DNA of 64,000 nucleotides, taken from contig NC_019757.1 in assembly GCF_000317535.1 (NCBI RefSeq), positions 1,587,001 to 1,651,000 on the forward strand, given 5' to 3'. Below the pieces are notes generated by a model, which was not told the origin of the DNA, searched no databases, and worked only from the letters and a program-made list of their open reading frames with translations. The DNA is from Cylindrospermum stagnale PCC 7417 (GTDB lineage: Bacteria; Cyanobacteriota; Cyanobacteriia; Cyanobacteriales; Nostocaceae). Shown piece after piece: positions 1 to 64,000 of the stretch (its first letter is position 1; each line of letters begins with the position of its first letter). A program made the translations under genes and the position numbers.

Positions 1-414
1 GGCTGGTTGCGTTGGGAACCTTTATGGCATTTGCCAGTGGAGTCGATTGGGCTACCATTTGCTTTGTGGTGTCTGGCGAGGAATTGGGGCAAAGTAGGTA
101 GCTGGTTTTATTTAGGTTCGTTATTCGGGACATTTTTAACCGATATCTATTTCTACCTGGCGGACTTGATGCCCTACTGGCGACAGATTATGAGAGTAGA
201 TGTCGCAGAAACTTCACAAATCTTACAAAATGCCCTAGCGCAAGTAGAAACACCTTGGGGAGAAGCTTGGGCGCTAGTTCTAGCCCTAACGCTGTTGACA
301 GTCGGAATTTTATCTTTAGGTGGAAAGCAACAGCACTGGTACGCCTTTAGCGGCGCAGTTTTGAGTACAATTCTGGTAGACAGTCTATTTTTGCTAGTAG
401 CGGTGATCTGCTGA
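1..414 (+). CDS. DUF3120 family membrane protein, 3' part
   Basis: The reading frame is open from the first base of the window and ends at a TGA at 412-414, so only the C-terminal part of the gene is present. The visible protein begins GWLRWEPLWHLPVES and has two or three hydrophobic stretches around an aromatic-rich segment (WFYLGSLFGTFLTDIYFYL). I recognise this as the cyanobacterial DUF3120 family, a multi-pass membrane protein of unknown function. A TTG at position 7 could serve as a start on paper, but homology clearly continues upstream, so the gene is cut by the window edge. Downstream lies decayed transposon DNA rather than an operon partner. Family assignment is from memory of the family sequence; function is not known. 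Confidence 0.75.
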   Translation, partial: GWLRWEPLWHLPVESIGLPFALWCLARNWGKVGSWFYLGSLFGTFLTDIYFYLADLMPYWRQIMRVDVAETSQILQNALAQVETPWGEAWALVLALTLLTVGILSLGGKQQHWYAFSGAVLSTILVDSLFLLVAVIC

Positions 415-455
415 AAGCAGCAGCGCTGAGTGCAAAGCGTCCCGTCAGGGATACG

Positions 456-606
456 CGATCGCCTAAATTCGGTGAAAAACCCGAATGGTGGAAATCTAGT
501 GGAACTAGACCATTGAGAGGTGTATTTCAAACTGCGACTGGAAACAGAATAAATGCTGATTGTAATAGTGCAGCAAATATTATCGGCAAAGTAGCGATGA
601 TGGGTG
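456..606 (+). pseudogene. TnpB-type transposase C-terminal remnant
   Basis: The + frame through 456-606 reads FGEKPEWWKSSG, then RGVFQTATGNRINADCNSAA and NIIGKV. This is the typical C-terminal tail of IS891/IS1136/IS1341-type TnpB (OrfB) proteins, including the last RuvC-like motif (xADxNxAANI). Nothing upstream in this frame is transposase-like; the DNA before it is dispersed-repeat sequence and the DUF3120 gene end. It is therefore a short relic without coding capacity. It lies tail to tail with a second, different TnpB remnant on the other strand. Confidence 0.7.
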
Positions 607-625
607 ACATACTCCACACTCCCTT

Positions 626-1066
626 TCAGGTGAGTGTGGGCTTCTCAACGACTCCTAATCCGGACATTGATCGAGCTTTAAGACCGTGTGTCCCACGGTT
701 CTTGATATTTATAGCCGCGTTCAAGTCCCTGCACAAACTTGTATGACATATAGGACAATTGTGCATTCTTTGGGATAGCGGTTTTATTACCTTGGAACCG
801 CACTTAGAACATTCAAGGCTAGTACCGTTAGGATTTACAGCTATCACTTTCAAGCCAGCATTTACGGCTTTGTTTGAAAGTATGGATATAAACTGTCCCC
901 ATCCAGCATCATTTACGCTTTTAGCCAATCTTGATTTAGCAAGTCCTTTAATATTTAACTTTTCAACTGCTATCGCATCGGATTTTTTGAGGAGATTGTT
1001 TGCAGTTTTAAAGTGAAAATCTTTGCGGGTATCTGCTACTTTTTTATGTTTAATACCCAGACAATG
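626..1066 (-). pseudogene. TnpB (IS200/IS605 group) 5'-truncated remnant
   Basis: Read on the minus strand the frame runs from about 1066 to a stop at 626. It contains [35 protein letters not shown], a zinc ribbon with CSKCGS and CPICH pairs, and the final catalytic motif [10 protein letters not shown]. These are the RuvC-II, zinc-ribbon and RuvC-III parts of TnpB, the RNA-guided nuclease carried by IS200/IS605-type elements. The N-terminal half, with the first RuvC Asp, is missing: a stop codon lies at about 1076-1078 and no start fits a full protein. An ATG at 928 opens a 100-residue frame, but that is only the tail. Probably inactive. Confidence 0.8.
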
Positions 1067-1098
1067 TGTAGGCAGTCAGGAAAAATAAAGCATTAAAT

Positions 1099-1254
1099 TT
1101 GAGGATATCAGAACGTAGATTGAACAAACTACGACTATACGCAAGTCAAAATGATAAAACCATGACTCATGTAATTGAAGACTTTATAGATTCCCTCAAA
1201 GTTAAAAGTGGCGACTCCTCATCGACCCCCTTTCCTGTCAATCCTACGGATTGA
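1099..1254 (+). CDS. small ribbon-helix-helix protein, transposon-associated
   Basis: A 51-codon frame reads LRISERRLNKLRLYASQNDK and then TMTHVIEDFIDSLKVKSGDS before the stop at 1252-1254. The short strand followed by two helices is the CopG/Arc-type ribbon-helix-helix pattern, and I know similar small proteins next to IS605-type tnpB genes in cyanobacteria. The start is uncertain: TTG at 1099 is the best candidate, no ATG is available, and an AGGA at 1078-1081 is rather far upstream, so the gene may have lost its start. It was too short to be listed by ordinary ORF cut-offs. Probably a DNA-binding repressor of the element; function is inferred. Confidence 0.5.
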   Translation: MRISERRLNKLRLYASQNDKTMTHVIEDFIDSLKVKSGDSSSTPFPVNPTD

Positions 1255-1293
1255 ATTGGTTGTGGGTCAATTCGTCGCCGCCCAAAAATTCAT

Positions 1294-1323
1294 CCCACAC
1301 TGCCCTTCGGGTCAGATGTGGGG
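1294..1323 (+). terminator. hairpin after the RHH gene
   Basis: CCCACA pairs with TGTGGG, with an inner CTGCCC/GGGtCAG stem closed by a TTC loop; about 12 base pairs with two small bulges. It is followed by GCTTATTTTTG. It can serve as a terminator for the small RHH gene or as an end structure of the decayed IS200/IS605-type element. Confidence 0.5.
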
Positions 1324-1416
1324 CTTATTTTTGTTTCAGCTAAATTTGACTTAGCTGGAATCAGTAGAGGTTGTTTAAGTCAGCCTAAGAAACTTCTACT
1401 ATGGACTCTTCAGGAA

Positions 1417-1439
1417 TCCCCGCGTCTTCAGACCGGGGA
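1417..1439 (+). repeat. hairpin like an IS200/IS605 right end
   Basis: TCCCCG and GTCT pair with AGAC and CGGGGA around a two-base loop, giving a ten-pair hairpin with one bulged C. The preceding GGAAT and the following AGCTTAATAAG resemble the GAATCCCC...GGGGA right-end or omega-RNA hairpin of IS200/IS605 elements. The tnpB remnant it might belong to lies 350 bp away on the opposite strand, so the link is an inference. Confidence 0.4.
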
Positions 1440-1660
1440 AGCTTAATAAGCTGTATATTAGTTTCTGATGACTGCTGTGTGTTGATTAAGCTATCCGCTA
1501 TCAACCCCAGGACGAAGTCAGAGGAAACAAGTACTCTACCAGCCCCCAGATTGATCAGTGGGGTGGACTTCAGACTTTATAATCCTCACTTCAGCCGATA
1601 GTTGACAGTTTTTAGCTTAAAGTTTTTATTTCTGTATTGATGGAAAGAGGGAGAAAGATA

Positions 1661-2089
1661 GTGAAAGGATTGGTGCGTTTATTAACAGTGTTTAGTTTGT
1701 TACTTGGCTCCTGGGGATGGTTGGGAACAACTCAGATAGCCCAAGCTGCAAGTTTCAACAATTTTGCTTTACCTCAAATCCCAGTTCTGGCAATTGAACG
1801 GCAAAATCGGGCAGATGCCAAGCTAGGAACGTCATTCGGTCAAAAAATTGATTTGAATAATACTAACGTGCGCGCTTTTCAACAGTTTCCAGGGCTGTAC
1901 CCAACCCTGGCGAAGAAAATCATCACCAATGCTCCTTACAAGAGTGTAGAAGATGTATTGAATCTTCCAGGATTGAGCGATCGCCAAAAACAAACCCTGC
2001 AAGCCAATTTCGATAACTTCACCGTGACAGAATACGAGCCTGCCTTCAACGAGGGAGACGATCGCTTTAACAACGGCATCTACAGATAA
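1661..2089 (+). CDS. psbU: photosystem II 12 kDa extrinsic protein PsbU
   Basis: PsbU binds the lumenal face of photosystem II and stabilises the oxygen-evolving manganese cluster together with PsbO and PsbV. The protein starts with a Sec-type signal peptide (hydrophobic [17 protein letters not shown], cleavage near AQAAS). The mature part carries the conserved [40 protein letters not shown] and the helix-hairpin-helix-like [12 protein letters not shown], ending [12 protein letters not shown] chose GTG 1661 because AGAGGGAG lies about eight bases upstream and the family starts [11 protein letters not shown] 1637 and ATG 1640 are in frame but place the ribosome site inside the gene. About 142 residues, normal for the family. 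Monocistronic in appearance. Confidence 0.95.
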
Positions 2090-2094
2090 CTAAA

Positions 2095-2206
2095 TGGGAC
2101 TGGGGACTGGGAATTGGGGACTGGGAATTGGGAAAAATTATTGAATAAGTTTTTCCATTACCCATTACCCATTACCCATTACCCATTACCCATTACCCAT
2201 TACCTA
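2095..2206. repeat. short tandem repeats (GGGAATTGGGGACT and CATTACC units)
   Basis: Two repeat types sit back to back between psbU and nadB: repeats of GGGACTGGGAATTG and then about seven copies of the heptamer CATTACC. The two halves are partly complementary, so the transcript could fold. Such heptanucleotide STRRs are well known in Nostoc-type genomes. The nadB frame stays open through them and gives a spurious N-terminal extension. Confidence 0.9.
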
Positions 2207-3886
2207 ATGTCTCAGATAGATATCCCGAGCCAATTTGATGTTTTAGTAGTCGGTGCTGGTGCCGCTGGACTATACACGGCGCTGTGTCTGCCAGAGTCTT
2301 TGCGCGTCGGCTTGATTACCAAAGAAACTGTTGCTTTATCCGCCAGTGATTGGGCCCAGGGTGGCATTGCCGCAGCCGTCTCAAGAGAAGATTCTCCAGC
2401 TTTGCACATTGAAGATACATTACAGGCAGGGGCTGGTTTGTGCGATGTAGAAGCTGTAAAATTCCTGGCTGAAGTTGCACCTAGCTGCATTCAAAACCTG
2501 GTTAACTTGGGAGTTGCTTTCGACCGTCATGGTAACGCCTTGGCTTTAACTTTGGAAGCTGCCCATTCTCGCAATCGTGTTCTTCATGCTGCTGACACTA
2601 CAGGCAGAGAAGTTACTACCACCCTGACAAACCAAGTACTACGCCGCCAGAATATTCAAGTTATTCAACAGGCTTTAGCTTTGAGTTTGTGGATAGAACC
2701 ACAAACAGGAATCTGTCAGGGAATAAGCCTGTTTTATCAAGGTGAAGTCCGATGGGTAAAGGCTGGTGCTGTGGTACTGGCAACCGGTGGCGGTGGACAA
2801 GTTTTTGCCCAAACTACAAACCCCGCAGTGAGTACAGGTGATGGGGTGGCGATCGCATATCGTGCAGGGGGCATCCTCCGCGATTTAGAATTTGTCCAAT
2901 TTCATCCCACAGCCCTCACCAAAACTGGTGCAGATCGTTTTCTCATTAGCGAAGCTGTGCGCGGCGAAGGGGCCCACCTTGTCGATAACGAAGGGCGACG
3001 TTTTGCCTTTGACTACCACCCAGCAGGTGAACTCGCCCCCAGAGATATTGTTAGTAGAGCCATTTTTAGCCATCTGCAACACACCGCCCTCGATCCAGCT
3101 ACGGCCCATGTCTGGCTAGATATGCGCCCCATTCCCGCCGACAAGATTCGTTACCGCTTTCCCAATATCATCAAAGTTTGTCAGCATTGGGGCATTGATG
3201 TCTTCAACGAACCCATTCCCGTTGCACCTGCTGCCCATTATTGGATGGGTGGGATTGTCGCCGATCTGATGAATCGCACAAATATTCCTGGTTTATATGC
3301 TGTGGGAGAAACCGCCAGCACCGGCGTGCACGGGGCAAATCGTCTGGCAAGCAATTCCCTGCTGGAATGTATTGTTTTTGGGGCGCAAATGGCTAATATT
3401 GCCCTTGAAGATGTGGGACGGCAATCGGCAATCCCAGTGCTGCCATTGCGGAAATTTAGGGCTGATGTCAATGAGTTGGATGCACAACTTGCACAGCTAG
3501 AAGCACTACGGCAGAAGTTACCCCGTCTGGTGTGGCAAAGTGCTGGTATTTGTCGGGAACAATCAGGATTAGAAAATGCGATCGCCACTATTGAATCTTG
3601 GCAGCAAGATTTCGCAGCTTTACCTTTGAGTCAATTCTTGCTCGGTTTATCTCCCACAGAACCAGCTAGTTTTGACCTACCAGATGTAGAACGGCAATTA
3701 CGGCTTTGGGCTGAAACCCGCAATCTATTAGATGTAGCTGATTTAATTCTCAAAAGTGCGGCTTTTAGAACCGAAAGCCGGGGCGGTCACTTTCGCTTAG
3801 ATTATCCGCAACCAGACCCTGATTGGCAAGCCCACACGCTTGTACAAACAGGCAACTGGTGGAAATCCCCAATTTTCAATCATTAA
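2207..3886 (+). CDS. nadB: L-aspartate oxidase NadB
   Basis: NadB oxidises L-aspartate to iminoaspartate, the first step of bacterial de novo NAD synthesis; NadA then makes quinolinate. The FAD-binding fold is at the N terminus (VLVVGAGAAGLYTAL), followed by SDWAQGGIAAA, the second dinucleotide motif ATGGGGQVFAQTTNP, the fumarate-reductase-like active-site region EFVQFHPTAL, and ETASTGVHGANRLASNSLLE. The C-terminal helical domain is also present. About 559 residues from ATG 2207. The frame is open to 2114, but that stretch only translates the heptamer repeats, so the later ATG is preferred. No other NAD gene is adjacent. Confidence 0.95.
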   Translation: MSQIDIPSQFDVLVVGAGAAGLYTALCLPESLRVGLITKETVALSASDWAQGGIAAAVSREDSPALHIEDTLQAGAGLCDVEAVKFLAEVAPSCIQNLVNLGVAFDRHGNALALTLEAAHSRNRVLHAADTTGREVTTTLTNQVLRRQNIQVIQQALALSLWIEPQTGICQGISLFYQGEVRWVKAGAVVLATGGGGQVFAQTTNPAVSTGDGVAIAYRAGGILRDLEFVQFHPTALTKTGADRFLISEAVRGEGAHLVDNEGRRFAFDYHPAGELAPRDIVSRAIFSHLQHTALDPATAHVWLDMRPIPADKIRYRFPNIIKVCQHWGIDVFNEPIPVAPAAHYWMGGIVADLMNRTNIPGLYAVGETASTGVHGANRLASNSLLECIVFGAQMANIALEDVGRQSAIPVLPLRKFRADVNELDAQLAQLEALRQKLPRLVWQSAGICREQSGLENAIATIESWQQDFAALPLSQFLLGLSPTEPASFDLPDVERQLRLWAETRNLLDVADLILKSAAFRTESRGGHFRLDYPQPDPDWQAHTLVQTGNWWKSPIFNH

Positions 3887-3904
3887 ATTTTAGATTTTTA
3901 TTTC

Positions 3905-4168
3905 TTAACGAGTGCCGCTACCGTGTTGACTGTCAGGTCCGCCATAATTTGGCGGGATATATCTGTCTTCACTATGAGCCTTCGCCGCATCAATGTTTAA
4001 GCGATTGTTGCTAGTAGTAGCACTAAAAGTATTTGCCATCAAGGCGCTGAAAGTTCTTGAGACCTCGAAAATTTTCGGAACTAACATATAGGCACTCACC
4101 AGAAAAAATATCACGATGCTTGTGATTTTCACATTAGTTTCGAGCATTCTCCATAAATTTATTAGCAC
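3905..4168 (-). CDS. small single-pass membrane protein, unknown
   Basis: An 87-codon minus-strand frame with one hydrophobic segment near residues 13-33 (VKITSIVIFFLVSAYMLVP) and a polar tail ending PPNYGGPDSQHGSGTR. That Gly/Ser-rich GPDSxxGSGTR ending recurs in small cyanobacterial proteins I have seen, which makes the frame more believable. The start is unsure: GTG at 4168, or an ATG seven codons later with GGAG too close upstream. It converges with nadB, 16 bases apart. No function can be given. Confidence 0.45.
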   Translation of the reverse strand: MLINLWRMLETNVKITSIVIFFLVSAYMLVPKIFEVSRTFSALMANTFSATTSNNRLNIDAAKAHSEDRYIPPNYGGPDSQHGSGTR

Positions 4169-4700
4169 TCTGATTCATCCCGTATTTTTCACCAGCCACA
4201 GTATATTTACTTAATTTGCTGCGGAAATTAATTAAATTTTTATTAAAAAATTTCTGATAGTGGATAGCTAAATTCACTTAATGCCAAATTACCTTGACTT
4301 TTTCATGATTAAGGAAACCAAAAATTGCTCTAAATGCTCGGCTGTACTATGTTTCCCACGAAATTTTAAAAAAATATCTATCAAAATTTGGTATGAAACC
4401 GATTTTTAGTCGCTTGCACTTGAGTGTTTAGGTAATTACTGTTCGATAGTCCTAACATTTAAGAGATATTTCTAATGTGCTAATTGTGGCATCAGTCTAA
4501 AGTCAGAGATATCCTTGACTTACCAAAATAAAATTCACTCAATTGCTGCTTTTTAACTAAATTTAAAGAATTACGCGTAAAAACATGATGTTAGCTCTAT
4601 AAAAAGAGCCAAAAAAATTATCAATTATTACTTAAATTTTGGTATATGAGTTAACTAGAAATCTTAATTGGCAAAACTCCGAAAAAGTATCGGAATGGAT
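4169..4700. other. AT-rich intergenic region
   Basis: About 530 bp between two minus-strand genes. It is AT-rich with no open frame of note, no dispersed repeat and no strong hairpin. It should contain the promoter of the small membrane protein and the end of the cyclase transcript; I could not place either. Confidence 0.5.
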
Positions 4701-6875
4701 TTACGCAAACTCATAGCGGTTTTTACCAGAATGCTTGGCACGATACATTGCAGCATCTGCTTGCTTAATTAAGGTTTCACTATCTTGGCTGTTGATTGGA
4801 TAGATACTGATGCCAATACTGGCAGAGACGCTAGTAGTATATCCATCCAAAACTATTGGCTCCGTAATAATGCTTAAAAGCTTTTCAGCAACCGTAGCAG
4901 CAGCTTGCTCATTGGGGATGGCTCGGATAATTACCGTAAATTCATCACCACCCAAACGAGAAACTAGATCACTAGCGCGTAAGGAATTGCTTAATCGCCT
5001 AGCAATAGTCACCAATAGGCGATCGCCCCTAGAGTGCCCTAGGGTATCATTGACTTGCTTAAAGCCATCTAAGTCAATAAATAGCAGTCCCAAAGACAAA
5101 TTGTTGTTTTGCGCCCAATTTAGTGACTCATCAAGTTGTTCCGCGAAAAATTGGCGATTGGATAGACCAGTCAGGGGGTCGTGGTATGCGATGTAACGCA
5201 AGTTGTCTTCTTTAAGCTTTAATTCGTTGTTGGAGCGGAATAACTCAACAGCAGTGCGCTTGAGGTCTTCCTCTATCTGCTTGCGTTGGGTAATATCTCG
5301 GATGACCCCAACTAAAAACAAATTACCAGCAGCGTCTTTGTGGAGCGATCGTTTAGTAGAAATTAAATGAGTCTTGCCATTAGCATCGGTAAATTCTTCC
5401 TCATATTCCTGGGGTTGCTGAGTCTGGAAAACAAGCTGATCTTGTTCTCTAAATACATCTGCTTCATGTTTAGAAAAAAAGTCATAGTCTGACTTTTCAA
5501 TTAGCAAATTGTTGTCATAACCGATTAAACGACAATAAGCCTCATTTAAAACTATCCATTGATATTGTTCATTTTTCACAAAAATCGGATCAGGAATCGT
5601 ATTGATCACTTGATGCAAAAACTCTTTGGAGCGTTTCAATTCTTCCTGCATATAGGCAATATTACAGGCCATCCAAATAGCTGAACTAGCGAAGGTGAGC
5701 AGTACGGGAATGATTGGTATCCACCAACCATACAAGAAAGTGATGTAAGCACCGAGGGTGAGCGCAAAGCTAGAAATCAGGAGACAAAAGAAGTTCCTAG
5801 TTGGGCTTTGAATTCGCCATTTAAGAGCGGCTCCCACATAAGACCAAGCAAAAATCCACAAATATTCCTCTAGGTCAGACCAGACTTGGAGTAATCGTCG
5901 TCCTTCGAGGGCAGATGAAATCAACTCACTGATAAAATGAGCTTGCAGTTCGATGCCAGCTATCGGTTTTGCTGTACCCATCAACAGGCTGGATTGGGGA
6001 ATAAACACAAAATCTTGGAGGCTAGGTGCAGTAGAGCCAATGAGTATAATGCGATCGCGAATCCATTCTTCTGGCACTTTATCAGCTAGCACATCCCTCA
6101 TCGATATCCGTTGATAATTACAGGGTTCTATAGACGAAAGTTGACAGCGGAGTTTAGGAAAACTAGACAAAATTTGGTAGCCCCTCGCATCAGCTCCCAC
6201 ATAAGCACCATGATTAGTCTGAAAACGAGTAAACACCGCTTTACCCAACTGTAAATACTCAGGGTTACTCGCTGCTTTCCGAGGAGTAATTCCCTCTGAC
6301 CTTAAATATAATAAAGCCAGCTTCAGGGCAAAACTTTCGTGTGCTTGATTATCAACGTGCCAATATAACAAGCTGCGACGAATTTTGCCATCAAAATCAT
6401 AGATCACATTGTTAAAACCCACTTGGTCAAGTTGATTTAGCACTGGTGGAGGTAAAACACTGGCATTTTTGTTATTTGCCAACAGTTCAATTCCAATCAA
6501 GTTAGAGATCGACTTATAAGCATTTGCCAGATCTTCAGAACCAGGTTTTACTGGCAAATCCCGGTAAATATCTAAGCCTATAGCACGGGGTTGGTGGTTA
6601 GTTAATTTTTGTAACACCTGGGCAATCACCCCGTCAGGAATCGGCCACGAACCCACTTGGCGTAAAGATACCTCATCAATCGCTACTATAGTAATGCGCT
6701 CTTCTGGTGGCTCATTTGGACGTAAGCGAAAAAATTGATCCAAAGCTGCTAACTCTAAAGATTGCAATAATCCAATAGAGCGTAAAAGCAGGACGCAGAC
6801 TGCAATGCAGGAGGCAGTAATCAATTCCCTGTGTCTTCGACCAAGCGGTTGTTTTAGTCCAAACATTAACCTCAC
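4701..6875 (-). CDS. diguanylate cyclase with CHASE2, PAS and GGDEF domains
   Basis: A 724-residue membrane sensor predicted to make cyclic di-GMP. Domains in order: an N-terminal membrane anchor (about 15-38), an extracytoplasmic CHASE2 sensor (about 45-330), three closely spaced membrane segments (about 345-410), a PAS domain (about 415-535, with the PAC end DITQRKQIEEDLKRT), and a GGDEF domain to the end. The catalytic motif is an intact GGDEF at about 642-646, and the inhibitory I-site RxxD (RASD) lies five residues before it, so the enzyme should be active and product-inhibited. No EAL domain follows. GTG 6875 is the listed start; ATG at 6866 is equally possible. It stands alone. Confidence 0.9.
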   Translation of the reverse strand: MRLMFGLKQPLGRRHRELITASCIAVCVLLLRSIGLLQSLELAALDQFFRLRPNEPPEERITIVAIDEVSLRQVGSWPIPDGVIAQVLQKLTNHQPRAIGLDIYRDLPVKPGSEDLANAYKSISNLIGIELLANNKNASVLPPPVLNQLDQVGFNNVIYDFDGKIRRSLLYWHVDNQAHESFALKLALLYLRSEGITPRKAASNPEYLQLGKAVFTRFQTNHGAYVGADARGYQILSSFPKLRCQLSSIEPCNYQRISMRDVLADKVPEEWIRDRIILIGSTAPSLQDFVFIPQSSLLMGTAKPIAGIELQAHFISELISSALEGRRLLQVWSDLEEYLWIFAWSYVGAALKWRIQSPTRNFFCLLISSFALTLGAYITFLYGWWIPIIPVLLTFASSAIWMACNIAYMQEELKRSKEFLHQVINTIPDPIFVKNEQYQWIVLNEAYCRLIGYDNNLLIEKSDYDFFSKHEADVFREQDQLVFQTQQPQEYEEEFTDANGKTHLISTKRSLHKDAAGNLFLVGVIRDITQRKQIEEDLKRTAVELFRSNNELKLKEDNLRYIAYHDPLTGLSNRQFFAEQLDESLNWAQNNNLSLGLLFIDLDGFKQVNDTLGHSRGDRLLVTIARRLSNSLRASDLVSRLGGDEFTVIIRAIPNEQAAATVAEKLLSIITEPIVLDGYTTSVSASIGISIYPINSQDSETLIKQADAAMYRAKHSGKNRYEFA

Positions 6876-7094
6876 AAAATGCTTGCCTAACAGCTTATTC
6901 TGGCTCTATCGCACCTTTTACGTAAAATAGTATTCAAAAGTCCTGAAACTCCTTTCCTGTAAGCATTTCAATCGAATGAACTAGATAGTTTTTCCAAGCC
7001 TTGGCGTTCAGATTGATTCTGATTAAATTAGTTCATTTACCTGAAAATACCTGTAATTTGCTTGAGTTACTGATCAATAAATATTATTTACTAA
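6876..7094. other. intergenic, upstream of the cyclase gene
   Basis: About 220 bp before the terminator of the VKOR gene. AT-rich, no frames or repeats recognised. It must hold the promoter of the cyclase gene. Confidence 0.4.
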
Positions 7095-7141
7095 TAAAAA
7101 AGTCAACTGGAAGCAGATTTTGCTGCACTCAACCAGTTGAC
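7095..7141 (-). terminator. rho-independent terminator of the VKOR fusion gene
   Basis: GTCAACTGG (7102-7110) pairs perfectly with CCAGTTGAC (7133-7141), with a small inner GCAG/CTGC pairing. On the minus strand the stem is followed by TTTTTTA. It lies about 65 bp after the stop codon of the minus-strand VKOR gene. Confidence 0.8.
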
Positions 7142-7205
7142 AGAAAGAAGAAAGTCAATATTTAGTGTTAGTACCAAATGACCAATAATAGGCAGTAGTT
7201 GACGG

Positions 7206-8213
7206 TCATTTCCTAAAATACTTGAAGTTCTGAGAACCTGTGTAACCAGAAGCTTTTGCCAGTTCCGCCAAGTTTTGCACTCCACTATAAGTTTGACCCT
7301 TGATGATCCAAGTGGGGTAGCTTTTAATATTGGCGGCTTGACACAATTCTGGTTTAGCTTTTGGGCTATCGGCAGCGCACTCAACCTTATTATTATCGTC
7401 AATGATCTTGTAAGCTTCTTTCCCAAATATCAGCTTTTGTTCGTGGCAGTGAGGACACCAATAAGCAACGTATTCTTTAGCGCCTATGTTTACAAGATGA
7501 CGTGCTAGGGCGATTTCTGCTTCACCAGAAGTGGTGGTGATTTCCCACCCAAATTCTGGGTTGGGATCTACCTTGGGAGTAAAGGGCGGAATTTGCCCGG
7601 TTTTTCCTACCGTTGCTTCTGCTGACACATCTGCTGGCACATTCGATTGGTTGACACCAGCATAGACCCCTAAAGTACCTATCAGCGTCACCATGCCCAC
7701 AATCAGGGCGGTAAAGAAGATTTGCCCAATATCCTCCCAATCTCGACCGATAATGGTCAGCACCAACAGACTGAGGGAAAAGAAAGCCGAGCCAATACAG
7801 TAAGGACAAATGGCTTTGATTTGGAATGCCAGCAGGTACATTAGGTAGCCGCTGAAGACGGACATGGCGATCGCCCCAATCAACAGCCCCCACCACGTCA
7901 AGTTTTCTAGTTGTTTGCGGCTCTGGTTATTTTCTGCTGAGTTAAATGCTAAGGGAGCAAAAGCTAAAATCACCATACTGGTGTAGGCCAAAAATCCAAA
8001 TAAGGCTAATGGCTGACCTAAAACGGTCGCCCAAGGACTAGAAAGTACATCGTTACAGCCCTTAACACCAGCTTGGGCCGCACAATTAGCACTGCCCCCT
8101 GTTAACTTTTCAAAGGTGAGATAACCTGTTGTTAGGGCACCACATCCGGCGATCGCTCCAATCAATGGACGCGACCATTTATGAATCCAAGGAGTAGAAC
8201 GGCGGCGAATCAT
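7206..8213 (-). CDS. vitamin K epoxide reductase-thioredoxin fusion
   Basis: A bacterial VKOR homologue fused to a thioredoxin-like domain; such proteins oxidise thiols outside the cytoplasm and pass electrons to quinone, so they drive disulfide formation in the periplasm or thylakoid lumen. The membrane half has about five hydrophobic segments, the shuttle cysteines C44 and C53, and the active CxxC C136-C139 (CPYC). The soluble half follows from about residue 215 with C253-C256 (CPHC) and a cis-proline-type SYPTWII. All required cysteines are present. 335 residues, standard for the cyanobacterial fusion, which in Synechocystis and plants is needed for photosystem assembly. Heptamer repeats lie just upstream. 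Confidence 0.93.
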   Translation of the reverse strand: MIRRRSTPWIHKWSRPLIGAIAGCGALTTGYLTFEKLTGGSANCAAQAGVKGCNDVLSSPWATVLGQPLALFGFLAYTSMVILAFAPLAFNSAENNQSRKQLENLTWWGLLIGAIAMSVFSGYLMYLLAFQIKAICPYCIGSAFFSLSLLVLTIIGRDWEDIGQIFFTALIVGMVTLIGTLGVYAGVNQSNVPADVSAEATVGKTGQIPPFTPKVDPNPEFGWEITTTSGEAEIALARHLVNIGAKEYVAYWCPHCHEQKLIFGKEAYKIIDDNNKVECAADSPKAKPELCQAANIKSYPTWIIKGQTYSGVQNLAELAKASGYTGSQNFKYFRK

Positions 8214-8220
8214 AAGTATT

Positions 8221-8361
8221 AGTCATTGGTCATTGGTCATTGGTCATTAGTGATTGGTCATTAGTGATTGGTCATTAGTGATTGGGTATTGGGTATTAGA
8301 AAGATTTTCCATTACCAATTACCAATTACCACTTACCCATTACCAATTACCCATTACCCAT
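8221..8361. repeat. heptamer tandem repeats, both orientations
   Basis: TCATTGG/TCATTAG-type units, then GGGTATT, then the complementary CATTACC/AATTACC units. The first and last parts can pair, which would give a long imperfect hairpin between btpA and the VKOR gene. Confidence 0.85.
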
Positions 8362-8362
8362 T

Positions 8363-9211
8363 TTACGAATGTAGCTTTACTGAAGAAATTGATTTGCTTT
8401 CGCTTTTGGAGTTCCAACTGCGGCGTGCGGCTTCCACAAATTGACTGACGCGAATCGGATCAATTGGTTGCTCAATCTTTTCGTGGCGTTTCAGGGAACT
8501 GGAAACGATTACACCATCTGCTGCCTGCATTAGGGTAGCGATATTTTCCCAATTAGCCCCACTACCGATGAACACTGGTGTGCCAGATGCCGCGCCGCAA
8601 GCCAGTTCCAAATCTTCTTGGTTAGGTGGGCTACCAGTAGCCCAGCCGGATAAAATCACCGCATCTGCCAAACCCCTTTCAATTGTGTCTTTGACGGCGA
8701 CTGTGAGATTTGGAGAACTCAACGGACGAGCGTGCTTCACCAATACATCAGCAAAGATTTTGACATCAGATCCCAATTCTCGCCGATAGCGGAGTAATTG
8801 ATGGGCATCTCCCTCGATTAATCCCTGATCCGTTGCCATTACCCCTGTGAGGACATTGACGCGGATGAATTGTGCCCGTACGCAGCTGGCGATCGCGATC
8901 GCGCTTTTGCCATCGTTCCGCAAAACATTTAAGCCCACAGGCAAAGTCACTAAATTCTGTATTTGCTGCACCACTACAGTCATCGCACTCACAACCGCTG
9001 GATCGACTTGGTTTTTAGTAAACGGTGCGTCGAAAAAATTTTCCACAATAATGCCGTCTACCCCTCCACTAGCGAGAGCTGTTGCTTCTTGTTCAGCGCG
9101 ATCAATCACCGCTTGCAGGCTACCTCCCCAACGGGGAGAGGTAGGCAGTGGTAGTAGGTGAACTACGCCAATAATCGGTGTTCGAGTTTTAAATAACTGA
9201 TATAAGTCCAC
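8363..9211 (-). CDS. btpA: BtpA family protein, photosystem I biogenesis
   Basis: BtpA is a thylakoid-associated TIM-barrel-like protein that in Synechocystis is needed to keep the photosystem I reaction centre proteins at normal level, especially in the cold. Recognisable stretches are PIIGVVHLLPLPTSPRWGG at the start, GGVDGIIVENFFDAPF, IRVNVLTGVMATDQGLIEG and a C-terminal GSGANWENIATLMQAADGVI. No signal peptide or membrane segment. 282 residues; start GTG 9211. The gene is alone, with about 670 bp of repeat-rich DNA upstream and heptamer repeats downstream. Its biochemical activity is not settled in the literature I know. Confidence 0.92.
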   Translation of the reverse strand: MDLYQLFKTRTPIIGVVHLLPLPTSPRWGGSLQAVIDRAEQEATALASGGVDGIIVENFFDAPFTKNQVDPAVVSAMTVVVQQIQNLVTLPVGLNVLRNDGKSAIAIASCVRAQFIRVNVLTGVMATDQGLIEGDAHQLLRYRRELGSDVKIFADVLVKHARPLSSPNLTVAVKDTIERGLADAVILSGWATGSPPNQEDLELACGAASGTPVFIGSGANWENIATLMQAADGVIVSSSLKRHEKIEQPIDPIRVSQFVEAARRSWNSKSESKSISSVKLHS

Positions 9212-9884
9212 GTCTTTAATCCGCTTCGCGGAGTCCAGAGTCTAGAATTTTTTGACTATTGACCATTAACCCTTGACTCTTGACTTTTAACTAAACTAGT
9301 CACATTTGTTTTATCCTGGTCAGTCTGCTGCTTCCTCCATAAGGTGGAAATTGGCATCAAACCTCCCATAAGATATGTTAAGATAAAACCTGGCTACAAG
9401 AGGAGTTTGCCACTCACAAGACACAAGGCAGCTTTCCGTGGTTTAGGCGTCCCGCCCGCGCATCGTCGAGGGCTTTGCCTGACAGCCAGGTTAGCATTAC
9501 TGCTTGATAGGCGTAGTCGCGTTTGCGATTTCCCTGAGGGTAGCGACTTCTCACAACAAGCCCTTTGGGCGGCTTCCCGATGGGTAGATTAACAACGCAC
9601 ACGCTGCGGTAATATAAAATACCAATAAGCGACTTGTTAGCAAAAGATTATGAGTGTCATAAGTACCCAAAGACACTTCAATTTACCCTGGGAAACAGAT
9701 TAATAAAAATATCATAGCATGACCTCGATCTCCATCAGTGATTAGGGTCACCAGTCCACGTGTATTTGCTAGCAGTGGGAGTCTGTCACTGCTTTGTCCT
9801 CATGAGGGTGCGGGTAAGGAAAGCGCCTAGCTAGTGCTTGAATGTTTGACTACAAGAAAAAAAAAGTGAAGATTTTTTCAAAAT
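9212..9884. other. repeat-rich intergenic region, possible long rimO leader
   Basis: Near 9440-9600 there are Nostoc-type small dispersed repeats (GCGTAGTCGCGTTTGCGATT, AAGCCCTTTGGGCGGCTTCC) that open meaningless frames on both strands. Two similar words, TTTATCCTGG at 9310 and GATAAAACCTGG near 9385, lie on either side of a purine-rich stretch. The 160 bp just before rimO (about 9720-9880) are GC-richer than ordinary spacers and can form several short hairpins; I see no known riboswitch consensus there. Confidence 0.45.
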
Positions 9885-11228
9885 ATGGGTGATAAGCCAA
9901 CAATTGCCATTTCTCACCTAGGCTGCGAGAAAAATAGAATTGATACGGAACACATGTTAGGACTGCTGGTAGAAGCAGGCTACGGTGTTGATACAAATGA
10001 AGAGTTAGCCGATTACGTTATTGTCAATACCTGTAGTTTTATTGAAGCCGCCAGGGAAGAATCTGTCAGAACTTTAGTAGAACTGGCAGAAGCTAATAAA
10101 AAAATTGTCATCACCGGCTGCATGGCACAGCACTTTCAATCACAATTGTTGGAGGAGTTGCCCGAAGCAGTAGCCGTGGTTGGTACAGGCGATTATCACA
10201 AAATTGTCAATGTCATTGAACGGGTAGAACAGGGAGAGCGGGTTAAACTCGTTAGTGCGGAACCTACCTATATTGCCGATGAAAATACACCGCGCTACCG
10301 CACTACAACCGAAGGCGTTGCCTACCTGCGGGTTGCCGAAGGATGTGATTATCGTTGTGCATTTTGTATTATTCCCCATCTACGAGGAAACCAGCGATCG
10401 CGTACTATTGAATCGATAGTCGCCGAAGCCAAGCAGTTGGCTAGTCAAGGGGTAAAAGAAATTATTCTGATTTCCCAAATCACCACCAATTATGGTTTGG
10501 ATATTTACGGAAAACCGAAGCTAGCCGAGTTGCTGCGTGCTCTGGGAGAAGTAGATGTACCGTGGATCAGAATGCATTACGCTTATCCTACCGGACTAAC
10601 CCCAGAAGTGATGGCGGCGATCCAAGAAACACCCAATTTCTTGCCTTATTTAGATTTGCCCTTGCAACATTCTCATCCAGAGATTCTCCGCGCCATGAAC
10701 CGTCCCTGGCAAGGACGCGTGAATGACGGGATCATAGATCGCATTAAGAGTGCGCTACCATCAGCTGTGCTGCGAACAACATTTATCGTTGGGTTCCCTG
10801 GAGAGACACAAGAGCATTTTGAACATCTACTGGAGTTTATCCAGCGACATGAATTTGATCATGTTGGTGTCTTTACCTTTTCGCCGGAGGAGGGAACCCC
10901 CGCTTTCAATCTACCCAATCAGTTGCCACAAGAAGTAATGGCAGAGCGCCACCACAGAGTGATGGAACTCCAGCAACCAATATCGCAAAAGCAAAATCAA
11001 CGGGAAGTAGGCAAAATTGTTGATGTCCTGATTGAGCAAGAAAATCCTGAAAGTGGTGAGTTAATAGGCCGTTCAGGTAGATTTTCCCCAGAAGTCGATG
11101 GTCAAGTCTATGTTAAAGGCGTTGGCGCAGCTTCTCATAGAGAAGCGAAGTTAGGAACCATCGTGCCAGTAGCGATTCAAAGTGCCGATGCCTACGACCT
11201 CTATGGTCAAGTTGTCAATAGTCATTAG
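9885..11228 (+). CDS. rimO: ribosomal protein S12 methylthiotransferase RimO
   Basis: RimO is a radical-SAM enzyme that adds a methylthio group to the conserved aspartate of ribosomal protein S12. The N-terminal UPF0004 domain supplies three cluster cysteines, C14, C50 and C79 ([22 protein letters not shown]). The radical-SAM core has C154, C158 and C161 (GCDYRCAFC), followed by [11 protein letters not shown]. The C-terminal TRAM domain covers roughly the last 65 residues. 447 residues, full length. ATG 9885 follows a purine-rich AAAAAAAGTGAAG. There is no obvious operon partner; the helicase gene starts 119 bp downstream behind heptamer repeats. Confidence 0.95.
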
Positions 11229-11263
11229 TCATTGGTCATTAGTCATTGGTCATATTTTTATGC
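11225..11263. repeat. TCATTAG/TCATTGG heptamer repeats
   Basis: Four alternating units of GTCATTA and GTCATTG directly after, and overlapping, the end of rimO; the last residues of RimO (VVNSH) are encoded by the repeat. Confidence 0.8.
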
Positions 11264-11347
11264 CCTATGCCTTTTGCCCCATGTCCTGATTTACAAATAA
11301 GTATCGGCTGACAATTCCAAAAGTAAAAGTAAAATCTAGGAGAGTTG

Positions 11348-12910
11348 ATGAATCTTTCGTTTCAAGAATTAGGTATTTCCCAGGAACGTGTTGAGCAATT
11401 AGAAAAAATCGGCTTTACCGAACCCACCAATATCCAAGTCCAAGCTATTCCCATATTGCTGGCGGGTCGTGATGTCGTAGGTCAATCCCAAACTGGAACC
11501 GGCAAAACCGCAGCATTTTCGCTGCCAATTTTAGAGCGGCTGGATATTAATCAAAGAGCCGTGCAAGCCTTAGTTTTAACCCCGACTCGTGAATTAGCAA
11601 TGCAAGTTCACGATGCGATCGCCCAATTTATTGGCGATGAAGGTTTACGGGTATTAGCAATTTACGGTGGTCAATCAATTGACCGCCAAATGATGCAACT
11701 CAAACGTGGCGTTCACATGGTTGTGGGCACCCCAGGACGGGTAATCGATTTACTAGATCGCGGCTGTCTGAAGCTTGATCAAGTGAAGTGGTTTGTCTTA
11801 GATGAAGCTGATGAAATGTTGAGCATGGGCTTTATCGACGACGTGATTAAAATCCTGTCTCAAGCCCCTGTAGACCGCCAAACAGCTTTATTCTCGGCGA
11901 CAATGCCGCCGTCGATTCGCTCCTTGGTCAACAAGTTTTTGCGATCGCCAGCGACTGTTACCGTTGAACATCCCAAAGCCTCACCCAACAAAATCAATCA
12001 GGTAGCTTACCTGATTCCCCGCCACTGGACAAAAGCCAAAGCCTTACAGCCAATTCTGGAAATGGAAGATCCAGAAACAGCTTTAATCTTTGTTCGCACC
12101 AGACGCACAGCAGCGGAACTTACCAATCAATTACAAGCCGCTGGACACAGTGTTGATGAATACCACGGTGACTTGTCTCAACAAGCGCGGGAACGCTTAT
12201 TAAGCCGATTCCGAAACCGTCAGGTGCGCTGGGTGGTAGCAACTGATATTGCGGCACGGGGATTAGATGTTGATCAACTGTCTCACGTAATCAACTACGA
12301 CTTACCCGATAGCGTCGAAACCTACGTCCACCGTATTGGCCGGACTGGTCGTGCTGGTAAAGAAGGAACAGCGATTTCTCTAGTACAACCATTTGAGCGC
12401 CGCAAACAGCAGACATTTGAACGTCATAACCGCCAAACTTGGCAAGTGTTGACAATTCCGACAAGGGCGCAAATTGAAGCCCGCCACATCATGAAATTGC
12501 AAGGACAGGTAGCTGAAGCTTTGACAGGCGAACGCCTAGCTTCATTCTTGCCCATTATCAGCGAATTGATTGAAAAATACGATGCTCAAGCGATCGCAGC
12601 TGCGGCATTGCAAATCGCTTATGATCAAACCCGTCCTGCTTGGTTGCAAACAGAAGATGTGCCTGTAGAGGATAATTCCCCAACTCCCAAACCCAAATTG
12701 GGCAAGCGCCGTGAGTCTTCTGGCGAATATCCACGAGGTGGCGGTGGCGATCGCGATCGTAATCGCTCTTGGTCTAAATCAGACAACAACGGAGATGGCG
12801 ACAGACGCAGCAGTGGAAGTCCCAAGCCCAAATTGCGGACAACAAACAGCCGCGATGCTTATCCATCACCTAACAATCAAAAGCTAGGTTCACCTACAGT
12901 CAGAGAATAG
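11348..12910 (+). CDS. DEAD-box ATP-dependent RNA helicase
   Basis: A cytoplasmic RNA helicase of the DeaD/CrhR type, which unwinds RNA duplexes and in cyanobacteria is typically induced by cold or redox stress. Motifs in order: Q motif (FTEPTNIQVQAIP), Walker A AQTGTGKT, PTRELA, TPGR, DEAD (VLDEADEM), SAT, ARGLD and HRIGRTGRAG. The C-terminal 90 residues are basic and Gly/Arg/Ser-rich (RGGGGDRDRNRSW), a likely RNA-binding tail. 520 residues from ATG 11348; AGGAG at 11338-11342 supports this start over TTG 11345. It carries HIP1 octamers, unlike the cassette downstream. Its closest named relative is probably crhR, but I cannot decide among crh paralogues. Confidence 0.93.
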   Translation: MNLSFQELGISQERVEQLEKIGFTEPTNIQVQAIPILLAGRDVVGQSQTGTGKTAAFSLPILERLDINQRAVQALVLTPTRELAMQVHDAIAQFIGDEGLRVLAIYGGQSIDRQMMQLKRGVHMVVGTPGRVIDLLDRGCLKLDQVKWFVLDEADEMLSMGFIDDVIKILSQAPVDRQTALFSATMPPSIRSLVNKFLRSPATVTVEHPKASPNKINQVAYLIPRHWTKAKALQPILEMEDPETALIFVRTRRTAAELTNQLQAAGHSVDEYHGDLSQQARERLLSRFRNRQVRWVVATDIAARGLDVDQLSHVINYDLPDSVETYVHRIGRTGRAGKEGTAISLVQPFERRKQQTFERHNRQTWQVLTIPTRAQIEARHIMKLQGQVAEALTGERLASFLPIISELIEKYDAQAIAAAALQIAYDQTRPAWLQTEDVPVEDNSPTPKPKLGKRRESSGEYPRGGGGDRDRNRSWSKSDNNGDGDRRSSGSPKPKLRTTNSRDAYPSPNNQKLGSPTVRE

Positions 12911-12981
12911 AGTCGTAACTGCTTAGTAATTGATTATTTCTGAGTATTTCCCCGCTAGACTCAGAACTCAAATCTAACGAC

Positions 12982-13230
12982 TTAAAGGGGCGGCTAACTT
13001 GTTCTAGCTCCCCCATCTCATCAATCAAGAAATCTCCAGCCCAAAGCGCCGACATTCTGTTGTACCTGTGGGCTGATTTCACTCCCGCAATGGCAATTAG
13101 TGCCCCTGAGCAATTAACCAGTTGAGGGCTACTTGAGCAGGGGTACAACTATATTTTTTACTAATATTCTAGAATCAAGAGATTAATATATTAACTTTTT
13201 GCACTTACTCTTGACTAAATAATCGTTTGA
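12982..13230 (-). pseudogene. aldo/keto reductase 3'-end remnant
   Basis: The minus strand here is clearly homologous to the 3' end of the intact aldo/keto reductase at 15211-16176. It reads SKKYSCTPAQ, a damaged NWLIAQ stretch, IAIAGVK and EMGELEQVSRPF, against TPAQVALNWLIAQG, IPIAGVK and EVGELEQITRPW in the intact gene. Nucleotide similarity extends to about 13230 (TTTTTGCACTTACTCTTGACTAAAT against TTTTTGCATTCCCTCTTGACTAAAT, compared by eye). Small indels break the frame, and only the last quarter of the gene is present. It marks one side of the AAA/TOPRIM cassette. Confidence 0.85.
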
Positions 13231-13402
13231 TGAATTCGACTATTTATAAACAAAATATTAAGTAAGGTGTGTTACGGCACAAACTAAAAATAGCGAAAAT
13301 ACAGTACAGATTATCGTAGACAACAATGTTGTGCCCTTACCTGTGTACTTCATTTACCTGAAAAATGCTGTAAATAGACTGGGAACGAGACAAAAGTGAA
13401 CT

Positions 13403-13435
13403 AGATACCCGACTTCTCTAAGAAGTCGGGTATCT
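13403..13435. repeat. 15-bp perfect hairpin, dispersed repeat
   Basis: AGATACCCGACTTCT pairs perfectly with AGAAGTCGGGTATCT around a three-base loop. A near-identical hairpin is at 46758-46790. It lies 100 bp before the AAA ATPase start and could act on its transcript, though the sequence is a common Nostoc repeat. Confidence 0.8.
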
Positions 13436-13534
13436 CAACCTATAGTGGTCATATCTTTTCCAAGACCAAGAACATACAATGGGTATATCCCATCAAAAAG
13501 TTCTTCTCTTCCTACTCCGGGGAATAGTTTCATT

Positions 13535-14644
13535 ATGCTCCAAAGATTATATGTACATAACTTTAGATGTTTAGAAAACTTTGAACTGACCATGAAAGAG
13601 ATGCCATCTGTTCTCTTGATTGGAAAAAATGGTGTGGGTAAATCAACTATTGCCACTGCATTAGAAGTATTTCAATCTATTGGTAGAGGTATCAATAGAT
13701 TGCGCGAACTTGTTAAGTCTAAAGATTTTGCTCGTGGCAGGTCTGATGTTCCCATTCGATTAGAAATGGAGGTATTACTTAAGGGTAAAATATATAAATA
13801 TATTCTTGCTTTGGAGTTGCCAGAAAAATTTAAAGAGCTTAGAGTCTTTGAAGAACAATTGTTAGTTGAAGGAGAACCAATTTACTCTCGAAAAGAAGCT
13901 CAAGTTACTCTTTATACTACCTCAAAAAATCGTGAGGCTCAGTTTATGGTAGATTGGCATCTGGTAGCCCTCCCAGTCATTCAAGAGCAATCTGAAACTG
14001 ATCCGCTTCATATTTTCAAAACTTGGCTTGCTCACATGATTATTTTAGCCCCTATTCCCAGTTTGATGACTGGAGACTCTAACGGTGAAACTTTGGAGCC
14101 AAAGCGAGAGGGTTCAAATATCGGGGAGTGGTTTTCTGGTTTACTCGGTCGCTATCCTGCGGCCTACAGAGAGGTTGAAAAATATCTCCGAAAAGTTATG
14201 CCAGACTTTCAAGATTTTCTCAATGAACTTATCGGTAAAGACTTCAAAAATTTGATTGTTCAGTTTGAAGCAAATAAGGCAAATTTGAGTGTTGATTTTC
14301 AAGACTTATCTGATGGCGAAAAATGTTTTTTCCTTTGTGCTATCGTATTAGCCGCTAACAAATTTTATGGGCCAGTTTTTTGCTTTTGGGATGAGCCTGA
14401 CAACTATCTCTCCATATCAGAAGTTGGACATTTTATAACATCCCTGCGACGCTCATTTAAGAATAGCGGGCAAATTCTAGTGACTTCTCATAATCCTGAA
14501 GCAATCCGAAAATTTTCCAATGAAAATACATTTGTACTTGATCGAAAAAGTCACTTAGAGCCAACTTTGATTAGACTGCTTAGTGAAATGTCTGTTCAGG
14601 GCGATCTGATCAATGCTTTGATTTGTGGCGATATAGAACTATGA
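13535..14644 (+). CDS. AAA/ABC-type ATPase, OLD/RecF-like, of a two-gene cassette
   Basis: A 369-residue ATPase of the AAA_15/AAA_21 (RecF/SMC/OLD-like) class. It begins MLQRLYVHNFRCLENFEL, as these proteins do, with Walker A GKNGVGKST (30-38), ABC signature LSDGEK (258-263), Walker B FCFWDE (D286, E287) and the H-loop TSH (H319). Between them lies a variable helical insert of about 200 residues. I chose ATG 13535 with GGGGAA upstream; the frame is open to GTG 13445, but that extension has no homology and includes a repeat. The stop overlaps the next start as ATGA. No HIP1 site occurs in the cassette. By analogy with PARIS AriA, split OLD and similar pairs it is a likely defence ATPase; this is inference. 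Confidence 0.75.
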   Translation: MLQRLYVHNFRCLENFELTMKEMPSVLLIGKNGVGKSTIATALEVFQSIGRGINRLRELVKSKDFARGRSDVPIRLEMEVLLKGKIYKYILALELPEKFKELRVFEEQLLVEGEPIYSRKEAQVTLYTTSKNREAQFMVDWHLVALPVIQEQSETDPLHIFKTWLAHMIILAPIPSLMTGDSNGETLEPKREGSNIGEWFSGLLGRYPAAYREVEKYLRKVMPDFQDFLNELIGKDFKNLIVQFEANKANLSVDFQDLSDGEKCFFLCAIVLAANKFYGPVFCFWDEPDNYLSISEVGHFITSLRRSFKNSGQILVTSHNPEAIRKFSNENTFVLDRKSHLEPTLIRLLSEMSVQGDLINALICGDIEL

Positions 14645-15132
14645 GCATCAATAAGTTTGTACCGCACATTCTTGTCTTGCCAGAAGATGATGCTAATCGC
14701 CAGATTGCCAACGGATTTATTCAGGATTTAAACCTGAATGAGCGTGCTATTCAAGTCCTTCCAATTGCTGGTGGTTGGAAAAAAGTTGTGGATAAATTCA
14801 TAGAGGATCATGTCAATGTAATGCGACAATATCGAGAAACAAGGATTGTTTTACTTATTGATTTTGACGAGTGTGAAGATAGATTAAGTTATGTAGAAAG
14901 TCGTATTCCAGAGGATCTAATAGATAGAGTATTCGTTTTGGGAGTACAATCTAACCCAGAGAGCCTAAGGAGAGACATCCAAAAGAGTTTGGAGACTATT
15001 GGAGAAACTCTTGCAAATGATTGCGCTGAAAACAGAAATGAATTATGGACACATCCTCTTCTCATACACAATCAACCTCAGTTAGAACAGATGATTTTAT
15101 CTGTTAAACCCTTTCTGTTTAACAATAAATAA
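14641..15132 (+). CDS. TOPRIM-like partner of the AAA ATPase
   Basis: A 163-residue protein translated from an ATG overlapping the ATPase stop by four bases, so the two are almost certainly coexpressed and coupled. It starts IKxFVPHILVLPEDDANRQI-like (seen: FVPHILVLPEDDANRQIANG), then VLPIAGGWKKVVDKF, then a strong acidic strand VLLIDFDECEDR (D74, D76). An early Glu (E15) after a beta strand and a later DxD after another strand is the arrangement of TOPRIM nucleases, although E-D replaces the usual E-G. The remaining half is helical and Asn/Glu-rich. I do not recognise a named family; it is shorter than AriB or the OLD TOPRIM domain. Function inferred from fold pattern and context. Confidence 0.65.
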   Translation: MSINKFVPHILVLPEDDANRQIANGFIQDLNLNERAIQVLPIAGGWKKVVDKFIEDHVNVMRQYRETRIVLLIDFDECEDRLSYVESRIPEDLIDRVFVLGVQSNPESLRRDIQKSLETIGETLANDCAENRNELWTHPLLIHNQPQLEQMILSVKPFLFNNK

Positions 15133-15171
15133 CCTATTTATAAAAATACTAAAGTTGCAAAACATAAGATA

Positions 15172-15199
15172 CCCCCAACCCCCCTTAAAAAGAGGGGCT
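15172..15199. repeat. CCCCCAACCCCCCTTAAAAAG-type palindrome
   Basis: CCCCCCTTaaaAAGAGGGG-like imperfect palindrome, a very common cyanobacterial intergenic repeat, between the convergent cassette and reductase genes. A related copy is at 50520-50548. It may act as terminator for both sides. Confidence 0.6.
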
Positions 15200-15210
15200 A
15201 AGATAAATGA

Positions 15211-16176
15211 TTAATTTAGCCAAGGGCGGGTAATTTGCTCTAACTCCCCAACTTCATCATCAGTCAATCTCCAACCCAAAGCGCCGACATTTTGTTTTAC
15301 CTGTTCTGCGGTTTTGACTCCCGCAATGGGAATTACATTTCCCTGAGCAATTAACCAGTTAAGCGCAACTTGTGCAGGAGTGCGATAGCTTCGCTCGCCG
15401 CAGGCATCGCATTTTTCACCAATACTCTGAAGTAAAGAAATCACAGGGTTAAGTTTTTGCATTCCCTCTTGACTAAATTTTTTGTCTATGCTTCTAGCTC
15501 CGGTGGGTTTGCTTGCCCCTGTATACTTACCTGTGAGCAATCCCTGAGCTAAAGGACTATATGCCAAAATAGTCACACCCAACTCGCGGGCAGTTTGGAA
15601 AATACCGTTACTTTCTATTTGGCGATTTAGCAAAGAATAACGTACTTGGTTTACCGCTAAAGGTACTCCACGGTTTGCCAAAATTTGGTGTACATCTCGC
15701 ATTTGTGCTGCCGAGTAATTACTTACACCAACTGCACCAATTCTACCCCGCTTCACTTCATCAGCGAGGGTATTCATTAAAGTTTCTTGACTTAAAAAGA
15801 AGGCAAAGGGCCAATGCACTTGGTAAAGTTCAATTCGCTCTAATTGTAGGCGTTTGAGACTATCTGTTAAGGCATCAGAGACAGATTTCGCATTAAATCT
15901 CCAAGGTACGGGGCCAAATTTCGTGGCAATTTGGACTTTTTGAGGTGTCTGTTTCATGAATTGCCCCAAAAATTCTTCGCTTTTTCCCATCCCGTAAATT
16001 TCCGCCGTGTCAAAGAAGTTAACACCAGCTTCTAAAGCGGCTGTAAAAGCTGCTTGCAACTGTTCTGGCCCATAGCCATCGCCATAATTCCAAAAGAGTT
16101 TATCGCCCCAAGCCCAAGTACCAATGCAAAGGGGTGTAACTGCTGGGCCATTTCGCCCCAAGGTGATGGTTTCCAT
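15211..16176 (-). CDS. aldo/keto reductase
   Basis: A 321-residue NADPH-dependent oxidoreductase of the AKR superfamily with a TIM-barrel fold. The catalytic tetrad is visible: D56 and Y61 (FFDTAEIYG), K86 (IATKFG) and H121 (QVHWP). The cofactor-binding end has PIAGVKTAEQVKQN. Substrate is not predictable. Around residue 256 the sequence EKCDACGERSYRTPAQ contains about seven residues that are absent from the decayed second copy (SKKYSCTPAQ) and encoded by GC-rich repeat-like DNA, so a 21-bp in-frame insertion seems to have occurred here. A remnant of this gene's 3' end lies 2 kb away, beyond the AAA/TOPRIM cassette. Confidence 0.92.
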   Translation of the reverse strand: METITLGRNGPAVTPLCIGTWAWGDKLFWNYGDGYGPEQLQAAFTAALEAGVNFFDTAEIYGMGKSEEFLGQFMKQTPQKVQIATKFGPVPWRFNAKSVSDALTDSLKRLQLERIELYQVHWPFAFFLSQETLMNTLADEVKRGRIGAVGVSNYSAAQMRDVHQILANRGVPLAVNQVRYSLLNRQIESNGIFQTARELGVTILAYSPLAQGLLTGKYTGASKPTGARSIDKKFSQEGMQKLNPVISLLQSIGEKCDACGERSYRTPAQVALNWLIAQGNVIPIAGVKTAEQVKQNVGALGWRLTDDEVGELEQITRPWLN

Positions 16177-16344
16177 ATTGGTAAGATTTATTTTCTTTAC
16201 ATTTATTTACTTTTCTAGTTTATCGTTTTCCACAAAACTGAAAAAAGAAGGCGATATCAGAGGAAACTCTAGAGACGTCAGGGGTTTCAGTTTATCTTAA
16301 GTTAAAGGTAGATTAAATCCTGTCAACCATACCAAAAAGTAGCT

Positions 16345-17778
16345 ATGGCAAGCGGTGATACATTTGATACCCCAACGAAATCCTTAGCTGTGCCCAGGGT
16401 CAATGTGTTGACCATGTTTCGGCTGGGTTTATTTCAAATGGGATTGAGTATGATGTCAATTTTGACTCTGGGGGTACTTAACAGAGTCATGATTCAGGAA
16501 ATAGCAATTCCGGCAACGCTGGTTTCTCTCGTGCTAGCAATGCCGGCTTTTGTTTCTCCTTCCCGCATCTGGTTTGGTCAAATGTCAGATGCTAAACCGT
16601 TATGGGGCTACCACCGCACAGCTTATGTTTGGGTGGGAGCAGCGATTTTTGCGATCGCCGCTTTTTTAGCGGTACAAGTAATGTGGCAGTTAAACGCGGC
16701 AACTGGTAATGCTACTAGCTGGGTATGGACAACCCAAACAATCGGCTGGATAGCAGTTCTAGGTTTAGTCTTCGCTGTCTATGGTTTAGCAATTTGTGCC
16801 AGCGGTACTGCCTTTGCAGCTTTGTTAGTTGATATATCTGAAGAAGACAACCGCTCTAAAGTCGTTGGTATTGTTTGGTCAATGCTGATGGTGGGTATTA
16901 TTGTCGGGGCAATTATCAGTTCCAGCCTGCTGAAGCAATTAACAGCAGATGCACCCATAGAAACTTTACAAGCAGCGATAAACAGGTTGTTTGTGGTCGT
17001 CCCTGCTGTTGTCTTTGGGCTGGCGATTGTAGCGACTTTCGGTGTAGAGAAAAAATATTCCTTTTTCGCTAACCGTTCTACACCAGCGAAGCGGGAAGAT
17101 AGCGTTTCTTTAGGTAAAGCTTGGAAAATCTTAACAGCTAGTCCGCAAACAGGTTTGTTTTTCACCTTTTTATTGGTGATGACTATTAGCTTGTTTATGC
17201 AAGATCCAATTTTAGAACCTTATGCGGGGCAGGTGTTTAATATGCCCTTAGCTGAAAGTACCAGACTGAATATTTTTTACGGTACTGGGATATTAATAGC
17301 TTATGGCGTCACAGGCTTTTTGATTGTGCCACGTTTGGGTAAGCGTAAAACTATCCGCCTTGGCTGTTTTTTGGTGGCATTTTGTGCGGTATTACTAGGT
17401 TTATCGGGATTTACTGCTAATCCCGCTTTCCTGAAACTAGGTTTAGTCCTTTTTGGGTTAGCTACTGGTTTTGTGACTACCGGAGCAGTTAGCTTGATGC
17501 TAGATCTCACAGTTGCAGAAGCCGCAGGCACGTTTATTGGTGCTTGGGGATTAGCTCAATCTATATCTAGGGGAATAGCAGTGGTAATTGGCGGGGCGCT
17601 GTTAGATTTGGGGCGCAATCTGTTACCTAACTTGGTACTAGCTTATGGACTGGTATTTGCTCTAGAAGCTGTGGGGATGGTGGTGTCGATTTGGTTTCTG
17701 AACCGGGTGAACGTGACAGAGTTTCAAACGAATACCAAACAAGCGATCGCATCTGTGTTGGAAAGTGATTTAGATTGA
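16345..17778 (+). CDS. PucC/BCD-family carrier, light-harvesting assembly
   Basis: A 477-residue major-facilitator-like membrane protein of the BCD/PucC family, with about twelve hydrophobic segments. In purple bacteria PucC helps assemble LH2, and the cyanobacterial relatives are thought to handle chlorophyll or chlorophyll-binding proteins. Typical stretches are MFRLGLFQMGLSMMSILTLG, the loop PSRIWFGQMSDAKPLWGYHR, and GAWGLAQSISRGIAVVIGG near the end. ATG 16345. The gene is followed after 60 bp, including heptamer repeats, by the inositol phosphatase-like gene on the same strand; chlG lies 2.3 kb further on. Substrate is unproven. Confidence 0.9.
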   Translation: MASGDTFDTPTKSLAVPRVNVLTMFRLGLFQMGLSMMSILTLGVLNRVMIQEIAIPATLVSLVLAMPAFVSPSRIWFGQMSDAKPLWGYHRTAYVWVGAAIFAIAAFLAVQVMWQLNAATGNATSWVWTTQTIGWIAVLGLVFAVYGLAICASGTAFAALLVDISEEDNRSKVVGIVWSMLMVGIIVGAIISSSLLKQLTADAPIETLQAAINRLFVVVPAVVFGLAIVATFGVEKKYSFFANRSTPAKREDSVSLGKAWKILTASPQTGLFFTFLLVMTISLFMQDPILEPYAGQVFNMPLAESTRLNIFYGTGILIAYGVTGFLIVPRLGKRKTIRLGCFLVAFCAVLLGLSGFTANPAFLKLGLVLFGLATGFVTTGAVSLMLDLTVAEAAGTFIGAWGLAQSISRGIAVVIGGALLDLGRNLLPNLVLAYGLVFALEAVGMVVSIWFLNRVNVTEFQTNTKQAIASVLESDLD

Positions 17779-17799
17779 AGGGGATTGGAAAGATTCTTT

Positions 17800-17841
17800 C
17801 CCAATGACTAATGACCAATGACCAATGACTAATGACTAATG
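17800..17841. repeat. heptamer repeats (GACCAAT/GACTAAT)
   Basis: About six TGACCAA/TGACTAA units between the PucC-like gene and the inositol phosphatase-like gene; the last unit overlaps the ATG of the latter. Confidence 0.85.
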
Positions 17842-18645
17842 AATGATTTTTGGACGACGATTCTGGATTTTGCCCAAACAACCACTACCAGAGTGGGACA
17901 GCAACTGATGCAAGATTTTGGGCAGGTGCAAGCTTTGCAAAAAGCTGATGGTAGTTTGGTAACACAAGCCGATAAATGGGCAGATCAGGAAATTCGGGAT
18001 GCGATCGCTTCCACTTTCTCAGGTTATGGCATTTTAACCGAAGAAAGCGAACACACTTTCCCAGGTACAGAATGGTGTTGGGTAATTGATCCTTTAGATG
18101 GCACAACCAACTTTACACGGGGTATTCCCATTTGGTCGATTTCCCTGGGTTTACTCTACAAAGGCACACCGATTTTTGGTTATGTTTACGCACCCCCATT
18201 AAATCAAGCTTTTCACGGTTTTTGGCCAGGTACATCTGGGTTAACAACACCAACTGGAGCATTTGTTAATCATCACCCCATCCACACTAGTAGCGACGAT
18301 CCTAGTAGCAATCACTGTTTTAACCTCTGTTCTCGCAGTACTGGAATTATTCAACCAGGCTTTCCCTGCAAACAGCGGATGCTAGGTGTTGCGAGTTACA
18401 ACTTTTTGATGGTAGCAACAGGGGCAGCTTTGGGAGGCGTTGAAGCGACACCCAAAGTTTGGGATATAGCAGGCGTTTGGGTAATTATCCAAGCTGCTGG
18501 TGGGAGTTGGAAATCCCTCAAGTCTGAGCCATTTCCTTTAACGCCTGGAGAAGATTATGGCGATCGCTCTTTTCCCACTTTAGTAGTTAGTCGTCCAGAA
18601 TTACTTCCGGTGTTTACACCATATCTCGAAGGTGTAAAAATCTAA
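17839..18645 (+). CDS. inositol monophosphatase family protein
   Basis: A 268-residue metal-dependent phosphatase of the FIG superfamily, which includes inositol monophosphatases, CysQ and FBPases. Metal-binding residues are in GILTEESE and VIDPLDGTTNFTRG; the late motif is VWDIAGVWVIIQAAGG. The region between them is typical of the cyanobacterial branch whose real substrate is unknown. The ATG at 17839 sits at the end of a heptamer repeat array. It is followed after eight bases by a frame for the dehydrogenase, whose real start is later, so the two may be cotranscribed. Confidence 0.88.
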   Translation: MNDFWTTILDFAQTTTTRVGQQLMQDFGQVQALQKADGSLVTQADKWADQEIRDAIASTFSGYGILTEESEHTFPGTEWCWVIDPLDGTTNFTRGIPIWSISLGLLYKGTPIFGYVYAPPLNQAFHGFWPGTSGLTTPTGAFVNHHPIHTSSDDPSSNHCFNLCSRSTGIIQPGFPCKQRMLGVASYNFLMVATGAALGGVEATPKVWDIAGVWVIIQAAGGSWKSLKSEPFPLTPGEDYGDRSFPTLVVSRPELLPVFTPYLEGVKI

Positions 18646-18709
18646 GAGACGTGTGTTTGTTCCTAAGTTAGCAACACACTTCGGGATTTTCACACTCCCG
18701 CGAGGTTTT

Positions 18710-19666
18710 ATGAAAGGACTTTGGCTCGAAAATAACCAGTTACAATTCCGCACAGACCTAGACATTCCCGAACCGCCGCCGGGAGAAGCAAGAGTGCGTG
18801 TCTTGCGTGCGGGTATCTGTAACACAGACTTAGAATTGCTCAGAGGCTACTATCCCTACACGGGCATTTTAGGACATGAATTTGTTGGTATTGTCGAACA
18901 AGGGCCAGAACATTTAGTGAACCAGCGGGTAGTTGGCGAAATTAACGCTGTCTGTGGAAAATGTCGCTTTTGTCGCAGCGGAAAACCGACACACTGCGAA
19001 AACCGTACTGTTTTGGGCATTGTCAACCGTCACGGGGCTTTTGCGGAATATCTCTGTTTACCAGTGGAGAATTTGCATTGCGTACCTGAAAATATTTCTA
19101 CAGAAGCCGCGACTTTTACTGAACCTGTAGCCGCAGCTTTGGAAATTCAGCAGCAAGTTCCATTGTCTGCAAATGATCGGGTGCTAGTTGTGGGAGATGG
19201 CAAATTGGGGCAACTGGTAGCGCAAACACTGGCCTTAACTGGCTGTGATTTATTGGCAGTGGGGCGGCATCGAGATAAATTGGCTAATCTAGAGGCACGG
19301 GGGATTAAAACTGGATTAGCTGATGCGGTGACAGATAGAGCCTTTGATATTTCAGTTGAGTGTACAGGTAATCCAGAAGGATTTGCGATCGCACGTCGCG
19401 CCTTGCGTCCCCGTGGAACCTTAGTACTTAAAAGTACATATTCTGGCAACCTTAGTCTAGATGCTTCCTCTTTAGTAGTAGACGAAATTACGCTGATCGG
19501 CTCCCGCTGTGGACCTTTTCCCGCTGCATTAGAACTACTAGCCACAGGAAAAGTTGATGTCCAACCGTTAATTCATGCCCGTTACCCCCTCACCCAAGGA
19601 CTTGCTGCTTTTGAAAATGCTCAGAGTCGGGGTGTTTTAAAGGTTTTGTTAGAAATTAGTCATTAG
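18710..19666 (+). CDS. zinc-dependent MDR alcohol dehydrogenase-like protein
   Basis: A 318-residue medium-chain dehydrogenase/reductase. The N-terminal GroES-like domain has the catalytic zinc ligands AGICNTD, GHEFVG and the structural zinc loop CGKCRFCRSGKPTHC, so both zinc sites look intact. The Rossmann domain carries VLVVGDGKLGQLVAQ. It resembles threonine/sorbitol dehydrogenase-like proteins; the substrate is unknown. I start it at ATG 18710, which has GAGG seven bases upstream; the frame is open to GTG 18653, but that extension does not look like family sequence. It follows the inositol phosphatase gene by 64 bp. Confidence 0.9.
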   Translation: MKGLWLENNQLQFRTDLDIPEPPPGEARVRVLRAGICNTDLELLRGYYPYTGILGHEFVGIVEQGPEHLVNQRVVGEINAVCGKCRFCRSGKPTHCENRTVLGIVNRHGAFAEYLCLPVENLHCVPENISTEAATFTEPVAAALEIQQQVPLSANDRVLVVGDGKLGQLVAQTLALTGCDLLAVGRHRDKLANLEARGIKTGLADAVTDRAFDISVECTGNPEGFAIARRALRPRGTLVLKSTYSGNLSLDASSLVVDEITLIGSRCGPFPAALELLATGKVDVQPLIHARYPLTQGLAAFENAQSRGVLKVLLEISH

Positions 19667-19691
19667 TAATTTGCCCCACCTTTGGACATCT

Positions 19692-19979
19692 CTAATACAG
19701 ATAAGGATTGGTCTTTGCCTGAAAGTCAGAACAATCAATCGCTTCTTCTGTATTAGCAATAGATGGGTGTACAGTGCATTTGAGGCGATAATCGGCGGTA
19801 AAAAATTGGCAGTTAGTACAGGGGATTTGATGCATTTGCTTGGCTGTAGTGACACTATCTCGTGCCGCAGTCCACAGACTCAAAACGACGAGGATAATTA
19901 CAGTCCAAGCAGCGATAAAGCAAATAGGGATAAATAACGGTTGAATCCCCTGAATAAGTAAAGATATCAGTTGTGACAC
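19692..19979 (-). CDS. small membrane protein with cysteine cluster
   Basis: A 95-residue conserved-type cyanobacterial protein. Residues 10-38 form one long membrane segment, followed by a short soluble domain with CTNCQFF, LKCTVHP and IDCSDF, that is four cysteines arranged as CxxC-x(11)-C-x(13)-C or so, which could bind a metal or cluster. I know similar sequences as hypothetical proteins in other cyanobacteria but no function. It is convergent with the dehydrogenase gene and lies 84 bp downstream of chlG on the same strand, so it may share the chlG transcript. Confidence 0.7.
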   Translation of the reverse strand: MSQLISLLIQGIQPLFIPICFIAAWTVIILVVLSLWTAARDSVTTAKQMHQIPCTNCQFFTADYRLKCTVHPSIANTEEAIDCSDFQAKTNPYLY

Positions 19980-20063
19980 GGCAACTCCTGATACAAATTA
20001 AGAGCTAGAAGTATGATAACTCCTAACTCTCGATTCTTTACTTCTGACTAAAGAGGTATTAAA

Positions 20064-21110
20064 TTAAACGCCAGCATGACCAAGTGCTAAACCAGTGACA
20101 AGCATTCCCAGAACGAGGAACGGTTGGGCGCTAGCTTGATATTTAACGTCATTGGCCACAGGGTCACGCAAGAAATACATATCCTGCAAAGTGATTTGCG
20201 GGATGATTAACAGCACGAGAATTGCCGCGTACAAATTCTCATGGATACTGACGAGATAAGCGGCAACCAAGCCTTGAAATAAATCAATCATCACTACACA
20301 AATCCAGGAGGCAGTAGTGATGCCAAACATCACTGGTAAAGATTGTAAGCCCAATTGGCGATCGCCTTCTACACTCTTAAAGTCATTAACAATGGCAATG
20401 CCTAATCCTGCCAAGCTGTAAAACAGAGTCAGAACCACAATCTTCCAATTGAGGTCACCAAACAAAGCATGACCAGCCCACCAAGGTAAAGCAATGTAAC
20501 TTGCTCCTAAGGCATAGTTACCCAACCAGCCATTTTGCTTCAGTTTTAGGGGAGGTGCAGAGTAGATATAGGCGATAAAACAACCAAACACAGCCAAGGC
20601 TGTGACATTGGGGAACTCATGACCAGCCCACACATCCAAAACAAATGCCAAGCCAATCCCCGACAAGAATAATAATACTATCTGCGTAATTACTTGGCGT
20701 TCAGAAATTGCCCCAGAGGGGATGGGGCGGTATGGTTCATTAATAGCATCAATTTCGCGATCGTAGTAATCATTCAGAGTTTGAGTGTAACCCGCAAGCA
20801 GAGGCCCAGACAACAACATACAAGCTGCTGCCTTCAACACATTTTCCAGCGACCATATATAGTTACCAGAAGAAGCCGCACCACAGACTACACCCCAAAT
20901 TAAGGGAATCCAAGTGATCGGCTTCATCAGTTGCAAACGGATCTTCCAGATGGAAGTTTCCCCAGGTGCTGCACCTTTCATCCCCAGCATTTGCCTGGTT
21001 TTAGCACCGCGAGTGGCAGTGGTTATGGCTTGCTCACTGGGATTAATTACTACTGAGTCTATTGCCTCAGATGAATTGGGATTTGGGGTAATAGGAGTTG
21101 ATTCGGACAT
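20064..21110 (-). CDS. chlG: chlorophyll a synthase ChlG
   Basis: ChlG attaches the geranylgeranyl or phytyl chain to chlorophyllide a, the last step of chlorophyll synthesis, in the thylakoid membrane. The 348-residue protein belongs to the UbiA prenyltransferase family with about nine hydrophobic helices. The first Asp-rich motif is NDYYDREIDAINEPYRPIPS and the second NDFKSVEGDRQLG, both complete. The N-terminal TRQMLGMKGAAPGETSIWKI is typical of the cyanobacterial enzyme. ATG 21110. Heptamer repeats separate it from the Get3-like gene upstream. Confidence 0.95.
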   Translation of the reverse strand: MSESTPITPNPNSSEAIDSVVINPSEQAITTATRGAKTRQMLGMKGAAPGETSIWKIRLQLMKPITWIPLIWGVVCGAASSGNYIWSLENVLKAAACMLLSGPLLAGYTQTLNDYYDREIDAINEPYRPIPSGAISERQVITQIVLLFLSGIGLAFVLDVWAGHEFPNVTALAVFGCFIAYIYSAPPLKLKQNGWLGNYALGASYIALPWWAGHALFGDLNWKIVVLTLFYSLAGLGIAIVNDFKSVEGDRQLGLQSLPVMFGITTASWICVVMIDLFQGLVAAYLVSIHENLYAAILVLLIIPQITLQDMYFLRDPVANDVKYQASAQPFLVLGMLVTGLALGHAGV

Positions 21111-21117
21111 AAGCTGG

Positions 21118-21213
21118 TTAGGGAATTGGGAAAAAGGTAATTGGTAATGAGTAATTGGGAAAAAGGAAAAAACTATTTACCCATTCCCGATTACCCATTA
21201 CCCATTACCTATT
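21118..21213. repeat. heptamer repeats, GGGAATTGG and CATTACC type
   Basis: Units of GGGAATTGG and TAATTGG followed after a short spacer by the complementary CCCATTA/CATTACC units. The two halves can pair. They lie between chlG and the Get3-like gene. Confidence 0.8.
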
Positions 21214-21215
21214 AG

Positions 21216-22316
21216 CTAAAACGAAATTATCAAATAATTATTTTGAAACTTAGCTCCCGTAACGGGCTTGCCACTCAGGGCAGGGGGTAGGGATATATTA
21301 CGCCGTTGGTCTCCTGCTTCCACAGTGACTTCTGGGCCATACTGGGTGAGTTTTACTTGTGTTTTGTCAAATCCTGGCAAGAACAGACGTACTTGACGAT
21401 TATGGATGTCAATTTCAATTGGTTTGGGAGAGCCAACTGCTTGCTGCACAAAGTTAGGTAGGGCATCTATCAGCGGTTGCCAATCACCCGTTGGTGAGTC
21501 GGGAACAATGCTTACAGATAAAGGGGCAAATTCGGCTGACAGATTAACCTTCGTATCAGAGGACACTAAAATCACACCACCAACAATTAGACCAATTTGT
21601 TGAGCACTGCCCCAAAGATAACGAGCATTTGCTACCTCAATCGGGTCTTCGTTAGTCACCAAAAAGGCCGCGAGGCGCTGGGGGTCAGCGAGAGCAGCTT
21701 TACCCTTTTCTAAGAAATTGTTGGCTTGGTTGGTGGGTTGGGCGAAGTTATCTGCTGTCCAGTTGACATTGAAAAAACTACTAATCAGCGGTTGAATCAA
21801 GGGCGATTCTGCAATTGTCTTCCCTAAATCAGAGTTGATAAATAATTGCCGAAATCGCCGGACATACCAACTCAAAGACTCTGGTAGTCCCAACATCCGC
21901 AGGGTGAAAGAGTCACCTGTGCCATCGTAGACGATCGCATCATATTTACCACTGGCATCATATTCGCGGATCGCATTCAGAGCTAGGGCGCTGTCCATTC
22001 CCGGCAAAGCTACCAGTTCTTGACCATAAACTTCTTTGAAGATAGGCGTGCGGAGATATTGCGCCTCAAGTTTTTTCACTTCCTCCCAGTTGCGTTCAAG
22101 CAGTACAGATGCTTGAAACTGTACTGCTTGCAAATTGGGAGCGATTTCCTGGGGATCGGGAGCAATGTTCGTACCTAGCAGCATCGGCAACGTTGGTTCT
22201 GCAAGTCCTGCTAGGAGCACGCGCTTGCCTTGACTTGCCAACAGCTTGGCAGCGGCGATCGCGATTTTGGTACGAGTGATGCCGCTTTTACCCAAAAATG
22301 TCAGTATTAGGGCCAT
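21216..22316 (-). CDS. Get3/ArsA-like ATPase with alpha-crystallin-like C-terminal domain
   Basis: A 366-residue SIMIBI-class ATPase relative. The N-terminal P-loop region reads FLGKSGITRTKIAIAAAKLL; compared with the GKGGVGKT/S of Get3 and ArsA the first Lys is kept, but the second Gly-Lys is replaced (TRT), so nucleotide hydrolysis is doubtful. The last 90 residues (GSPKPIEIDIHNRQVRLFLP onward) form an HSP20-like beta domain, the mark of the photosynthesis-associated Get3d branch found in cyanobacteria and plants. I chose ATG 22316; the frame continues to TTG 22370. The role is unknown; a targeting or chaperone factor is likely. Confidence 0.8.
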   Translation of the reverse strand: MALILTFLGKSGITRTKIAIAAAKLLASQGKRVLLAGLAEPTLPMLLGTNIAPDPQEIAPNLQAVQFQASVLLERNWEEVKKLEAQYLRTPIFKEVYGQELVALPGMDSALALNAIREYDASGKYDAIVYDGTGDSFTLRMLGLPESLSWYVRRFRQLFINSDLGKTIAESPLIQPLISSFFNVNWTADNFAQPTNQANNFLEKGKAALADPQRLAAFLVTNEDPIEVANARYLWGSAQQIGLIVGGVILVSSDTKVNLSAEFAPLSVSIVPDSPTGDWQPLIDALPNFVQQAVGSPKPIEIDIHNRQVRLFLPGFDKTQVKLTQYGPEVTVEAGDQRRNISLPPALSGKPVTGAKFQNNYLIISF

Positions 22317-22428
22317 TACTTGATTCTCAATTATCGCCGGTCTGATCAACTCCAACTTAACACTCAACAAATCTTCTCGGCTGATGCTAAAAATTCAGAT
22401 CGGCCCAAAAGCCTGCGCTGAGTTCTCT

Positions 22429-22623
22429 CTACTGCACAGCTTTGATTTCATCTTCAAAAAACCAGGTGGACGAATTGTCGTCAAATAGCACCACCACACC
22501 GATGCCACAACCATCAGTAACTTTGTAGTCTTGGATGATGCCCACTTGTCCTAGTTTCTTGACGATAGGGGAAGAAACGCGATCGCGTAAACGAAAGACT
22601 TTAACCTTTTGTCCGATTTCCAT
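22429..22623 (-). CDS. DUF2862 family protein
   Basis: A 64-residue protein starting MEIGQKVKVFRLRDRVSSPI and continuing with VGIIQDYKVTDGCGIGVVV and FFEDEIKAVQ. It is a small SH3-like beta barrel of the cyanobacterial and plastid DUF2862 family, function unknown. The frame is open eight codons further, but the family starts at MEIGQKV, so ATG 22623 is used. About 110 bp upstream of the Get3-like gene on the same strand and perhaps cotranscribed. Confidence 0.85.
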   Translation of the reverse strand: MEIGQKVKVFRLRDRVSSPIVKKLGQVGIIQDYKVTDGCGIGVVVLFDDNSSTWFFEDEIKAVQ

Positions 22624-22747
22624 GCCTAATCCAACGCAATAAACCAAGTCTCAGTGTAGCCGAATCCGTGACTCAGCTGATACGAATTCAGAGTGATCTG
22701 GGGAGATCGGGTTAAAATTAAACTGACAACCAAGCAGGTACACACCC

Positions 22748-22918
22748 ATGTTTGTCACAGCGCCACAGTTAGAACCGCAGATGCCTCTGATGGTAACAAG
22801 AGTGCCGACACCAGAGGAAGCTGCGATGGCGGCACAGCAGCAGGCATCTGCGGCGGAATTACGGTTAGAACAAGAGCAGATGCGATCGCTCGGAGTTGAT
22901 CCAGATAATTTGAGTTAG
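22748..22918 (+). CDS. small ORF resembling a Uma2 C-terminal tail
   Basis: A 56-codon frame, MFVTAPQLEPQMPLMVTRVP followed by an Ala/Gln-rich helix and RLEQEQMRSLGVDPDNLS. The end closely resembles the ending of the Uma2 gene directly downstream (RLAQYLRSQGIDPDSFN). It starts six codons before the Uma2 gene ends its leader and stops 5 bp before the next ATG. It is either a tiny gene of the same operon or the tail of a degraded Uma2 copy. No catalytic part is present. Confidence 0.4.
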   Translation: MFVTAPQLEPQMPLMVTRVPTPEEAAMAAQQQASAAELRLEQEQMRSLGVDPDNLS

Positions 22919-22923
22919 AGAAT

Positions 22924-23700
22924 ATGTATCAGAATAATCCTCCTCTGCCACCGCAAGAAACTATGCCGACGATGTATGATTTACCCAGCGAATTAGTGGG
23001 AGAATCGGGCTTGCCAGACGAATTTCATGGTATACAGGCTGATTTACTCAGTGAAACTTGTCAGCCTCCCAATTATTCATCTGAGGAAATCTTACTTGCC
23101 AGCGACTTGAACCTTTACTATGACCCCCGCCATCCTTTGTGGTACAAGCGCCCTGATTGGTACATGGTATTGGGAGTACCTAATGCTGGCCAACAAAAAG
23201 ACCTGCGTTTAAGTTACGTTGTTTGGCAAGAGGGAATTGATCCATTTTTAGTCGTTGAATTACTCTCACCAGGAACAGAACAAGAGGACTTGGGACAAAC
23301 ACTAAGGGAGGTAAACCAACCACCCACAAAGTGGCAAGTATATGAACGTATTTTGCGGGTTCCTTACTACGTTGTCTATGACCGCTATGAAAATCAGTTG
23401 CGCGCCTTTCGACTTAATGGCACTCGTTATGAAGCGATACCTCTAGCAGAGAACCGTTTCTGGCTGGAAGAGTTAGAACTTGGCTTGGGGTTGTGGCAGG
23501 GTAGTTATCAGCAGACAATAGGTTTATGGTTGCGCTGGTATGATGCGACGAGCTGGACGCCAACGTTGGCAGAACGAGCAGACCAAGAACGCCAACGAGC
23601 AGACCAAGAACGCCAACGAGCAGACCAAGAACGCCAACGAGCAGAGCGACTAGCACAGTATTTGCGATCGCAGGGAATTGATCCAGATAGTTTTAATTAA
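22924..23700 (+). CDS. Uma2 family endonuclease-like protein (DUF820)
   Basis: A 258-residue member of the very large cyanobacterial Uma2/DUF820 family, which has a PD-(D/E)XK nuclease fold and unknown biological role. Core stretches are YDPRHPLWYKRPDWYMVLGV (the Asp), DPFLVVELLSPGTEQED (the ExL-type element) and RVPYYVVYDRYENQLRAF. The C-terminal 40 residues are a charged coiled coil built of three identical seven-residue units (ADQERQR), encoded by perfect 21-bp tandem repeats, ending GIDPDSFN. Variable coiled-coil tails are typical of this family. ATG 22924. Confidence 0.88.
   Translation: MYQNNPPLPPQETMPTMYDLPSELVGESGLPDEFHGIQADLLSETCQPPNYSSEEILLASDLNLYYDPRHPLWYKRPDWYMVLGVPNAGQQKDLRLSYVVWQEGIDPFLVVELLSPGTEQEDLGQTLREVNQPPTKWQVYERILRVPYYVVYDRYENQLRAFRLNGTRYEAIPLAENRFWLEELELGLGLWQGSYQQTIGLWLRWYDATSWTPTLAERADQERQRADQERQRADQERQRAERLAQYLRSQGIDPDSFN
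23578..23640 (+). repeat. three perfect 21-bp tandem repeats within the Uma2 gene
   Basis: Three identical 21-bp units (starting GCAGACCAAGAACG) in frame, each coding ADQERQR. Copy number is likely to vary between strains by slippage. Confidence 0.9.
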
Positions 23701-24128
23701 GTAATACCATAGTGTTTATTTAGATTCTTGTCTGCGTATATAGCCGTAGACTTGTTACTCGAAGAGATAGTTTTATAGTTGACTTTAATATGTCAATATG
23801 GTTTGAAAAATAAGCTATAACCTACGCATTGACCGAAACAATCAAGTATAGAGTGGAAATTTTCAGGCATTAAAGTAAAGTTTAGCTTTTACACCATAGT
23901 GAGCGATCTGCACTCCTGTAGCAGCGCTGATCGCCAACAGTCGGAAACGACCGAATTTCGTTAGCACACATAACCGTCGATTTGCCCAGTGCATAAGTCA
24001 TATAGCTTCTTTTTATCAGAGGATTTTTGGAACTAACTGATTAATCAACTGGTCTTGCAGAAGTAGTATGTGCTTAGGAGTAGAAAAGTGACAGTTGATA
24101 ACTTTTGTATTAAATAGAAAATCTTGTT
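23701..24128. other. intergenic region before the glycan cluster
   Basis: About 430 bp, AT-rich, with one GC-rich dispersed-repeat-like patch near 23900-23940 (GCGATCTGCACTCCTGTAGC). No frame of note. It presumably contains the promoter of the GDP-mannose dehydratase gene. Confidence 0.4.
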
Positions 24129-25097
24129 GTGAAAAAAGCTCTGATTACAGGACTAACTGGACAAGACGGTTCTTACCTCGCCGAACTGCTCCTAGCCAAA
24201 GGATACCAAGTGTTTGGCTTAGTCCGTCGCTCTAGTTCCAGCAACCTAGATCGCATCACCCACCTTTCAGGCAACGTCCAAATCCTTTCTGGTGACCTCC
24301 TAGATCAATCTTCCTTGATGGATGCGATCGCTGAATCACAACCCGACGAAATTTATAACCTAGCCTCTCAAAGCTACGTTCCCCTATCTTGGACACAACC
24401 AGCCTTGACTGCTGAATACACAGCCCTTGGCGTCTCCCGCCTCCTAGAATCCATTCGGCGCTGCAAACTAGATGCCAAATTCTACCAAGCCTCCAGTAGC
24501 GAAGTCTTCGGTCAACCCGACGAATCACCCCAAACCGAACTCACTGCCTTCCGTCCCCGTAACCCCTACGGTACCGCCAAAGCTTACGCCCACTGGATGA
24601 CTGTCAACTATCGGCAAAAATATAACCTCTTCAACTGCTGCGGCATCACCTACACTCACGAATCACCTAGACGCGGCACAGAATTTGTATTTCGCAAAAT
24701 CACGCACACAGTTGCCCAAATCAAACTTGGTCTAGCTAATGAACTCAAATTAGGCAACCTAGATGCCCGACGCGACTGGTGCTACGCCAAAGATGCCGTT
24801 TATGCCATGTGGCTGATGTTGCAACAAGAACAACCCAACGACTACATCATCGCCAGTGGTGAAACCCACTCTGTTAGAGAACTTGTGGAATGTGCTTTCA
24901 ATTACGTTGGTTTAAACTGGCAAGATTACGTCTCAGTTGATCCTGCCTTTTATCGCCCTGACGAACCCGTGCAGTTGATTGGTTGCATTGATAAAATCAA
25001 GACCAAGATAAGCTGGCAGCCTGAGTACACCTTTAATCAATTAGTCGAGTTAATGGTAGACTACGACCTGAAAAAATTGAGCAGTCAGATCGACTAA
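24129..25097 (+). CDS. gmd: GDP-mannose 4,6-dehydratase
   Basis: Gmd converts GDP-mannose to GDP-4-keto-6-deoxymannose, precursor of GDP-fucose, GDP-rhamnose and related sugars for surface glycans. It is an extended short-chain dehydrogenase: TGLTGQDGSYLAELLL (NADP-binding), ASSSEVFG, PRNPYGTAKAYAHWM (YxxxK catalytic), THESPRRGTEFVFRK and GNLDARRDWCYAKD. 322 residues with a GTG start. It heads a run of polysaccharide export and transfer genes on the same strand. No partner GDP-fucose synthase or reductase is in the window, so the final sugar is open. Confidence 0.93.
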   Translation: MKKALITGLTGQDGSYLAELLLAKGYQVFGLVRRSSSSNLDRITHLSGNVQILSGDLLDQSSLMDAIAESQPDEIYNLASQSYVPLSWTQPALTAEYTALGVSRLLESIRRCKLDAKFYQASSSEVFGQPDESPQTELTAFRPRNPYGTAKAYAHWMTVNYRQKYNLFNCCGITYTHESPRRGTEFVFRKITHTVAQIKLGLANELKLGNLDARRDWCYAKDAVYAMWLMLQQEQPNDYIIASGETHSVRELVECAFNYVGLNWQDYVSVDPAFYRPDEPVQLIGCIDKIKTKISWQPEYTFNQLVELMVDYDLKKLSSQID

Positions 25098-25241
25098 CTT
25101 TCTCATGAAAGTGATAGTTCATAAGTTTTTGATTTAACAGTGCTTTTTAAAATAAACTATGGTAGGCTAATGCGGCAAAGTGTACTCCAATAGTATAAAG
25201 TGCGTGAATAACTTGCCTGTGGTGTGTGGTGGTGTTTGAGG

Positions 25242-26048
25242 ATGACGGTTTCGCTTAAAAATAATTCAAATTGGTTGCAAGTACGGCGCTATTGGGAATT
25301 GCTGCACGTTTTAGTAGCGCGGAATCTCAAAGTGCGTTACCGAGGCTCGTTTCTAGGCGTCTACTGGTCACTGTTGAACCCGTTGATTATGACAGGGTTG
25401 TACACTGCGATTTTTGGGGCAACCTTTGCATCCCACTATGGCAATTCGATACTGAACTATGTATTGGCAGCCTTTACGGGTCTAGTGGTTATCAATTTTT
25501 TCTCCGCTTGTACCTCTCAGGCTTTGAGTAGCGTGGTAGTTAACGGCTCACTTTTGAATAAAATTCGTTTGCCAGTAAGCATCTTCCCAGTATCGATGAC
25601 AGCAGCGAATGTGTTTCAGTTTGCGATCGGGGTTTTTCCTTTGCTGGCAGTGATAACTTTTATTAATTCCAAGAGTTTAGTGAGCGTGCTGGCGCTACTG
25701 TTTCCATCTCTGGCACTGATTTTTGTTTCTATGGGAGTTGGATTTTTAGTCAGTGCTTTATACGTGTTTTTTAGAGATGTACCTTATTTTTATGAGTTAG
25801 TTGTATTTGTAATCTGGCTCAGTAGTCCCATATTTTATCCAGCAGCTATTGTTCCACCGCAGGTAAAGCAGTTTTTAGGTTTAAATCCGTTATCACCAAT
25901 TATTGAAAGTCTGCGTCAGATTACATTATCAGGAGCGCCACCGGATTTAGGTTTAATTTGGGGTGCATTACTCAGTGGCATAATTATTTTGTCGATGGGA
26001 TGGACTTGTTTTCACTTGTGGCGAAATCAATTCATGGATTTGTTGTAA
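25242..26048 (+). CDS. ABC-2 type permease of a polysaccharide exporter (Wzm-like)
   Basis: A 268-residue inner-membrane permease with six hydrophobic segments, matching the ABC2 family that exports O-antigen or teichoic-acid type polymers. The N-terminal amphipathic LLHVLVARNLKVRYRGSFLG and VYWSLLNPLIMTGLYTAIFG are the usual signature. ATG 25242 is likely, although GAGG lies right against it; GTG 25224 is an alternative. Its stop codon is directly followed by the ATG of the ATPase gene, so the two subunits are cotranscribed. Confidence 0.9.
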   Translation: MTVSLKNNSNWLQVRRYWELLHVLVARNLKVRYRGSFLGVYWSLLNPLIMTGLYTAIFGATFASHYGNSILNYVLAAFTGLVVINFFSACTSQALSSVVVNGSLLNKIRLPVSIFPVSMTAANVFQFAIGVFPLLAVITFINSKSLVSVLALLFPSLALIFVSMGVGFLVSALYVFFRDVPYFYELVVFVIWLSSPIFYPAAIVPPQVKQFLGLNPLSPIIESLRQITLSGAPPDLGLIWGALLSGIIILSMGWTCFHLWRNQFMDLL

Positions 26049-26783
26049 ATGGAAGTAATTCGCCTGGATCAAGTTTCGCTCTGGCGTCGGACTCAAGAAG
26101 AGTTTTCTTATGACCTCAAAAAAACTCTCCTATCTGTTTTGGAGGGCAAGTATCGCCAGCCAGCAAAAAAGTTAGTCCTAGACCAGATTAATTTGGTTAT
26201 AAACGCGGGTGAGAAGTTAGGTATTATTGGAGCCAATGGTTCTGGTAAATCTACAATACTGAAAATAATTTCTGGAATTCTTCAACCAACCACTGGCTCA
26301 GTCAGGGTGCGGGGTCAAATTGCGCCATTAATTGAACTGGGTGCAGGGTTTGATCCAGAAATTTCTGTGATGGATAATATTTTGCTTTATGGCGTACTTT
26401 TAGGATTTTCCAGGGCAGAGATGCGGGAAAGAGCACAGTCAATTTTGGATTTTGCAGAATTGCAAAATTATTCTTTAGTCCCAGTCAAGGGTTTATCTTC
26501 GGGTATGGTAGCGCGTTTAGGGTTTGCTATCGCTACTGATATCCAACCAGATATTTTGATCTTAGATGAAGTATTATCGGTGGGAGATGAGAGTTTTAAA
26601 AATAAGTGCAAACAAAGAATTGATAGTTTTTGGCATGGGGAGTCCACGGTTTTGGTAGTATCACACTCTATGGAATTTATCCGTGAGTCATGTCAGCGGG
26701 TAGTCTGGCTAGACAAAGGAAAAATAAAATTTTGTGGACAAGCTAATGAAGCTGTTGATTATTACCTTAGATCTGTAAGTTAA
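26049..26783 (+). CDS. ABC transporter ATP-binding protein, polysaccharide export (Wzt-like)
   Basis: A 244-residue ATPase with Walker A GANGSGKST, signature LSSGMVARL, Walker B ILILDEVLSVGDE and H-loop VSHSM. The LSSGMxxRL form and the pairing with the permease place it in the Wzt/TagH/KpsT group. It lacks the C-terminal carbohydrate-binding domain that some Wzt proteins use to recognise capped chain ends, so export may be coupled to synthesis, or recognition done elsewhere. It starts immediately after the permease stop with no gap. Confidence 0.92.
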   Translation: MEVIRLDQVSLWRRTQEEFSYDLKKTLLSVLEGKYRQPAKKLVLDQINLVINAGEKLGIIGANGSGKSTILKIISGILQPTTGSVRVRGQIAPLIELGAGFDPEISVMDNILLYGVLLGFSRAEMRERAQSILDFAELQNYSLVPVKGLSSGMVARLGFAIATDIQPDILILDEVLSVGDESFKNKCKQRIDSFWHGESTVLVVSHSMEFIRESCQRVVWLDKGKIKFCGQANEAVDYYLRSVS

Positions 26784-26948
26784 CAATATATAGAGGAAGG
26801 TTAGTGGGGAATATGCCAGTTTGGCGAAGATATATTTTTAATTGATGGTAGAGTCAAGTTTAAAGGCGCATCTCCCAATATATTTCTTCCAGAGTGAGAT
26901 GCTCTTGGCTAGTTAGTGTAGTATCTAAAAAACTGAGGTAAAAACTTA

Positions 26949-28241
26949 ATGCAATTACAGGAAATTAACGTATTAGTAGATGGATATAATTTAGAAATGA
27001 TAGAAGGGACAGGTATAAAAACCTATGGTGTTACTTTAATTAAAGCCTTAACGTCTTTAGGAGCAAATGTAGATATATTATGTAGTCGTAATAGTAAAAG
27101 TAATAGTAATAATTTGATTTTAAATGAAGCTTTATTTTTTGATAGACCAAATAGTAATAGCGCTATCGTAAAAGCTAAGATTATTTTTTTCGTAGCTATT
27201 CAAAAAATTTATCAGGCACAAAAAATACCAGTTAGTAACTTTGTTATTAAACAAGATGCCGACTACATTTTTGATTATTTAGCAAATTCAGGTAATATTT
27301 TTAATCTTGATGACTGTTACAGAATAGCTAATAATGCGTACAAATTGCTTCAAATAAAAACAAAGGTAAATATTAAAAAAAAAATAGACATTTGGCATGT
27401 AACGTATCCAGTTCCTATCAAAGTAAACAATGCCAAGAAAATCACGACAATTCATGATTTAATACCCCTCAAGCTTCCTCATACAACCTTAGACGATAAA
27501 AAATTCTTTTTCAATATCGTAAAAAATTCGATTAAAGACTCTGCACTAATCTTAACAATTTCGGAAAGTACAAAAAAAGATATTTTACATTGCTTCGACA
27601 TCCATCCAGATAAAATTCATTTAACATATCAACCAATAATTGATAACAATTCGTTAATTAAAGATGATTTAGTACCCATTTTCTTGAGAAAATATAAACT
27701 TAAGTTTAAAAAATACATTCTTTTTGTAGGTTCGATAGAACCTAAAAAAAATGTGGGAAGATTAATAGACGCCTATAGTAGACTAGATACTGAAATGCAG
27801 CTAGTCATCGTTGGTAAGAAAGGATGGTTATGGGAAGGCGAAATTGGCAAATTAGAAGCGATTTTTGGTAAGGGATTTACTAGAAAGGTAAAGTTACTTG
27901 AATATGTCACAAGGCAAGATTTGAGCTACTTGTATAAAGGTGCTTTTTGCTTTGTTTTTCCATCCTTATATGAAGGATTTGGGTTACCACCTTTGGAGGC
28001 AATGTCCTTGGGATGTCCGGTAATCACATCTAATATTGCTTCTTTACCAGAAGTTTGTGGAGATGCTGCTATTTATGTAGATCCATATAATTCTGAAGAG
28101 ATTAGAGTGGCAATTGAAAATTTAATCAATAATCCTCATTTGCAAACACAACTCGTAGAAGCAGGCAAAGAAAGAGTAGAGTTTTTTAGTATGGAAAATT
28201 ATACTAAGAAACTGTATGAAGCCTACACTAAAATTATTTAG
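26949..28241 (+). CDS. GT4 family glycosyltransferase
   Basis: A 430-residue retaining glycosyltransferase with two Rossmann-like halves (GT-B). The C-terminal half carries [20 protein letters not shown], the late [19 protein letters not shown] with the E(x7)E motif typical of GT4, and [14 protein letters not shown]. The N-terminal half is unusual, with long Asn/Lys-rich runs. The DNA is distinctly AT-rich and has no HIP1 sites, unlike the flanking genes, which suggests transfer together with the next gene. Sugar donor and acceptor are not predictable. Confidence 0.88.
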
Positions 28242-28277
28242 TTAACTAAATGTAATTGCTGACTTAAGGAGATAATT

Positions 28278-29546
28278 ATGCCATTTCCAATCAATGATGA
28301 CTTCTGGTTAAATACAGCACAGTTTTTACAGGAGAATGTTAGTGAGGAAGATAAAATAATAGCTAATAGTGAATTTATAGAAAAAATTTCCAATACGATA
28401 GCTTACCCTTCAAACTGGAACACAGAATTGACTAACTATCAATGGGTAGTTATTCATAAGGGGATGATGGATGAACTAGACTATCTTTTTCTAAAACAAA
28501 TAATAGAAGATTTTATCCCAGTATTTGCTAATGAAGTATTTGTTGTTTTTTCTAAAGAACATAAGCTTTCTACAGTAGATACTACATTAGTTCATTGGCA
28601 ATCATTTATAGATAATATGAAAGTTCAAGAAAGAGCTTATCAAATTTCACCTATAATCTTTAAGAAAGTTGAGCAAATTTTAATCCCTTTACTGCAAAAG
28701 ATAGATGTGATGGAGGAGGTTATAGCTAAATTGACAACAGAAAAAACAAATCAATTAGTTAAACAGGATTCTGTAGCCGCTAATCCAGATTATTCGACTC
28801 TCTCTGTACCAAAGATTAAAGAATTAATGAATAGCAGATACAACTCTCACAACGCTTATAATATGGTGTGTTTGTGGGATGAGGTGAGAGCTACAGAACT
28901 CACCAGACATACGATGGCAGCAATTTTACCAGCCAAAGATAGTACAATACTTGAAATTGGTTGTGGAAATGGAGGTAGTGCTACTTATATAGATGAATGC
29001 AAAGAATATATTGGGACAGATCTTTCAGAAGTAGCAGTATCTCAGGCGAATATTGCCTATAGCAAAAAACAAAATTTCAAATTTATAGCGATGGATGCGA
29101 TGAAGCTAGAATTTGAAGAAAACAGGTTCGATGTTGTCATTGCGAGAGAAGTAATAGAGCACCTACCCAACCCTATAGATTGTATTAAGGAAGCATTTAG
29201 GGTATTAAAAAGCGGTGGAATTTTTGTTGTTACTTCACCTAACCGTGATAGTCTTCACTTGCGTGTTAATAGAATGCTTGGATATGAAGATTTTAAGTGT
29301 TCATTCGATCATATAAAAGAATTCACATATAACGAAGCAGCAGAAATGCTAACTCAAGTAGGATTTAAAATTAAGGATACAAAAGGTGCTTTTTTAATGC
29401 CGTATTGGGGTATAAACAACGTAGATTCACCTGTTCGTGATTTAACTGATAATGACCCAACAATCGTTGAAACTCTGAGAGACTTAGGTGATCGAGTTGG
29501 CGCTGAGTATGCGTTCTGTTTCATTATCATATGTGTCAAACCGTAG
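28278..29546 (+). CDS. SAM-dependent methyltransferase with extra N-terminal domain
   Basis: A 422-residue protein with a class I methyltransferase domain in its second half: motif I ILEIGCGNGGSATYI (near residue 229), GTDLSEVAVSQA, and FDVVIAREVIEHL with EAFRVLKSGGIFVV. The first 110 residues form a separate domain (NDDFWLNTAQFLQENVSEED, NYQWVVIHKGM, FANEVFVVFS) that I have seen in other cyanobacterial glycan clusters but cannot name. A Lys-rich linker joins them. AAGGAG lies nine bases before ATG 28278. AT-rich like its upstream neighbour. Probably methylates a sugar or the chain end of the exported glycan, which could be the termination signal; inference. Confidence 0.8.
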   Translation: MPFPINDDFWLNTAQFLQENVSEEDKIIANSEFIEKISNTIAYPSNWNTELTNYQWVVIHKGMMDELDYLFLKQIIEDFIPVFANEVFVVFSKEHKLSTVDTTLVHWQSFIDNMKVQERAYQISPIIFKKVEQILIPLLQKIDVMEEVIAKLTTEKTNQLVKQDSVAANPDYSTLSVPKIKELMNSRYNSHNAYNMVCLWDEVRATELTRHTMAAILPAKDSTILEIGCGNGGSATYIDECKEYIGTDLSEVAVSQANIAYSKKQNFKFIAMDAMKLEFEENRFDVVIAREVIEHLPNPIDCIKEAFRVLKSGGIFVVTSPNRDSLHLRVNRMLGYEDFKCSFDHIKEFTYNEAAEMLTQVGFKIKDTKGAFLMPYWGINNVDSPVRDLTDNDPTIVETLRDLGDRVGAEYAFCFIIICVKP

Positions 29547-29921
29547 ATAATATTAAATATTTTGGTTCTTCAGTACCTGTTATGCCAAACTACTAGTTAA
29601 AAACCACAATTGTACTTTGAAATAACACGTAAAACGCTCAAGGTGACTAAAAATCAAAAAATGTTAGCAAATAACGCTTATTACCCAGTATCGGCAAGCA
29701 TTTTGAGATTTAGTTGAGCGATTTTAGCATACTAACTACTGAAGAGCCAATATGTTTGATCACCCATATTATCTATAAAAACACAGCAATGCTGTACCTT
29801 AATCCTTGGAATCTTGATTGGGACAGATATTATGTAAAGGTAAAAATAAATTCACAAAAAAGGGATGAATAAGCTGATATGATTTTGTGAATTCTATTAT
29901 TGAGCAATATATTCTCTTGAC
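29547..29921. other. AT-rich intergenic DNA
   Basis: About 375 bp between the methyltransferase gene and the GT4 remnant. It has no open frame of note, no HIP1 site and no strong hairpin. Confidence 0.4.
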
Positions 29922-30125
29922 CAACAAGCGTTAGCAATTACGTTAACAATGTTCATCCCTTATTTAAAAACAATCAAATACCCTCTACTAACAGCACAAA
30001 AGTACTCCGAATTTAATTGCCACCCAGTCCCAGATAATCTGACTTCTGATCGAGGTACAAAAGGTCATTTTTATCATCTGGTTTGGACACAATTTCAATT
30101 ACCACAAATATATAAAATTAACTAA
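29922..30125 (+). pseudogene. remnant of a GT4 gene N-terminal region
   Basis: From ATG 29949 the frame reads MFIPYLKTIKYPLLTAQKYS, then FNCHPVPDNLTSDRGTKGHF and [15 protein letters not shown] before TAA at 30123-30125. It aligns without gaps to residues about 30-90 of the GT4 protein encoded at 30269-31363 ([30 protein letters not shown]). In another frame just upstream, PTSVSNYVNNVHPLF matches [15 protein letters not shown], so there is a frameshift near 29960. It is a decayed partial duplicate of the neighbouring gene. Confidence 0.85.
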
Positions 30126-30268
30126 TTTTCGATTGTTGGTGCCTATGGTTAAATTAAGTAAGCGCAATGGCATGGAGCAACAACCGTAGGCGACTTAATG
30201 TAAAAATATAACTTTAACCTCATACTCATAGACTTATATATTAGAATTAACAAAAATGCATTACTTAC

Positions 30269-31363
30269 TTGTCTAGGAACTTTTTATTTTTGTTAAATAA
30301 ATTTCTCATCAACTTGTCTGTTGTCAATACTAAACCAACAGGCATAACAACCTACGCTAATAATCTGTTTCCTTACCTTCAGTCCCTGAATCCAACATTA
30401 TTGATTTCACGGCAAATTCCCAATTACACCTGCTACCCAGTCCCCGCAAACTTAACACCTGATCAAGGTACAAAAGGTCATTTCCGCCGCCTAGTTTGGA
30501 CGCAATTTCAATTACCGCAGATTTATAAAAATCTCAAATCTAATCTTTTATTTTCCCCACTACCAGAAGCACCCCTGTATAGCAACTGTCGTTTTGTGGT
30601 GATGGTTCACGATTTTATCCCCTTGCGCTTTCCCAAACGCTTCTCACCGTTGACACCATACCATCGCTACTACATTCCCCAAGTCATCACCCAAGCCGAA
30701 CACGTTATCTGCAACTCCCAGTCCACGGCTAATGACATTACGGATTTTTTCCAGATTCCGGCTAGCAAAATTACTCCTATCCCCTTAGCACACGATCGCA
30801 CACACTTCCATTTTCTCAATCTACCCACCAGCAACTACTTTCTCTACATTGGCCGCCAAGATCCCTACAAAAACCTACAGCGAATGATTACAGCCTTCGC
30901 TGCGCTACCTAATAGGGGTGACTATGAACTGTGGCTAGCAGGCCCCACTGATCAGCGTTATACCCCGATTTTACAGGCGCAAGTTGAGGAACTAGGGATA
31001 ACGCATCAGGTAAAGTTCCTCAACTATGTTGCTTATAGCGAATTACCAAAAATCATCAACGGTGCTCTAGCACTCGTTTTCCCCAGTCTCTGGGAAGGCT
31101 TTGGTTTTCCAGTGTTGGAAGCGATGGCTTGCGGTACTCCTGTGATCACTTCCAACCTTTCCTCGCTTCCAGAAGTCGCTGGTGACGCGGCGATTCTGAT
31201 CAATCCCTACAATCCAGGGGAAATAACTGAGGCCATGCAGGCAATTGTAAATGATTCAGAATGGCGATCGCATCTTTCCCGCCAAAGTATCGCTAGAGCC
31301 AATCAATTTAGTTGGGAACAAACAGGACAAGCCACCGTTGAAGTTTTATCCCGTTATTTATAA
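30269..31363 (+). CDS. GT4 family glycosyltransferase
   Basis: A GT-B glycosyltransferase of about 364 residues with [17 protein letters not shown] near the N terminus, [30 protein letters not shown], and [20 protein letters not shown] with the E(x7)E motif. The start is doubtful. The frame opens at TTG 30269 with no good ribosome site. Just upstream an ATG at 30255 reads MHYLLV and then a stop, whereas relatives usually start MxYLxNLSV; here NLSVV comes 14 codons later. A small insertion may have separated the natural start from the gene. The 5' end of the gene also exists as a remnant 150 bp upstream. Confidence 0.85.
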
Positions 31364-31408
31364 TGCTAGCCTAAAGCTATCTTGCTCGACATTCGCCAAA
31401 TAAATCCT

Positions 31409-32005
31409 ATGGTTGTGCAAACACCCCCCCGCCAATATTCCATCGATGAATATTTAGCACAAGAAGCAACTGCTGAGTACCGCAGTGAATATCAAAATGG
31501 AGAAATTGTGCCAATGAGCGGAGGCTCTCTCAATCATAATCAGATTATTGTTAACTTAATCATTGCTCTTACCCTTGCTGTCAGGGAGCAAAATTATCAT
31601 GTTTATACAAGCGATTTGCGTTTATGGATTCCTCGTTACCGGGAATACACATATCCAGATATTCTCATCATCAAAGATCAAGCAATCTTTCAAGAAGGAC
31701 GCACAGACACAGTGCTAAATCCTAGTATTATCTTTGAAGTCCTTTCTAAATCTACAAGTAGTCGAGATAGAGGCGACAAATTTACTTATTACCGTTCCCT
31801 TCGCGAATTTCAAGAATATATATTAATTGACCAATATGAAATTCATATTGAGCATTTTAGCAAAACACCAGAAGGTAACTGGCTGTTTAGTGAATCCGAC
31901 GATGAAGATGGAGTTTTAAAGTTAGCTTCAGCCAACTGCCAAATTCCCCATCGCCAGATTTATGATCGGGTTACATTTGAAAACGCACCAGAACTAGCGA
32001 TTTAG
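31409..32005 (+). CDS. Uma2 family endonuclease-like protein (DUF820)
   Basis: A 198-residue Uma2/DUF820 protein with the family start VVQTPPRQYSIDEYLAQEA, the core GEIVPMSGGSLNHNQIIVNL, YTYPDILIIKDQ (Asp), NPSIIFEVLSKSTSSRDRGD (Glu) and the strand EYILIDQYEIHIEHF. All nuclease-fold positions look kept. No coiled-coil tail, unlike the copy at 22924. ATG 31409 is used; the frame opens at TTG 31382. It follows the GT4 gene by 45 bp. Biological role unknown, as for the whole family. Confidence 0.88.
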   Translation: MVVQTPPRQYSIDEYLAQEATAEYRSEYQNGEIVPMSGGSLNHNQIIVNLIIALTLAVREQNYHVYTSDLRLWIPRYREYTYPDILIIKDQAIFQEGRTDTVLNPSIIFEVLSKSTSSRDRGDKFTYYRSLREFQEYILIDQYEIHIEHFSKTPEGNWLFSESDDEDGVLKLASANCQIPHRQIYDRVTFENAPELAI

Positions 32006-32078
32006 TTCAAAATTCAAAAAATAATTTTGAATTTTGAATTTTGTTCGCGGAGCGTGCCGTAGGCTCTATTTTGAATTA
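32006..32078. repeat. AAAATTCAAAATT repeats and a GC-rich dispersed repeat
   Basis: TTCAAAAT/ATTTTGAA units that can fold back, with the small dispersed repeat TTCGCGGAGCGTGCCGTAGG (32043-32062) between them. Sits between the convergent Uma2 and pyruvate kinase genes and may end both transcripts. Confidence 0.65.
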
Positions 32079-32079
32079 C

Positions 32080-33849
32080 TTAAGGCGTTCCCACAGCCCC
32101 AGAGTAAACTAAACCCCGTTGCATATCTAGCGTCAAAATCGCCCCATCTCGAATTACTTGAGTTGCTTTTTTAACGCCGACAATCACTGGTACACCGAGA
32201 CGCATACCAATTACTGCTGCGTGACTGGTGAGACTTTCATCTTCTGTAATTATCCCGCCAGCTTTGCGAATTGCCTCAACAAAATCGGCACTGGTGCGGG
32301 AGACTACTAAAATATCTCCAGGATTAAAGTTACTCACATCCATTCCAGTATGAGCTACCCGTGCACGACCACTCACTGAACCTTGTCCCAGCCCAATTCC
32401 TTGACCTAGCACGGCCGTGACCACTTCAACTTTAATCAAATCTGTTGACCCGGAAACTCCTTGAAGTGTGCCAGCGGTCATTACCACTAGATCGCCTTCA
32501 GACAGTAGCTGATTTTCTTGAGCAACATTGATAGCAGCTTGAAATGTCTGGCCAGTGGAGGGTAGTCCTAGCACCAACAAAGGTTTTACTCCCCATACCA
32601 TCTGTAGCTGCCGCGCCACATTCACATGGGGTGTGATTGCCAAAATAGGTGTTTGCGGACGGAACTTGGAGACATTGCGAGCTGTTGCCCCGGTTTGGGT
32701 TAGGGTCATAATTGCTGCTGCTCCTAGCTGTTCGGCAATTTGACCTACAGCTTGACTAATAGCATTGGGAATAGAACGCCGATTATCTCTTAGTTGGCGG
32801 GCTGTGGAGCTAAGTGCTTGTTCCTGCTCCATGCGTTCAGCAATGCGTGCCATTGTTGCCACTGCTTCGACTGGGAAGTCGCCAACAGCAGTTTCATTGG
32901 AGAGCATTACAGCATCAGTTCCGTCTAAAATGGCATTTGCCACATCGGACACTTCTGCACGAGTGGGACGGGGGTTGCTCACCATACTGTCTAACATCTG
33001 GGTGGCGGTGATGATGGGAATCCCCAAGCGGTTTGCGGTGGCAATTAACCGCTTTTGGAGCACAGGTACATCCTCCGCAGGTAATTCCACGCCTAAGTCA
33101 CCTCTGGCAACCATGACGCCATCGCATAAAGCCAGTACTGCTTCCATTTGTTCAATGGCTTCATGTTTTTCAATTTTGGCAACTACTGGCACATACTTGC
33201 CGGTGCTGGAAATTAGCTCTTTGATTTCGATCATGTCCTGGGGGTTGCGGACAAAGGAAAGTGCTACCCAGTCTACGCCTTGGTCGAGACCAAACATTAG
33301 ATCCTCGCGGTCTTTGTCGGTCATGGCTTTAATCGACAGGTAGACTCCAGGAAAGTTTACACCTTTGTTGTTGGAAAGTTTACCGGGCACAGTGATGCGA
33401 CAATGCAGATCACCTTTGTCGCGGTTAATCTCCTCCACCAGCATTTCTACTCTGCCATCATCAAGGAGGATTTTTGCACCAACGGGGACTTCTTCTGCTA
33501 AATAATCGTAGGTAACGCAGCTAATTTCTTGTGAGCCTATAACTGGGCGATTTGTCAAGGTGAAGCGATCGCCTTTTGCCAAAATTATCGACCCGTTTTC
33601 AAATCGCCCCAAGCGAATTTTTGGTCCTTGCAAGTCTTGGAGAATTGCCACTGGCTGATTTAGTTCAAAAGCGGTTTGCCGAATTAAGCGAATACTGCGC
33701 TGATGGTCGGCATGAGTGCCGTGGGAGAAGTTTAGCCGCAGTGTGGTTGCACCCGCTTCAATGATCGCCTTGAGCATTTCTGGACTGCTGGTGGCAGGAC
33801 CAATAGTAGCGACAATTTTTGTCCGGCGTAGAGAATCTCTTAATTGCAT
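32080..33849 (-). CDS. pyk: pyruvate kinase
   Basis: Pyruvate kinase converts phosphoenolpyruvate and ADP to pyruvate and ATP, the last step of glycolysis. The 589-residue protein has the TIM barrel (TKIVATIGPATSS, VAKIEKHEAIEQM with the catalytic Lys, MVARGDLGVELP with metal ligands, TATQMLDSM), the B domain, the C-terminal allosteric domain, and an added PEP-utiliser mobile domain of about 100 residues with ITEDESLTSHAAVIGMRLGV. That extra domain is usual in cyanobacterial and Bacillus-type enzymes. ATG 33849. Single gene. Confidence 0.95.
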   Translation of the reverse strand: MQLRDSLRRTKIVATIGPATSSPEMLKAIIEAGATTLRLNFSHGTHADHQRSIRLIRQTAFELNQPVAILQDLQGPKIRLGRFENGSIILAKGDRFTLTNRPVIGSQEISCVTYDYLAEEVPVGAKILLDDGRVEMLVEEINRDKGDLHCRITVPGKLSNNKGVNFPGVYLSIKAMTDKDREDLMFGLDQGVDWVALSFVRNPQDMIEIKELISSTGKYVPVVAKIEKHEAIEQMEAVLALCDGVMVARGDLGVELPAEDVPVLQKRLIATANRLGIPIITATQMLDSMVSNPRPTRAEVSDVANAILDGTDAVMLSNETAVGDFPVEAVATMARIAERMEQEQALSSTARQLRDNRRSIPNAISQAVGQIAEQLGAAAIMTLTQTGATARNVSKFRPQTPILAITPHVNVARQLQMVWGVKPLLVLGLPSTGQTFQAAINVAQENQLLSEGDLVVMTAGTLQGVSGSTDLIKVEVVTAVLGQGIGLGQGSVSGRARVAHTGMDVSNFNPGDILVVSRTSADFVEAIRKAGGIITEDESLTSHAAVIGMRLGVPVIVGVKKATQVIRDGAILTLDMQRGLVYSGAVGTP

Positions 33850-34207
33850 AGGGGCTGAATTTAGGGAGCTATCTGGGAAGTCATCATAAGTTAAGCGGCA
33901 TCTCCTTTTCAGTCACTGCTATATCAATAGATGTAAGCAGTTAGAGAGTAGGGGAATGGGATAGGCTAGATATCTTACACCAATCTTGTCTGCATCTTCC
34001 CCAAGGGAGATCTTTTACGTCAAAACATTGCGAATCGCCGCGCCTTACCCATCAGCAAAGATATAGGTCTCGTCTGGAATCATAACGTTATTCACCTGCT
34101 GTTCGGTTAAGCCGTGGATAAATCTTGCACCATAAATATTTACATAACTTTATTATCTACTAAGATTTGTCGTATATTCATAATGTTCGATAAACAAGGA
34201 GTTAGTA
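33850..34207. other. intergenic region between divergent pyk and crtR
   Basis: About 360 bp holding both promoters. ATCTTCCCCAAGGGAGAT at about 33992-34010 can form a short hairpin. On the minus strand near 34045-34150 a short frame reads ARFIHGLTEQQVNNVMIPDE and TYIFADG before a stop; it looks protein-like but has no proper start and I cannot name it. Confidence 0.4.
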
Positions 34208-35098
34208 ATGCTCACGTCGGAGGCACAAAAACCACTGACAATCCCACCCAAGGAATTTTTAGCGCCTCCTGGTGATTTTAATCCCACACTGCTGCTGTTT
34301 CTAGCAGCTGTGACAATGCTGGTGTTATCTAACTTTGGTTACTGGATGTGGGAATGGCCCCATTGGCTATGCTTTAGTATTAATACTCTGGCTTTGCATT
34401 GTGCTGGCACGGTGATTCATGATGCCTGTCACCAATCTGCTCATCGCAACCGATTAATGAATGCTGCTTTAGGGCATGGTAGCGCTTTAATGCTGGCTTT
34501 TGCCTTTCCAGTCTTTACACGGGTACACTTGCAGCATCATAGTCATGTCAATCATCCCGAAGATGACCCTGATCATTATGTCTCTACCGGCGGTCCGCTG
34601 TGGCTGATTGCGGTGCGGTTTTTGTACCATGAGGTATTTTTCTTTCAACGGCGACTGTGGCGTAAAAATGAGCTATGGGAATGGTTTTTCAGTCGCTTAG
34701 TTGTAATTTCGATTGTTTATCTTTCTGTGCAATACCACTTTTTGGGCTATATTCTCAACTTTTGGTTTATCCCGGCGTTTTTGGTGGGTGTAGCACTGGG
34801 GTTATTTTTTGATTATTTACCCCATCGTCCTTTTGTGGAACGCGATCGCTGGAAAAATGCCCGCGTCTATCCTGGAAAAGTCCTGAATATCTTGATTATG
34901 GGGCAGAATTACCACTTAATTCATCACTTGTGGCCTTCTATCCCCTGGTACAATTATCAGCCTGCATACTACACCATGAAGCCGCTTTTAGATGAGAAAG
35001 GCTGTTATCAAACTTCAGGGTTGTTGCAGAGAAAGGATTTCTTTGAGTTCTTGTATGATATTTTCGTAGGCATCCGCTTTCATCACCACAAAGAATAA
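34208..35098 (+). CDS. crtR: beta-carotene hydroxylase CrtR
   Basis: CrtR adds hydroxyl groups to the rings of beta-carotene (or deoxymyxol), giving zeaxanthin or myxol-type carotenoids. It is a di-iron membrane enzyme of the fatty acid desaturase fold. All three histidine boxes are visible: HDACHQSAHR, HLQHHSHVNH and HLIHHLW, plus FFDYLPHRPFVERDRWKNAR. 296 residues with four membrane segments. ATG 34208 is preceded by AAGGAG at a good distance. No other carotenoid gene is adjacent, which is normal for cyanobacteria. Confidence 0.94.
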   Translation: MLTSEAQKPLTIPPKEFLAPPGDFNPTLLLFLAAVTMLVLSNFGYWMWEWPHWLCFSINTLALHCAGTVIHDACHQSAHRNRLMNAALGHGSALMLAFAFPVFTRVHLQHHSHVNHPEDDPDHYVSTGGPLWLIAVRFLYHEVFFFQRRLWRKNELWEWFFSRLVVISIVYLSVQYHFLGYILNFWFIPAFLVGVALGLFFDYLPHRPFVERDRWKNARVYPGKVLNILIMGQNYHLIHHLWPSIPWYNYQPAYYTMKPLLDEKGCYQTSGLLQRKDFFEFLYDIFVGIRFHHHKE

Positions 35099-35124
35099 GC
35101 CATGCTCACAACCATGCGGTAAGC

Positions 35125-35532
35125 CTATCCGATATTACTCATTTCCCCAGGTGAAATTACTGGAATTTCTGCATCTACAAACCCAGAGACATCACGAGTG
35201 ACGATCGCATCTACTCTATATGCGATCGCACAAGCATATTGCACAGCATCCTCAAAATCTTGAAAATTTAAAGCGTTTGCTTGTTCTAAAACGCTTCTAT
35301 CAACCGCACAAATTTGTAAATCTGTCAGAATTTGGGTGATGGCATCTTGAGCCACTATCGCACCTGCTGCTTTATGAATGATGTAATAAATATTGGTAAT
35401 CGTTGTTGCGGCTATAAATCCTTCAACTTCACCAGCATCAATTTTTTCAAACAGCTTGACTGCATCCTCTACAAAAGGCGCTCGTGCTTGCAAGAAATCA
35501 AGAACGACATTAGTATCAATCAAAACTCGCAT
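35125..35532 (-). CDS. PIN domain toxin (VapC-like)
   Basis: A 135-residue PIN-domain ribonuclease-like protein. The acidic residues are present: D6 in VLIDTNVVLDFL, E94 and D95 in FEDAVQYA, and D114 in VTRDVSGF. Such toxins cut RNA, often tRNA, when freed from their antitoxin. The ATG (35530-35532) overlaps the stop of the antitoxin gene by one base (TAATG), as expected for a type II pair. First of two toxin-antitoxin pairs in this island. Confidence 0.88.
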   Translation of the reverse strand: MRVLIDTNVVLDFLQARAPFVEDAVKLFEKIDAGEVEGFIAATTITNIYYIIHKAAGAIVAQDAITQILTDLQICAVDRSVLEQANALNFQDFEDAVQYACAIAYRVDAIVTRDVSGFVDAEIPVISPGEMSNIG

Positions 35533-35753
35533 TATTGATACTTCTCGGTTAGATAGGTGGCATAATCAGCTGCAACATCTTCATCAGCTGATACCGCTGC
35601 ATTTTTTGCGATACCACACAACCGGGACAAGTTACCCTTCTTAACGACTGGGTGAGTTTCCTGTTGTAGAGATTCCAAAAGAATTTGTACTAATTGCCGG
35701 CGATCGCTAATTGGCAATTCTAGCACCTGTTTTTGCAGTTCTTGTAACGTCAT
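35532..35753 (-). CDS. antitoxin partner of the PIN toxin
   Basis: A 73-residue protein, MTLQELQKQVLELPISDRRQ followed by LVQILLESLQQET. The start with a helix and the SDRRQLVQxLLESL motif is common to small cyanobacterial antitoxins paired with PIN or RelE toxins. The gene precedes the toxin and overlaps it by one base. DNA binding and neutralisation are inferred from position. Confidence 0.8.
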   Translation of the reverse strand: MTLQELQKQVLELPISDRRQLVQILLESLQQETHPVVKKGNLSRLCGIAKNAAVSADEDVAADYATYLTEKYQ

Positions 35754-35814
35754 CAGCGTTTTCCTGCCTGAATCGATGGCATCTCAATTGTAAAATGCCT
35801 GCTGCACCAAGTTG

Positions 35815-36159
35815 TTAGTCTGTTATAGTATCATTCAATCTCTCGTTTTTTCCAGTAATCTGGTTTTCGTCTTCCATGTGCGATCGCTTCCAGCGGGCGC
35901 TCCGCGCCATCGCCATAATCCAAATAAACTCCTCGAATTCGACGTAAAAGACGAGATACGGGAAACGTTGGAGGACGTAACGACGTACCCCTGCAATTGC
36001 GTGTTGCGTTCCCAGATTCGGATTTTGCCGGATATTTCCCAGAGCTTGCTCGACTTCAGATAGTAAATCAAGCCCCAATCCTACCTTTTGCGCTTCGTAA
36101 TAAGCGATCGCGTTATCAAACTCCCTGATAGCTTCGGTATGGATAATGACTGGCTTCAC
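35815..36159 (-). pseudogene. RelE/ParE-type toxin, C terminus shifted by a 26-bp repeat
   Basis: A 114-codon frame, GTG start, with the RelE/ParE fold pattern: AIREFDNAIAYYEAQKVGLG, RRYVLQRFPYLVFYVEF and IWIMAMA. After that the protein becomes RSARWKRSHMED and so on, which is not family sequence. The proper ending AIAHGRRKPDYWKKREIE followed by a stop at 35831-35833 is present in another frame. Removing 26 bases (35886-35911, a GC-rich dispersed repeat) restores it exactly. So a repeat insertion has replaced the C-terminal catalytic tail (His, Arg, Tyr). The toxin is probably inactive or altered. GTG overlaps the antitoxin stop by four bases. Confidence 0.8.
35886..35911. repeat. 26-bp small dispersed repeat insertion
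   Basis: GC-rich 26-bp unit beginning GCTTCCAGCGGGCGCTCC inserted next to a GCGATCGC octamer inside the RelE-type toxin gene. Its size and base composition fit the small dispersed repeats known from Nostoc genomes. Not a multiple of three, so it shifts the frame. Confidence 0.75.
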
Positions 36160-36386
36160 GAATACTTTTCTCGCAACTCGGAAAACACTTTATTTGCTGG
36201 TTCACCTGTCGCTTTTCCGCAATGGATCTCGTCTAGTCTTCTAGTTAATTCTTTATCCCAAGCGGCTTCGATATTTTCATCTATACTTTCATCTAGGGAA
36301 TGAATTAAAAAGTAAGCAAGTTCCGCACGGTCTTTTATGGATAGTTGAGATAGTTCTAGTTTGAGCTTTTCTGCAATTTCAGTCAT
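36156..36386 (-). CDS. addiction module antitoxin, RelE/ParE partner
   Basis: A protein of about 76 residues, MTEIAEKLKLELSQLSIKDR, then AELAYFLIHSLDES and AAWDKELTRRLDEIHCGKA, ending VFSELREKYS. This is the 'putative addiction module component' family (TIGR02574 type), which is always paired with RelE/ParE toxins. Its stop overlaps the toxin's GTG by four bases. The internal ATG is chosen as start because the family begins there; a GTG 12 codons earlier is in frame. Confidence 0.85.
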   Translation of the reverse strand: MTEIAEKLKLELSQLSIKDRAELAYFLIHSLDESIDENIEAAWDKELTRRLDEIHCGKATGEPANKVFSELREKYS

Positions 36387-36423
36387 GTTGTACCATCTCC
36401 TAAATAGTCTATTAATTGTCACT

Positions 36424-36708
36424 TCAAATATCAGTCCCCAAACTTTGAGCGTAGATTACCTCAATATTGCTACCCAATTCCAACTTATCTAAGGATTCTG
36501 TGAAAAACACAAAACCTTTGTATGCAGTCACATATTTATAGATTTTTGTAAAAAAACCTTCACTTGTAACAATCACAAGTGGCGCTTCCATTTTGGAGAG
36601 AATAGTTAGAAAATCTTCTAGCTTGACGCATACACCAGTTCCCCGTTGAGTGAAGATTCTCCCACCAATAGCAGTAGGTTGAGCGATCGCATCACCGAAA
36701 TAGCTCAT
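36424..36708 (-). CDS. hypothetical protein, 94 residues
   Basis: Frame starting MSYFGDAIAQPTAIGGRIFT and containing LEDFLTILSKMEAPLVIVTS, YVTAYKGFVFFTESLD and IEVIYAQSL. Balanced composition, alternating strands and helices, no membrane segment. It lies between the toxin-antitoxin genes and aroH on the same strand. It looks like a real small soluble protein of cyanobacteria, but I recognise no family and give no function. Confidence 0.6.
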   Translation of the reverse strand: MSYFGDAIAQPTAIGGRIFTQRGTGVCVKLEDFLTILSKMEAPLVIVTSEGFFTKIYKYVTAYKGFVFFTESLDKLELGSNIEVIYAQSLGTDI

Positions 36709-36744
36709 TTTGTGTTTATTCTTACATATATTTACCTGAGTATT

Positions 36745-37158
36745 TTAAACTTTTGTCTCTACCGCTTGCTGTGATGGTTGTAACGGCTGAGGTAAACTCC
36801 AGTCGGGGCGCAAGTTGGCGGCATGGCGCAAATAGGTGTGGTAAATTGGGGCGGAAGTTGGTAGGTAGGCATGGATTAAAAACCGGATGCAGCGCTGTAA
36901 GCTACCCTCAACATGCATTTGCTGTACATCTAACATAGCCACATTGTCCCAGAGAGGTCGAGATCTAGCGATCGCAGCTGGAAAAATCGCATCAAGATCC
37001 CGCGTCACTGAGAAAGTAACACTAATTATGTCGTGCGGCTGGAGTTGATTCCGTTGTTCCAGTTCATCTAGTAACTCCGTCACCGCTTCTCTGATTGCCT
37101 CCACGGTATTTTCGGCAACAGTTGTCGCTCCGCGAATAGCCCGCATTTGCCACTCCAC
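36745..37158 (-). CDS. aroH: chorismate mutase, AroH type
   Basis: Converts chorismate to prephenate for phenylalanine and tyrosine synthesis; the AroH class is a trimeric alpha/beta barrel. Active-site features are visible: RAIRGATTV (Arg7 region), ISVTFSVTRDLDAIFPA (with the Glu/Arg pair region) and LQRCIRFLIHAYL. 137 residues, normal. GTG 37158 has AGGAGG about eight bases upstream, supporting it over the ATG four codons later. sppA follows upstream on the same strand at 64 bp distance. Confidence 0.93.
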   Translation of the reverse strand: MEWQMRAIRGATTVAENTVEAIREAVTELLDELEQRNQLQPHDIISVTFSVTRDLDAIFPAAIARSRPLWDNVAMLDVQQMHVEGSLQRCIRFLIHAYLPTSAPIYHTYLRHAANLRPDWSLPQPLQPSQQAVETKV

Positions 37159-37221
37159 TCCTAAGTCCTCCTTATATTGATCAGGCGGGGAAACCCCGCC
37201 CCGACTATTGATAATTGATTT

Positions 37222-38043
37222 TTATGGTCGATATAACCACAGAGGCAGCCCACTGGTAGACATTTCAAATTCGAGCCAGTTTATACCAGCCCCAATTCCT
37301 GATGAAACCTGACGACTCCCTGGTAAAACGCGACTCAACAAGGGTTTACGTTCTTCTAGGGTATAGCAAGGTGTTTTCTCTGGATCAAGACCTACCAATT
37401 CAGCAGTCCAGCGACGTGCATCTTCTTCTGTTCCCAATCGGTCTACAACACCCAACTCTACGGCTTGCTGTCCTGTAAAAATCCGACCATCGGCGAAACT
37501 TTTTACAGTTTCTACCTCTAAAGAACGGGCTTCGGCGATCGTTTGCACAAATTGCTGATAACTGATATCAATCAACTCTTGCAAAATCGTTGCTTCTGGC
37601 GCAGTCAGTTCCCGGTCAAATGCCAAAATGTCTTTGTACGGGCCAGACTTGATTACCTTGAAAGAAACACCGATTTTTTCTAGCAAGACTTCCAGGTTAT
37701 TACCACGCAAAATCACGCCAATACTACCTGTAATCGTGCCAGGGTTAGCCATGATGTGTTCTGCTCCCATGCCGATGTAGACACCGCCAGAAGCTGAGAT
37801 ATTGCCAAAACTGGCAACGATTTTGATTTTCTCGCGTAAACGCTTTAAAGCGCTGTAGATTTCTTGGGAATCTCCGACTGTACCGCCAGGACTATCGATG
37901 CGTAGCAGTAATGCCGGAAACTTTTTCTCTTCTACAGTTTTCAGAGCTTCTAACACACGTTTGCGTGTAGCACCAGCGATCGCACCAGTGATTTCAATCC
38001 GCGCAATTTGTTTACGAAACTTAGACTTAAATGGCCAAACCAT
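37222..38043 (-). CDS. sppA: signal peptide peptidase SppA, short form
   Basis: A 273-residue S49-family serine protease, the short bacterial SppA that degrades cleaved signal peptides. Catalytic residues: Ser in SASGGVYIGMGAEH (S85) and Lys in SGPYKD (K137). Other family stretches are LLLRIDSPGGTVGDSQEI and GRIFTGQQAVELGVVDRLG. Only a weak N-terminal hydrophobic segment is visible, so it may be peripheral. ATG 38043 is preferred to TTG 38049. Upstream is a 430-bp spacer, so this may be the first gene of an sppA-aroH unit. Confidence 0.92.
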   Translation of the reverse strand: MVWPFKSKFRKQIARIEITGAIAGATRKRVLEALKTVEEKKFPALLLRIDSPGGTVGDSQEIYSALKRLREKIKIVASFGNISASGGVYIGMGAEHIMANPGTITGSIGVILRGNNLEVLLEKIGVSFKVIKSGPYKDILAFDRELTAPEATILQELIDISYQQFVQTIAEARSLEVETVKSFADGRIFTGQQAVELGVVDRLGTEEDARRWTAELVGLDPEKTPCYTLEERKPLLSRVLPGSRQVSSGIGAGINWLEFEMSTSGLPLWLYRP

Positions 38044-38049
38044 GAGCAA

Positions 38050-38483
38050 TCAAATAACCTTTTAGATAAGATCAATATAACAATGCCTAGCGCTCAGACG
38101 ACCTGCTTGATCATGTTAAGAAAAATTAGCAGGCATGATGCCATTTAAAATCTTAAGGAAAATTTTATATTTTGAGGATAGCTCTATTTGCTATTCTCAT
38201 TGCATATTAAATCAAGTCTATAGGAGGAGCGTGCTTTACACAAAATGCTCAACTCCGACTTGGCGTCTAACGCTATTCGCTAAACACCCTGGGAGAAAGC
38301 ACAGCAGATTCCCCGGTCATTAGCAACTAATAACAAAGGTCTGTTCTCTTTGATTTTTCCAAACTTTATCAGAAACGCTAATATTTATCTAAGTCAGGAC
38401 TAGCAACATCTTCTGCGCTGAGGATGATTGCTGTTTGATATTTTGTGCTGACTATGAGCACCTGACGATGACATTTTAACTAC
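38050..38483. other. intergenic region with a dispersed-repeat patch
   Basis: AT-rich DNA with a repeat-like stretch near 38240-38300 (AACTCCGACTTGGCGTCTAA and CGCTATTCGCTAAACACC). No convincing frame. Presumably carries the sppA promoter. Confidence 0.4.
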
Positions 38484-38780
38484 TCAAGAATCAATTCGTA
38501 AAATCTGATATCGATAATAAGCATACATATCAAACAGTGCGCCGACAAAACCACAAGTAAAACTAATCACAAATAGTCCATGCAGGGAACTCCCGCTGCC
38601 AAAGGTGGCAAGGAAATGCATGATCTGAGTCAAGATATCCTCCGTCGCACCTTGTAAACCAGGAATATGACCTGTGAGGGATAAAAGGAGCAAAAAACCC
38701 CCGACCAAGAACATGGGAGCGACAAAACTAAAAACTGTCGTCAGCAGCAGGGAACGGAGAAAGTTAGTCAAAATGGTCAT
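38484..38780 (-). CDS. small conserved membrane protein
   Basis: A 98-residue protein with three hydrophobic stretches (LLLTTVFSFVAPMFLVGGFL, HFLATFGSGSSLHGLFVISF and the helix before FDMYAYYRYQILRID). It resembles small cyanobacterial membrane proteins annotated as hypothetical. ATG 38780. It stands alone on the minus strand, divergent from the MlaE-type permease gene 400 bp away. Function unknown. Confidence 0.7.
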   Translation of the reverse strand: MTILTNFLRSLLLTTVFSFVAPMFLVGGFLLLLSLTGHIPGLQGATEDILTQIMHFLATFGSGSSLHGLFVISFTCGFVGALFDMYAYYRYQILRIDS

Positions 38781-39175
38781 TTAGGGCCAGCTCCTTGAGT
38801 AAAGAGGACATTAGCTGGAAAGCTGTATGTCATTTTCTACAATAAGTGCGATCGCTCCTGAGCAGAGATTCTGTCAAAAATCTTAAGTTTTGATTAAAAG
38901 AAACAGCTTCTAGTTCCCATAAATGCTGGGGATAATTAACAGACCAAAATTCGCCGAAACCCTTGTAAAATCAACCTTATATCCCTAAAATATCTGTACT
39001 AATGCGTTATAATACGCTTAAAAATAGCTTAATTTTCTGAGAGGAGCTTTAAACTAAGTTAATGTTTCACCCGACAAGAAAAGACGGGAGATGGCGGCAG
39101 AAAACGAATGATTAATGACTAATGGCTAATGACTTTCGCTATTCTTAAAGCAGTTACCGAGTTAGCTACAGAACA
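38781..39175. other. divergent promoter region before the MlaE-type operon
   Basis: About 395 bp. TATAAT at 39008-39013 is a fair -10 element for the + strand, but no good -35 is at the right spacing. TTAATGACTAATGGCTAATGAC near 39112 is a short heptamer-like repeat. No frame of note. Confidence 0.4.
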
Positions 39176-39973
39176 TTGAGCGAGACTATATCTAAATCCA
39201 GTTTAGGAGCATGGAGTCAGCGGCTGCTGGCAGCAATTTTGCTGGGTGGACAAGTAATAGTTCACCTATTTAGGGGCAAAATCCATCGGCGCAACACTTT
39301 AGAGCAATTGGCAGCAGTTGGGCCCGATTCCCTATTGATTGCCCTATTAACGGCTGTTTTTGTCGGCGCGGTGTTTACCATTCAGGTGGCGCGGGAGTTT
39401 ATCACCTTTGGCGCCGGCAACCTCGTCGGCGGAGTGCTGTCAGTAGCGTTGACAAGGGAACTTTCGCCCGTACTAACAGCAGTGATTTTGGCGGGGCGAG
39501 TTGGTTCGGCTTTTGCGGCGGAAATCGGTACCATGCGAGTCACAGAGCAAATTGATGCCATGTTGATGCTAAAAACCGATCCAATTGATTACCTAGTTAT
39601 CCCCCGTGTCCTTGCTTGTTTGTTAATGCTGCCAATTTTAACCCTGCTGTCTTTGATCACAGGGATGTTTGGGGGATTGTTAATTGCGACAAATATTTAC
39701 AACCTCTCTGACACAGTATTTCTAGACTCAGCCCGAAACTTTCTCGGCGTCTGGGATATTTGTAGTGCCTTGATTAAAGCCGGTTGTTTTGGCGTTTTAA
39801 TCGCTGTCATTGGTTGCAGTTGGGGCTTGACAACAACAGGAGGAGCCAAAGGAGTAGGACAATCTACCACAACTGCTGTTGTAACCGCCTTGATGATTAT
39901 CTTTATTAGCAACTTTTTTCTTTCGTGGTTAATGTTTCAGGGAACTAGCGAGCCATTTAGCCCAGGTTTATAA
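39176..39973 (+). CDS. MlaE-family ABC lipid transport permease
   Basis: A 265-residue permease of the MlaE/TGD1/Ycf63 family, which moves phospholipids between membranes; the plant chloroplast relative TGD1 imports lipids. Family stretches: FVGAVFTIQVAREFITFGAG, LTRELSPVLTAVILAGRVGS, AAEIGTMRVTEQIDAMLMLK and GCSWGLTTTGGAKGVGQSTT. Five to six membrane segments. The start is TTG 39176, which is unusual but fits the family N terminus. It is the first of three closely spaced genes (DUF3119 and DUF3086 follow); the matching ATPase and MCE-domain protein are not in the window. Confidence 0.92.
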   Translation: MSETISKSSLGAWSQRLLAAILLGGQVIVHLFRGKIHRRNTLEQLAAVGPDSLLIALLTAVFVGAVFTIQVAREFITFGAGNLVGGVLSVALTRELSPVLTAVILAGRVGSAFAAEIGTMRVTEQIDAMLMLKTDPIDYLVIPRVLACLLMLPILTLLSLITGMFGGLLIATNIYNLSDTVFLDSARNFLGVWDICSALIKAGCFGVLIAVIGCSWGLTTTGGAKGVGQSTTTAVVTALMIIFISNFFLSWLMFQGTSEPFSPGL

Positions 39974-39990
39974 GGACTTGACCTTTTAAA

Positions 39991-40416
39991 ATGGAAATAA
40001 TGTCCACTCACAAAGCAGGTTTTGAGACTGTGACCAGTTCATATGCACCTAACTCCATATCAACCGTAGAACTCAAGCCTAGTTACAACATCCCTATCGT
40101 GTTGGTGATTGTCGCGATTCCCCTGCTATTGGTACAACCTTGGGTAGGAAGTGCGATCGCATTTTTGGGCTTGTTTCTGTTGTTTCAGGCCGCAACGCTG
40201 CGGTTGCAATTTACCGCCACCGACTTCGATCTTTACAGAGGTGAAAAATTAATTCGCCGCTTTCCCTACCAAGAGTGGCAAAACTGGCGGATCTTCTGGA
40301 ATAGAATTCCCATACTGTTTTACTTTAAAGAAATCAACAGCATTCACTTTTTGCCAATTATATTTGACCCCAATACCCTGAAAACTTGTCTGGAAGAACG
40401 TTGTCCACGCATTTAG
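39991..40416 (+). CDS. DUF3119 family membrane protein
   Basis: A 141-residue protein with two adjacent membrane segments (IPIVLVIVAIPLLLVQPWV and AIAFLGLFLLFQ) and a PH-like C-terminal part (DFDLYRGEKLIRRFPYQEWQ, FKEINSIHFLPIIFD). I recognise it as DUF3119, a cyanobacterial family with no known role, habitually next to an MlaE permease and DUF3086. It starts 17 bases after the permease stop, so all three are likely one transcript. ATG 39991 or ATG 40000 may be used. Confidence 0.85.
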   Translation: MEIMSTHKAGFETVTSSYAPNSISTVELKPSYNIPIVLVIVAIPLLLVQPWVGSAIAFLGLFLLFQAATLRLQFTATDFDLYRGEKLIRRFPYQEWQNWRIFWNRIPILFYFKEINSIHFLPIIFDPNTLKTCLEERCPRI

Positions 40417-40420
40417 TACT

Positions 40421-40483
40421 TAGTAGGGTGCGTTAGGAACGCACCAATCTCAGAAACGGTGCGTTAGAGAACGCACCCTACTA
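40421..40483. repeat. MITE-like palindromic repeat
   Basis: TAGTAGGGTGCGTT at the left end is the exact reverse complement of AACGCACCCTACTA at the right end, with a second inner AACGCACC/GGTGCGTT pair. A common cyanobacterial palindromic repeat, here between the DUF3119 and DUF3086 genes. Confidence 0.85.
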
Positions 40484-40557
40484 AACTGTTTTGTGGTAAG
40501 TCGGTTGTATATTTCAGAAAGCTATTTATTCGCGCCAGAGGAATTGCACTATTATTT

Positions 40558-41811
40558 ATGAACCCAGAGGAATCCCAAACCCCAGAATCAATTGATCAGT
40601 GGTTGGAACAAATACAACAAAACCCTACAGTTGAAGAACAAGATAAACCACCTGCTGAGTTAGTGCTGGAAACAGAAGCACCAAGTCCATCAGTTGACAA
40701 CGCCCAACCAGACTACGCAAATTTTGAGCCAATACTGGCGGGTACTGAAGCAGAAAATTCTACAGTCGAATCAACAGACGAGTTGGTGACGCCATTACCA
40801 GCAGAATCAGAAGATAATTCACTAGCAACGCTTGCACAGCAAAGGCTGGCAGATTTACAGCACACTGAAGAAGCCCTCAAAGCAGAAATAGCCAATCTGC
40901 AAGTTTCTTACAACAATCTTCAGAAACAAGTGAATGAAACTCAAACTGCTTTAGGACGACTCGTGCAAGAGTCGCTGGTGCAGTTAGAACAACGTAAACA
41001 AGCGTTGCAAATTTCTGTGGAACAACTGGAACGCCGACAAGAACGCATTCGCAACGAGATGCGAACCACTTTTGCGGGAACATCTCAAGATTTGGCAATT
41101 CGGGTACAGGGTTTTAAAGACTATCTCACAGGCAGCTTACAAGATTTGGCATCAGCAGCAGAACAGTTGCAACTAGCGCCGATTGTCACGGAACGAAGAG
41201 AAAAGCCAGCGGTGAAAGAGGTTAAACTCGTCGAAACTCAGCCAGGTATCCCACAATTTGCCCAACAGCAGTTTCAAGATACTACAAAGCAAATTCGCCG
41301 CCTGATTGACCAATACCGCAGCCAGCCAGATTACTACGGACCGGCGTGGCAATTGCGCCGCACTTTTGAACCAGTCCACGCAGAACGAGTTTCTAACTGG
41401 TTTTTTAACCAAGGGGGACGAGGTGCTTTGCGGACGATGGGTAGCCGCTTGCAGAATATCCTGATTACCTCAGCAGTGATTTCAATACTACATAAGCTGT
41501 ATGGAGAGCGAGTCCGGACTTTGGTTTTAGCTAATACCCCAGAACGTTTGGGTGAATGGCGGCGCGGGTTGCAAGACTGTCTGGGAATTGGTCGTCCAGA
41601 TTTCGGCCCTGACCGAGGCGTGGTATTGTTTGAAACCTCGAATGCCTTAGCCCAGAAGGCAGACCGATTGGTGAAAGCGAATCAACTGCCCTTGATTGTG
41701 ATGGATGATTCTGAAGAGCAAATCAGTTTGGCACTGCTGCAATTTCCCCTGTGGTTAGCCTTTGCTCCTGACCCCAAAACAGTGAAAAATAACTATGATG
41801 ATGACTTTTAA
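40558..41811 (+). CDS. DUF3086 domain protein with coiled coil
   Basis: A 417-residue cytosolic-looking protein. The first 100 residues are acidic and low in complexity; then comes a coiled coil (about 100-205, with LEQRRQ-type heptads such as LEQRKQALQISVEQLERRQE); then the DUF3086 domain (TTKQIRRLIDQYRSQPDYYG, RTFEPVHAERVSNWFFNQGG, LPLIVMDDSEEQISLALLQF). Found in cyanobacteria beside MlaE and DUF3119. The role is unknown; the company suggests a link to lipid transport. A palindromic repeat separates it from DUF3119. Confidence 0.85.
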   Translation: MNPEESQTPESIDQWLEQIQQNPTVEEQDKPPAELVLETEAPSPSVDNAQPDYANFEPILAGTEAENSTVESTDELVTPLPAESEDNSLATLAQQRLADLQHTEEALKAEIANLQVSYNNLQKQVNETQTALGRLVQESLVQLEQRKQALQISVEQLERRQERIRNEMRTTFAGTSQDLAIRVQGFKDYLTGSLQDLASAAEQLQLAPIVTERREKPAVKEVKLVETQPGIPQFAQQQFQDTTKQIRRLIDQYRSQPDYYGPAWQLRRTFEPVHAERVSNWFFNQGGRGALRTMGSRLQNILITSAVISILHKLYGERVRTLVLANTPERLGEWRRGLQDCLGIGRPDFGPDRGVVLFETSNALAQKADRLVKANQLPLIVMDDSEEQISLALLQFPLWLAFAPDPKTVKNNYDDDF

Positions 41812-41816
41812 GTTAG

Positions 41817-41874
41817 TTATTAGTCATTAGTCATTAGTCATTAGTCATTAGTCATTAGTCATTGGTCAAGAAGT
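41817..41874. repeat. TCATTAG heptamer repeats
   Basis: Seven or eight perfect or near-perfect TAGTCAT units after the DUF3086 gene, followed by a GAATTTT/TTGAATT repeat at 41900-41925 just before plsY. Confidence 0.9.
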
Positions 41875-41934
41875 ATTATTCTGGACTGGTGACTTTTTTT
41901 GAATTTTGAATTTTGAATTTTGAATTAATTGTTT

Positions 41935-42612
41935 ATGGCTATTTGGTTAACTTTGTGTGGTGCAATTGTGGTGGTAGCTTACCTGCTGGGTTCTTTCCCT
42001 ACTGGGTATATTGCCGTGAAGCAGTTAAAGGGTATTGATATTCGGGAAGTAGGTTCAGGTTCAACCGGTGCCACAAATGTGTTAAGAACGTTGGGGAAAG
42101 GGCCAGGAGCTTTGGTGTTATTGGTAGATTGCTTAAAGGGCGTATTAGCGATCGCACTCGTTTACTGGCTATTTAACTTTGCTCCCAGTCAAAATTTAAT
42201 CCTACCAACGGTAGATGTGGCACTGTGGAAACCTTGGCTGGTAATTTCTGCTGGATCAGCCGCCATTATCGGACACAGTAAGTCAATTTTTTTGGGCTTT
42301 AGTGGTGGTAAATCCGTTGCTACCGGTGTGGGGATTTTGCTGGCAATGAGTTGGCAGGTGGGTTTGGCAACGGTGGGTGTGTTTGCTGCGGTAGTGGCAA
42401 TATCGCGGATTGTCTCTTTGAGTTCCATTGCCGGTGCGATCGCTGTGCCGATTTTTATGATAATTTGGCGTCAACCATTGCCCTACATTCTGTTTGGCGC
42501 TGTCGGTGGGTTGTATGTGATTTTGCGCCACCGCAGTAATATTGAGCGATTACTGGCGGGTACTGAACCAAAAATTGGGCAGAGTTTAGCGACGGAACCT
42601 GAACAGATTTAA
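41935..42612 (+). CDS. plsY: glycerol-3-phosphate acyltransferase PlsY
   Basis: PlsY transfers the acyl group from acyl-phosphate to glycerol-3-phosphate, the first step of phospholipid synthesis in bacteria that use PlsX/PlsY. The 225-residue protein has five or six membrane segments and the family motifs LLGSFPTGYIAVKQLKGIDI, GSGSTGATNVLRTLGKGPG, GHSKSIFLGFSGGKSVATG and LRHRSNIERLLAGTEPK. ATG 41935 is chosen over TTG 41929. Its place after the MlaE/DUF3086 genes is notable because both concern membrane lipids, but repeats separate them. Confidence 0.95.
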   Translation: MAIWLTLCGAIVVVAYLLGSFPTGYIAVKQLKGIDIREVGSGSTGATNVLRTLGKGPGALVLLVDCLKGVLAIALVYWLFNFAPSQNLILPTVDVALWKPWLVISAGSAAIIGHSKSIFLGFSGGKSVATGVGILLAMSWQVGLATVGVFAAVVAISRIVSLSSIAGAIAVPIFMIIWRQPLPYILFGAVGGLYVILRHRSNIERLLAGTEPKIGQSLATEPEQI

Positions 42613-42630
42613 CATCTCTCCTGCAAATGC

Positions 42631-42654
42631 AGAGACGTTGCATGCAACGTCTCT
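42631..42654. repeat. perfect 24-bp palindrome after plsY
   Basis: AGAGACGTTGCA followed directly by its reverse complement. Related GAGACGTTGCATC/AACGTCTCTAC copies occur at 47960-47990 and 54625-54655. May act as a terminator or simply be a mobile repeat. Confidence 0.85.
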
Positions 42655-42701
42655 ACACTCCCCGTTAGGTCAAGTCGTGTATTTGATTCAGTCTAGAACA
42701 G

Positions 42702-43349
42702 CTAGATGATCTTTTCCATTAAAATGCATTTGGCGTGAGGTTCTATCTTCTCAAAAACTTTTAACCCTTGATATAGATAATCTTTGTATTCAATAGCAAC
42801 AATCTCATTAAATCCTAGCTTGCGTGCATTATGCTGAGAAATTTTGCCTGTAGCCTCACAAATCACAGTAGTAAATTTTTTATCTTCAGCTAAACCAAGA
42901 TTTTCTGTAATTAGATTTTTCGCTATATTGAGATTGCGGTAATTTTTCTGCACTCCAACCATAATAAAATGCAGTACCTGTCCTTTTTGGATGATTTTGT
43001 CCCGCAAATATGCCTCTTTTATATCTTTTAATAAAGAGATAATTGGATAAAATTTAATCAAGCTATTTATAACTGTATTATTTTCTTCACTTTCTTCCTG
43101 AATCAAATCTTCAGAAATTCTAAAACCTATAACTTTCCCTGTATTTGCATCTTTAGCTATATGAGATAGTCCTTCTTCGACTGCTTGAATACAGACAAGT
43201 TCGGCAAAAGGATAAAATTCATCTATAGTTATACCTAATGCTGTCGTCAATGGTTCACTATTGGGAAAAGCCTCAGCCATACAATTAATGGTGGCTTCTA
43301 AATCTGGGGCTGCTAATAACTGATAAATAATTCCGTCTTTGACTAACAT
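42702..43349 (-). CDS. GNAT-type acetyltransferase-like protein
   Basis: A 215-residue protein with a GNAT fold pattern. The acetyl-CoA part is VLHFIMVGVQKNYRNLNIAK (beta4 and the Q/RxxGxG/A-like loop, here QKNYRNLNI) followed by a helix and FTTVICEATGKISQHNARKL, where the Asn-containing helix is typical. The N-terminal MLVKDGIIYQLLAAPDLEAT and FPNSEPLTTALGI resemble the arylalkylamine N-acetyltransferase-like group. Substrate unknown. AT-rich, ATG 43349. Confidence 0.75.
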   Translation of the reverse strand: MLVKDGIIYQLLAAPDLEATINCMAEAFPNSEPLTTALGITIDEFYPFAELVCIQAVEEGLSHIAKDANTGKVIGFRISEDLIQEESEENNTVINSLIKFYPIISLLKDIKEAYLRDKIIQKGQVLHFIMVGVQKNYRNLNIAKNLITENLGLAEDKKFTTVICEATGKISQHNARKLGFNEIVAIEYKDYLYQGLKVFEKIEPHAKCILMEKII

Positions 43350-43413
43350 AAAATCTTCCTGAAAATTCCTAATAACAATGATGAAGTTTTTGGTGATTTA
43401 GATTTAGTCTAAG

Positions 43414-44298
43414 CTACAGATAGCGTTGTAATAAACCAATTACAACTTCTGGAGTTTCTAGATGGGGTAGTATTCCCGTGTTGGGAATACCATAAAAATC
43501 TCGAATCACATCTGGATTTAAATTTGCCAAGCGTTGCCCTAGGTTGATCTTAGTAAATTGTGCTTTTTCACCCCAAAATATCACAGTGGGAATTCTCAAT
43601 TGTTGAATATATAAACTCAAGTCAAAATAAAGGTCACCCCGCAAAAACGCCAAAGCGGCAAACTTGGCATTAGGCTGCTGTGCAGAGGTTAAATAAGCAT
43701 CCACCATTTCCTGAGTTACTCGTTCTGGTTTAGCGAACAGAAAACTCTGCAAAAAATTCCGCACCGCAAATTCATTTTCAGCACCCAGTGCATAAATTAA
43801 AGAGTCTAACAGTGGTGTATTGATTACAGAAACTGGTAGTCTACGTCCAGCACCTTGCCCGAAGTCGTCAAATCCAGAGGGAGACACGAGAAACAGTGCT
43901 TGAAATAACTCAGGTTGGGTAATGGCCAGACGGATGGTAAAAGCTGCTGTGAGGGATGAAGCTATGACTGCGACAGGTTTGTGGCAAGTTTGGGTAATAA
44001 ATTCGGCGATCGCACTCAGATAATCCCTAATTTCGTAATCTCGCACTGGATGAGCAGATTCTCCCCAACCGATTAAATCGGGGGCTAAGATGCGGTATCT
44101 AGAGGCAAATGCGGGGTAAACCTTAGACCATTCATAAGCAGACGCACCCCCACCAAAGTTGTGCAAGAACAATAGCGGGGGCAACTCTTCAGTGTTAGCA
44201 ATTATCCAAGGTGCAGCGGTTTGGGTATAGTAAACCATAGCCCCCAAAGATGTATTGATGACTTTATGCCCAAAGCCAGGAGGTTTAAATTGAAGCAT
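43414..44298 (-). CDS. alpha/beta hydrolase
   Basis: A 294-residue alpha/beta hydrolase fold protein: LLFLHNFGGGASAYEWSKVY (oxyanion region), YRILAPDLIGWGESAHPVRD, IPTVIFWGEKAQFTKI (Asp/Glu region) and the late His in TGILPHLETPEVV. The nucleophile elbow reads VAVIASSLTAAF, so the usual GxSxG is replaced by AxSxT; similar variants exist in cyanobacterial members. Substrate unknown. It lies 23 bases downstream of the HugZ-like gene on the same strand, so the two are probably cotranscribed. Confidence 0.85.
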   Translation of the reverse strand: MLQFKPPGFGHKVINTSLGAMVYYTQTAAPWIIANTEELPPLLFLHNFGGGASAYEWSKVYPAFASRYRILAPDLIGWGESAHPVRDYEIRDYLSAIAEFITQTCHKPVAVIASSLTAAFTIRLAITQPELFQALFLVSPSGFDDFGQGAGRRLPVSVINTPLLDSLIYALGAENEFAVRNFLQSFLFAKPERVTQEMVDAYLTSAQQPNAKFAALAFLRGDLYFDLSLYIQQLRIPTVIFWGEKAQFTKINLGQRLANLNPDVIRDFYGIPNTGILPHLETPEVVIGLLQRYL

Positions 44299-44321
44299 AT
44301 GAATTATGAAAATCTCATCCT

Positions 44322-44822
44322 TTATCCTGCTTTATCTCCTGTGATCTGAACAAGTTGATTCAGGTTCTCACCACTAATATGATAAGCTGCCCCGAAACCG
44401 ATGACAAAACGGCCTTCACTTGGAGTTAATTGGAAAATCCGAAAGTCAGACAAGCCGCGTAAAATATCAACGATCTGACCAAAACGCCCTTGAAATTGGT
44501 CAACAATATAATTCCACTTGTCAGTTTCTCGTTCGATCAAAGTTGCTGTACAGTCAAAGCTTAAACGACGACGGGCAAAAACTTGATCAGCCTTAGCCTC
44601 ATCCTCGATAAATAGAACACTTATATGAGAATTAGCATAGATGTTTTTGGTATGGGTCGAAAGACCACTAACATAGATATAAATATTTTTGGCATCATCC
44701 ATCCAGAAGGGAGCATAACTAGCGTTAGGGATTCCCGCTTCACTCACAGTGCCAATGACGAGGCTGGCAAATTCTTCAATAAAAGTTTCATACTCTGCTT
44801 GAGCTTTTTCTAGTTGGCTCAT
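44322..44822 (-). CDS. HugZ-like pyridoxamine-5'-phosphate-oxidase-fold protein
   Basis: A 166-residue split-barrel flavin-reductase-like protein. The core is VIGTVSEAGIPNASYAPFWM, NIYIYVSGLSTHTKNIYANS and ISVLFIEDEAKADQVFARRR; the end is EGRFVIGFGAAYHISG, the short C-terminal element of the HugZ family of heme-degrading enzymes, including the His. Heme or flavin binding is inferred from the family. ATG 44822. First gene of a two-gene unit with the alpha/beta hydrolase. Confidence 0.85.
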   Translation of the reverse strand: MSQLEKAQAEYETFIEEFASLVIGTVSEAGIPNASYAPFWMDDAKNIYIYVSGLSTHTKNIYANSHISVLFIEDEAKADQVFARRRLSFDCTATLIERETDKWNYIVDQFQGRFGQIVDILRGLSDFRIFQLTPSEGRFVIGFGAAYHISGENLNQLVQITGDKAG

Positions 44823-45209
44823 AAGTCAATTAATCTTTGATGAGAAATATTTTAATAATTATAATATTGGAATTCATATTTAGGGCAACTTTGTTTTCAT
44901 CCTCATGGTAGAGTTTACCATCTGCAAATACTATTGATACTATAAAATTAATGAATCATTAGTAAAACCTTTTCTTTCTTCCCTTGGTGTCCGTTGCAGT
45001 TCCTTAAAATAATAATTTTTATGAAGGAAGATCCGATAACTATATCTACTAATGAGCTAGCCAGGTAAATTCCCAAAGCTCTTTTTTTCGAGAGTAATAG
45101 AAAATGAGCAAGACAAATACAGAATTCAAAATATCGCCAACGAACCGCTAAGACTTGTTCATTGTTCTCCCATTAGGCTAGACTTAAGTAAAATAGTGAG
45201 GACGCAATT
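44823..45209. other. intergenic region between divergent genes
   Basis: About 390 bp of AT-rich DNA between the HugZ-like and CIA30 genes, holding both promoters. No repeats of note, no frame, no strong hairpin. Confidence 0.4.
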
Positions 45210-46694
45210 GTGACTGACAAAAATCGTTCTCAATGGGACTTATGCAGGTTCATCGAAACCCTTACCTACTTTGAGGTAATTCCTTTACTTAACTGGGTAC
45301 AGCAGTTAATCCAAGGTCGTCCCAAGGATAATGAAAATATACCCAATGGAGGAAGAAAAGTGGGTGTAATCTTGGTAGCAGGTGCGACGGGTGGCGTCGG
45401 TAAACGTGTGGTGCGACGATTGGTAGAACAGGGGTATAAAGTGCGATCGCTAGTCCGCGACATCGAGAAAGCCAGAACAATCCTTGGTAATGACGTAGAT
45501 TTGGTAGTTGCAGACATCACCAAACCCGAAACTTTAACCCCCATAGTTATGGCTAATATCCAAGCTGTGGTGTGTTGTACAGCAGTGCGCGTGCAACCAG
45601 TGGAGGGAGATACAGCAGATAGAGCCAAATATAATCAAGGCGTCAAATTTTACCTCCCAGAAATAGTTGGTGACACACCAGAAAATGTAGAATATCAAGG
45701 TGTAAAAAACTTAGTAGAAGCAGCAGCAAAATATCTACCCCAAGCAGACGAAAAATTGATATTTGATTTCACCAAACCATCAGATGAATTAAAAAATATC
45801 TGGGGTGCGCTGGATGATGTCGTGATGGGTGGCGTGAGTGCAAGTAATTTCCAACTACTAGAAAATTCAGCGGTGTTTGCTGGTAATGTCTCCACCGCCA
45901 ACTCTGGGGGATTTGCTTCTGTGAGAACTAAGAATTTTACCCCATCTATTAACTTATCTGGTTATCAAGGTGTAGAATTGCGCCTCAAAGGTGACGGTCA
46001 GCGTTATAAAATATTTTTACGGACAGAAACAACTTGGGATGGTGTCGGTTTTAGCTATTCTTTCGACACTGTAGCTAATACCTGGATAGATATTCGCATT
46101 CCTTTTAGCGAATTGGTGCCGGTATTTCGGGCAAAAGTTGTTAAAGACTGTCCACCAATTGACACTAGCAAAATTAGCTCATTGCAATTGATGTTGAGCA
46201 AATTTGAATATGATGGCGCTTTAAATCCTAAATTTACTCCTGGTGGTTTCGCTTTGGAAGTGGAAGCAATTAAAGCTTATGACGGGGAAGTTTCACCACA
46301 GTTTGTCCTTGTTAGTTCTGCTGGGGTAACTCGTCCCGGAAGACCTGGGATTAATTTAGATGAAGAACCACCAGCGGTAAGATTAAATGACCAATTGGGA
46401 GGAATTTTAACTTGGAAATTCAAGGGTGAAGATAGTTTAAGATCAAGTGGAATTCCTTACACAATTATTCGACCTTGTGCTTTAACTGAAGAAGCAGGGG
46501 GCAAAGAATATATATTTGAACAAGGTGACAATATTCGGGGCAAAATTAGCCGTGAGGATATTGCCGAACTTTGCGTTCAAGCGCTACAACAACCAACAGC
46601 GAGTAACCGCACCTTTGAGGTGAAAGCAGGAGAAAATAGTCCTAATTCTATCGATTGGCAAAAGTTATTTTCTCAATTACACCCTGATAAATAA
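45210..46694 (+). CDS. SDR-type NAD(P)-binding protein with CIA30 domain
   Basis: A 494-residue fusion. An NAD(P)-binding atypical SDR domain is split by a CIA30 domain: the Rossmann start is VILVAGATGGVGKRVVRRLV (around 53-72), the CIA30 beta-sandwich runs from about 185 to 350 (IWGALDDVVMGGVSASNFQL, NTWIDIRIPFSELVPVFRAK), and the SDR end returns with FVLVSSAGVTRPG and GIPYTIIRPCALTEEAGG. CIA30 proteins assist complex I or NDH-1-type assembly in mitochondria; the cyanobacterial and plastid fusion proteins are less understood. GTG 45210. Confidence 0.88.
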   Translation: MTDKNRSQWDLCRFIETLTYFEVIPLLNWVQQLIQGRPKDNENIPNGGRKVGVILVAGATGGVGKRVVRRLVEQGYKVRSLVRDIEKARTILGNDVDLVVADITKPETLTPIVMANIQAVVCCTAVRVQPVEGDTADRAKYNQGVKFYLPEIVGDTPENVEYQGVKNLVEAAAKYLPQADEKLIFDFTKPSDELKNIWGALDDVVMGGVSASNFQLLENSAVFAGNVSTANSGGFASVRTKNFTPSINLSGYQGVELRLKGDGQRYKIFLRTETTWDGVGFSYSFDTVANTWIDIRIPFSELVPVFRAKVVKDCPPIDTSKISSLQLMLSKFEYDGALNPKFTPGGFALEVEAIKAYDGEVSPQFVLVSSAGVTRPGRPGINLDEEPPAVRLNDQLGGILTWKFKGEDSLRSSGIPYTIIRPCALTEEAGGKEYIFEQGDNIRGKISREDIAELCVQALQQPTASNRTFEVKAGENSPNSIDWQKLFSQLHPDK

Positions 46695-46757
46695 ATTCAA
46701 AGAACCCCACCCCTTAATCCCCGCCCCGCTTGCGAGGAGGGGAGATTTGAAAGCTAG

Positions 46758-46790
46758 AGATACCCGACTTCTCAAAGGAGTCGGGTATCT
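46758..46790. repeat. second copy of the AGATACCCGACTTCT hairpin
   Basis: AGATACCCGACTTCT pairs with AGGAGTCGGGTATCT, with one G-T wobble, around a three-base loop. Same sequence as the hairpin at 13403-13435. Directly before it (46700-46745) lies a CCCCACCCC...GAGGAGGGG palindrome. Confidence 0.8.
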
Positions 46791-46857
46791 AGTTCCTCGC
46801 CAATCATTTGAAACTGCTATATAAATCTTAATAAATGCTGGATAACGAGTTAATGGG

Positions 46858-47205
46858 ATGTTTAACAGATTATTATTCGCCGGGATTTTGGTAGGAATTA
46901 TTTGGAGCAGTATATTATCAAATACTGTTTCATCACAGCAAGTAGATTCTCGCATAAATAATCTACAATCAGACTTGCGTCGTGTTGAGTTGCGGTTGAA
47001 TCAGATTGAGTTACAACTGAGTCAAACAGGTCGGTCTCCATCTTCTAGAACAACGCTGACTCCTCCATCCTCAGGGGGTTCTAGACGTAACTTAGCACAA
47101 TCAGAACGCGATAGAATGTTTGACCGGCTGGCAACATTGGTGGTTGAATTAAAGCAACAAGTTAATAGATTAGAACAGCGAGTTTCTAGAATTGAATCAC
47201 GCTGA
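46858..47205 (+). CDS. small exported coiled-coil protein
   Basis: A 115-residue protein with an N-terminal signal peptide or anchor (FNRLLFAGILVGIIWSSILS), then two coiled-coil stretches (INNLQSDLRRVELRLNQIEL and VVELKQQVNRLEQRVSRIES) separated by a Ser/Pro/Thr-rich linker. Looks like a genuine small periplasmic protein of cyanobacteria; I cannot name a family. ATG 46858; no clear partner gene. Confidence 0.65.
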   Translation: MFNRLLFAGILVGIIWSSILSNTVSSQQVDSRINNLQSDLRRVELRLNQIELQLSQTGRSPSSRTTLTPPSSGGSRRNLAQSERDRMFDRLATLVVELKQQVNRLEQRVSRIESR

Positions 47206-47221
47206 AGAACCTAACCCCCAA

Positions 47222-47246
47222 CCCCCTTCCCTAGTAGGGAAGGGGG
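47222..47246 (+). terminator. CCCCCTTCCC hairpin, repeat-type terminator
   Basis: CCCCCTTCCCTA pairs with TAGGGAAGGGGG (47235-47246) 17 bases after the coiled-coil gene. It belongs to the widespread AACCCCC...GGGGGCT repeat family. A second GGCTCC/GGAGCC hairpin follows at 47264-47300. Confidence 0.65.
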
Positions 47247-47424
47247 CTATTGTCTCGTTACTAGGCTCCGTCTCCACTAAATTTCAGGAGGTGGAGCCTT
47301 TGAGAAATGCATTTCCTGGCTAGAGCAGACGAGAAAATTTGTATTTAGTCACATTTTTTAAGAGTGTTTGGGGGGATATTCTAGAGATAAGTGTTATGTT
47401 TATCTATTATTTAGGTTAACAAAT

Positions 47425-47817
47425 ATGACAACAGATTTTAATAAAAAAGTCATTTATGAAGGTGGATGTCACTGTGGTGTGGTGCGCTTTCGGGTAGTGG
47501 TTGATAACCACAAAGTAGATGATTGCAATTGTTCAATTTGTTGGAAAAAGGGTTTTTTGCATTTAATTGTGCCGAAAGAGCAGTTTACTTTGCTGCAAGG
47601 TGAAGATGAGTTGACAACTTATAAATTTAATACGGGAGTTGCACAGCATAAGTTTTGCCGCATTTGTGGAATGCATCCTTTTTATATTCCCCGCAGTCAT
47701 CCCGATGGTGTTGATGTGAATGTGCGGTGTTTAGATGGAGATGTAATTGGGAATTTTGAAATTGTGCCTTTTGATGGCGCGAATTGGGAGGACAATATTC
47801 ACAAATTGGTTGATTAG
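47425..47817 (+). CDS. GFA/CENP-V domain zinc protein
   Basis: A 130-residue protein of the glutathione-dependent formaldehyde-activating (GFA) fold, a small zinc beta-fold. Zinc ligands are visible in EGGCHCGVVRF, DCNCSICWKKGF and HKFCRICGMHPFY, so both zinc sites look complete. Most members do not act on formaldehyde, and the substrate is unknown. ATG 47425 is used; the frame opens 19 codons earlier but that part has no family sequence. Confidence 0.88.
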   Translation: MTTDFNKKVIYEGGCHCGVVRFRVVVDNHKVDDCNCSICWKKGFLHLIVPKEQFTLLQGEDELTTYKFNTGVAQHKFCRICGMHPFYIPRSHPDGVDVNVRCLDGDVIGNFEIVPFDGANWEDNIHKLVD

Positions 47818-47860
47818 TTTTGAGTTCATTAAGTAGGTTGGCGTAAATAATTCAAGGTTG

Positions 47861-47886
47861 GTAGTGAGGGCTAAAGCCCTCACTAC
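47861..47886. repeat. 26-bp palindrome after the GFA gene
   Basis: GTAGTGAGGGCT and its exact reverse complement AGCCCTCACTAC separated by AA. A frequent cyanobacterial intergenic palindrome (the translated form reads as 'gctaaagcc'). Possible terminator for the GFA gene, 44 bp past its stop. Confidence 0.8.
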
Positions 47887-48189
47887 GAGCTAATTTCAAT
47901 ATTTTTTACTTCACTTAACATAGTTTGATTTCTTTTCGCCTACTTACTTAGTCAGGGCGAAGGTAGAAACGTTCCATAAAACGTCTCTACATCTAAATTC
48001 ACACTTTGTTATGGTTACGCCACGCAAGCTATCACCAACGCCGCTAGTTGAGTTAACAAAAATACATGACCTTCAACTTGCTCAGAAAACCACTGCAAAT
48101 CTGCTATACTATTTTGCAGTTGGCGCGATCGCAAACTCTCAACTCCTGCGATTGTCGCCACACTCATCAAAAATAATCACCCAAAAAAT

Positions 48190-48218
48190 AAAAGCGATGA
48201 CATACCGCCATCGCTTTT
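48190..48218 (-). terminator. terminator of the DUF3386 gene
   Basis: AAAAGCGATG pairs with CATCGCTTTT around a nine-base loop. On the minus strand it is followed by a T-rich run (complement of 48183-48189), 24 bp past the stop of the DUF3386 gene. Confidence 0.8.
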
Positions 48219-48241
48219 GAGATGATTTTAAAAAATGCAGG

Positions 48242-48898
48242 TTAAGCCGCAACAGGTGCTAATAACTGGATATTCGAGAAAATAAATTCTTGAACTGAAA
48301 CTTTTCCTTCTATCTCCGTGCGAATCTCCCGACGATTGAGAATAGAATACTCACCAACTTTTTCGTATTCGTCAACAAACTCGCTTCTACCGCCCTTTTG
48401 TGCCCCGGTTTTGGGGTCATGATATACAGAGTCATAGGAGTGAGACAGATATCCTGCTCCTGTGTCATGACTGCTAAAGGTGTCAATTGTGACGTAAGTA
48501 CCGTGAATTAAACGGTGAACGTGACACACTTCATTATTGCGAACTTTGTATTTATCACCCTCAGCCTTACCACCCATCAAAATCTCCACTGCACCAGTTT
48601 CATCAGTGGTACCATATCTAAAGGTGTTGGCGCTGTGGGTGTCTTCAAAGGCGCGACGGACGCGGTGGATAGCGATTTCCCAAGCTTGGTTATGAATTGC
48701 TTTTTTAGCTTGCTCGTCTTCTATATCTAAAACTTCTGCTTTGAGATTGCCATCAATAATAACTTTGCCTGTAATAACTTGCCCGTCCTGCTTATATGTG
48801 ACATCTGCGGTGTAACCGGGGAAGTTCTTATCCCAAGTGTAGCGGTTTTCATAAGCAGCCCGGAAAAGTTCTTGGGCAGAGATTGTTGTAACTGTCAT
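48242..48898 (-). CDS. DUF3386 family protein
   Basis: A 218-residue soluble protein, MTVTTISAQELFRAAYENRY, with YTADVTYKQDGQVITGKVII, HRVRRAFEDTHSANTFRYGT and VCHVHRLIHGTYVTIDTFSS. I recognise it as DUF3386, a cyanobacterial and plant-type family of unknown role that is rich in beta strands and may bind a ligand. ATG 48898 is preceded by AGGAGAAGC. It is divergent from the LuxR-type regulator gene 90 bp away, which could control it. Confidence 0.87.
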   Translation of the reverse strand: MTVTTISAQELFRAAYENRYTWDKNFPGYTADVTYKQDGQVITGKVIIDGNLKAEVLDIEDEQAKKAIHNQAWEIAIHRVRRAFEDTHSANTFRYGTTDETGAVEILMGGKAEGDKYKVRNNEVCHVHRLIHGTYVTIDTFSSHDTGAGYLSHSYDSVYHDPKTGAQKGGRSEFVDEYEKVGEYSILNRREIRTEIEGKVSVQEFIFSNIQLLAPVAA

Positions 48899-48988
48899 GC
48901 GCTTCTCCTATCGCCACTAGTGATAATAGCGTTTTATTTTTGCTGGTATTAGCATAGAAGTAATTATGGAGCCTCGCATAGTCCCCAA

Positions 48989-49669
48989 ATGGGTACACTT
49001 ATGGCTAATTCTCTCCACGCCGTTTTTCATGCGATCGCTAATGTCCGAAATGAGCAAGAATTAAAACTAGCTCTCAAGGATATAATTAGCGAGCATTTTG
49101 GCGTACAACATTGGGGCATCTATCTCCTAGATGACGACTCAACCGCTAAAATTGAAGTTCAGGGCATTCCCGCTGTCTGCTTAGAGAGCAACCCCGTGGG
49201 GCGCTATGTAGTTGAGCGTCACGCACCTACCCATGAGCAATTGTTATTATCCCCAGGTGACTGGAAAGATATTTGTTCACGTTCCGACCATGAACACGTC
49301 ATGACTGGGCCAATTGTCTGTGATGGTCGTTTGGTGGGAACGGTAAATTTTGCCCGCGATAAAGGAAATCCCGCCTTTAATGGCAACGATTTAGCTGATT
49401 TGAGTGCTTTGTGCATTCATTTATCAGCTAAACTCGCCACCCTGCGGACAAAACCAAAAACATTTGAGTCTTCTGCAAGCTGTCCCCTAACACCACGGGA
49501 GTTACAAATTGCTGAATTAGTCGCACAGGGGTTAACGAATGCCGAAATAGCTGCCAGACTATGGATTAGTCAAAGTGCTGTGAAGCAAGCCTTAAAAAGG
49601 ATGTTCCGCAAGCTAGAGGTTTCATCTCGTGCAGAAATGGTGGCAAAATTGCAAAATCTTGCCGCCTAA
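48989..49669 (+). CDS. LuxR-family regulator with GAF-like sensor domain
   Basis: A 226-residue transcription factor. Residues about 15-155 form a GAF-like domain (VQHWGIYLLDDDS, HVMTGPIVCDGRLVGTVNFA); the C-terminal helix-turn-helix is LTPRELQIAELVAQGLTNAE IAARL followed by SQSAVKQALKRMFRKL, the GerE/LuxR type. A Cys near residue 53 is in the sensor part; related cyanobacterial proteins sense redox or metabolites, but the signal here is unknown. ATG 48989 or 49001. It diverges from the DUF3386 gene and converges with DUF4383 across a shared terminator. Confidence 0.88.
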   Translation: MGTLMANSLHAVFHAIANVRNEQELKLALKDIISEHFGVQHWGIYLLDDDSTAKIEVQGIPAVCLESNPVGRYVVERHAPTHEQLLLSPGDWKDICSRSDHEHVMTGPIVCDGRLVGTVNFARDKGNPAFNGNDLADLSALCIHLSAKLATLRTKPKTFESSASCPLTPRELQIAELVAQGLTNAEIAARLWISQSAVKQALKRMFRKLEVSSRAEMVAKLQNLAA

Positions 49670-49670
49670 C

Positions 49671-49703
49671 AAAAAAATCGGTTGTTGAGAAACCGATTTT
49701 TTT
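49671..49703. terminator. bidirectional rho-independent terminator
   Basis: AAAAAAATCGGTT pairs perfectly with AACCGATTTTTTT around a seven-base loop, with T-runs on both strands. It lies between the convergent LuxR-type (+) and DUF4383 (-) genes, 2 and 7 bp from their stops. Confidence 0.92.
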
Positions 49704-49709
49704 ATTACA

Positions 49710-50189
49710 TCAAGAACTTTGCGATACACTAACACCCATAACTTTGGCTGGGATAATTATCCCATAGTAACCGGCTGCGATCGCCGCTAAAGCATTGATT
49801 AACACATTATTCCCAAAAAGTGGCATTAAGCCAAAAAAGCTGTTAGCAAAGGGCAATAATCCCATGATTGCCAGTACAGCATAAGCAACGGCAAAACCAC
49901 GATTAAATAAACGGGTGCTAATAGTATTATTGTAGGCAGCAATGCCCAAAAACCCTACAGCGCAGCGTACTAAGTTATGCAAAAAGTTGGTAGGAAATAA
50001 CCCAAATATATAGCCAAATCCCGCCGCGTAAGCATTGGGAGCTACATCTGCTGGTACATAAGACGCACTTGCTCCTGGTAATGAAACTAAAGCGGGGATA
50101 AATCCAGCTATACCCAGAATCAAAAAGATAATACCAATTCCTAAAGCGCAGTAACGCTCTGCCATTTGACCAGCGGTGACGTTTTGCAT
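49710..50189 (-). CDS. DUF4383 family membrane protein
   Basis: A 159-residue protein with four membrane segments: YCALGIGIIFLILGIAGFIP, FLHNLVRCAVGFLGIAAY, FAVAYAVLAIMGLLPFANSF and NALAAIAAGYYGIIIPA. The NFLHNLVR motif between the first two is typical of DUF4383, a family of small membrane proteins with no defined function, often stress-related by annotation. ATG 50189. Single gene with a strong shared terminator. Confidence 0.85.
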   Translation of the reverse strand: MQNVTAGQMAERYCALGIGIIFLILGIAGFIPALVSLPGASASYVPADVAPNAYAAGFGYIFGLFPTNFLHNLVRCAVGFLGIAAYNNTISTRLFNRGFAVAYAVLAIMGLLPFANSFFGLMPLFGNNVLINALAAIAAGYYGIIIPAKVMGVSVSQSS

Positions 50190-50584
50190 ATTGTTTTTTA
50201 CTCCTGATATAAGTCAGTCTTCACAGCTTGGCTGAAATTTCATTCCAGCCAATTGCTATTAACCATCAAAATTATTCTGTGCCGTCAATTAATTGACGAG
50301 ACATAACACTTTTAATTCAACTCACATTCCTTACAGTTGACTCTCTCACAAGGAATAATTCTCGGTTAAATCAGGAAGATTTTCGCGAAGTAGGGGATTA
50401 TTGAGTTAAATGTCTTCAGAAACAGAATTCACATAGATTTAGTCAAATTAAGCATAAATTCACTAATTTATAGCCAATATTTCTCTTAAAGCTTGATAAA
50501 TATGATTGATTGATATTAGCCCCCCTTTTTAAGGGGGGTTGGGGGGGATCTCATTTGTTTCAACCTTATGGGTAATTGGTATAA
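50190..50584. other. intergenic region with a CCCCCTTTTTAAGGGGGG repeat
   Basis: About 395 bp. The palindrome CCCCCCTTTTTAAGGGGGGT at about 50520-50540 is a common cyanobacterial repeat and may end the NACHT remnant transcript. Otherwise AT-rich with no frame. Confidence 0.5.
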
Positions 50585-51423
50585 CTAGCAACTTAAGTTA
50601 TTAATCTCTTTTGCTAACCAAACCCGAAAGCTGTTATGATACAATCTATAATTTATTTCTTTATCAATACGCGTTTCTTGCAAAAATTCTAACCAATTTT
50701 CCATAATTTCCGCTACATCATATATATCAGCATTGAGAATTTGGGCAATAGCAACTGTTGACATTGCTTGAGTTTCCGCCACAGTCAAAACCCGCAATAA
50801 CTCTACAGCCAAATCTGAAAAACCCTCACCTTGCATCTTTTGCCAATGCTGTTGATAATAGGCTTCTAAACCTAGGGGAATGTTATCAAATTCCGAGGCT
50901 TGAGAGTAAAAACCTTCAGCTATAGCTTTTAAAATTTGATGGACATACATAAAATTATTTTCGTCTTCGCTGATCAAGTGTGACCTCTCCCCCAACCCCT
51001 CCCCTGCTAGGGGAGGGGAGTCATGTTTCCCCACTTCCCTTGCAGGGAAGGGGGGAAGGGGGGTTAGGTTTATTTGAATATATGTTTTGATATCTTCGCT
51101 ATTTTCGGCTGCATAATCTGATAAATATATGCTTTGTGATGGTGCTTCAATTAACAAACCGGAATTTGCTTTTTTATAGGGACGACGGGAGAAAATAAAA
51201 TAAACGCCATCTGGTAAATATCGCGGTAGATAAATAAATTTGTTCCCAATGGTTGACCATTAGGGTCAATTGCATCTAAAGCATCAATAATAATGATTAA
51301 TTTCTCTTCAGGTTGTAACTTATCGCTGATTTGTTGCAGCAGAAGCGATAAAAACTAACTTCCTTCCGCAGCATTTTCAGATATTATCTCCGTCATCCCT
51401 TGCTGTGAAGGTTGGGTATTCAT
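50585..51423 (-). pseudogene. NACHT/STAND-type ATPase remnant, frameshifted
   Basis: Starting at ATG 51423, three bases after the WD40 gene stop, the strand reads MNTQPSQQGMTEIISENAAE then an in-frame TAG (51355-51357). Beyond it the same frame has a Walker B-like LIIIIDALDAIDPNGQPLGT; near 51231-51237 one base is missing, and the frame continues as LPRYLPDGVYFIFSRRPYKK and then the last open stretch of 190 codons to 50585 (SEDENNFMYVHQILKAIAEG, EAYYQQHWQKMQGEGF, RLYHNSFRVWLAKEI). This is the C-terminal half of a NACHT-type ATPase; the Walker A half is absent. A repeat of about 90 bp is inserted in frame near 50979-51068. Non-functional. Confidence 0.8.
50979..51068. repeat. palindromic repeat inserted in frame in the NACHT remnant
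   Basis: Two hairpins (CCCCTCCCC...GGGGAGGGG and CTTCCCTTGCAGGGAAG) of the widespread repeat that normally sits between genes. Here it is translated in frame as TPLPPFPAREVGKHDSPPLA and GEGLGERS, splitting the ATPase sequence. Confidence 0.75.
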
Positions 51424-51426
51424 AAT

Positions 51427-54400
51427 TTACGTCTCTATTCCTTCCAGACTGAGAAAATGCAAGCGTCCCGATTCTTCGCCGACTACGATTGTGACACCAT
51501 CAGGCGCGACAGCACAGCAGGTTATGGAACTTTCTCCTGTGAAAGTAGCTATTTCTGAACGGGAGTACAAATTCCAGACTTTGATTGTGTTGTTAGCAGA
51601 ACCAGAAATCACAGACTGACCATCGGGGGTTATGGCGATCGCATTTAGCCAGTTACTATGACCAGTCAGGGTGAATTTTTCTGAACAAGAGTGCAAATCC
51701 CAGACTTTGATTGTCTCGTCATTGGAAACAGAAATCACCGACTGACCATCGGGGGTAACGGCGATGGCATTTACCGAGTCACTATGACCCGTTAGTGTCA
51801 ACGTTTCTGAACAGGAGTGCAAATCCCAGACTTTGATTGTCTCGTCAGCAGAAGCAGAAATCATCAACCGACCATCGGGGGTAACGATGATCGCCATTAC
51901 CGGGCTAAAATGAACTTCTGTCAGGGTGAACGCTTCTGAACGGGAGTGCAAATCCCAGAATTTGATTGTGTTGTTAATTGTGTAGCATTCAGAACCAGAA
52001 ATCACCGACTCACCATCGGGAGTAACGGCGATCGCATTTACCGAGTCACAATGACCCGTCAGGGTGAATTTTTCTGAACGGGAGTGCAAATCCCAGACTT
52101 TGATTGTGTCGTCAGCGGAACCAGAAATCACAGATTTACCATCGGGGGTAACAGCGATCCCATTTACCAAGTCACGATGACCTGTCAGGGTGAATTTTTC
52201 TGTTCGGGAATGCAAATCCCAGACCTTGATTGTCTTGTCATCGGAACCAGTAATCACTGATTGACCATCGGGGGTAATGGCGATCGCATTTATCGAGTCA
52301 CAATGACCCGTCAGTGTGAACGTTTCTGAACAGGAGTGCAAATCCCAGATTCTCATTTCGTCATAGGAATTAGAAATCACATATTTACTATCGGGGGTAA
52401 CGATGATCCTATGTACCGAGCGACTATGACCTGTCAGGGTGAATTTTTCTGAACGGGAGTGCAAATCCCAGACTTTGATTGTCTTGTCATCGGAACCAGA
52501 GATTACCGACTGACCATCGGGGGTAACGGCGATGGCATTTACCGAGTTATGATGACCTGTCAGGGTGAATTTTTCTGAACGGGAGTGCAAATTCCAGACT
52601 TTGATTGTCTTGTCATCGGAACCAGAAATTACCGACTGACCATCTGGGGTGATGGCGATCGCATTTACCGAGTTATGATGACCTGTCAGGGTAAACGTTT
52701 CGGTTCCTGTCTGTAAATCCCAGACTTTGATTGTGTTGTCATCGGAACCGGAAATCACAGATTTACCATCGGGGGTAATGGCGATCGCTTTTACCAAGTT
52801 GCGAAGATTTTTGTTTGCGTAGTGTTTCCCAGGAATGGTGAATTTTTCGGTTCCTGTCTGCAAATTCCAGGCTTTGATTGTGTTGTCACCGGAACCAGAA
52901 ATCACAGATTTACCATCTGGGGTAACGGCGATGGCATTTAGCCAGTTACTATGACCTGTCAGGGTGAACGTTTCTGAACGGGAGTGAAAATCCCAAATTT
53001 TGATTGTGTCGTCATCGGAACCAGAAATCACCGACTGACCATCGGGGGTTATAGCGATCGCTTTCACCGAGCCACTATGACCTGTCAAGGTGAACTTTTC
53101 CGTTTGGGAGTGCAAATCCCAGACTTTGATTGTCTTGTCATCGGAACCAGAAATTACCGACTGACCATCGGGGGTAATAGCAATCGCATTTACCGAGTTA
53201 TGATGACCTGTCAGGGTAAATTCTTCGGTTCCTGTCTGCAAATTCCAGGCTTTGATTGTGTTGTCACCGGAACCAGAAATCACAGATTTACCATCGGGGG
53301 TAATAGCAATCGCATTTACCGAGTTATGATGACCTGTCAGGGTAAATTCTTCGGTTCCTGTCTGCAAATTCCAGACTTTGATTGTCTTGTCATCGGAACC
53401 AGAAATTACCGACTGACCATCGGGGGTAATGGCGATGGCATTTACCGAGTCAATATGACCTGTCAGGGTGAAGGTTTCCTTTCCTGTTTCCCAATCCCAG
53501 ACTTTGATTTTCTCGTCACCGGAACTAGAAATCACCGACTGACCATCGGGGGTGATGGCGATCGCTTTTACCCAGTTGCGATGACCGTTCAGGGTGAATT
53601 TTTCTGAACCTGTTTCCCAATCCCAGACTTTGATTGTGCTGTCCCAGGAAGCAGAAATCACAGATTTACCATCGGGGGTGATGGCGATGGCGAAACGCCC
53701 GCTGGAAGCGATCGCATTTACCAAGTCATCATGACCTGTCAAGGTGAACTTTTCTGCTCCTGTCTGAAAATCCCAGACTTTGATTGTGTTGTCATCGCCA
53801 CCAAAAAGCACAGATTTACCATCGGGGGTGATGGTGGTTGCACTTCCACAGCTACTATCACGTGTCAGGGTGAACCTTTCTGTTTGGGAGGGCAAATCCC
53901 AGACTTTGATTGTTTTGTCATCGCTAGCAAAAATCACAGATTTACTATCGGGGGTAATGGCGATGGCGAAACCCCCGCTTCCCGAGTCACTATCACCTGT
54001 CAGGGTGCGAATTAATGGCCCACCTGGTGGAATTAAGCTACCTGTTAAACAACGTAAACCAATGTTTTTGATCGCTGCCATTTGTTGCATTAATCCCTTA
54101 ATTTCCGGTGCGTAAAAATGCAGCAATCGCCCTGATAATTGTCCAGCTAATTGTTTTTTATCCTGATTTAAAATATGTGCTGACAGCCGCAAAGCGCCTT
54201 GAATTAATTTTAATGCTTTCACTGGTTCAGCATATTCTAAATAAGTTAATAATTCTGCTTTATCAATTAAATCGTAATCTTCAATTAGCGCCTGTACACC
54301 AAATTGAGGGTGATTAATTTTAGCTTCAATAAAGTCAAAATCAGCTAACAAACGGCATAATTTGTCAAATTCTCTACCTTCTATGCACAACCGGGGAACT

Positions 54401-54498
54401 TCACCTAAAAAGTGTTTTCTTTCCTCCGGTGACTTTTCAGCTAACCAGGCGCTAATATTATTCACAAACCGTAACTCCCGCTGTGATATTATCTGCAA
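51427..54498 (-). CDS. WD40 repeat protein with about 20 near-identical repeats
   Basis: A 1023-residue protein. Residues 1-155 are helical (FVNNISAWLAEKSPEERKHF, CRLLADFDFIEAKINHPQFG) and match the linker that follows the ATPase in NACHT-WD40 proteins. The rest is about 20 WD40 units of roughly 42 residues, e.g. NAIAITPDGQSVISGSDDKT then IKVWDL, enough for two or three propellers. Several units are almost identical at DNA level (126 bp), which implies recent duplication or gene conversion. ATG 54498. Without an ATPase domain it is probably a scaffold; the NACHT fragment that follows looks like the displaced partner. Possible STAND-type defence protein relic, or a free beta-propeller; undecided. 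Confidence 0.85.
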   Translation of the reverse strand: MQIISQRELRFVNNISAWLAEKSPEERKHFLGEVPRLCIEGREFDKLCRLLADFDFIEAKINHPQFGVQALIEDYDLIDKAELLTYLEYAEPVKALKLIQGALRLSAHILNQDKKQLAGQLSGRLLHFYAPEIKGLMQQMAAIKNIGLRCLTGSLIPPGGPLIRTLTGDSDSGSGGFAIAITPDSKSVIFASDDKTIKVWDLPSQTERFTLTRDSSCGSATTITPDGKSVLFGGDDNTIKVWDFQTGAEKFTLTGHDDLVNAIASSGRFAIAITPDGKSVISASWDSTIKVWDWETGSEKFTLNGHRNWVKAIAITPDGQSVISSSGDEKIKVWDWETGKETFTLTGHIDSVNAIAITPDGQSVISGSDDKTIKVWNLQTGTEEFTLTGHHNSVNAIAITPDGKSVISGSGDNTIKAWNLQTGTEEFTLTGHHNSVNAIAITPDGQSVISGSDDKTIKVWDLHSQTEKFTLTGHSGSVKAIAITPDGQSVISGSDDDTIKIWDFHSRSETFTLTGHSNWLNAIAVTPDGKSVISGSGDNTIKAWNLQTGTEKFTIPGKHYANKNLRNLVKAIAITPDGKSVISGSDDNTIKVWDLQTGTETFTLTGHHNSVNAIAITPDGQSVISGSDDKTIKVWNLHSRSEKFTLTGHHNSVNAIAVTPDGQSVISGSDDKTIKVWDLHSRSEKFTLTGHSRSVHRIIVTPDSKYVISNSYDEMRIWDLHSCSETFTLTGHCDSINAIAITPDGQSVITGSDDKTIKVWDLHSRTEKFTLTGHRDLVNGIAVTPDGKSVISGSADDTIKVWDLHSRSEKFTLTGHCDSVNAIAVTPDGESVISGSECYTINNTIKFWDLHSRSEAFTLTEVHFSPVMAIIVTPDGRLMISASADETIKVWDLHSCSETLTLTGHSDSVNAIAVTPDGQSVISVSNDETIKVWDLHSCSEKFTLTGHSNWLNAIAITPDGQSVISGSANNTIKVWNLYSRSEIATFTGESSITCCAVAPDGVTIVVGEESGRLHFLSLEGIET

Positions 54499-54624
54499 CT
54501 CTGAGTTGATTTTTCTCTAATACGCTAGATTGAATATTATCTGATAGACGCATATATAAAATGAATTGATAAATTTAGATAAGTAACTCAACCAAATGAA
54601 CTTTAAGATATCTCTCGTGCAAAT

Positions 54625-54737
54625 GTAGTAGAGATGTTGCATCCAACGTTTCTACACTTCATGGAAGCACGGAATATGTTTCTAGAAAATTATCAAAAAA
54701 TATCCCCTCTCCGCATTTGGAGAGGGGCTAGGGGTGA
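54625..54737. repeat. intergenic repeats between WD40 and R3H genes
   Basis: GAGATGTTGCATCCAACGTTTCTAC-like palindrome (same family as 42631-42654) and the hairpin CCCCTCTCC...GGAGAGGGG at 54704-54727, which lies just past the R3H gene stop and may terminate it. Confidence 0.7.
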
Positions 54738-54739
54738 AG

Positions 54740-56476
54740 TTACGCCGGATAAATTCTTAAGCGGCGATTTGGTTCTTCGCCAAAACTGTCAGATTTGAGT
54801 CGATAATGTTCTACCAACTCATGCTGCATTTTGCGGACTTGGGAAGAACGGGGCAATAACTCAACTGGCTGACCTTTGGGAATGACAATTTGCTCTACAG
54901 CAAGCCTTGCTTCTTCTAGGGCGTCCATTTCGTCATCGCTGCCACTGTGCAAAAACAGTTGCAGTTCTCGGTCATCGGCGGTTTCTGGGTCATCCATGTT
55001 CAGCAAGCGCCGCAAGCCACGAGTTATCTGAGGAATAGTGCTGGACTTGATGACGTGGATGGGTACTTGACGCGCTTTAGCCATTTGCCGCAGCTTGGCA
55101 TGATTTTTGATGTGCGATCGCAATGCCAAAATAGCATCAGCACTATCAATATCCTTTGTCAGCGCTACCGGCAAAGTTAGCACATTGATTACCTGCTCCA
55201 ATTGGTGACGGCTAACCCCATAAGGGTAAATATGCAACGGCAAATCCTCGCCATTTGGCCCCGCATGTTTGCTGGCATGGTAATCAAAGCTGTCAGAATG
55301 ATTAAAAGATTCATCCAACAAGCGGTCAAATTCACTGCGTCCAGTCACCCGCTCCCGTTCTAGGGGCAATGCTGGTAATGCTACCATCTGCCCAGATGAA
55401 CGCCAACCATTAGGCTGTCGCACCGGTGGGAAAGATTCCTCTCCACCTGCTAGCTGTCCACCGCGACCGTTAACCACAGCTAACTGCCGTGTAATTGCAA
55501 CTTTGCCTTGCTCATCAACTGTTCTTGTTTGTGGGCTAGGTTGACGCCCCCGCAACAGATTATCAACCGTGTCAGCAACGCTTTCGTGGACTACCCAGCG
55601 CTGCCTCTCCAACATTTCCACAGCAATCTCGAAAGTGGGAGGGGCTTTGCGTTCCAAAACGGTCTTTTGAGATCCCCGTCTTCTAGCCTCGTCATCTCCA
55701 AGGGTCACAGCCTGAATGCCCCCAACCAAATCACAGAGAGTCGGGTTTTTGATCAGGTTCTCAATCTGGTTCCCGTGGGCAGTACCTACCAATTGCACAC
55801 CGCGTTCGGCAATGGTACGAGCTGCTAAAGCTTCCAGTTCTGTACCAATTTCATCAATTATAATGACTTCTGGCATATGGTTTTCCACTGCCTCAATCAT
55901 CACCTGATGCTGTTGGTCTGGATGAGCTACTTGCATCCTTCTGGCGCGACCAATGGCGGGGTGGGCAACATCACCATCTCCGGCGATTTCGTTGGAGGTG
56001 TCGATAATTACCACCCGCTTATGCAGATCATCCGCTAACACACGGGCAATTTCCCTTAAGGCGGTAGTTTTGCCAACGCCCGGACGCCCCAGCATGAGAA
56101 TCGATTTACCAGTTTCTACCAAATCGCGGATCATGCCAATTGTGCCGAATACCGCCCGACCGACGCGACAAGTTAAGCCAATAATCTTGCCTGTGCGGTT
56201 GCGGATGGCGCTAATCCGATGCAAAGTTTGCTCAATTCCTGCCCGATTATCTCCGCCAAAAATTCCGACGCGCTGAATGCAATCATCTATTTGTTCTTGA
56301 GTTACAGGTGTTTCGCTCAGATACTCAGCTTGCTGGGGAAAGCGAGCTTCTGGGCGACGGCCCAGATCTAAGACTACTTCAACTAAAATATCTCGTTTGG
56401 GATGATTCTCTAGTACGTGTCGCAGATCCTGGGGCAAAATGTCTAACAACTTTTGGAGATCTTCTGTAATCGTCAT
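54740..56476 (-). CDS. Ycf45-like AAA ATPase with R3H domain
   Basis: A 578-residue protein of the SpoIIIAA/Ycf45 type. The AAA core has Walker A LMLGRPGVGKTTALREIARV, VVIIDTSNEIAGDGDVAHPA, VIIIDEIGTELEALAARTIA (Walker B) and GTAHGNQIENLIKNPTL. The C-terminal part contains a DUF-type domain (DSADAILALRSHIKNHAKLR) and ends with an R3H single-strand nucleic-acid-binding motif (RKMQHELVEHYRL and RRLRIYP). Start set at ATG 56476 (MTITEDLQKLLDILPQ), where the family begins; the frame is open to 56563 and would overlap ldpA. Close spacing (40 bp) with ldpA upstream suggests cotranscription. Exact role in RNA or DNA metabolism is unknown. Confidence 0.88.
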   Translation of the reverse strand: MTITEDLQKLLDILPQDLRHVLENHPKRDILVEVVLDLGRRPEARFPQQAEYLSETPVTQEQIDDCIQRVGIFGGDNRAGIEQTLHRISAIRNRTGKIIGLTCRVGRAVFGTIGMIRDLVETGKSILMLGRPGVGKTTALREIARVLADDLHKRVVIIDTSNEIAGDGDVAHPAIGRARRMQVAHPDQQHQVMIEAVENHMPEVIIIDEIGTELEALAARTIAERGVQLVGTAHGNQIENLIKNPTLCDLVGGIQAVTLGDDEARRRGSQKTVLERKAPPTFEIAVEMLERQRWVVHESVADTVDNLLRGRQPSPQTRTVDEQGKVAITRQLAVVNGRGGQLAGGEESFPPVRQPNGWRSSGQMVALPALPLERERVTGRSEFDRLLDESFNHSDSFDYHASKHAGPNGEDLPLHIYPYGVSRHQLEQVINVLTLPVALTKDIDSADAILALRSHIKNHAKLRQMAKARQVPIHVIKSSTIPQITRGLRRLLNMDDPETADDRELQLFLHSGSDDEMDALEEARLAVEQIVIPKGQPVELLPRSSQVRKMQHELVEHYRLKSDSFGEEPNRRLRIYPA

Positions 56477-56516
56477 GCTTTCTATGGTGACGTTTTTAGA
56501 GATAACGAACGAGCGA

Positions 56517-57656
56517 TTAACGCTCCTGCTGTGACTTGAGCTGGGAAACGAGAGAATGGGCAAGCCCTACAGCCTGCCAAAGTAATTCTGGTTCTTCTTC
56601 TAGGTGGATAGTCGCCTTGAGACTTGCTTGACTCACCTCCTTTTTTTCTAATTGCTCAAGAACTGGTGACAGCAGTACACGGGCGTAGCTACCGTAAGCT
56701 ACTCCGGCAATTTTGGATTTTGGATTTTCGTCTTCTAATCCAAAATCTAAAATCGGCAATCTAAAATCGTTGAGCAGTGCCATTGCCTTTAACTTAGCAA
56801 CGGTATAGCTGTTGGTGCCACCTGCTAACTGCACATATCCCGGTAACTTTGCTGCCAAAACTTTTTGCCCTAATTTCACAGCGGCGATCGTGGTACCGTC
56901 TCCAATATCACCACTCATTGGACGACCATCAGTTTGCCAAATTAAGGTACTTTTGAGGGGGGCTATCAGATTATACAGCGCGTCGAGGTAGTCAATCATT
57001 CCCTCGCCATCGGGACAACTGATAGCTATGACCTTTAATTGCTCTGCCCACGGTGAAATTGCTTGCCATAATTGCTGAAATTCTGCCAAACGCCCTACTT
57101 TTGTATGAATTTCGATGGCATCTACTCCCGTTGACATTACCAATGGTGCGATCGCTCCTGGCGTTGACATATAGGACTCTGTATAAATTTTCTCATATGG
57201 ACATGCTGGTAGGCAACGTCCACAGCCATAGCACTTTTGAGCAACTACCCCCGAATAGTTCTCTTTTATACTGTTAAACACGATTGCCTGTGCTGGACAA
57301 ATTTGTTCACAGGGTCTAGGGCAGTCTTTGGGGCACTCAGTGGCACGAAACTCAGCTTTGCGAAAATGGGGGTCTTCTCCATCATTTAGGCTGACCATCA
57401 AAAAGGGTAAGCTGCCTTTGTTGCTAAAACCTCGCTTTTGAGCATCCTCAGCTAAATCTCTGGCTACAAGTAGAGCCTCTTGGGCTGCGGCAATTACAGC
57501 TGGATCAGCTGCCACGTCTATGCAGTCAGCGCCCGCCAAAGTGTAGGCTAATGTTAAACTTCTGACAGCAGGTAGATGTTGGAAACTGGCGCCGCAAATC
57601 AGCTTGAACCAGTGACCTTGTTTCAGGGATTGTAAAGGGGCGAACAGATCAGTCAC
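56517..57656 (-). CDS. ldpA: LdpA, iron-sulfur protein of the circadian input pathway
   Basis: LdpA in Synechococcus adjusts circadian period to light by sensing redox state and associates with KaiA, CikA and SasA. The 379-residue protein has two 4Fe-4S motifs, CPKDCPRPCEQICP and CYGCGRCLPACP, followed by the LdpA C-terminal domain (MSTGVDAIEIHTKVGRLAEF, LIWQTDGRPMSGDIGDGTTI, YVQLAGGTNSYTVAKLKAM). All eight cysteines are visible. ATG 57656. It precedes the R3H ATPase gene by 40 bp, a conserved-looking pair. Confidence 0.93.
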   Translation of the reverse strand: MTDLFAPLQSLKQGHWFKLICGASFQHLPAVRSLTLAYTLAGADCIDVAADPAVIAAAQEALLVARDLAEDAQKRGFSNKGSLPFLMVSLNDGEDPHFRKAEFRATECPKDCPRPCEQICPAQAIVFNSIKENYSGVVAQKCYGCGRCLPACPYEKIYTESYMSTPGAIAPLVMSTGVDAIEIHTKVGRLAEFQQLWQAISPWAEQLKVIAISCPDGEGMIDYLDALYNLIAPLKSTLIWQTDGRPMSGDIGDGTTIAAVKLGQKVLAAKLPGYVQLAGGTNSYTVAKLKAMALLNDFRLPILDFGLEDENPKSKIAGVAYGSYARVLLSPVLEQLEKKEVSQASLKATIHLEEEPELLWQAVGLAHSLVSQLKSQQER

Positions 57657-57902
57657 ATTTCTATTATGCGTTTAGGCGATGGAAAATAGTAGCCTGCAAT
57701 CGATAAAAAGTCCGGATTTCCTGAGCCAACATTCTCAGTATTCAGCAAAATCACGATTGAAGTCGCCTGTCATCCTTCTCTAGGAATAAATAACTGTTAG
57801 CTTATTTTGTTTGTTGTATTTATGTATACGAGGTACGGTAGTAAGATTGCCAACAGTAGATCAATAGTACTACTTATTTTGTATAAAATTATAGTTTTAT
57901 TT

Positions 57903-58868
57903 TTATTGCGGAAGAATCTCAATTTCGTCGCCGACTTGTAAAATTTTTCCCGCTTCTGAGGCGGGTAATCTTGTATTCACACTCAAGCTGTAAAAGGTTT
58001 TAAAGCTGGATGTTGCTACCCAGCTTGGTAAGGTGGCTTGGCGCTGGTGGGCAAATATTTTGGCAAAGTTTGGGTCAGCTTTCCCTAGGTAAGAATCGCG
58101 GGTGGGGACGACACAACGCTGACAGGGATATACTCCAAAAAAGCGCACATCTCCCACTTTAAAGGATACTGCATCCCCAGTTTCGGTAAACAGCCGGTCT
58201 TCCCAAAAGGCTGGTACATCGCCAATCTCGATGTTGGCACGCATCCGCCGACGCAATTCATCTGCACTCAAACCAGGATACCAGGAAGCTACTTCTGTCA
58301 AGGTGGCTGTGCTAATTACTGTTGGACCTGGTGAGTCTGGATCATCAGGAAAGCCTAGTTGAGAGTTTTGTTTGAATGTGACGGTAAATTCAAAAAAATC
58401 GCTTAAAGTCGCTTCTAGCCTTTGTCGTTCTTGATCTAAATGAAAAACTTGTGGTGAGTTGCTGCCTGGAATTTGTAGTGAGATAGTTCTAGATTCTAAG
58501 GAAAATTCTGAGCGCAGTAAATGGATTTTGGCATGGCGCTTGCCGTTGACAAGCCTACCTTGGGTGTCAAAAATGGCAAATTCGCGATCGCCTTGCGGGC
58601 GCCTTGCGCCATCGCCTTGCGGGCGCCTTGCGCCATCGCCTTGCGGGCGCCTTGCGCCATCGCCTTGCGGGCGCCTTGCGCCATCGCCTTGCGGGCGCCT
58701 TGCGCCATCGCCTTGCGGGCGCCTTGCGCGATCGCCTTGCGGGCGCTGTGGCCCAACATACGCACCATCGTATTTAAGGGCGCCACTCTCTAAGACTGTC
58801 GCGGTTTCAACTTCAACGCCATCCAGTGACTTAATTGGGTACAGTAAAATCTTGGCTAAATATGGCAT
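57903..58868 (-). CDS. MOSC domain protein with inserted eight-residue repeats
   Basis: A 321-residue MOSC_N plus MOSC protein, related to molybdenum cofactor sulfurases and the mARC/YcbX group. The N-terminal beta-barrel starts AKILLYPIKSLDGVEVETAT and ESGALKYD; the expected continuation REFAIFDTQGRLVNGKRHAK appears only after about 60 extra residues. That insert (35-94, DNA 58587-58766) is made of tandem RRPQGDGA units encoded by a 24-bp GC-rich repeat. The MOSC core has VFHLDQERQ, NIEIGDVPAFWEDRLF, and the cysteine of YPCQRCVVPTRDSYLGK. Whether the insert disturbs folding is unknown; the rest looks intact. Confidence 0.87.
   Translation of the reverse strand: MPYLAKILLYPIKSLDGVEVETATVLESGALKYDGAYVGPQRPQGDRARRPQGDGARRPQGDGARRPQGDGARRPQGDGARRPQGDGARRPQGDREFAIFDTQGRLVNGKRHAKIHLLRSEFSLESRTISLQIPGSNSPQVFHLDQERQRLEATLSDFFEFTVTFKQNSQLGFPDDPDSPGPTVISTATLTEVASWYPGLSADELRRRMRANIEIGDVPAFWEDRLFTETGDAVSFKVGDVRFFGVYPCQRCVVPTRDSYLGKADPNFAKIFAHQRQATLPSWVATSSFKTFYSLSVNTRLPASEAGKILQVGDEIEILPQ
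58587..58766. repeat. 24-bp tandem repeats inserted in the MOSC gene
   Basis: About six or seven units of CGCCTTGCGGGCGCCTTGCG-type sequence, each ending in a CGCCATCGC or CGCGATCGC word related to HIP1. Fully in frame, coding RRPQGDGA. Both neighbouring strands are open through it, which creates two false antisense frames. Confidence 0.9.
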
Positions 58869-58949
58869 TTGAACAATTAAAAATTAAAAAATTAAAAATT
58901 AAAAAAATTTTAATCGCCATAGCAGCGAGCTATGGCGTAATTCTGGTTA

Positions 58950-59600
58950 CTAATTGGAGTCTGGATACAACGGCGACTCATCGAGTCCGCCAACATTATT
59001 AAGCGGCCAGAAGCGAAGTACGGCACGACCGATAATATTTTGCCGGGGAACTAAACCCCAACAACGTCCATCATAACTGCTACCACGGTTATCACCTAAA
59101 ACCAAATATGAGTTAGTGGGTATCGTTTGGGGTTTAGCTAAGAAAGGTGGCTGCGGTCCTGATGTGCAAACATCAACAACTGTACGCTTTCCGCTGGATA
59201 AGTAGTTTTCTTCTTGGAGGGGTTTGCCGTTGATCAAGACTTTGCCATCTTTGAGTTCTATTTTGTCTCCAGGTAAGCCAATGACACGTTTAATGAAGGC
59301 ATCTTGATATTGTTCTTTTTGTAGCTCTAATGTAGGTGAAAATACTACAATATCTCCCCGTTGGGGAGCAGAAAATTTATACTTCAATTTATCGACAATA
59401 ATCTTATCTGCTTCCCATTGGTTTGGCGTACCATGCAGAGTCGGTTCCATTGAGCCAGAAGGAATCCAGCGGGCTTCGGCGACAAATGTACGAATTCCCA
59501 AAGCTAGAACGATGCTCAAGATAATCGTTCTACCTAGCTCTGCGATCCAGGAATTATCAGTTTGTTGGCTAGAGTTGTTATCAGGCACTTGATTTTGCAT
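58950..59600 (-). CDS. lepB: signal peptidase I
   Basis: LepB removes signal peptides from secreted and lumenal proteins. A single membrane segment (about 23-42) is followed by the catalytic Ser in IPSGSMEPTL (S50) and Lys in FIKRVIGLPGDKIEL (K104), and by VLGDNRGSSYDGRCWGLVP (box E). 216 residues, typical of cyanobacteria, which have one membrane anchor and two paralogues (LepB1/LepB2). ATG 59600. Downstream lies the MOSC gene on the same strand, 80 bp away. Confidence 0.95.
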   Translation of the reverse strand: MQNQVPDNNSSQQTDNSWIAELGRTIILSIVLALGIRTFVAEARWIPSGSMEPTLHGTPNQWEADKIIVDKLKYKFSAPQRGDIVVFSPTLELQKEQYQDAFIKRVIGLPGDKIELKDGKVLINGKPLQEENYLSSGKRTVVDVCTSGPQPPFLAKPQTIPTNSYLVLGDNRGSSYDGRCWGLVPRQNIIGRAVLRFWPLNNVGGLDESPLYPDSN

Positions 59601-59845
59601 GAAATTACTTAATTTAACGAAGGATGCAGGTAAGTAACTCGCCTAGGGAGACTTTATTTGTTAATCTTAACGAAAGAATTTTGTTTTCCTGATGAGGTTG
59701 GCGACTTGAGCAAGTGATTCATAAGTTAAAAATAAACTTTTTTTTTACAAGCAGCTAAATTTGGGTCTGAAGAGCGCAACCAAGTTTACCCTAAAAGGAT
59801 AGTTATCTTTGATCAATAGCTCTCTATCTTCACATTGTGTACTCC

Positions 59846-61165
59846 ATGTCATCTGCCAAAAGTTTACTAATTCGCCACGCCCGCATTATTCTACCCAATG
59901 GTGAATTGATGATTGGGGATGTATTGACGCGCGATCGCCAAATAGTTGCAGTGGCGCCGGAAATTTCCCCGACCACACCGACCAAAGAAATTGACGCACA
60001 AGGGTTAACTTTGTTGCCTGGAGTGATAGATCCCCAGGTGCATTTCCGGGAACCAGGACTAGAACATAAGGAAGATTTGTTTACTGCTAGTTGTGCTTGT
60101 GCCAAAGGGGGGGTGACATCATTTCTGGAAATGCCCAATACACGCCCGCTAACGACTACCCAATTCGCAATAGAAGACAAACTAAAACGTGCCTCCGAGA
60201 AGTCCTTGGTTAATTATGGCTTTTTTATTGGGGCGACGACTGACAATTTAGCAGATTTGCTTTCGGCAAAGCCAACACCAGGAATTAAAATTTTTATGGG
60301 GTCGATGCATGGTCAGTTGCTAATTGACCAAGAAGCAGCGTTGGAGGCGATATTTGCCCAAGGAACTCGCTTAATTGCTGTTCATGCAGAAGATCAAGCG
60401 AGAATCAACCAACGACGCCAAGAATTTGCCGATATTCATGATCCAGCAGTTCATTCCCAAATTCAAGACAATCAAGCGGCACTTTTGGCGACTCAACTAG
60501 CGTTAAAGCTATCTCAAAAATACCAACGGCGTCTCCATATTCTACATATGTCAACGGCCGAGGAGGCAGATTTGCTGCGTCAGCATAAACCAAGTTGGGT
60601 AACGGCAGAGGTGACTCCACAGCATTTGTTGATGAATACTGATGCTTATGAAAAGATTGGGACTTTAGCGCAGATGAATCCACCTTTGCGATCGCCACAT
60701 GATAATCAAGTCCTTTGGCAAGCTTTACGCGATGGTGTAATTGATTTTATCGCTACAGACCACGCCCCCCACACCTTAGAAGAAAAAGCTCAACCATACC
60801 CCAACAGCCCCTCTGGAATGCCTGGGGTAGAAACTTCTCTAGCTTTAATGTTAACAGCTGCGATGCAGTCCAAGTGTACTGTGGCTCAAGTTGTTCACTG
60901 GATGTCAAAGGCTGTGGCTGTAGCTTATGGTATTCCCCACAAAGGCGCGATCGCACCTGGTTACGATGCCGATTTAGTTCTGGTAGATTTAAACACTTAT
61001 CGCCCAGTCTTGCGTGAAGAACTATTAACCAAGTGCGGTTGGAGTCCATTTGAGGGCTGGAACCTTACCGGATGGGCTGTTACAACCATTGTCGGCGGCG
61101 AAATTGTTTACGACAAAGGGCAGCTAAATACATCAGTGCGAGGTCAAGCTTTAACTTTCGTGTAG
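59846..61165 (+). CDS. pyrC: dihydroorotase PyrC
   Basis: Dihydroorotase cyclises carbamoyl aspartate to dihydroorotate in pyrimidine synthesis. The 439-residue protein is an amidohydrolase: metal-binding PQVHFREPGLEHKED, the Lys in GIKIFMGSMHG, AVHAEDQARI, HILHMSTAEEADLL, ATDHAPHTLEEK with the catalytic Asp, and the Gly-rich end region. This looks like the type I enzyme with a lysine at the carbamylation site. ATG 59846 preferred over GTG 59837. A truncated patatin sequence starts right at its stop codon. Confidence 0.93.
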   Translation: MSSAKSLLIRHARIILPNGELMIGDVLTRDRQIVAVAPEISPTTPTKEIDAQGLTLLPGVIDPQVHFREPGLEHKEDLFTASCACAKGGVTSFLEMPNTRPLTTTQFAIEDKLKRASEKSLVNYGFFIGATTDNLADLLSAKPTPGIKIFMGSMHGQLLIDQEAALEAIFAQGTRLIAVHAEDQARINQRRQEFADIHDPAVHSQIQDNQAALLATQLALKLSQKYQRRLHILHMSTAEEADLLRQHKPSWVTAEVTPQHLLMNTDAYEKIGTLAQMNPPLRSPHDNQVLWQALRDGVIDFIATDHAPHTLEEKAQPYPNSPSGMPGVETSLALMLTAAMQSKCTVAQVVHWMSKAVAVAYGIPHKGAIAPGYDADLVLVDLNTYRPVLREELLTKCGWSPFEGWNLTGWAVTTIVGGEIVYDKGQLNTSVRGQALTFV

Positions 61166-61890
61166 CGAATCATCTTGGCGACCGCTGGTATGATGACTGT
61201 TATTTGTGGGAGATATGCGCTGCTTCTTCCTCTGCTCCCACAATATTTCCACCGTATAACTTAAAGCCTGTCGATAAAAATAAATTTGGTGATTGGCAAT
61301 TCCCACACATTGACGGGGGAGTTTCTGCTAACAATCCTGCTCTAGCAGCGTTGAGTTTAGCTATGAGAATAAATCAAAGTTCGGTCTCACAAACAATTAA
61401 AGAAAAATACAAACTTCATGATCTTCAGTTTGCCGATTACTCTATTCTTTCTATTGGCACTGGTCAAACTGGTGAACCATATCAGTTTGAGCAAGTAAAC
61501 AAATGGAAAGGCTTGGACTGGGCAGCACATCTTACTGATATTTTTATGGACCCTACATCTGAGGTAGCGAGTACAATTTGCCGACAAATTATGGGCGGAT
61601 ATAATTCAAAACGTTATTTACGTCTTCAATTTAATTTAAATGAGACAACTAAACCTAAGCCAGAAGAGACTTATAAAGATCCTCGCCTCGTATTGCGGCA
61701 AGATGAGCGAAAAAACAAATTTACAGAGCAACACATCACTGAAGAAATAGATAATGCTAGCCAGGAGACTATCCAGCAGTTAATAGATACAGCGTCTGCA
61801 TTCATTGATCAAGGTCGGAGCTTTTATACCAGAGATGAAGATGGGCCTGGGGTGAAAGATGCGATCGCCTCTTTCATCAGAAATAACTAA
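61165..61890 (+). pseudogene. patatin-like phospholipase, N-terminally truncated
   Basis: An open frame starting within the end of pyrC reads VANHLGDRWYDDCYLWEICA, then ASSSAPTIFPPYNLKPVDKN, FPHIDGGVSANNPALAALSL (the catalytic Asp in DGG), YSILSIGTGQTGEPYQFEQV and RSFYTRDEDGPGVKDAIASF. This is the C-terminal two thirds of a patatin-type lipase. The first third, with the GxGxxG oxyanion loop and GTSTGG nucleophile Ser, is missing; no start codon or ribosome site is available except inside pyrC. The fragment must have joined here by recombination at the pyrC end. Non-functional. Its end overlaps the tsaE end by 14 bp in convergent orientation. Confidence 0.88.
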
Positions 61891-62347
61891 TACATCTGGC
61901 GGCGAAATCTCCACTAATAACACAATTAAATGGCGTGATTTCCGCTATACGAGTATTGTTATCCCCATAACTCAAGCGCACACTCAGATAACTATCTGGC
62001 TTGTAAGGCAAACGTTGGGGCCACTCAATCGCTACAATTCCCGGCATGACTTCAACGCCTTCCCAATAAGTTTCTAAATTCAAAGCGGCAACTTCATTTG
62101 CTTCTAAGCGATATAGATCCAAATGGTAAAGCGGGAGGCGTCCTTCGGTGTACTCGTTAATCAGGGTAAACGTGGGACTGACAATCGATTCAGTGATACC
62201 CAGACCCTTACCAATACCTTGCACCAAGGTAGTTTTGCCAGCGCCTAAATCCGCTTCTAGTAAAATTACACTACCAGCAGTCAGCAATTCTCCAAGAATT
62301 ACACCCAAACAGATCGTTGCTTCTGCATCTGCAAGAAAGATGTTCAT
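61877..62347 (-). CDS. tsaE: tRNA threonylcarbamoyladenosine synthesis ATPase TsaE
   Basis: TsaE, with TsaB and TsaD, makes the t6A modification at position 37 of ANN-decoding tRNAs. The 156-residue protein has P-loop LEADLGAGKTTLVQGIGKGL, SPTFTLINEYTEG, LYHLDLYRLEANE and a late IVAIEWPQRLP. The last ten residues or so (RCISYF region) lie in the DNA of the patatin remnant, so the native C terminus may have been altered when the remnant arrived. ATG 62347. Followed upstream by the YvcK-family gene on the same strand (37 bp gap). Confidence 0.92.
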   Translation of the reverse strand: MNIFLADAEATICLGVILGELLTAGSVILLEADLGAGKTTLVQGIGKGLGITESIVSPTFTLINEYTEGRLPLYHLDLYRLEANEVAALNLETYWEGVEVMPGIVAIEWPQRLPYKPDSYLSVRLSYGDNNTRIAEITPFNCVISGDFAARCISYF

Positions 62348-62384
62348 ATTGGTTAGTTATCAGTGATCAATTGTCCTCTGGTCT

Positions 62385-63758
62385 TTATTTTCCATGATTA
62401 GCCCCACTGTACCAACGTAACAAGACTTTCGCTAGTTTTGGGGGATCGTGACGTACGCAACCCGTTTCATCTTCATACAAAACATTCGCTGGCACAATTC
62501 GCCGTCCTAGTTGGGTGACAGCTTCTCGATCGAGAAAAACAGGATTAGACTTTTGTTGAGCATAACGGATCAATGATTGAGCCGAGGGGGATTTTTTGTG
62601 GACTAATACAGCATCAAATAGCCGTCTTTGCCCGCAAGCATCATCAATGGCGCGGATGTGGTCAGCAACAGTGTAATCTTGGGTTTCTCCCGGTTGAGTC
62701 ATGATATTGCAGACATAGATGCGGGGAACGTTTGTCGCGGCGATCGCATCAGCAATTTCTGGAACCAACAAATTGGGAATCAAGCTAGTATAAAGACTAC
62801 CCGGCCCAATAATAATATAGTCAGCTTCTTTAATTGCCTTAATCGCTGCTGGCAAGGCTGGCGGGTTAGCAGGAATACAACCAACTTTCAGAATTTTACC
62901 CCCAGCTTTGGGAATGCTAGACTCACCCTCGATGCGGCGACCATCGGCTAATTCTGCCCAGAGGCGCACATCACTCAGGGTTGCTGGTAGCACTTGCCCC
63001 CTAACTGCTAGCACTTTAGAACTAGCAGCCACAGCCTGTTCCAAATCCCCAGTAATTTCTGTCATTGCCGTTAAAAACAAATTGCCAAAACTGTGACCCA
63101 TCAAGCCATCCCCAGCCCGAAAACGGTATTGAAACAGTTCTGTTAATAACTTTTCTTCATCTGCCAGTGCAGCTAAACAATTGCGAATATCTCCTGGTGG
63201 TAAAACTCCAAATACCTCGCGCAACCTCCCAGAAGATCCACCATCATCAGCTACCGTGACAACGGCGGTGATATTCGCGCTGTAGGTTTTCAGTCCGCGT
63301 AGCAAAGTAGAAAGTCCAGTACCACCACCAATCACCACTATTTTTGGACCTCGGTACAATCGGTGATGTGCCAGTAGAACATCTATAAGTTCTTCTTCTT
63401 CGCCTCCTGGTCTTAGTACCTTAGTAATTGAGCCTACAGTACGGGATTGCCCCCAAAGCACCAACAGCACGCCGAACAGGATTACCAAAGGGCCGCTGAC
63501 ATAGTTGGGTAAAATGTTGGTGATCACTCCCAGAAAATTCCTCACCAACTCCAGCGCCCAAAAAATAGGAGTTAGCTTAATCCAAATAGCCAACCCCAAA
63601 CTTGCCAGCACTACACCGCTAACACTAATTAGCAACCAACGTTTTACTGATATTCCAGGAGATAACCACTTGAACCACTGGTTCACCCGATGAGAAGTGC
63701 GACTGCGCGATTGTTTTTGCAGGGCGTTGAGGGCTTGTCTGAGAAAACCGATTGACAT
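62385..63758 (-). CDS. YvcK/CofD family protein with membrane anchor
   Basis: A 457-residue protein of the YvcK (gluconeogenesis factor, UDP-GlcNAc-binding) group, related in fold to the CofD F420 enzyme. The N-terminal 115 residues add two membrane segments ([20 protein letters not shown] and [19 protein letters not shown]). The core has [57 protein letters not shown] and [20 protein letters not shown]. In Bacillus YvcK supports cell-wall homeostasis; the membrane-anchored cyanobacterial form is not well studied. ATG 63758. It shares a 175-bp divergent region with ruvC. Confidence 0.9.
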
Positions 63759-63847
63759 ACCTGATTTGGAGCAGTGCTACAAAAAATGTTTAACAGAAAA
63801 TGTACACCACCTGGTTCAAAGACCAAGTGTGAAATTATTATAGTTAT

Positions 63848-63884
63848 CAACTCTCTTGGACTTCGATTAAGTCTAAGAGAGTTG
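63848..63884. promoter_or_regulatory. 16-bp hairpin between the YvcK-family gene and ruvC
   Basis: CAACTCTCTTGGACTT pairs with AAGTCTAAGAGAGTTG over the full 16 positions (one G-T), with a five-base loop CGATT. It is in the divergent promoter region, 48 bp before the ruvC ATG. There is no T-run on the + strand, so a binding site or mRNA leader element is more likely than a terminator. Confidence 0.6.
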
Positions 63885-63932
63885 TCAGTATTGCCAGCCA
63901 AATAACACCCTGGATTAGTCAGAACGAATTTA

Positions 63933-64000
63933 ATGGAAAAGCGAATTTTAGGAATAGATCCGGGACTGGCAATTGTCGGATTTGGGCTAATTACCTGCAC
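63933..64000 (+). CDS. ruvC: Holliday junction resolvase RuvC, 5' part
   Basis: Only the first 22 codons are in the window: MEKRILGIDPGLAIVGFGLI then TC. The GIDPGLAxxGFGLI start, with the first catalytic Asp (D8), is typical of RuvC, the nuclease that resolves Holliday junctions made by RuvAB. ATG 63933; the gene continues past the window edge. Confidence 0.9.
   Translation, partial: MEKRILGIDPGLAIVGFGLITC

Follow-up and report, generated by a model that had tools for sequence, protein, structure and literature searches.

Our analyses support two overlapping genes of Cylindrospermum stagnale PCC 7417, here designated A and B, as a conserved and mobile two-gene unit, which joins an ABC-type ATPase of the OLD/AriA type with a small protein of TOPRIM-like layout. 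By analogy with known systems we favor, with some reserve, the reading of this unit as an anti-phage module in which A would be the sensor or scaffold and B the nuclease. The initial annotation had proposed a new defense system; this goes too far, and an unmodelled, divergent branch of an already known candidate type is the description that fits.

A Conserved Pair of Overlapping Genes

The pair is located in a window (the whole 64,000-nucleotide stretch of DNA analyzed) that corresponds to bases 1587001-1651000 of contig C2 in this 7.6-Mb genome. Both genes, their ATGA overlap, the ATPase motifs, the E...DxD arrangement of B, and reductase sequence on either side had been described in the initial annotation, and all were recovered here (table 1). 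An intact A lies directly upstream of 21 of the 24 full-length B genes, counting the pair of the window, an association far beyond chance. The linked pair recurs in other genomes, as the gene-neighborhood search suggested at the outset could establish: 20 intact pairs were read outside the window, 16 from genome stretches and four from a genome-contig scan (the G193 locus, whose contig is L003, counted once), and the sole one without the overlap, L002, has a gap of two bases between A and B.

Table 1. Features of the A-B locus, in window coordinates
Feature	Position	Strand	Basis
Degraded copy of the 3' end of the reductase gene, repeating 15224-15478 imperfectly in direct orientation	12988-13220	-	alignment
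Variable cargo segment	13224-15194	.	other DNA in G030 and G386, nothing in G394
Gene A (369 aa): ATPase of ABC type, OLD/AriA/HEC-01A-like	13535-14644	+	ORF, motifs, profile matches
Walker A motif at A residues 30-38 (GKNGVGKST); relatives vary at residue 34	13622-13648	+	alignment
LSDGEK, the ABC signature, at A residues 258-263; unchanged across 23 aligned sequences	14306-14323	+	alignment
ATGA overlap, B start inside A stop; kept in 19/20 other intact pairs	14641-14644	+	loci read
Gene B: TOPRIM-like protein, 163 aa	14641-15132	+	ORF, alignment, model
B E15-D16, directly after modelled strand 1; invariant 24/24	14683-14688	+	alignment and model
B D74-x-D76 (IDFD), end of modelled strand 68-75; D74 24/24, D76 23/24	14860-14868	+	alignment and model
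Intact aldo/keto-reductase-like gene, right border of variable site	15211-16176	-	ORF and comparison

A Variable Genomic Site

The pair sits in a variable site with a helicase gene on one side and, on the other, a reductase gene whose product we take from its sequence to be aldo/keto-reductase-like. Alignment of the window with G030, a genome of the same genus, breaks off after position 13223 and resumes at 15195, with 2.8 kb of other DNA in between in G030; in G386 about 4.6 kb separate helicase and reductase, and in G394 these two genes are adjacent. The degraded left copy of the reductase is 81% identical to the right copy of the window over about 158 bases, and a degraded 3' copy is found left of the cargo in both the window and G030; the partial duplication therefore probably predates the split between the two, and the cargo has been turned over. 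This turnover supports a mobile accessory role, and is not by itself proof of defense. The cargo of G030 at the same site (L078:4544-6203) includes a 293-aa protein. The absence of HIP1 octamers from both genes, mentioned in the initial annotation, is real and uninformative, since at the rate of the window (62 in 64 kb) none would be found in 1.6 kb with a probability of about 0.21. An inverted repeat at 13404-13434, upstream of A, has the same pattern at two other places in the genome, and a short dispersed repeat at 15150-15211, just downstream of B, is one of many similar copies that this genome and G386 contain.

Patchy Distribution in the Cyanobacteria

B was matched in 26 of 386 genomes of the phylum (that of the window included) and 16 of 142 genera, a count of the close family only, since the copies of the more distant family B2 described below were missed when whole genomes were searched with P0002 and A2. 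The spread is patchy, with 360 genomes, G030 among them, having no match to B. A 602-aa hit of this search (L057), presumably a response-regulator/GGDEF/EAL-like protein judging by its sequence, was discarded as a chance match. Full-length B is encoded by 21 of the 26 genomes, with an intact A directly upstream in 18; in the other three, A was not found (G231), present as a piece only (G298), or truncated (G087). Five genomes have B in pieces only (G306, G308, G354, G157, and G072), two of them (G354 and G157) with an intact A, so that A or B is broken or missing in 8 of the 26.

All named relatives of A and B are cyanobacterial, as are the four B loci from the genome-contig scan, which reaches close relatives only. 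Among 72,556 plasmid records, B occurs in one and A in two, again all cyanobacterial; these counts cover plasmid records, and many other copies come from draft genomes. The Dolichospermum plasmid CP070234.1, typed as conjugative, carries an A (L147:5001-6110, 85% identity) near a VapC toxin gene, and B was not found in the stretch around it. B is absent from 50,697 phage records at E<=0.01 and no B was confirmed in IMG/VR; one phage record encodes a remote ATPase with 22.6% identity to A.

Two overlapping genes in a replaceable site, with one copy of A beside a toxin gene on a conjugative plasmid, might also be expected of a toxin-antitoxin-like or plasmid-maintenance pair, in which A or the A-B complex would curb the toxicity of B and the benefit would be the persistence of the carrying DNA; patchy spread and decay suit such selfish upkeep as well as they suit defense. 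We regard this as unlikely, given how few of the plasmid records contain A or B, and given the loci with a broken B and an intact A (L053 and L055) and, conversely, with a broken or missing A and an intact B (L036, L050, and L052), which a simple toxin-antidote pair does not fit. The B family, found up to now in cyanobacteria alone, the phylum that our genome searches covered, adds an unmodelled branch to the expanding group of ABC-ATPase/TOPRIM conflict modules, the targets and triggers of which are mostly unknown.

The ABC-Type ATPase

Besides the two motifs listed in table 1, A has a Walker B motif (FCFWDEPD) and an H-loop (TSHN), and the core residues of all four are invariant in 23 aligned sequences, that of the window counted. 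The relatives of A are 75-87% identical to it and commonly start with MLQRLY or MIQRLY, which makes an alternative upstream GTG start unlikely. In a PADLOC scan, the best single hit of A was AbiLi (2e-22), followed by HEC-01A (5e-21), mad3 (6e-20), and the AriA models (3e-17). The HEC-01A model matched all 23 A members; this match is not specific, as AbiLi scores equally well.

A also matches SMC_N, RecF, and Rad50 profiles or chains, and in five genomes the pair lies in a shared locus with what we take to be an Hsp70-like gene, as might an accessory of housekeeping or repair in which a RecF/Rad50-type ATPase acts on DNA ends while B has a regulatory role or serves as a processing nuclease. 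Passages of a study on the archaeal OLD protein Cran1 likewise place its action in the cell cycle and not in defense (PMC12796447). Such a role nevertheless seems improbable for a pair that has no match in 360 of 386 genomes, one of the same genus included, that is broken or incomplete in 8 of 26, and that is replaceable at the site of the window.

The TOPRIM-Like Partner

The relatives of B are 45-73% identical to the B of the window, which is the single copy found in a search of its own genome; the alignment of 24 full-length sequences includes it. The initial annotation could not name this protein, and we concur: scans against Pfam, NCBIfam, and PADLOC returned no convincing match, only weak, chance-like ones, and DUF4276 matched neither the B of the window nor the B members scanned. 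Assignment to a known Pfam or NCBIfam family was rejected, a single one of the 24 members reaching OLD-like TOPRIM 1 (0.081).

In TOPRIM domains, the E follows strand 1 and the DxD motif strand 3. The structure prediction proposed in the initial annotation reproduces this strand-E/strand-DxD layout in B and makes a TOPRIM fold likely, but the models are poor (pLDDT 60-65) and, among the structural matches listed, resemble several alpha/beta folds. No TOPRIM chain was found in PDB profile searches with B, B2, and HEC-01B. The ambiguous models, together with the invariant C128, W136, H138, and N144 in the C-terminal part of B, which to our knowledge are no feature of TOPRIM domains, would also suit an adaptor or inhibitor of Rossmann-like fold without nuclease activity, A acting alone or with host proteins. 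Against this, E15, D16, D74, and D76 are common to all six B and five B2 sequences of a joint alignment, and in the only copy that lacks D76 the adjoining A carries an insert of 38 residues, as expected of a decaying pair; we hold an adaptor role to be very improbable and prefer a TOPRIM-type nuclease. The exceptional copy (L034:10781-12486, D76V in B) is probably decaying, and a further fragment of A lies upstream of it, at about 1969-2157.

B2 Connects the Pair to HEC-01

Matches to A with less than 30% identity at E<=1e-8 were found at six loci in 156 genomes, one of them in the genome of the window (C2:2468364). Each of these distant ATPases, the nearest others found (23-28% identity), is followed by a 173-190-aa protein, which we designate B2. 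A second pair of ATPase and small partner in the genome of the window is of this type (L149:4001-5654; G000:C2). None of the B2 proteins was found on plasmids.

Profile tests between B, B2, and HEC-01B were run with filters off, E values set for 10,000 proteins, and shuffled or reversed controls. The B profile matched all six B2 proteins (2e-6, 1e-4, 1e-4, 0.0085, 0.083, and 0.41) and none of 306 controls; conversely, the B2 profile matched 21 of 24 B proteins (best 0.001) against 5 of 1224 controls (best 2), and hhalign gave 90.9% and 1.2e-6 for B versus B2. Of the six B2 loci, three came up at E<=1 in a profile scan under default filters, and all six with filters off. A cyanobacterial HEC-01B profile matched five of the six B2 proteins (best 6e-5) and 1 of 306 controls; with the PADLOC HEC-01B models one B2 was matched at 9e-6 and another had no match at 0.01, and by hhalign B2 and HEC-01B are weakly similar (14.6%). 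The direct profile comparison of HEC-01B with B was not significant (hhalign probability 0.2%): the B of the window scored only 0.0025 with the PADLOC HEC-01B models, and three HEC-01B models had best values of 0.0022-0.0064 on the B members, with 2 of 24 members each at E<=0.1.

Judged by these profiles, the relationships of B with B2 and of B2 with HEC-01B are each significant; the chain has support for its single steps, not over its whole length. This kinship makes the A-B pair a divergent branch of the known kind that comprises PARIS, AbiL, MADS, and HEC-01, with B2 linking it to its nearest traceable relative, the widespread HEC-01 candidate, one model of which (HEC-01B) was found in 39 of 292 genomes. 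The B2 pairs resemble A-B in having an ATPase and a small, significantly homologous partner, and differ in the IETW motif and CED start of B2, where B mostly has PEDD and PE or PR.

Comparison with Known Defense Systems

HEC-01, a PADLOC candidate system of HEC-01A and HEC-01B (DUF4276), occurs in the same phylum and shares with our pair the order of the genes, an ABC ATPase preceding a small partner that has E and DxD; in 19 of the 20 loci read, HEC-01B follows the gene for the ATPase and is adjacent to it or overlaps it. DUF4276 matched all four HEC-01B members scanned, two above the curated cut-off, whereas it does not match the B of the window, which is connected to HEC-01B through B2 only. 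AbiL provides the best PADLOC hit of A, but neither the B of the window (at E<=1) nor the B members matched AbiLii/RloB. For MADS, mad3 matches A, and mad4 has hits among the B members (three of 24, the best at 0.0014); however, A scores 41.7 bits with NCBIfam MAD3, far below the curated cut-off of 420, and any third gene accompanies the pair at 5 of 23 loci at most. PARIS (class 4 OLD) likewise has an ATPase and a TOPRIM-like protein in two adjacent genes, and A matches AriA, though less well than AbiLi and HEC-01A; AriB, which we take to be larger than B, gave no match to the B of the window at E<=1 and none among the 24 B members at 0.1, a null result to be read with the HMMER filters in mind, which drop most matches above about 0.1. 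The name of a split OLD or PARIS pair, given in the initial annotation, is therefore abandoned.

The combination of an ABC ATPase with a TOPRIM domain recurs in defense, with OLD, Gabija, retrons, AbiL, MADS, and PARIS as examples in passages of PMC12409363, PMC10568477, and PMC12839542. In PMC12724379 HEC-01 is mentioned once, a table of PMC10855318 has HEC under unknown, and PMC9252829 does not mention HEC; among the open-access papers listed for HEC-01, DUF4276, AriA/AriB, MADS, and cyanobacterial defense there was no study of the present proteins. The general ABC-ATPase/TOPRIM kind is thus already known, and the B family is without a convincing model in the libraries searched; it would probably escape current defense callers.

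In PARIS, according to passages of PMC12409363, phage proteins are sensed by AriA, whereupon AriB is set free and cleaves tRNA, and our assignment of sensing to A and cutting to B follows this analogy. A would bind ATP, form a multimer, and hold B inactive, most likely as sensor and scaffold in one. A trigger, probably a phage product, would cause A to release or activate B, a putative metal-dependent TOPRIM-type nuclease using E15, D74, and D76. Its cleavage of nucleic acid, possibly tRNA as by AriB or DNA as by GajA, would stop the infected cell.

Rapid Evolution and Local Replacement of B

The ratio dN/dS was higher in B (0.21-0.79) than in A (0.07-0.28) in all ten locus pairs compared, which were hand-picked and share members and so are not independent. 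In five genomes the pair lies beside the same two genes, for a coiled-coil and an Hsp70-like protein, and four of these share an AAA gene and a 124-aa gene as further neighbors of the pair (the names coiled-coil, Hsp70-like, and AAA are presumed from sequence). Two of the genomes, G153 and G155, are 94% identical in the 124-aa gene, 93% in A, and 95% and 91% in two downstream genes, with 72% in B; in steps of 150 columns, identity is 83% in the last part of A, 71, 68, and 71% over most of B, and 91% at the end of B. Two other dips (79 and 45%) fall between genes. The B sequences strongly reject a tree that joins G153 and G155 (L046 with L049; p-AU 3e-65). The A tree groups them (91/94, not starred), and here the alternative of L048 with L049 was not rejected (p-AU 0.22); the conflict is one-sided, and the groups tested were named after the data were seen.

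The simplest reading of these alignments is that most of B was replaced by recombination at this locus; relaxed constraint on B alone is disfavored, as the dip should then be less abrupt. Both the local replacement of B and the higher rate at which it evolves fit a constant ATPase with an exchangeable effector, and selection by phages may be one cause. Tentatively, A could be a constant ABC-ATPase chassis on which phages diversify B, with B alleles replaced in place while A and the flanks stay nearly the same, and with specificity on the side of the effector, of which there are at least two types (IDFD and IDRD); this is a doubtful extension of the anti-phage reading. Phage-driven diversification may then concern the target of B or its inhibitors. 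If the replacement reflects selection, related B alleles on a nearly unchanged ATPase would be a natural swap experiment for the half of the module that sets specificity.

Defense Families among the Gene Neighbors

Of 162 neighboring proteins at 23 loci, A and B excluded, 143 have a length of 120 aa or more; a scan of these at a threshold of 1e-15 gave matches to 54 defense families, as a raw count. Few neighbors match known defense families strongly, and the neighbors do not decide on a defense role. Among the matches listed, which cover 25 of the 54 families, IetA models hit four neighbors and mad2 three; GajB, a type IV restriction enzyme, a DRT helicase, mad3, Cas12f/Cas12u, and PDC-M37B were matched by one neighbor each. 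The AAA neighbors that recur, also four in number, may account for the IetA hits.
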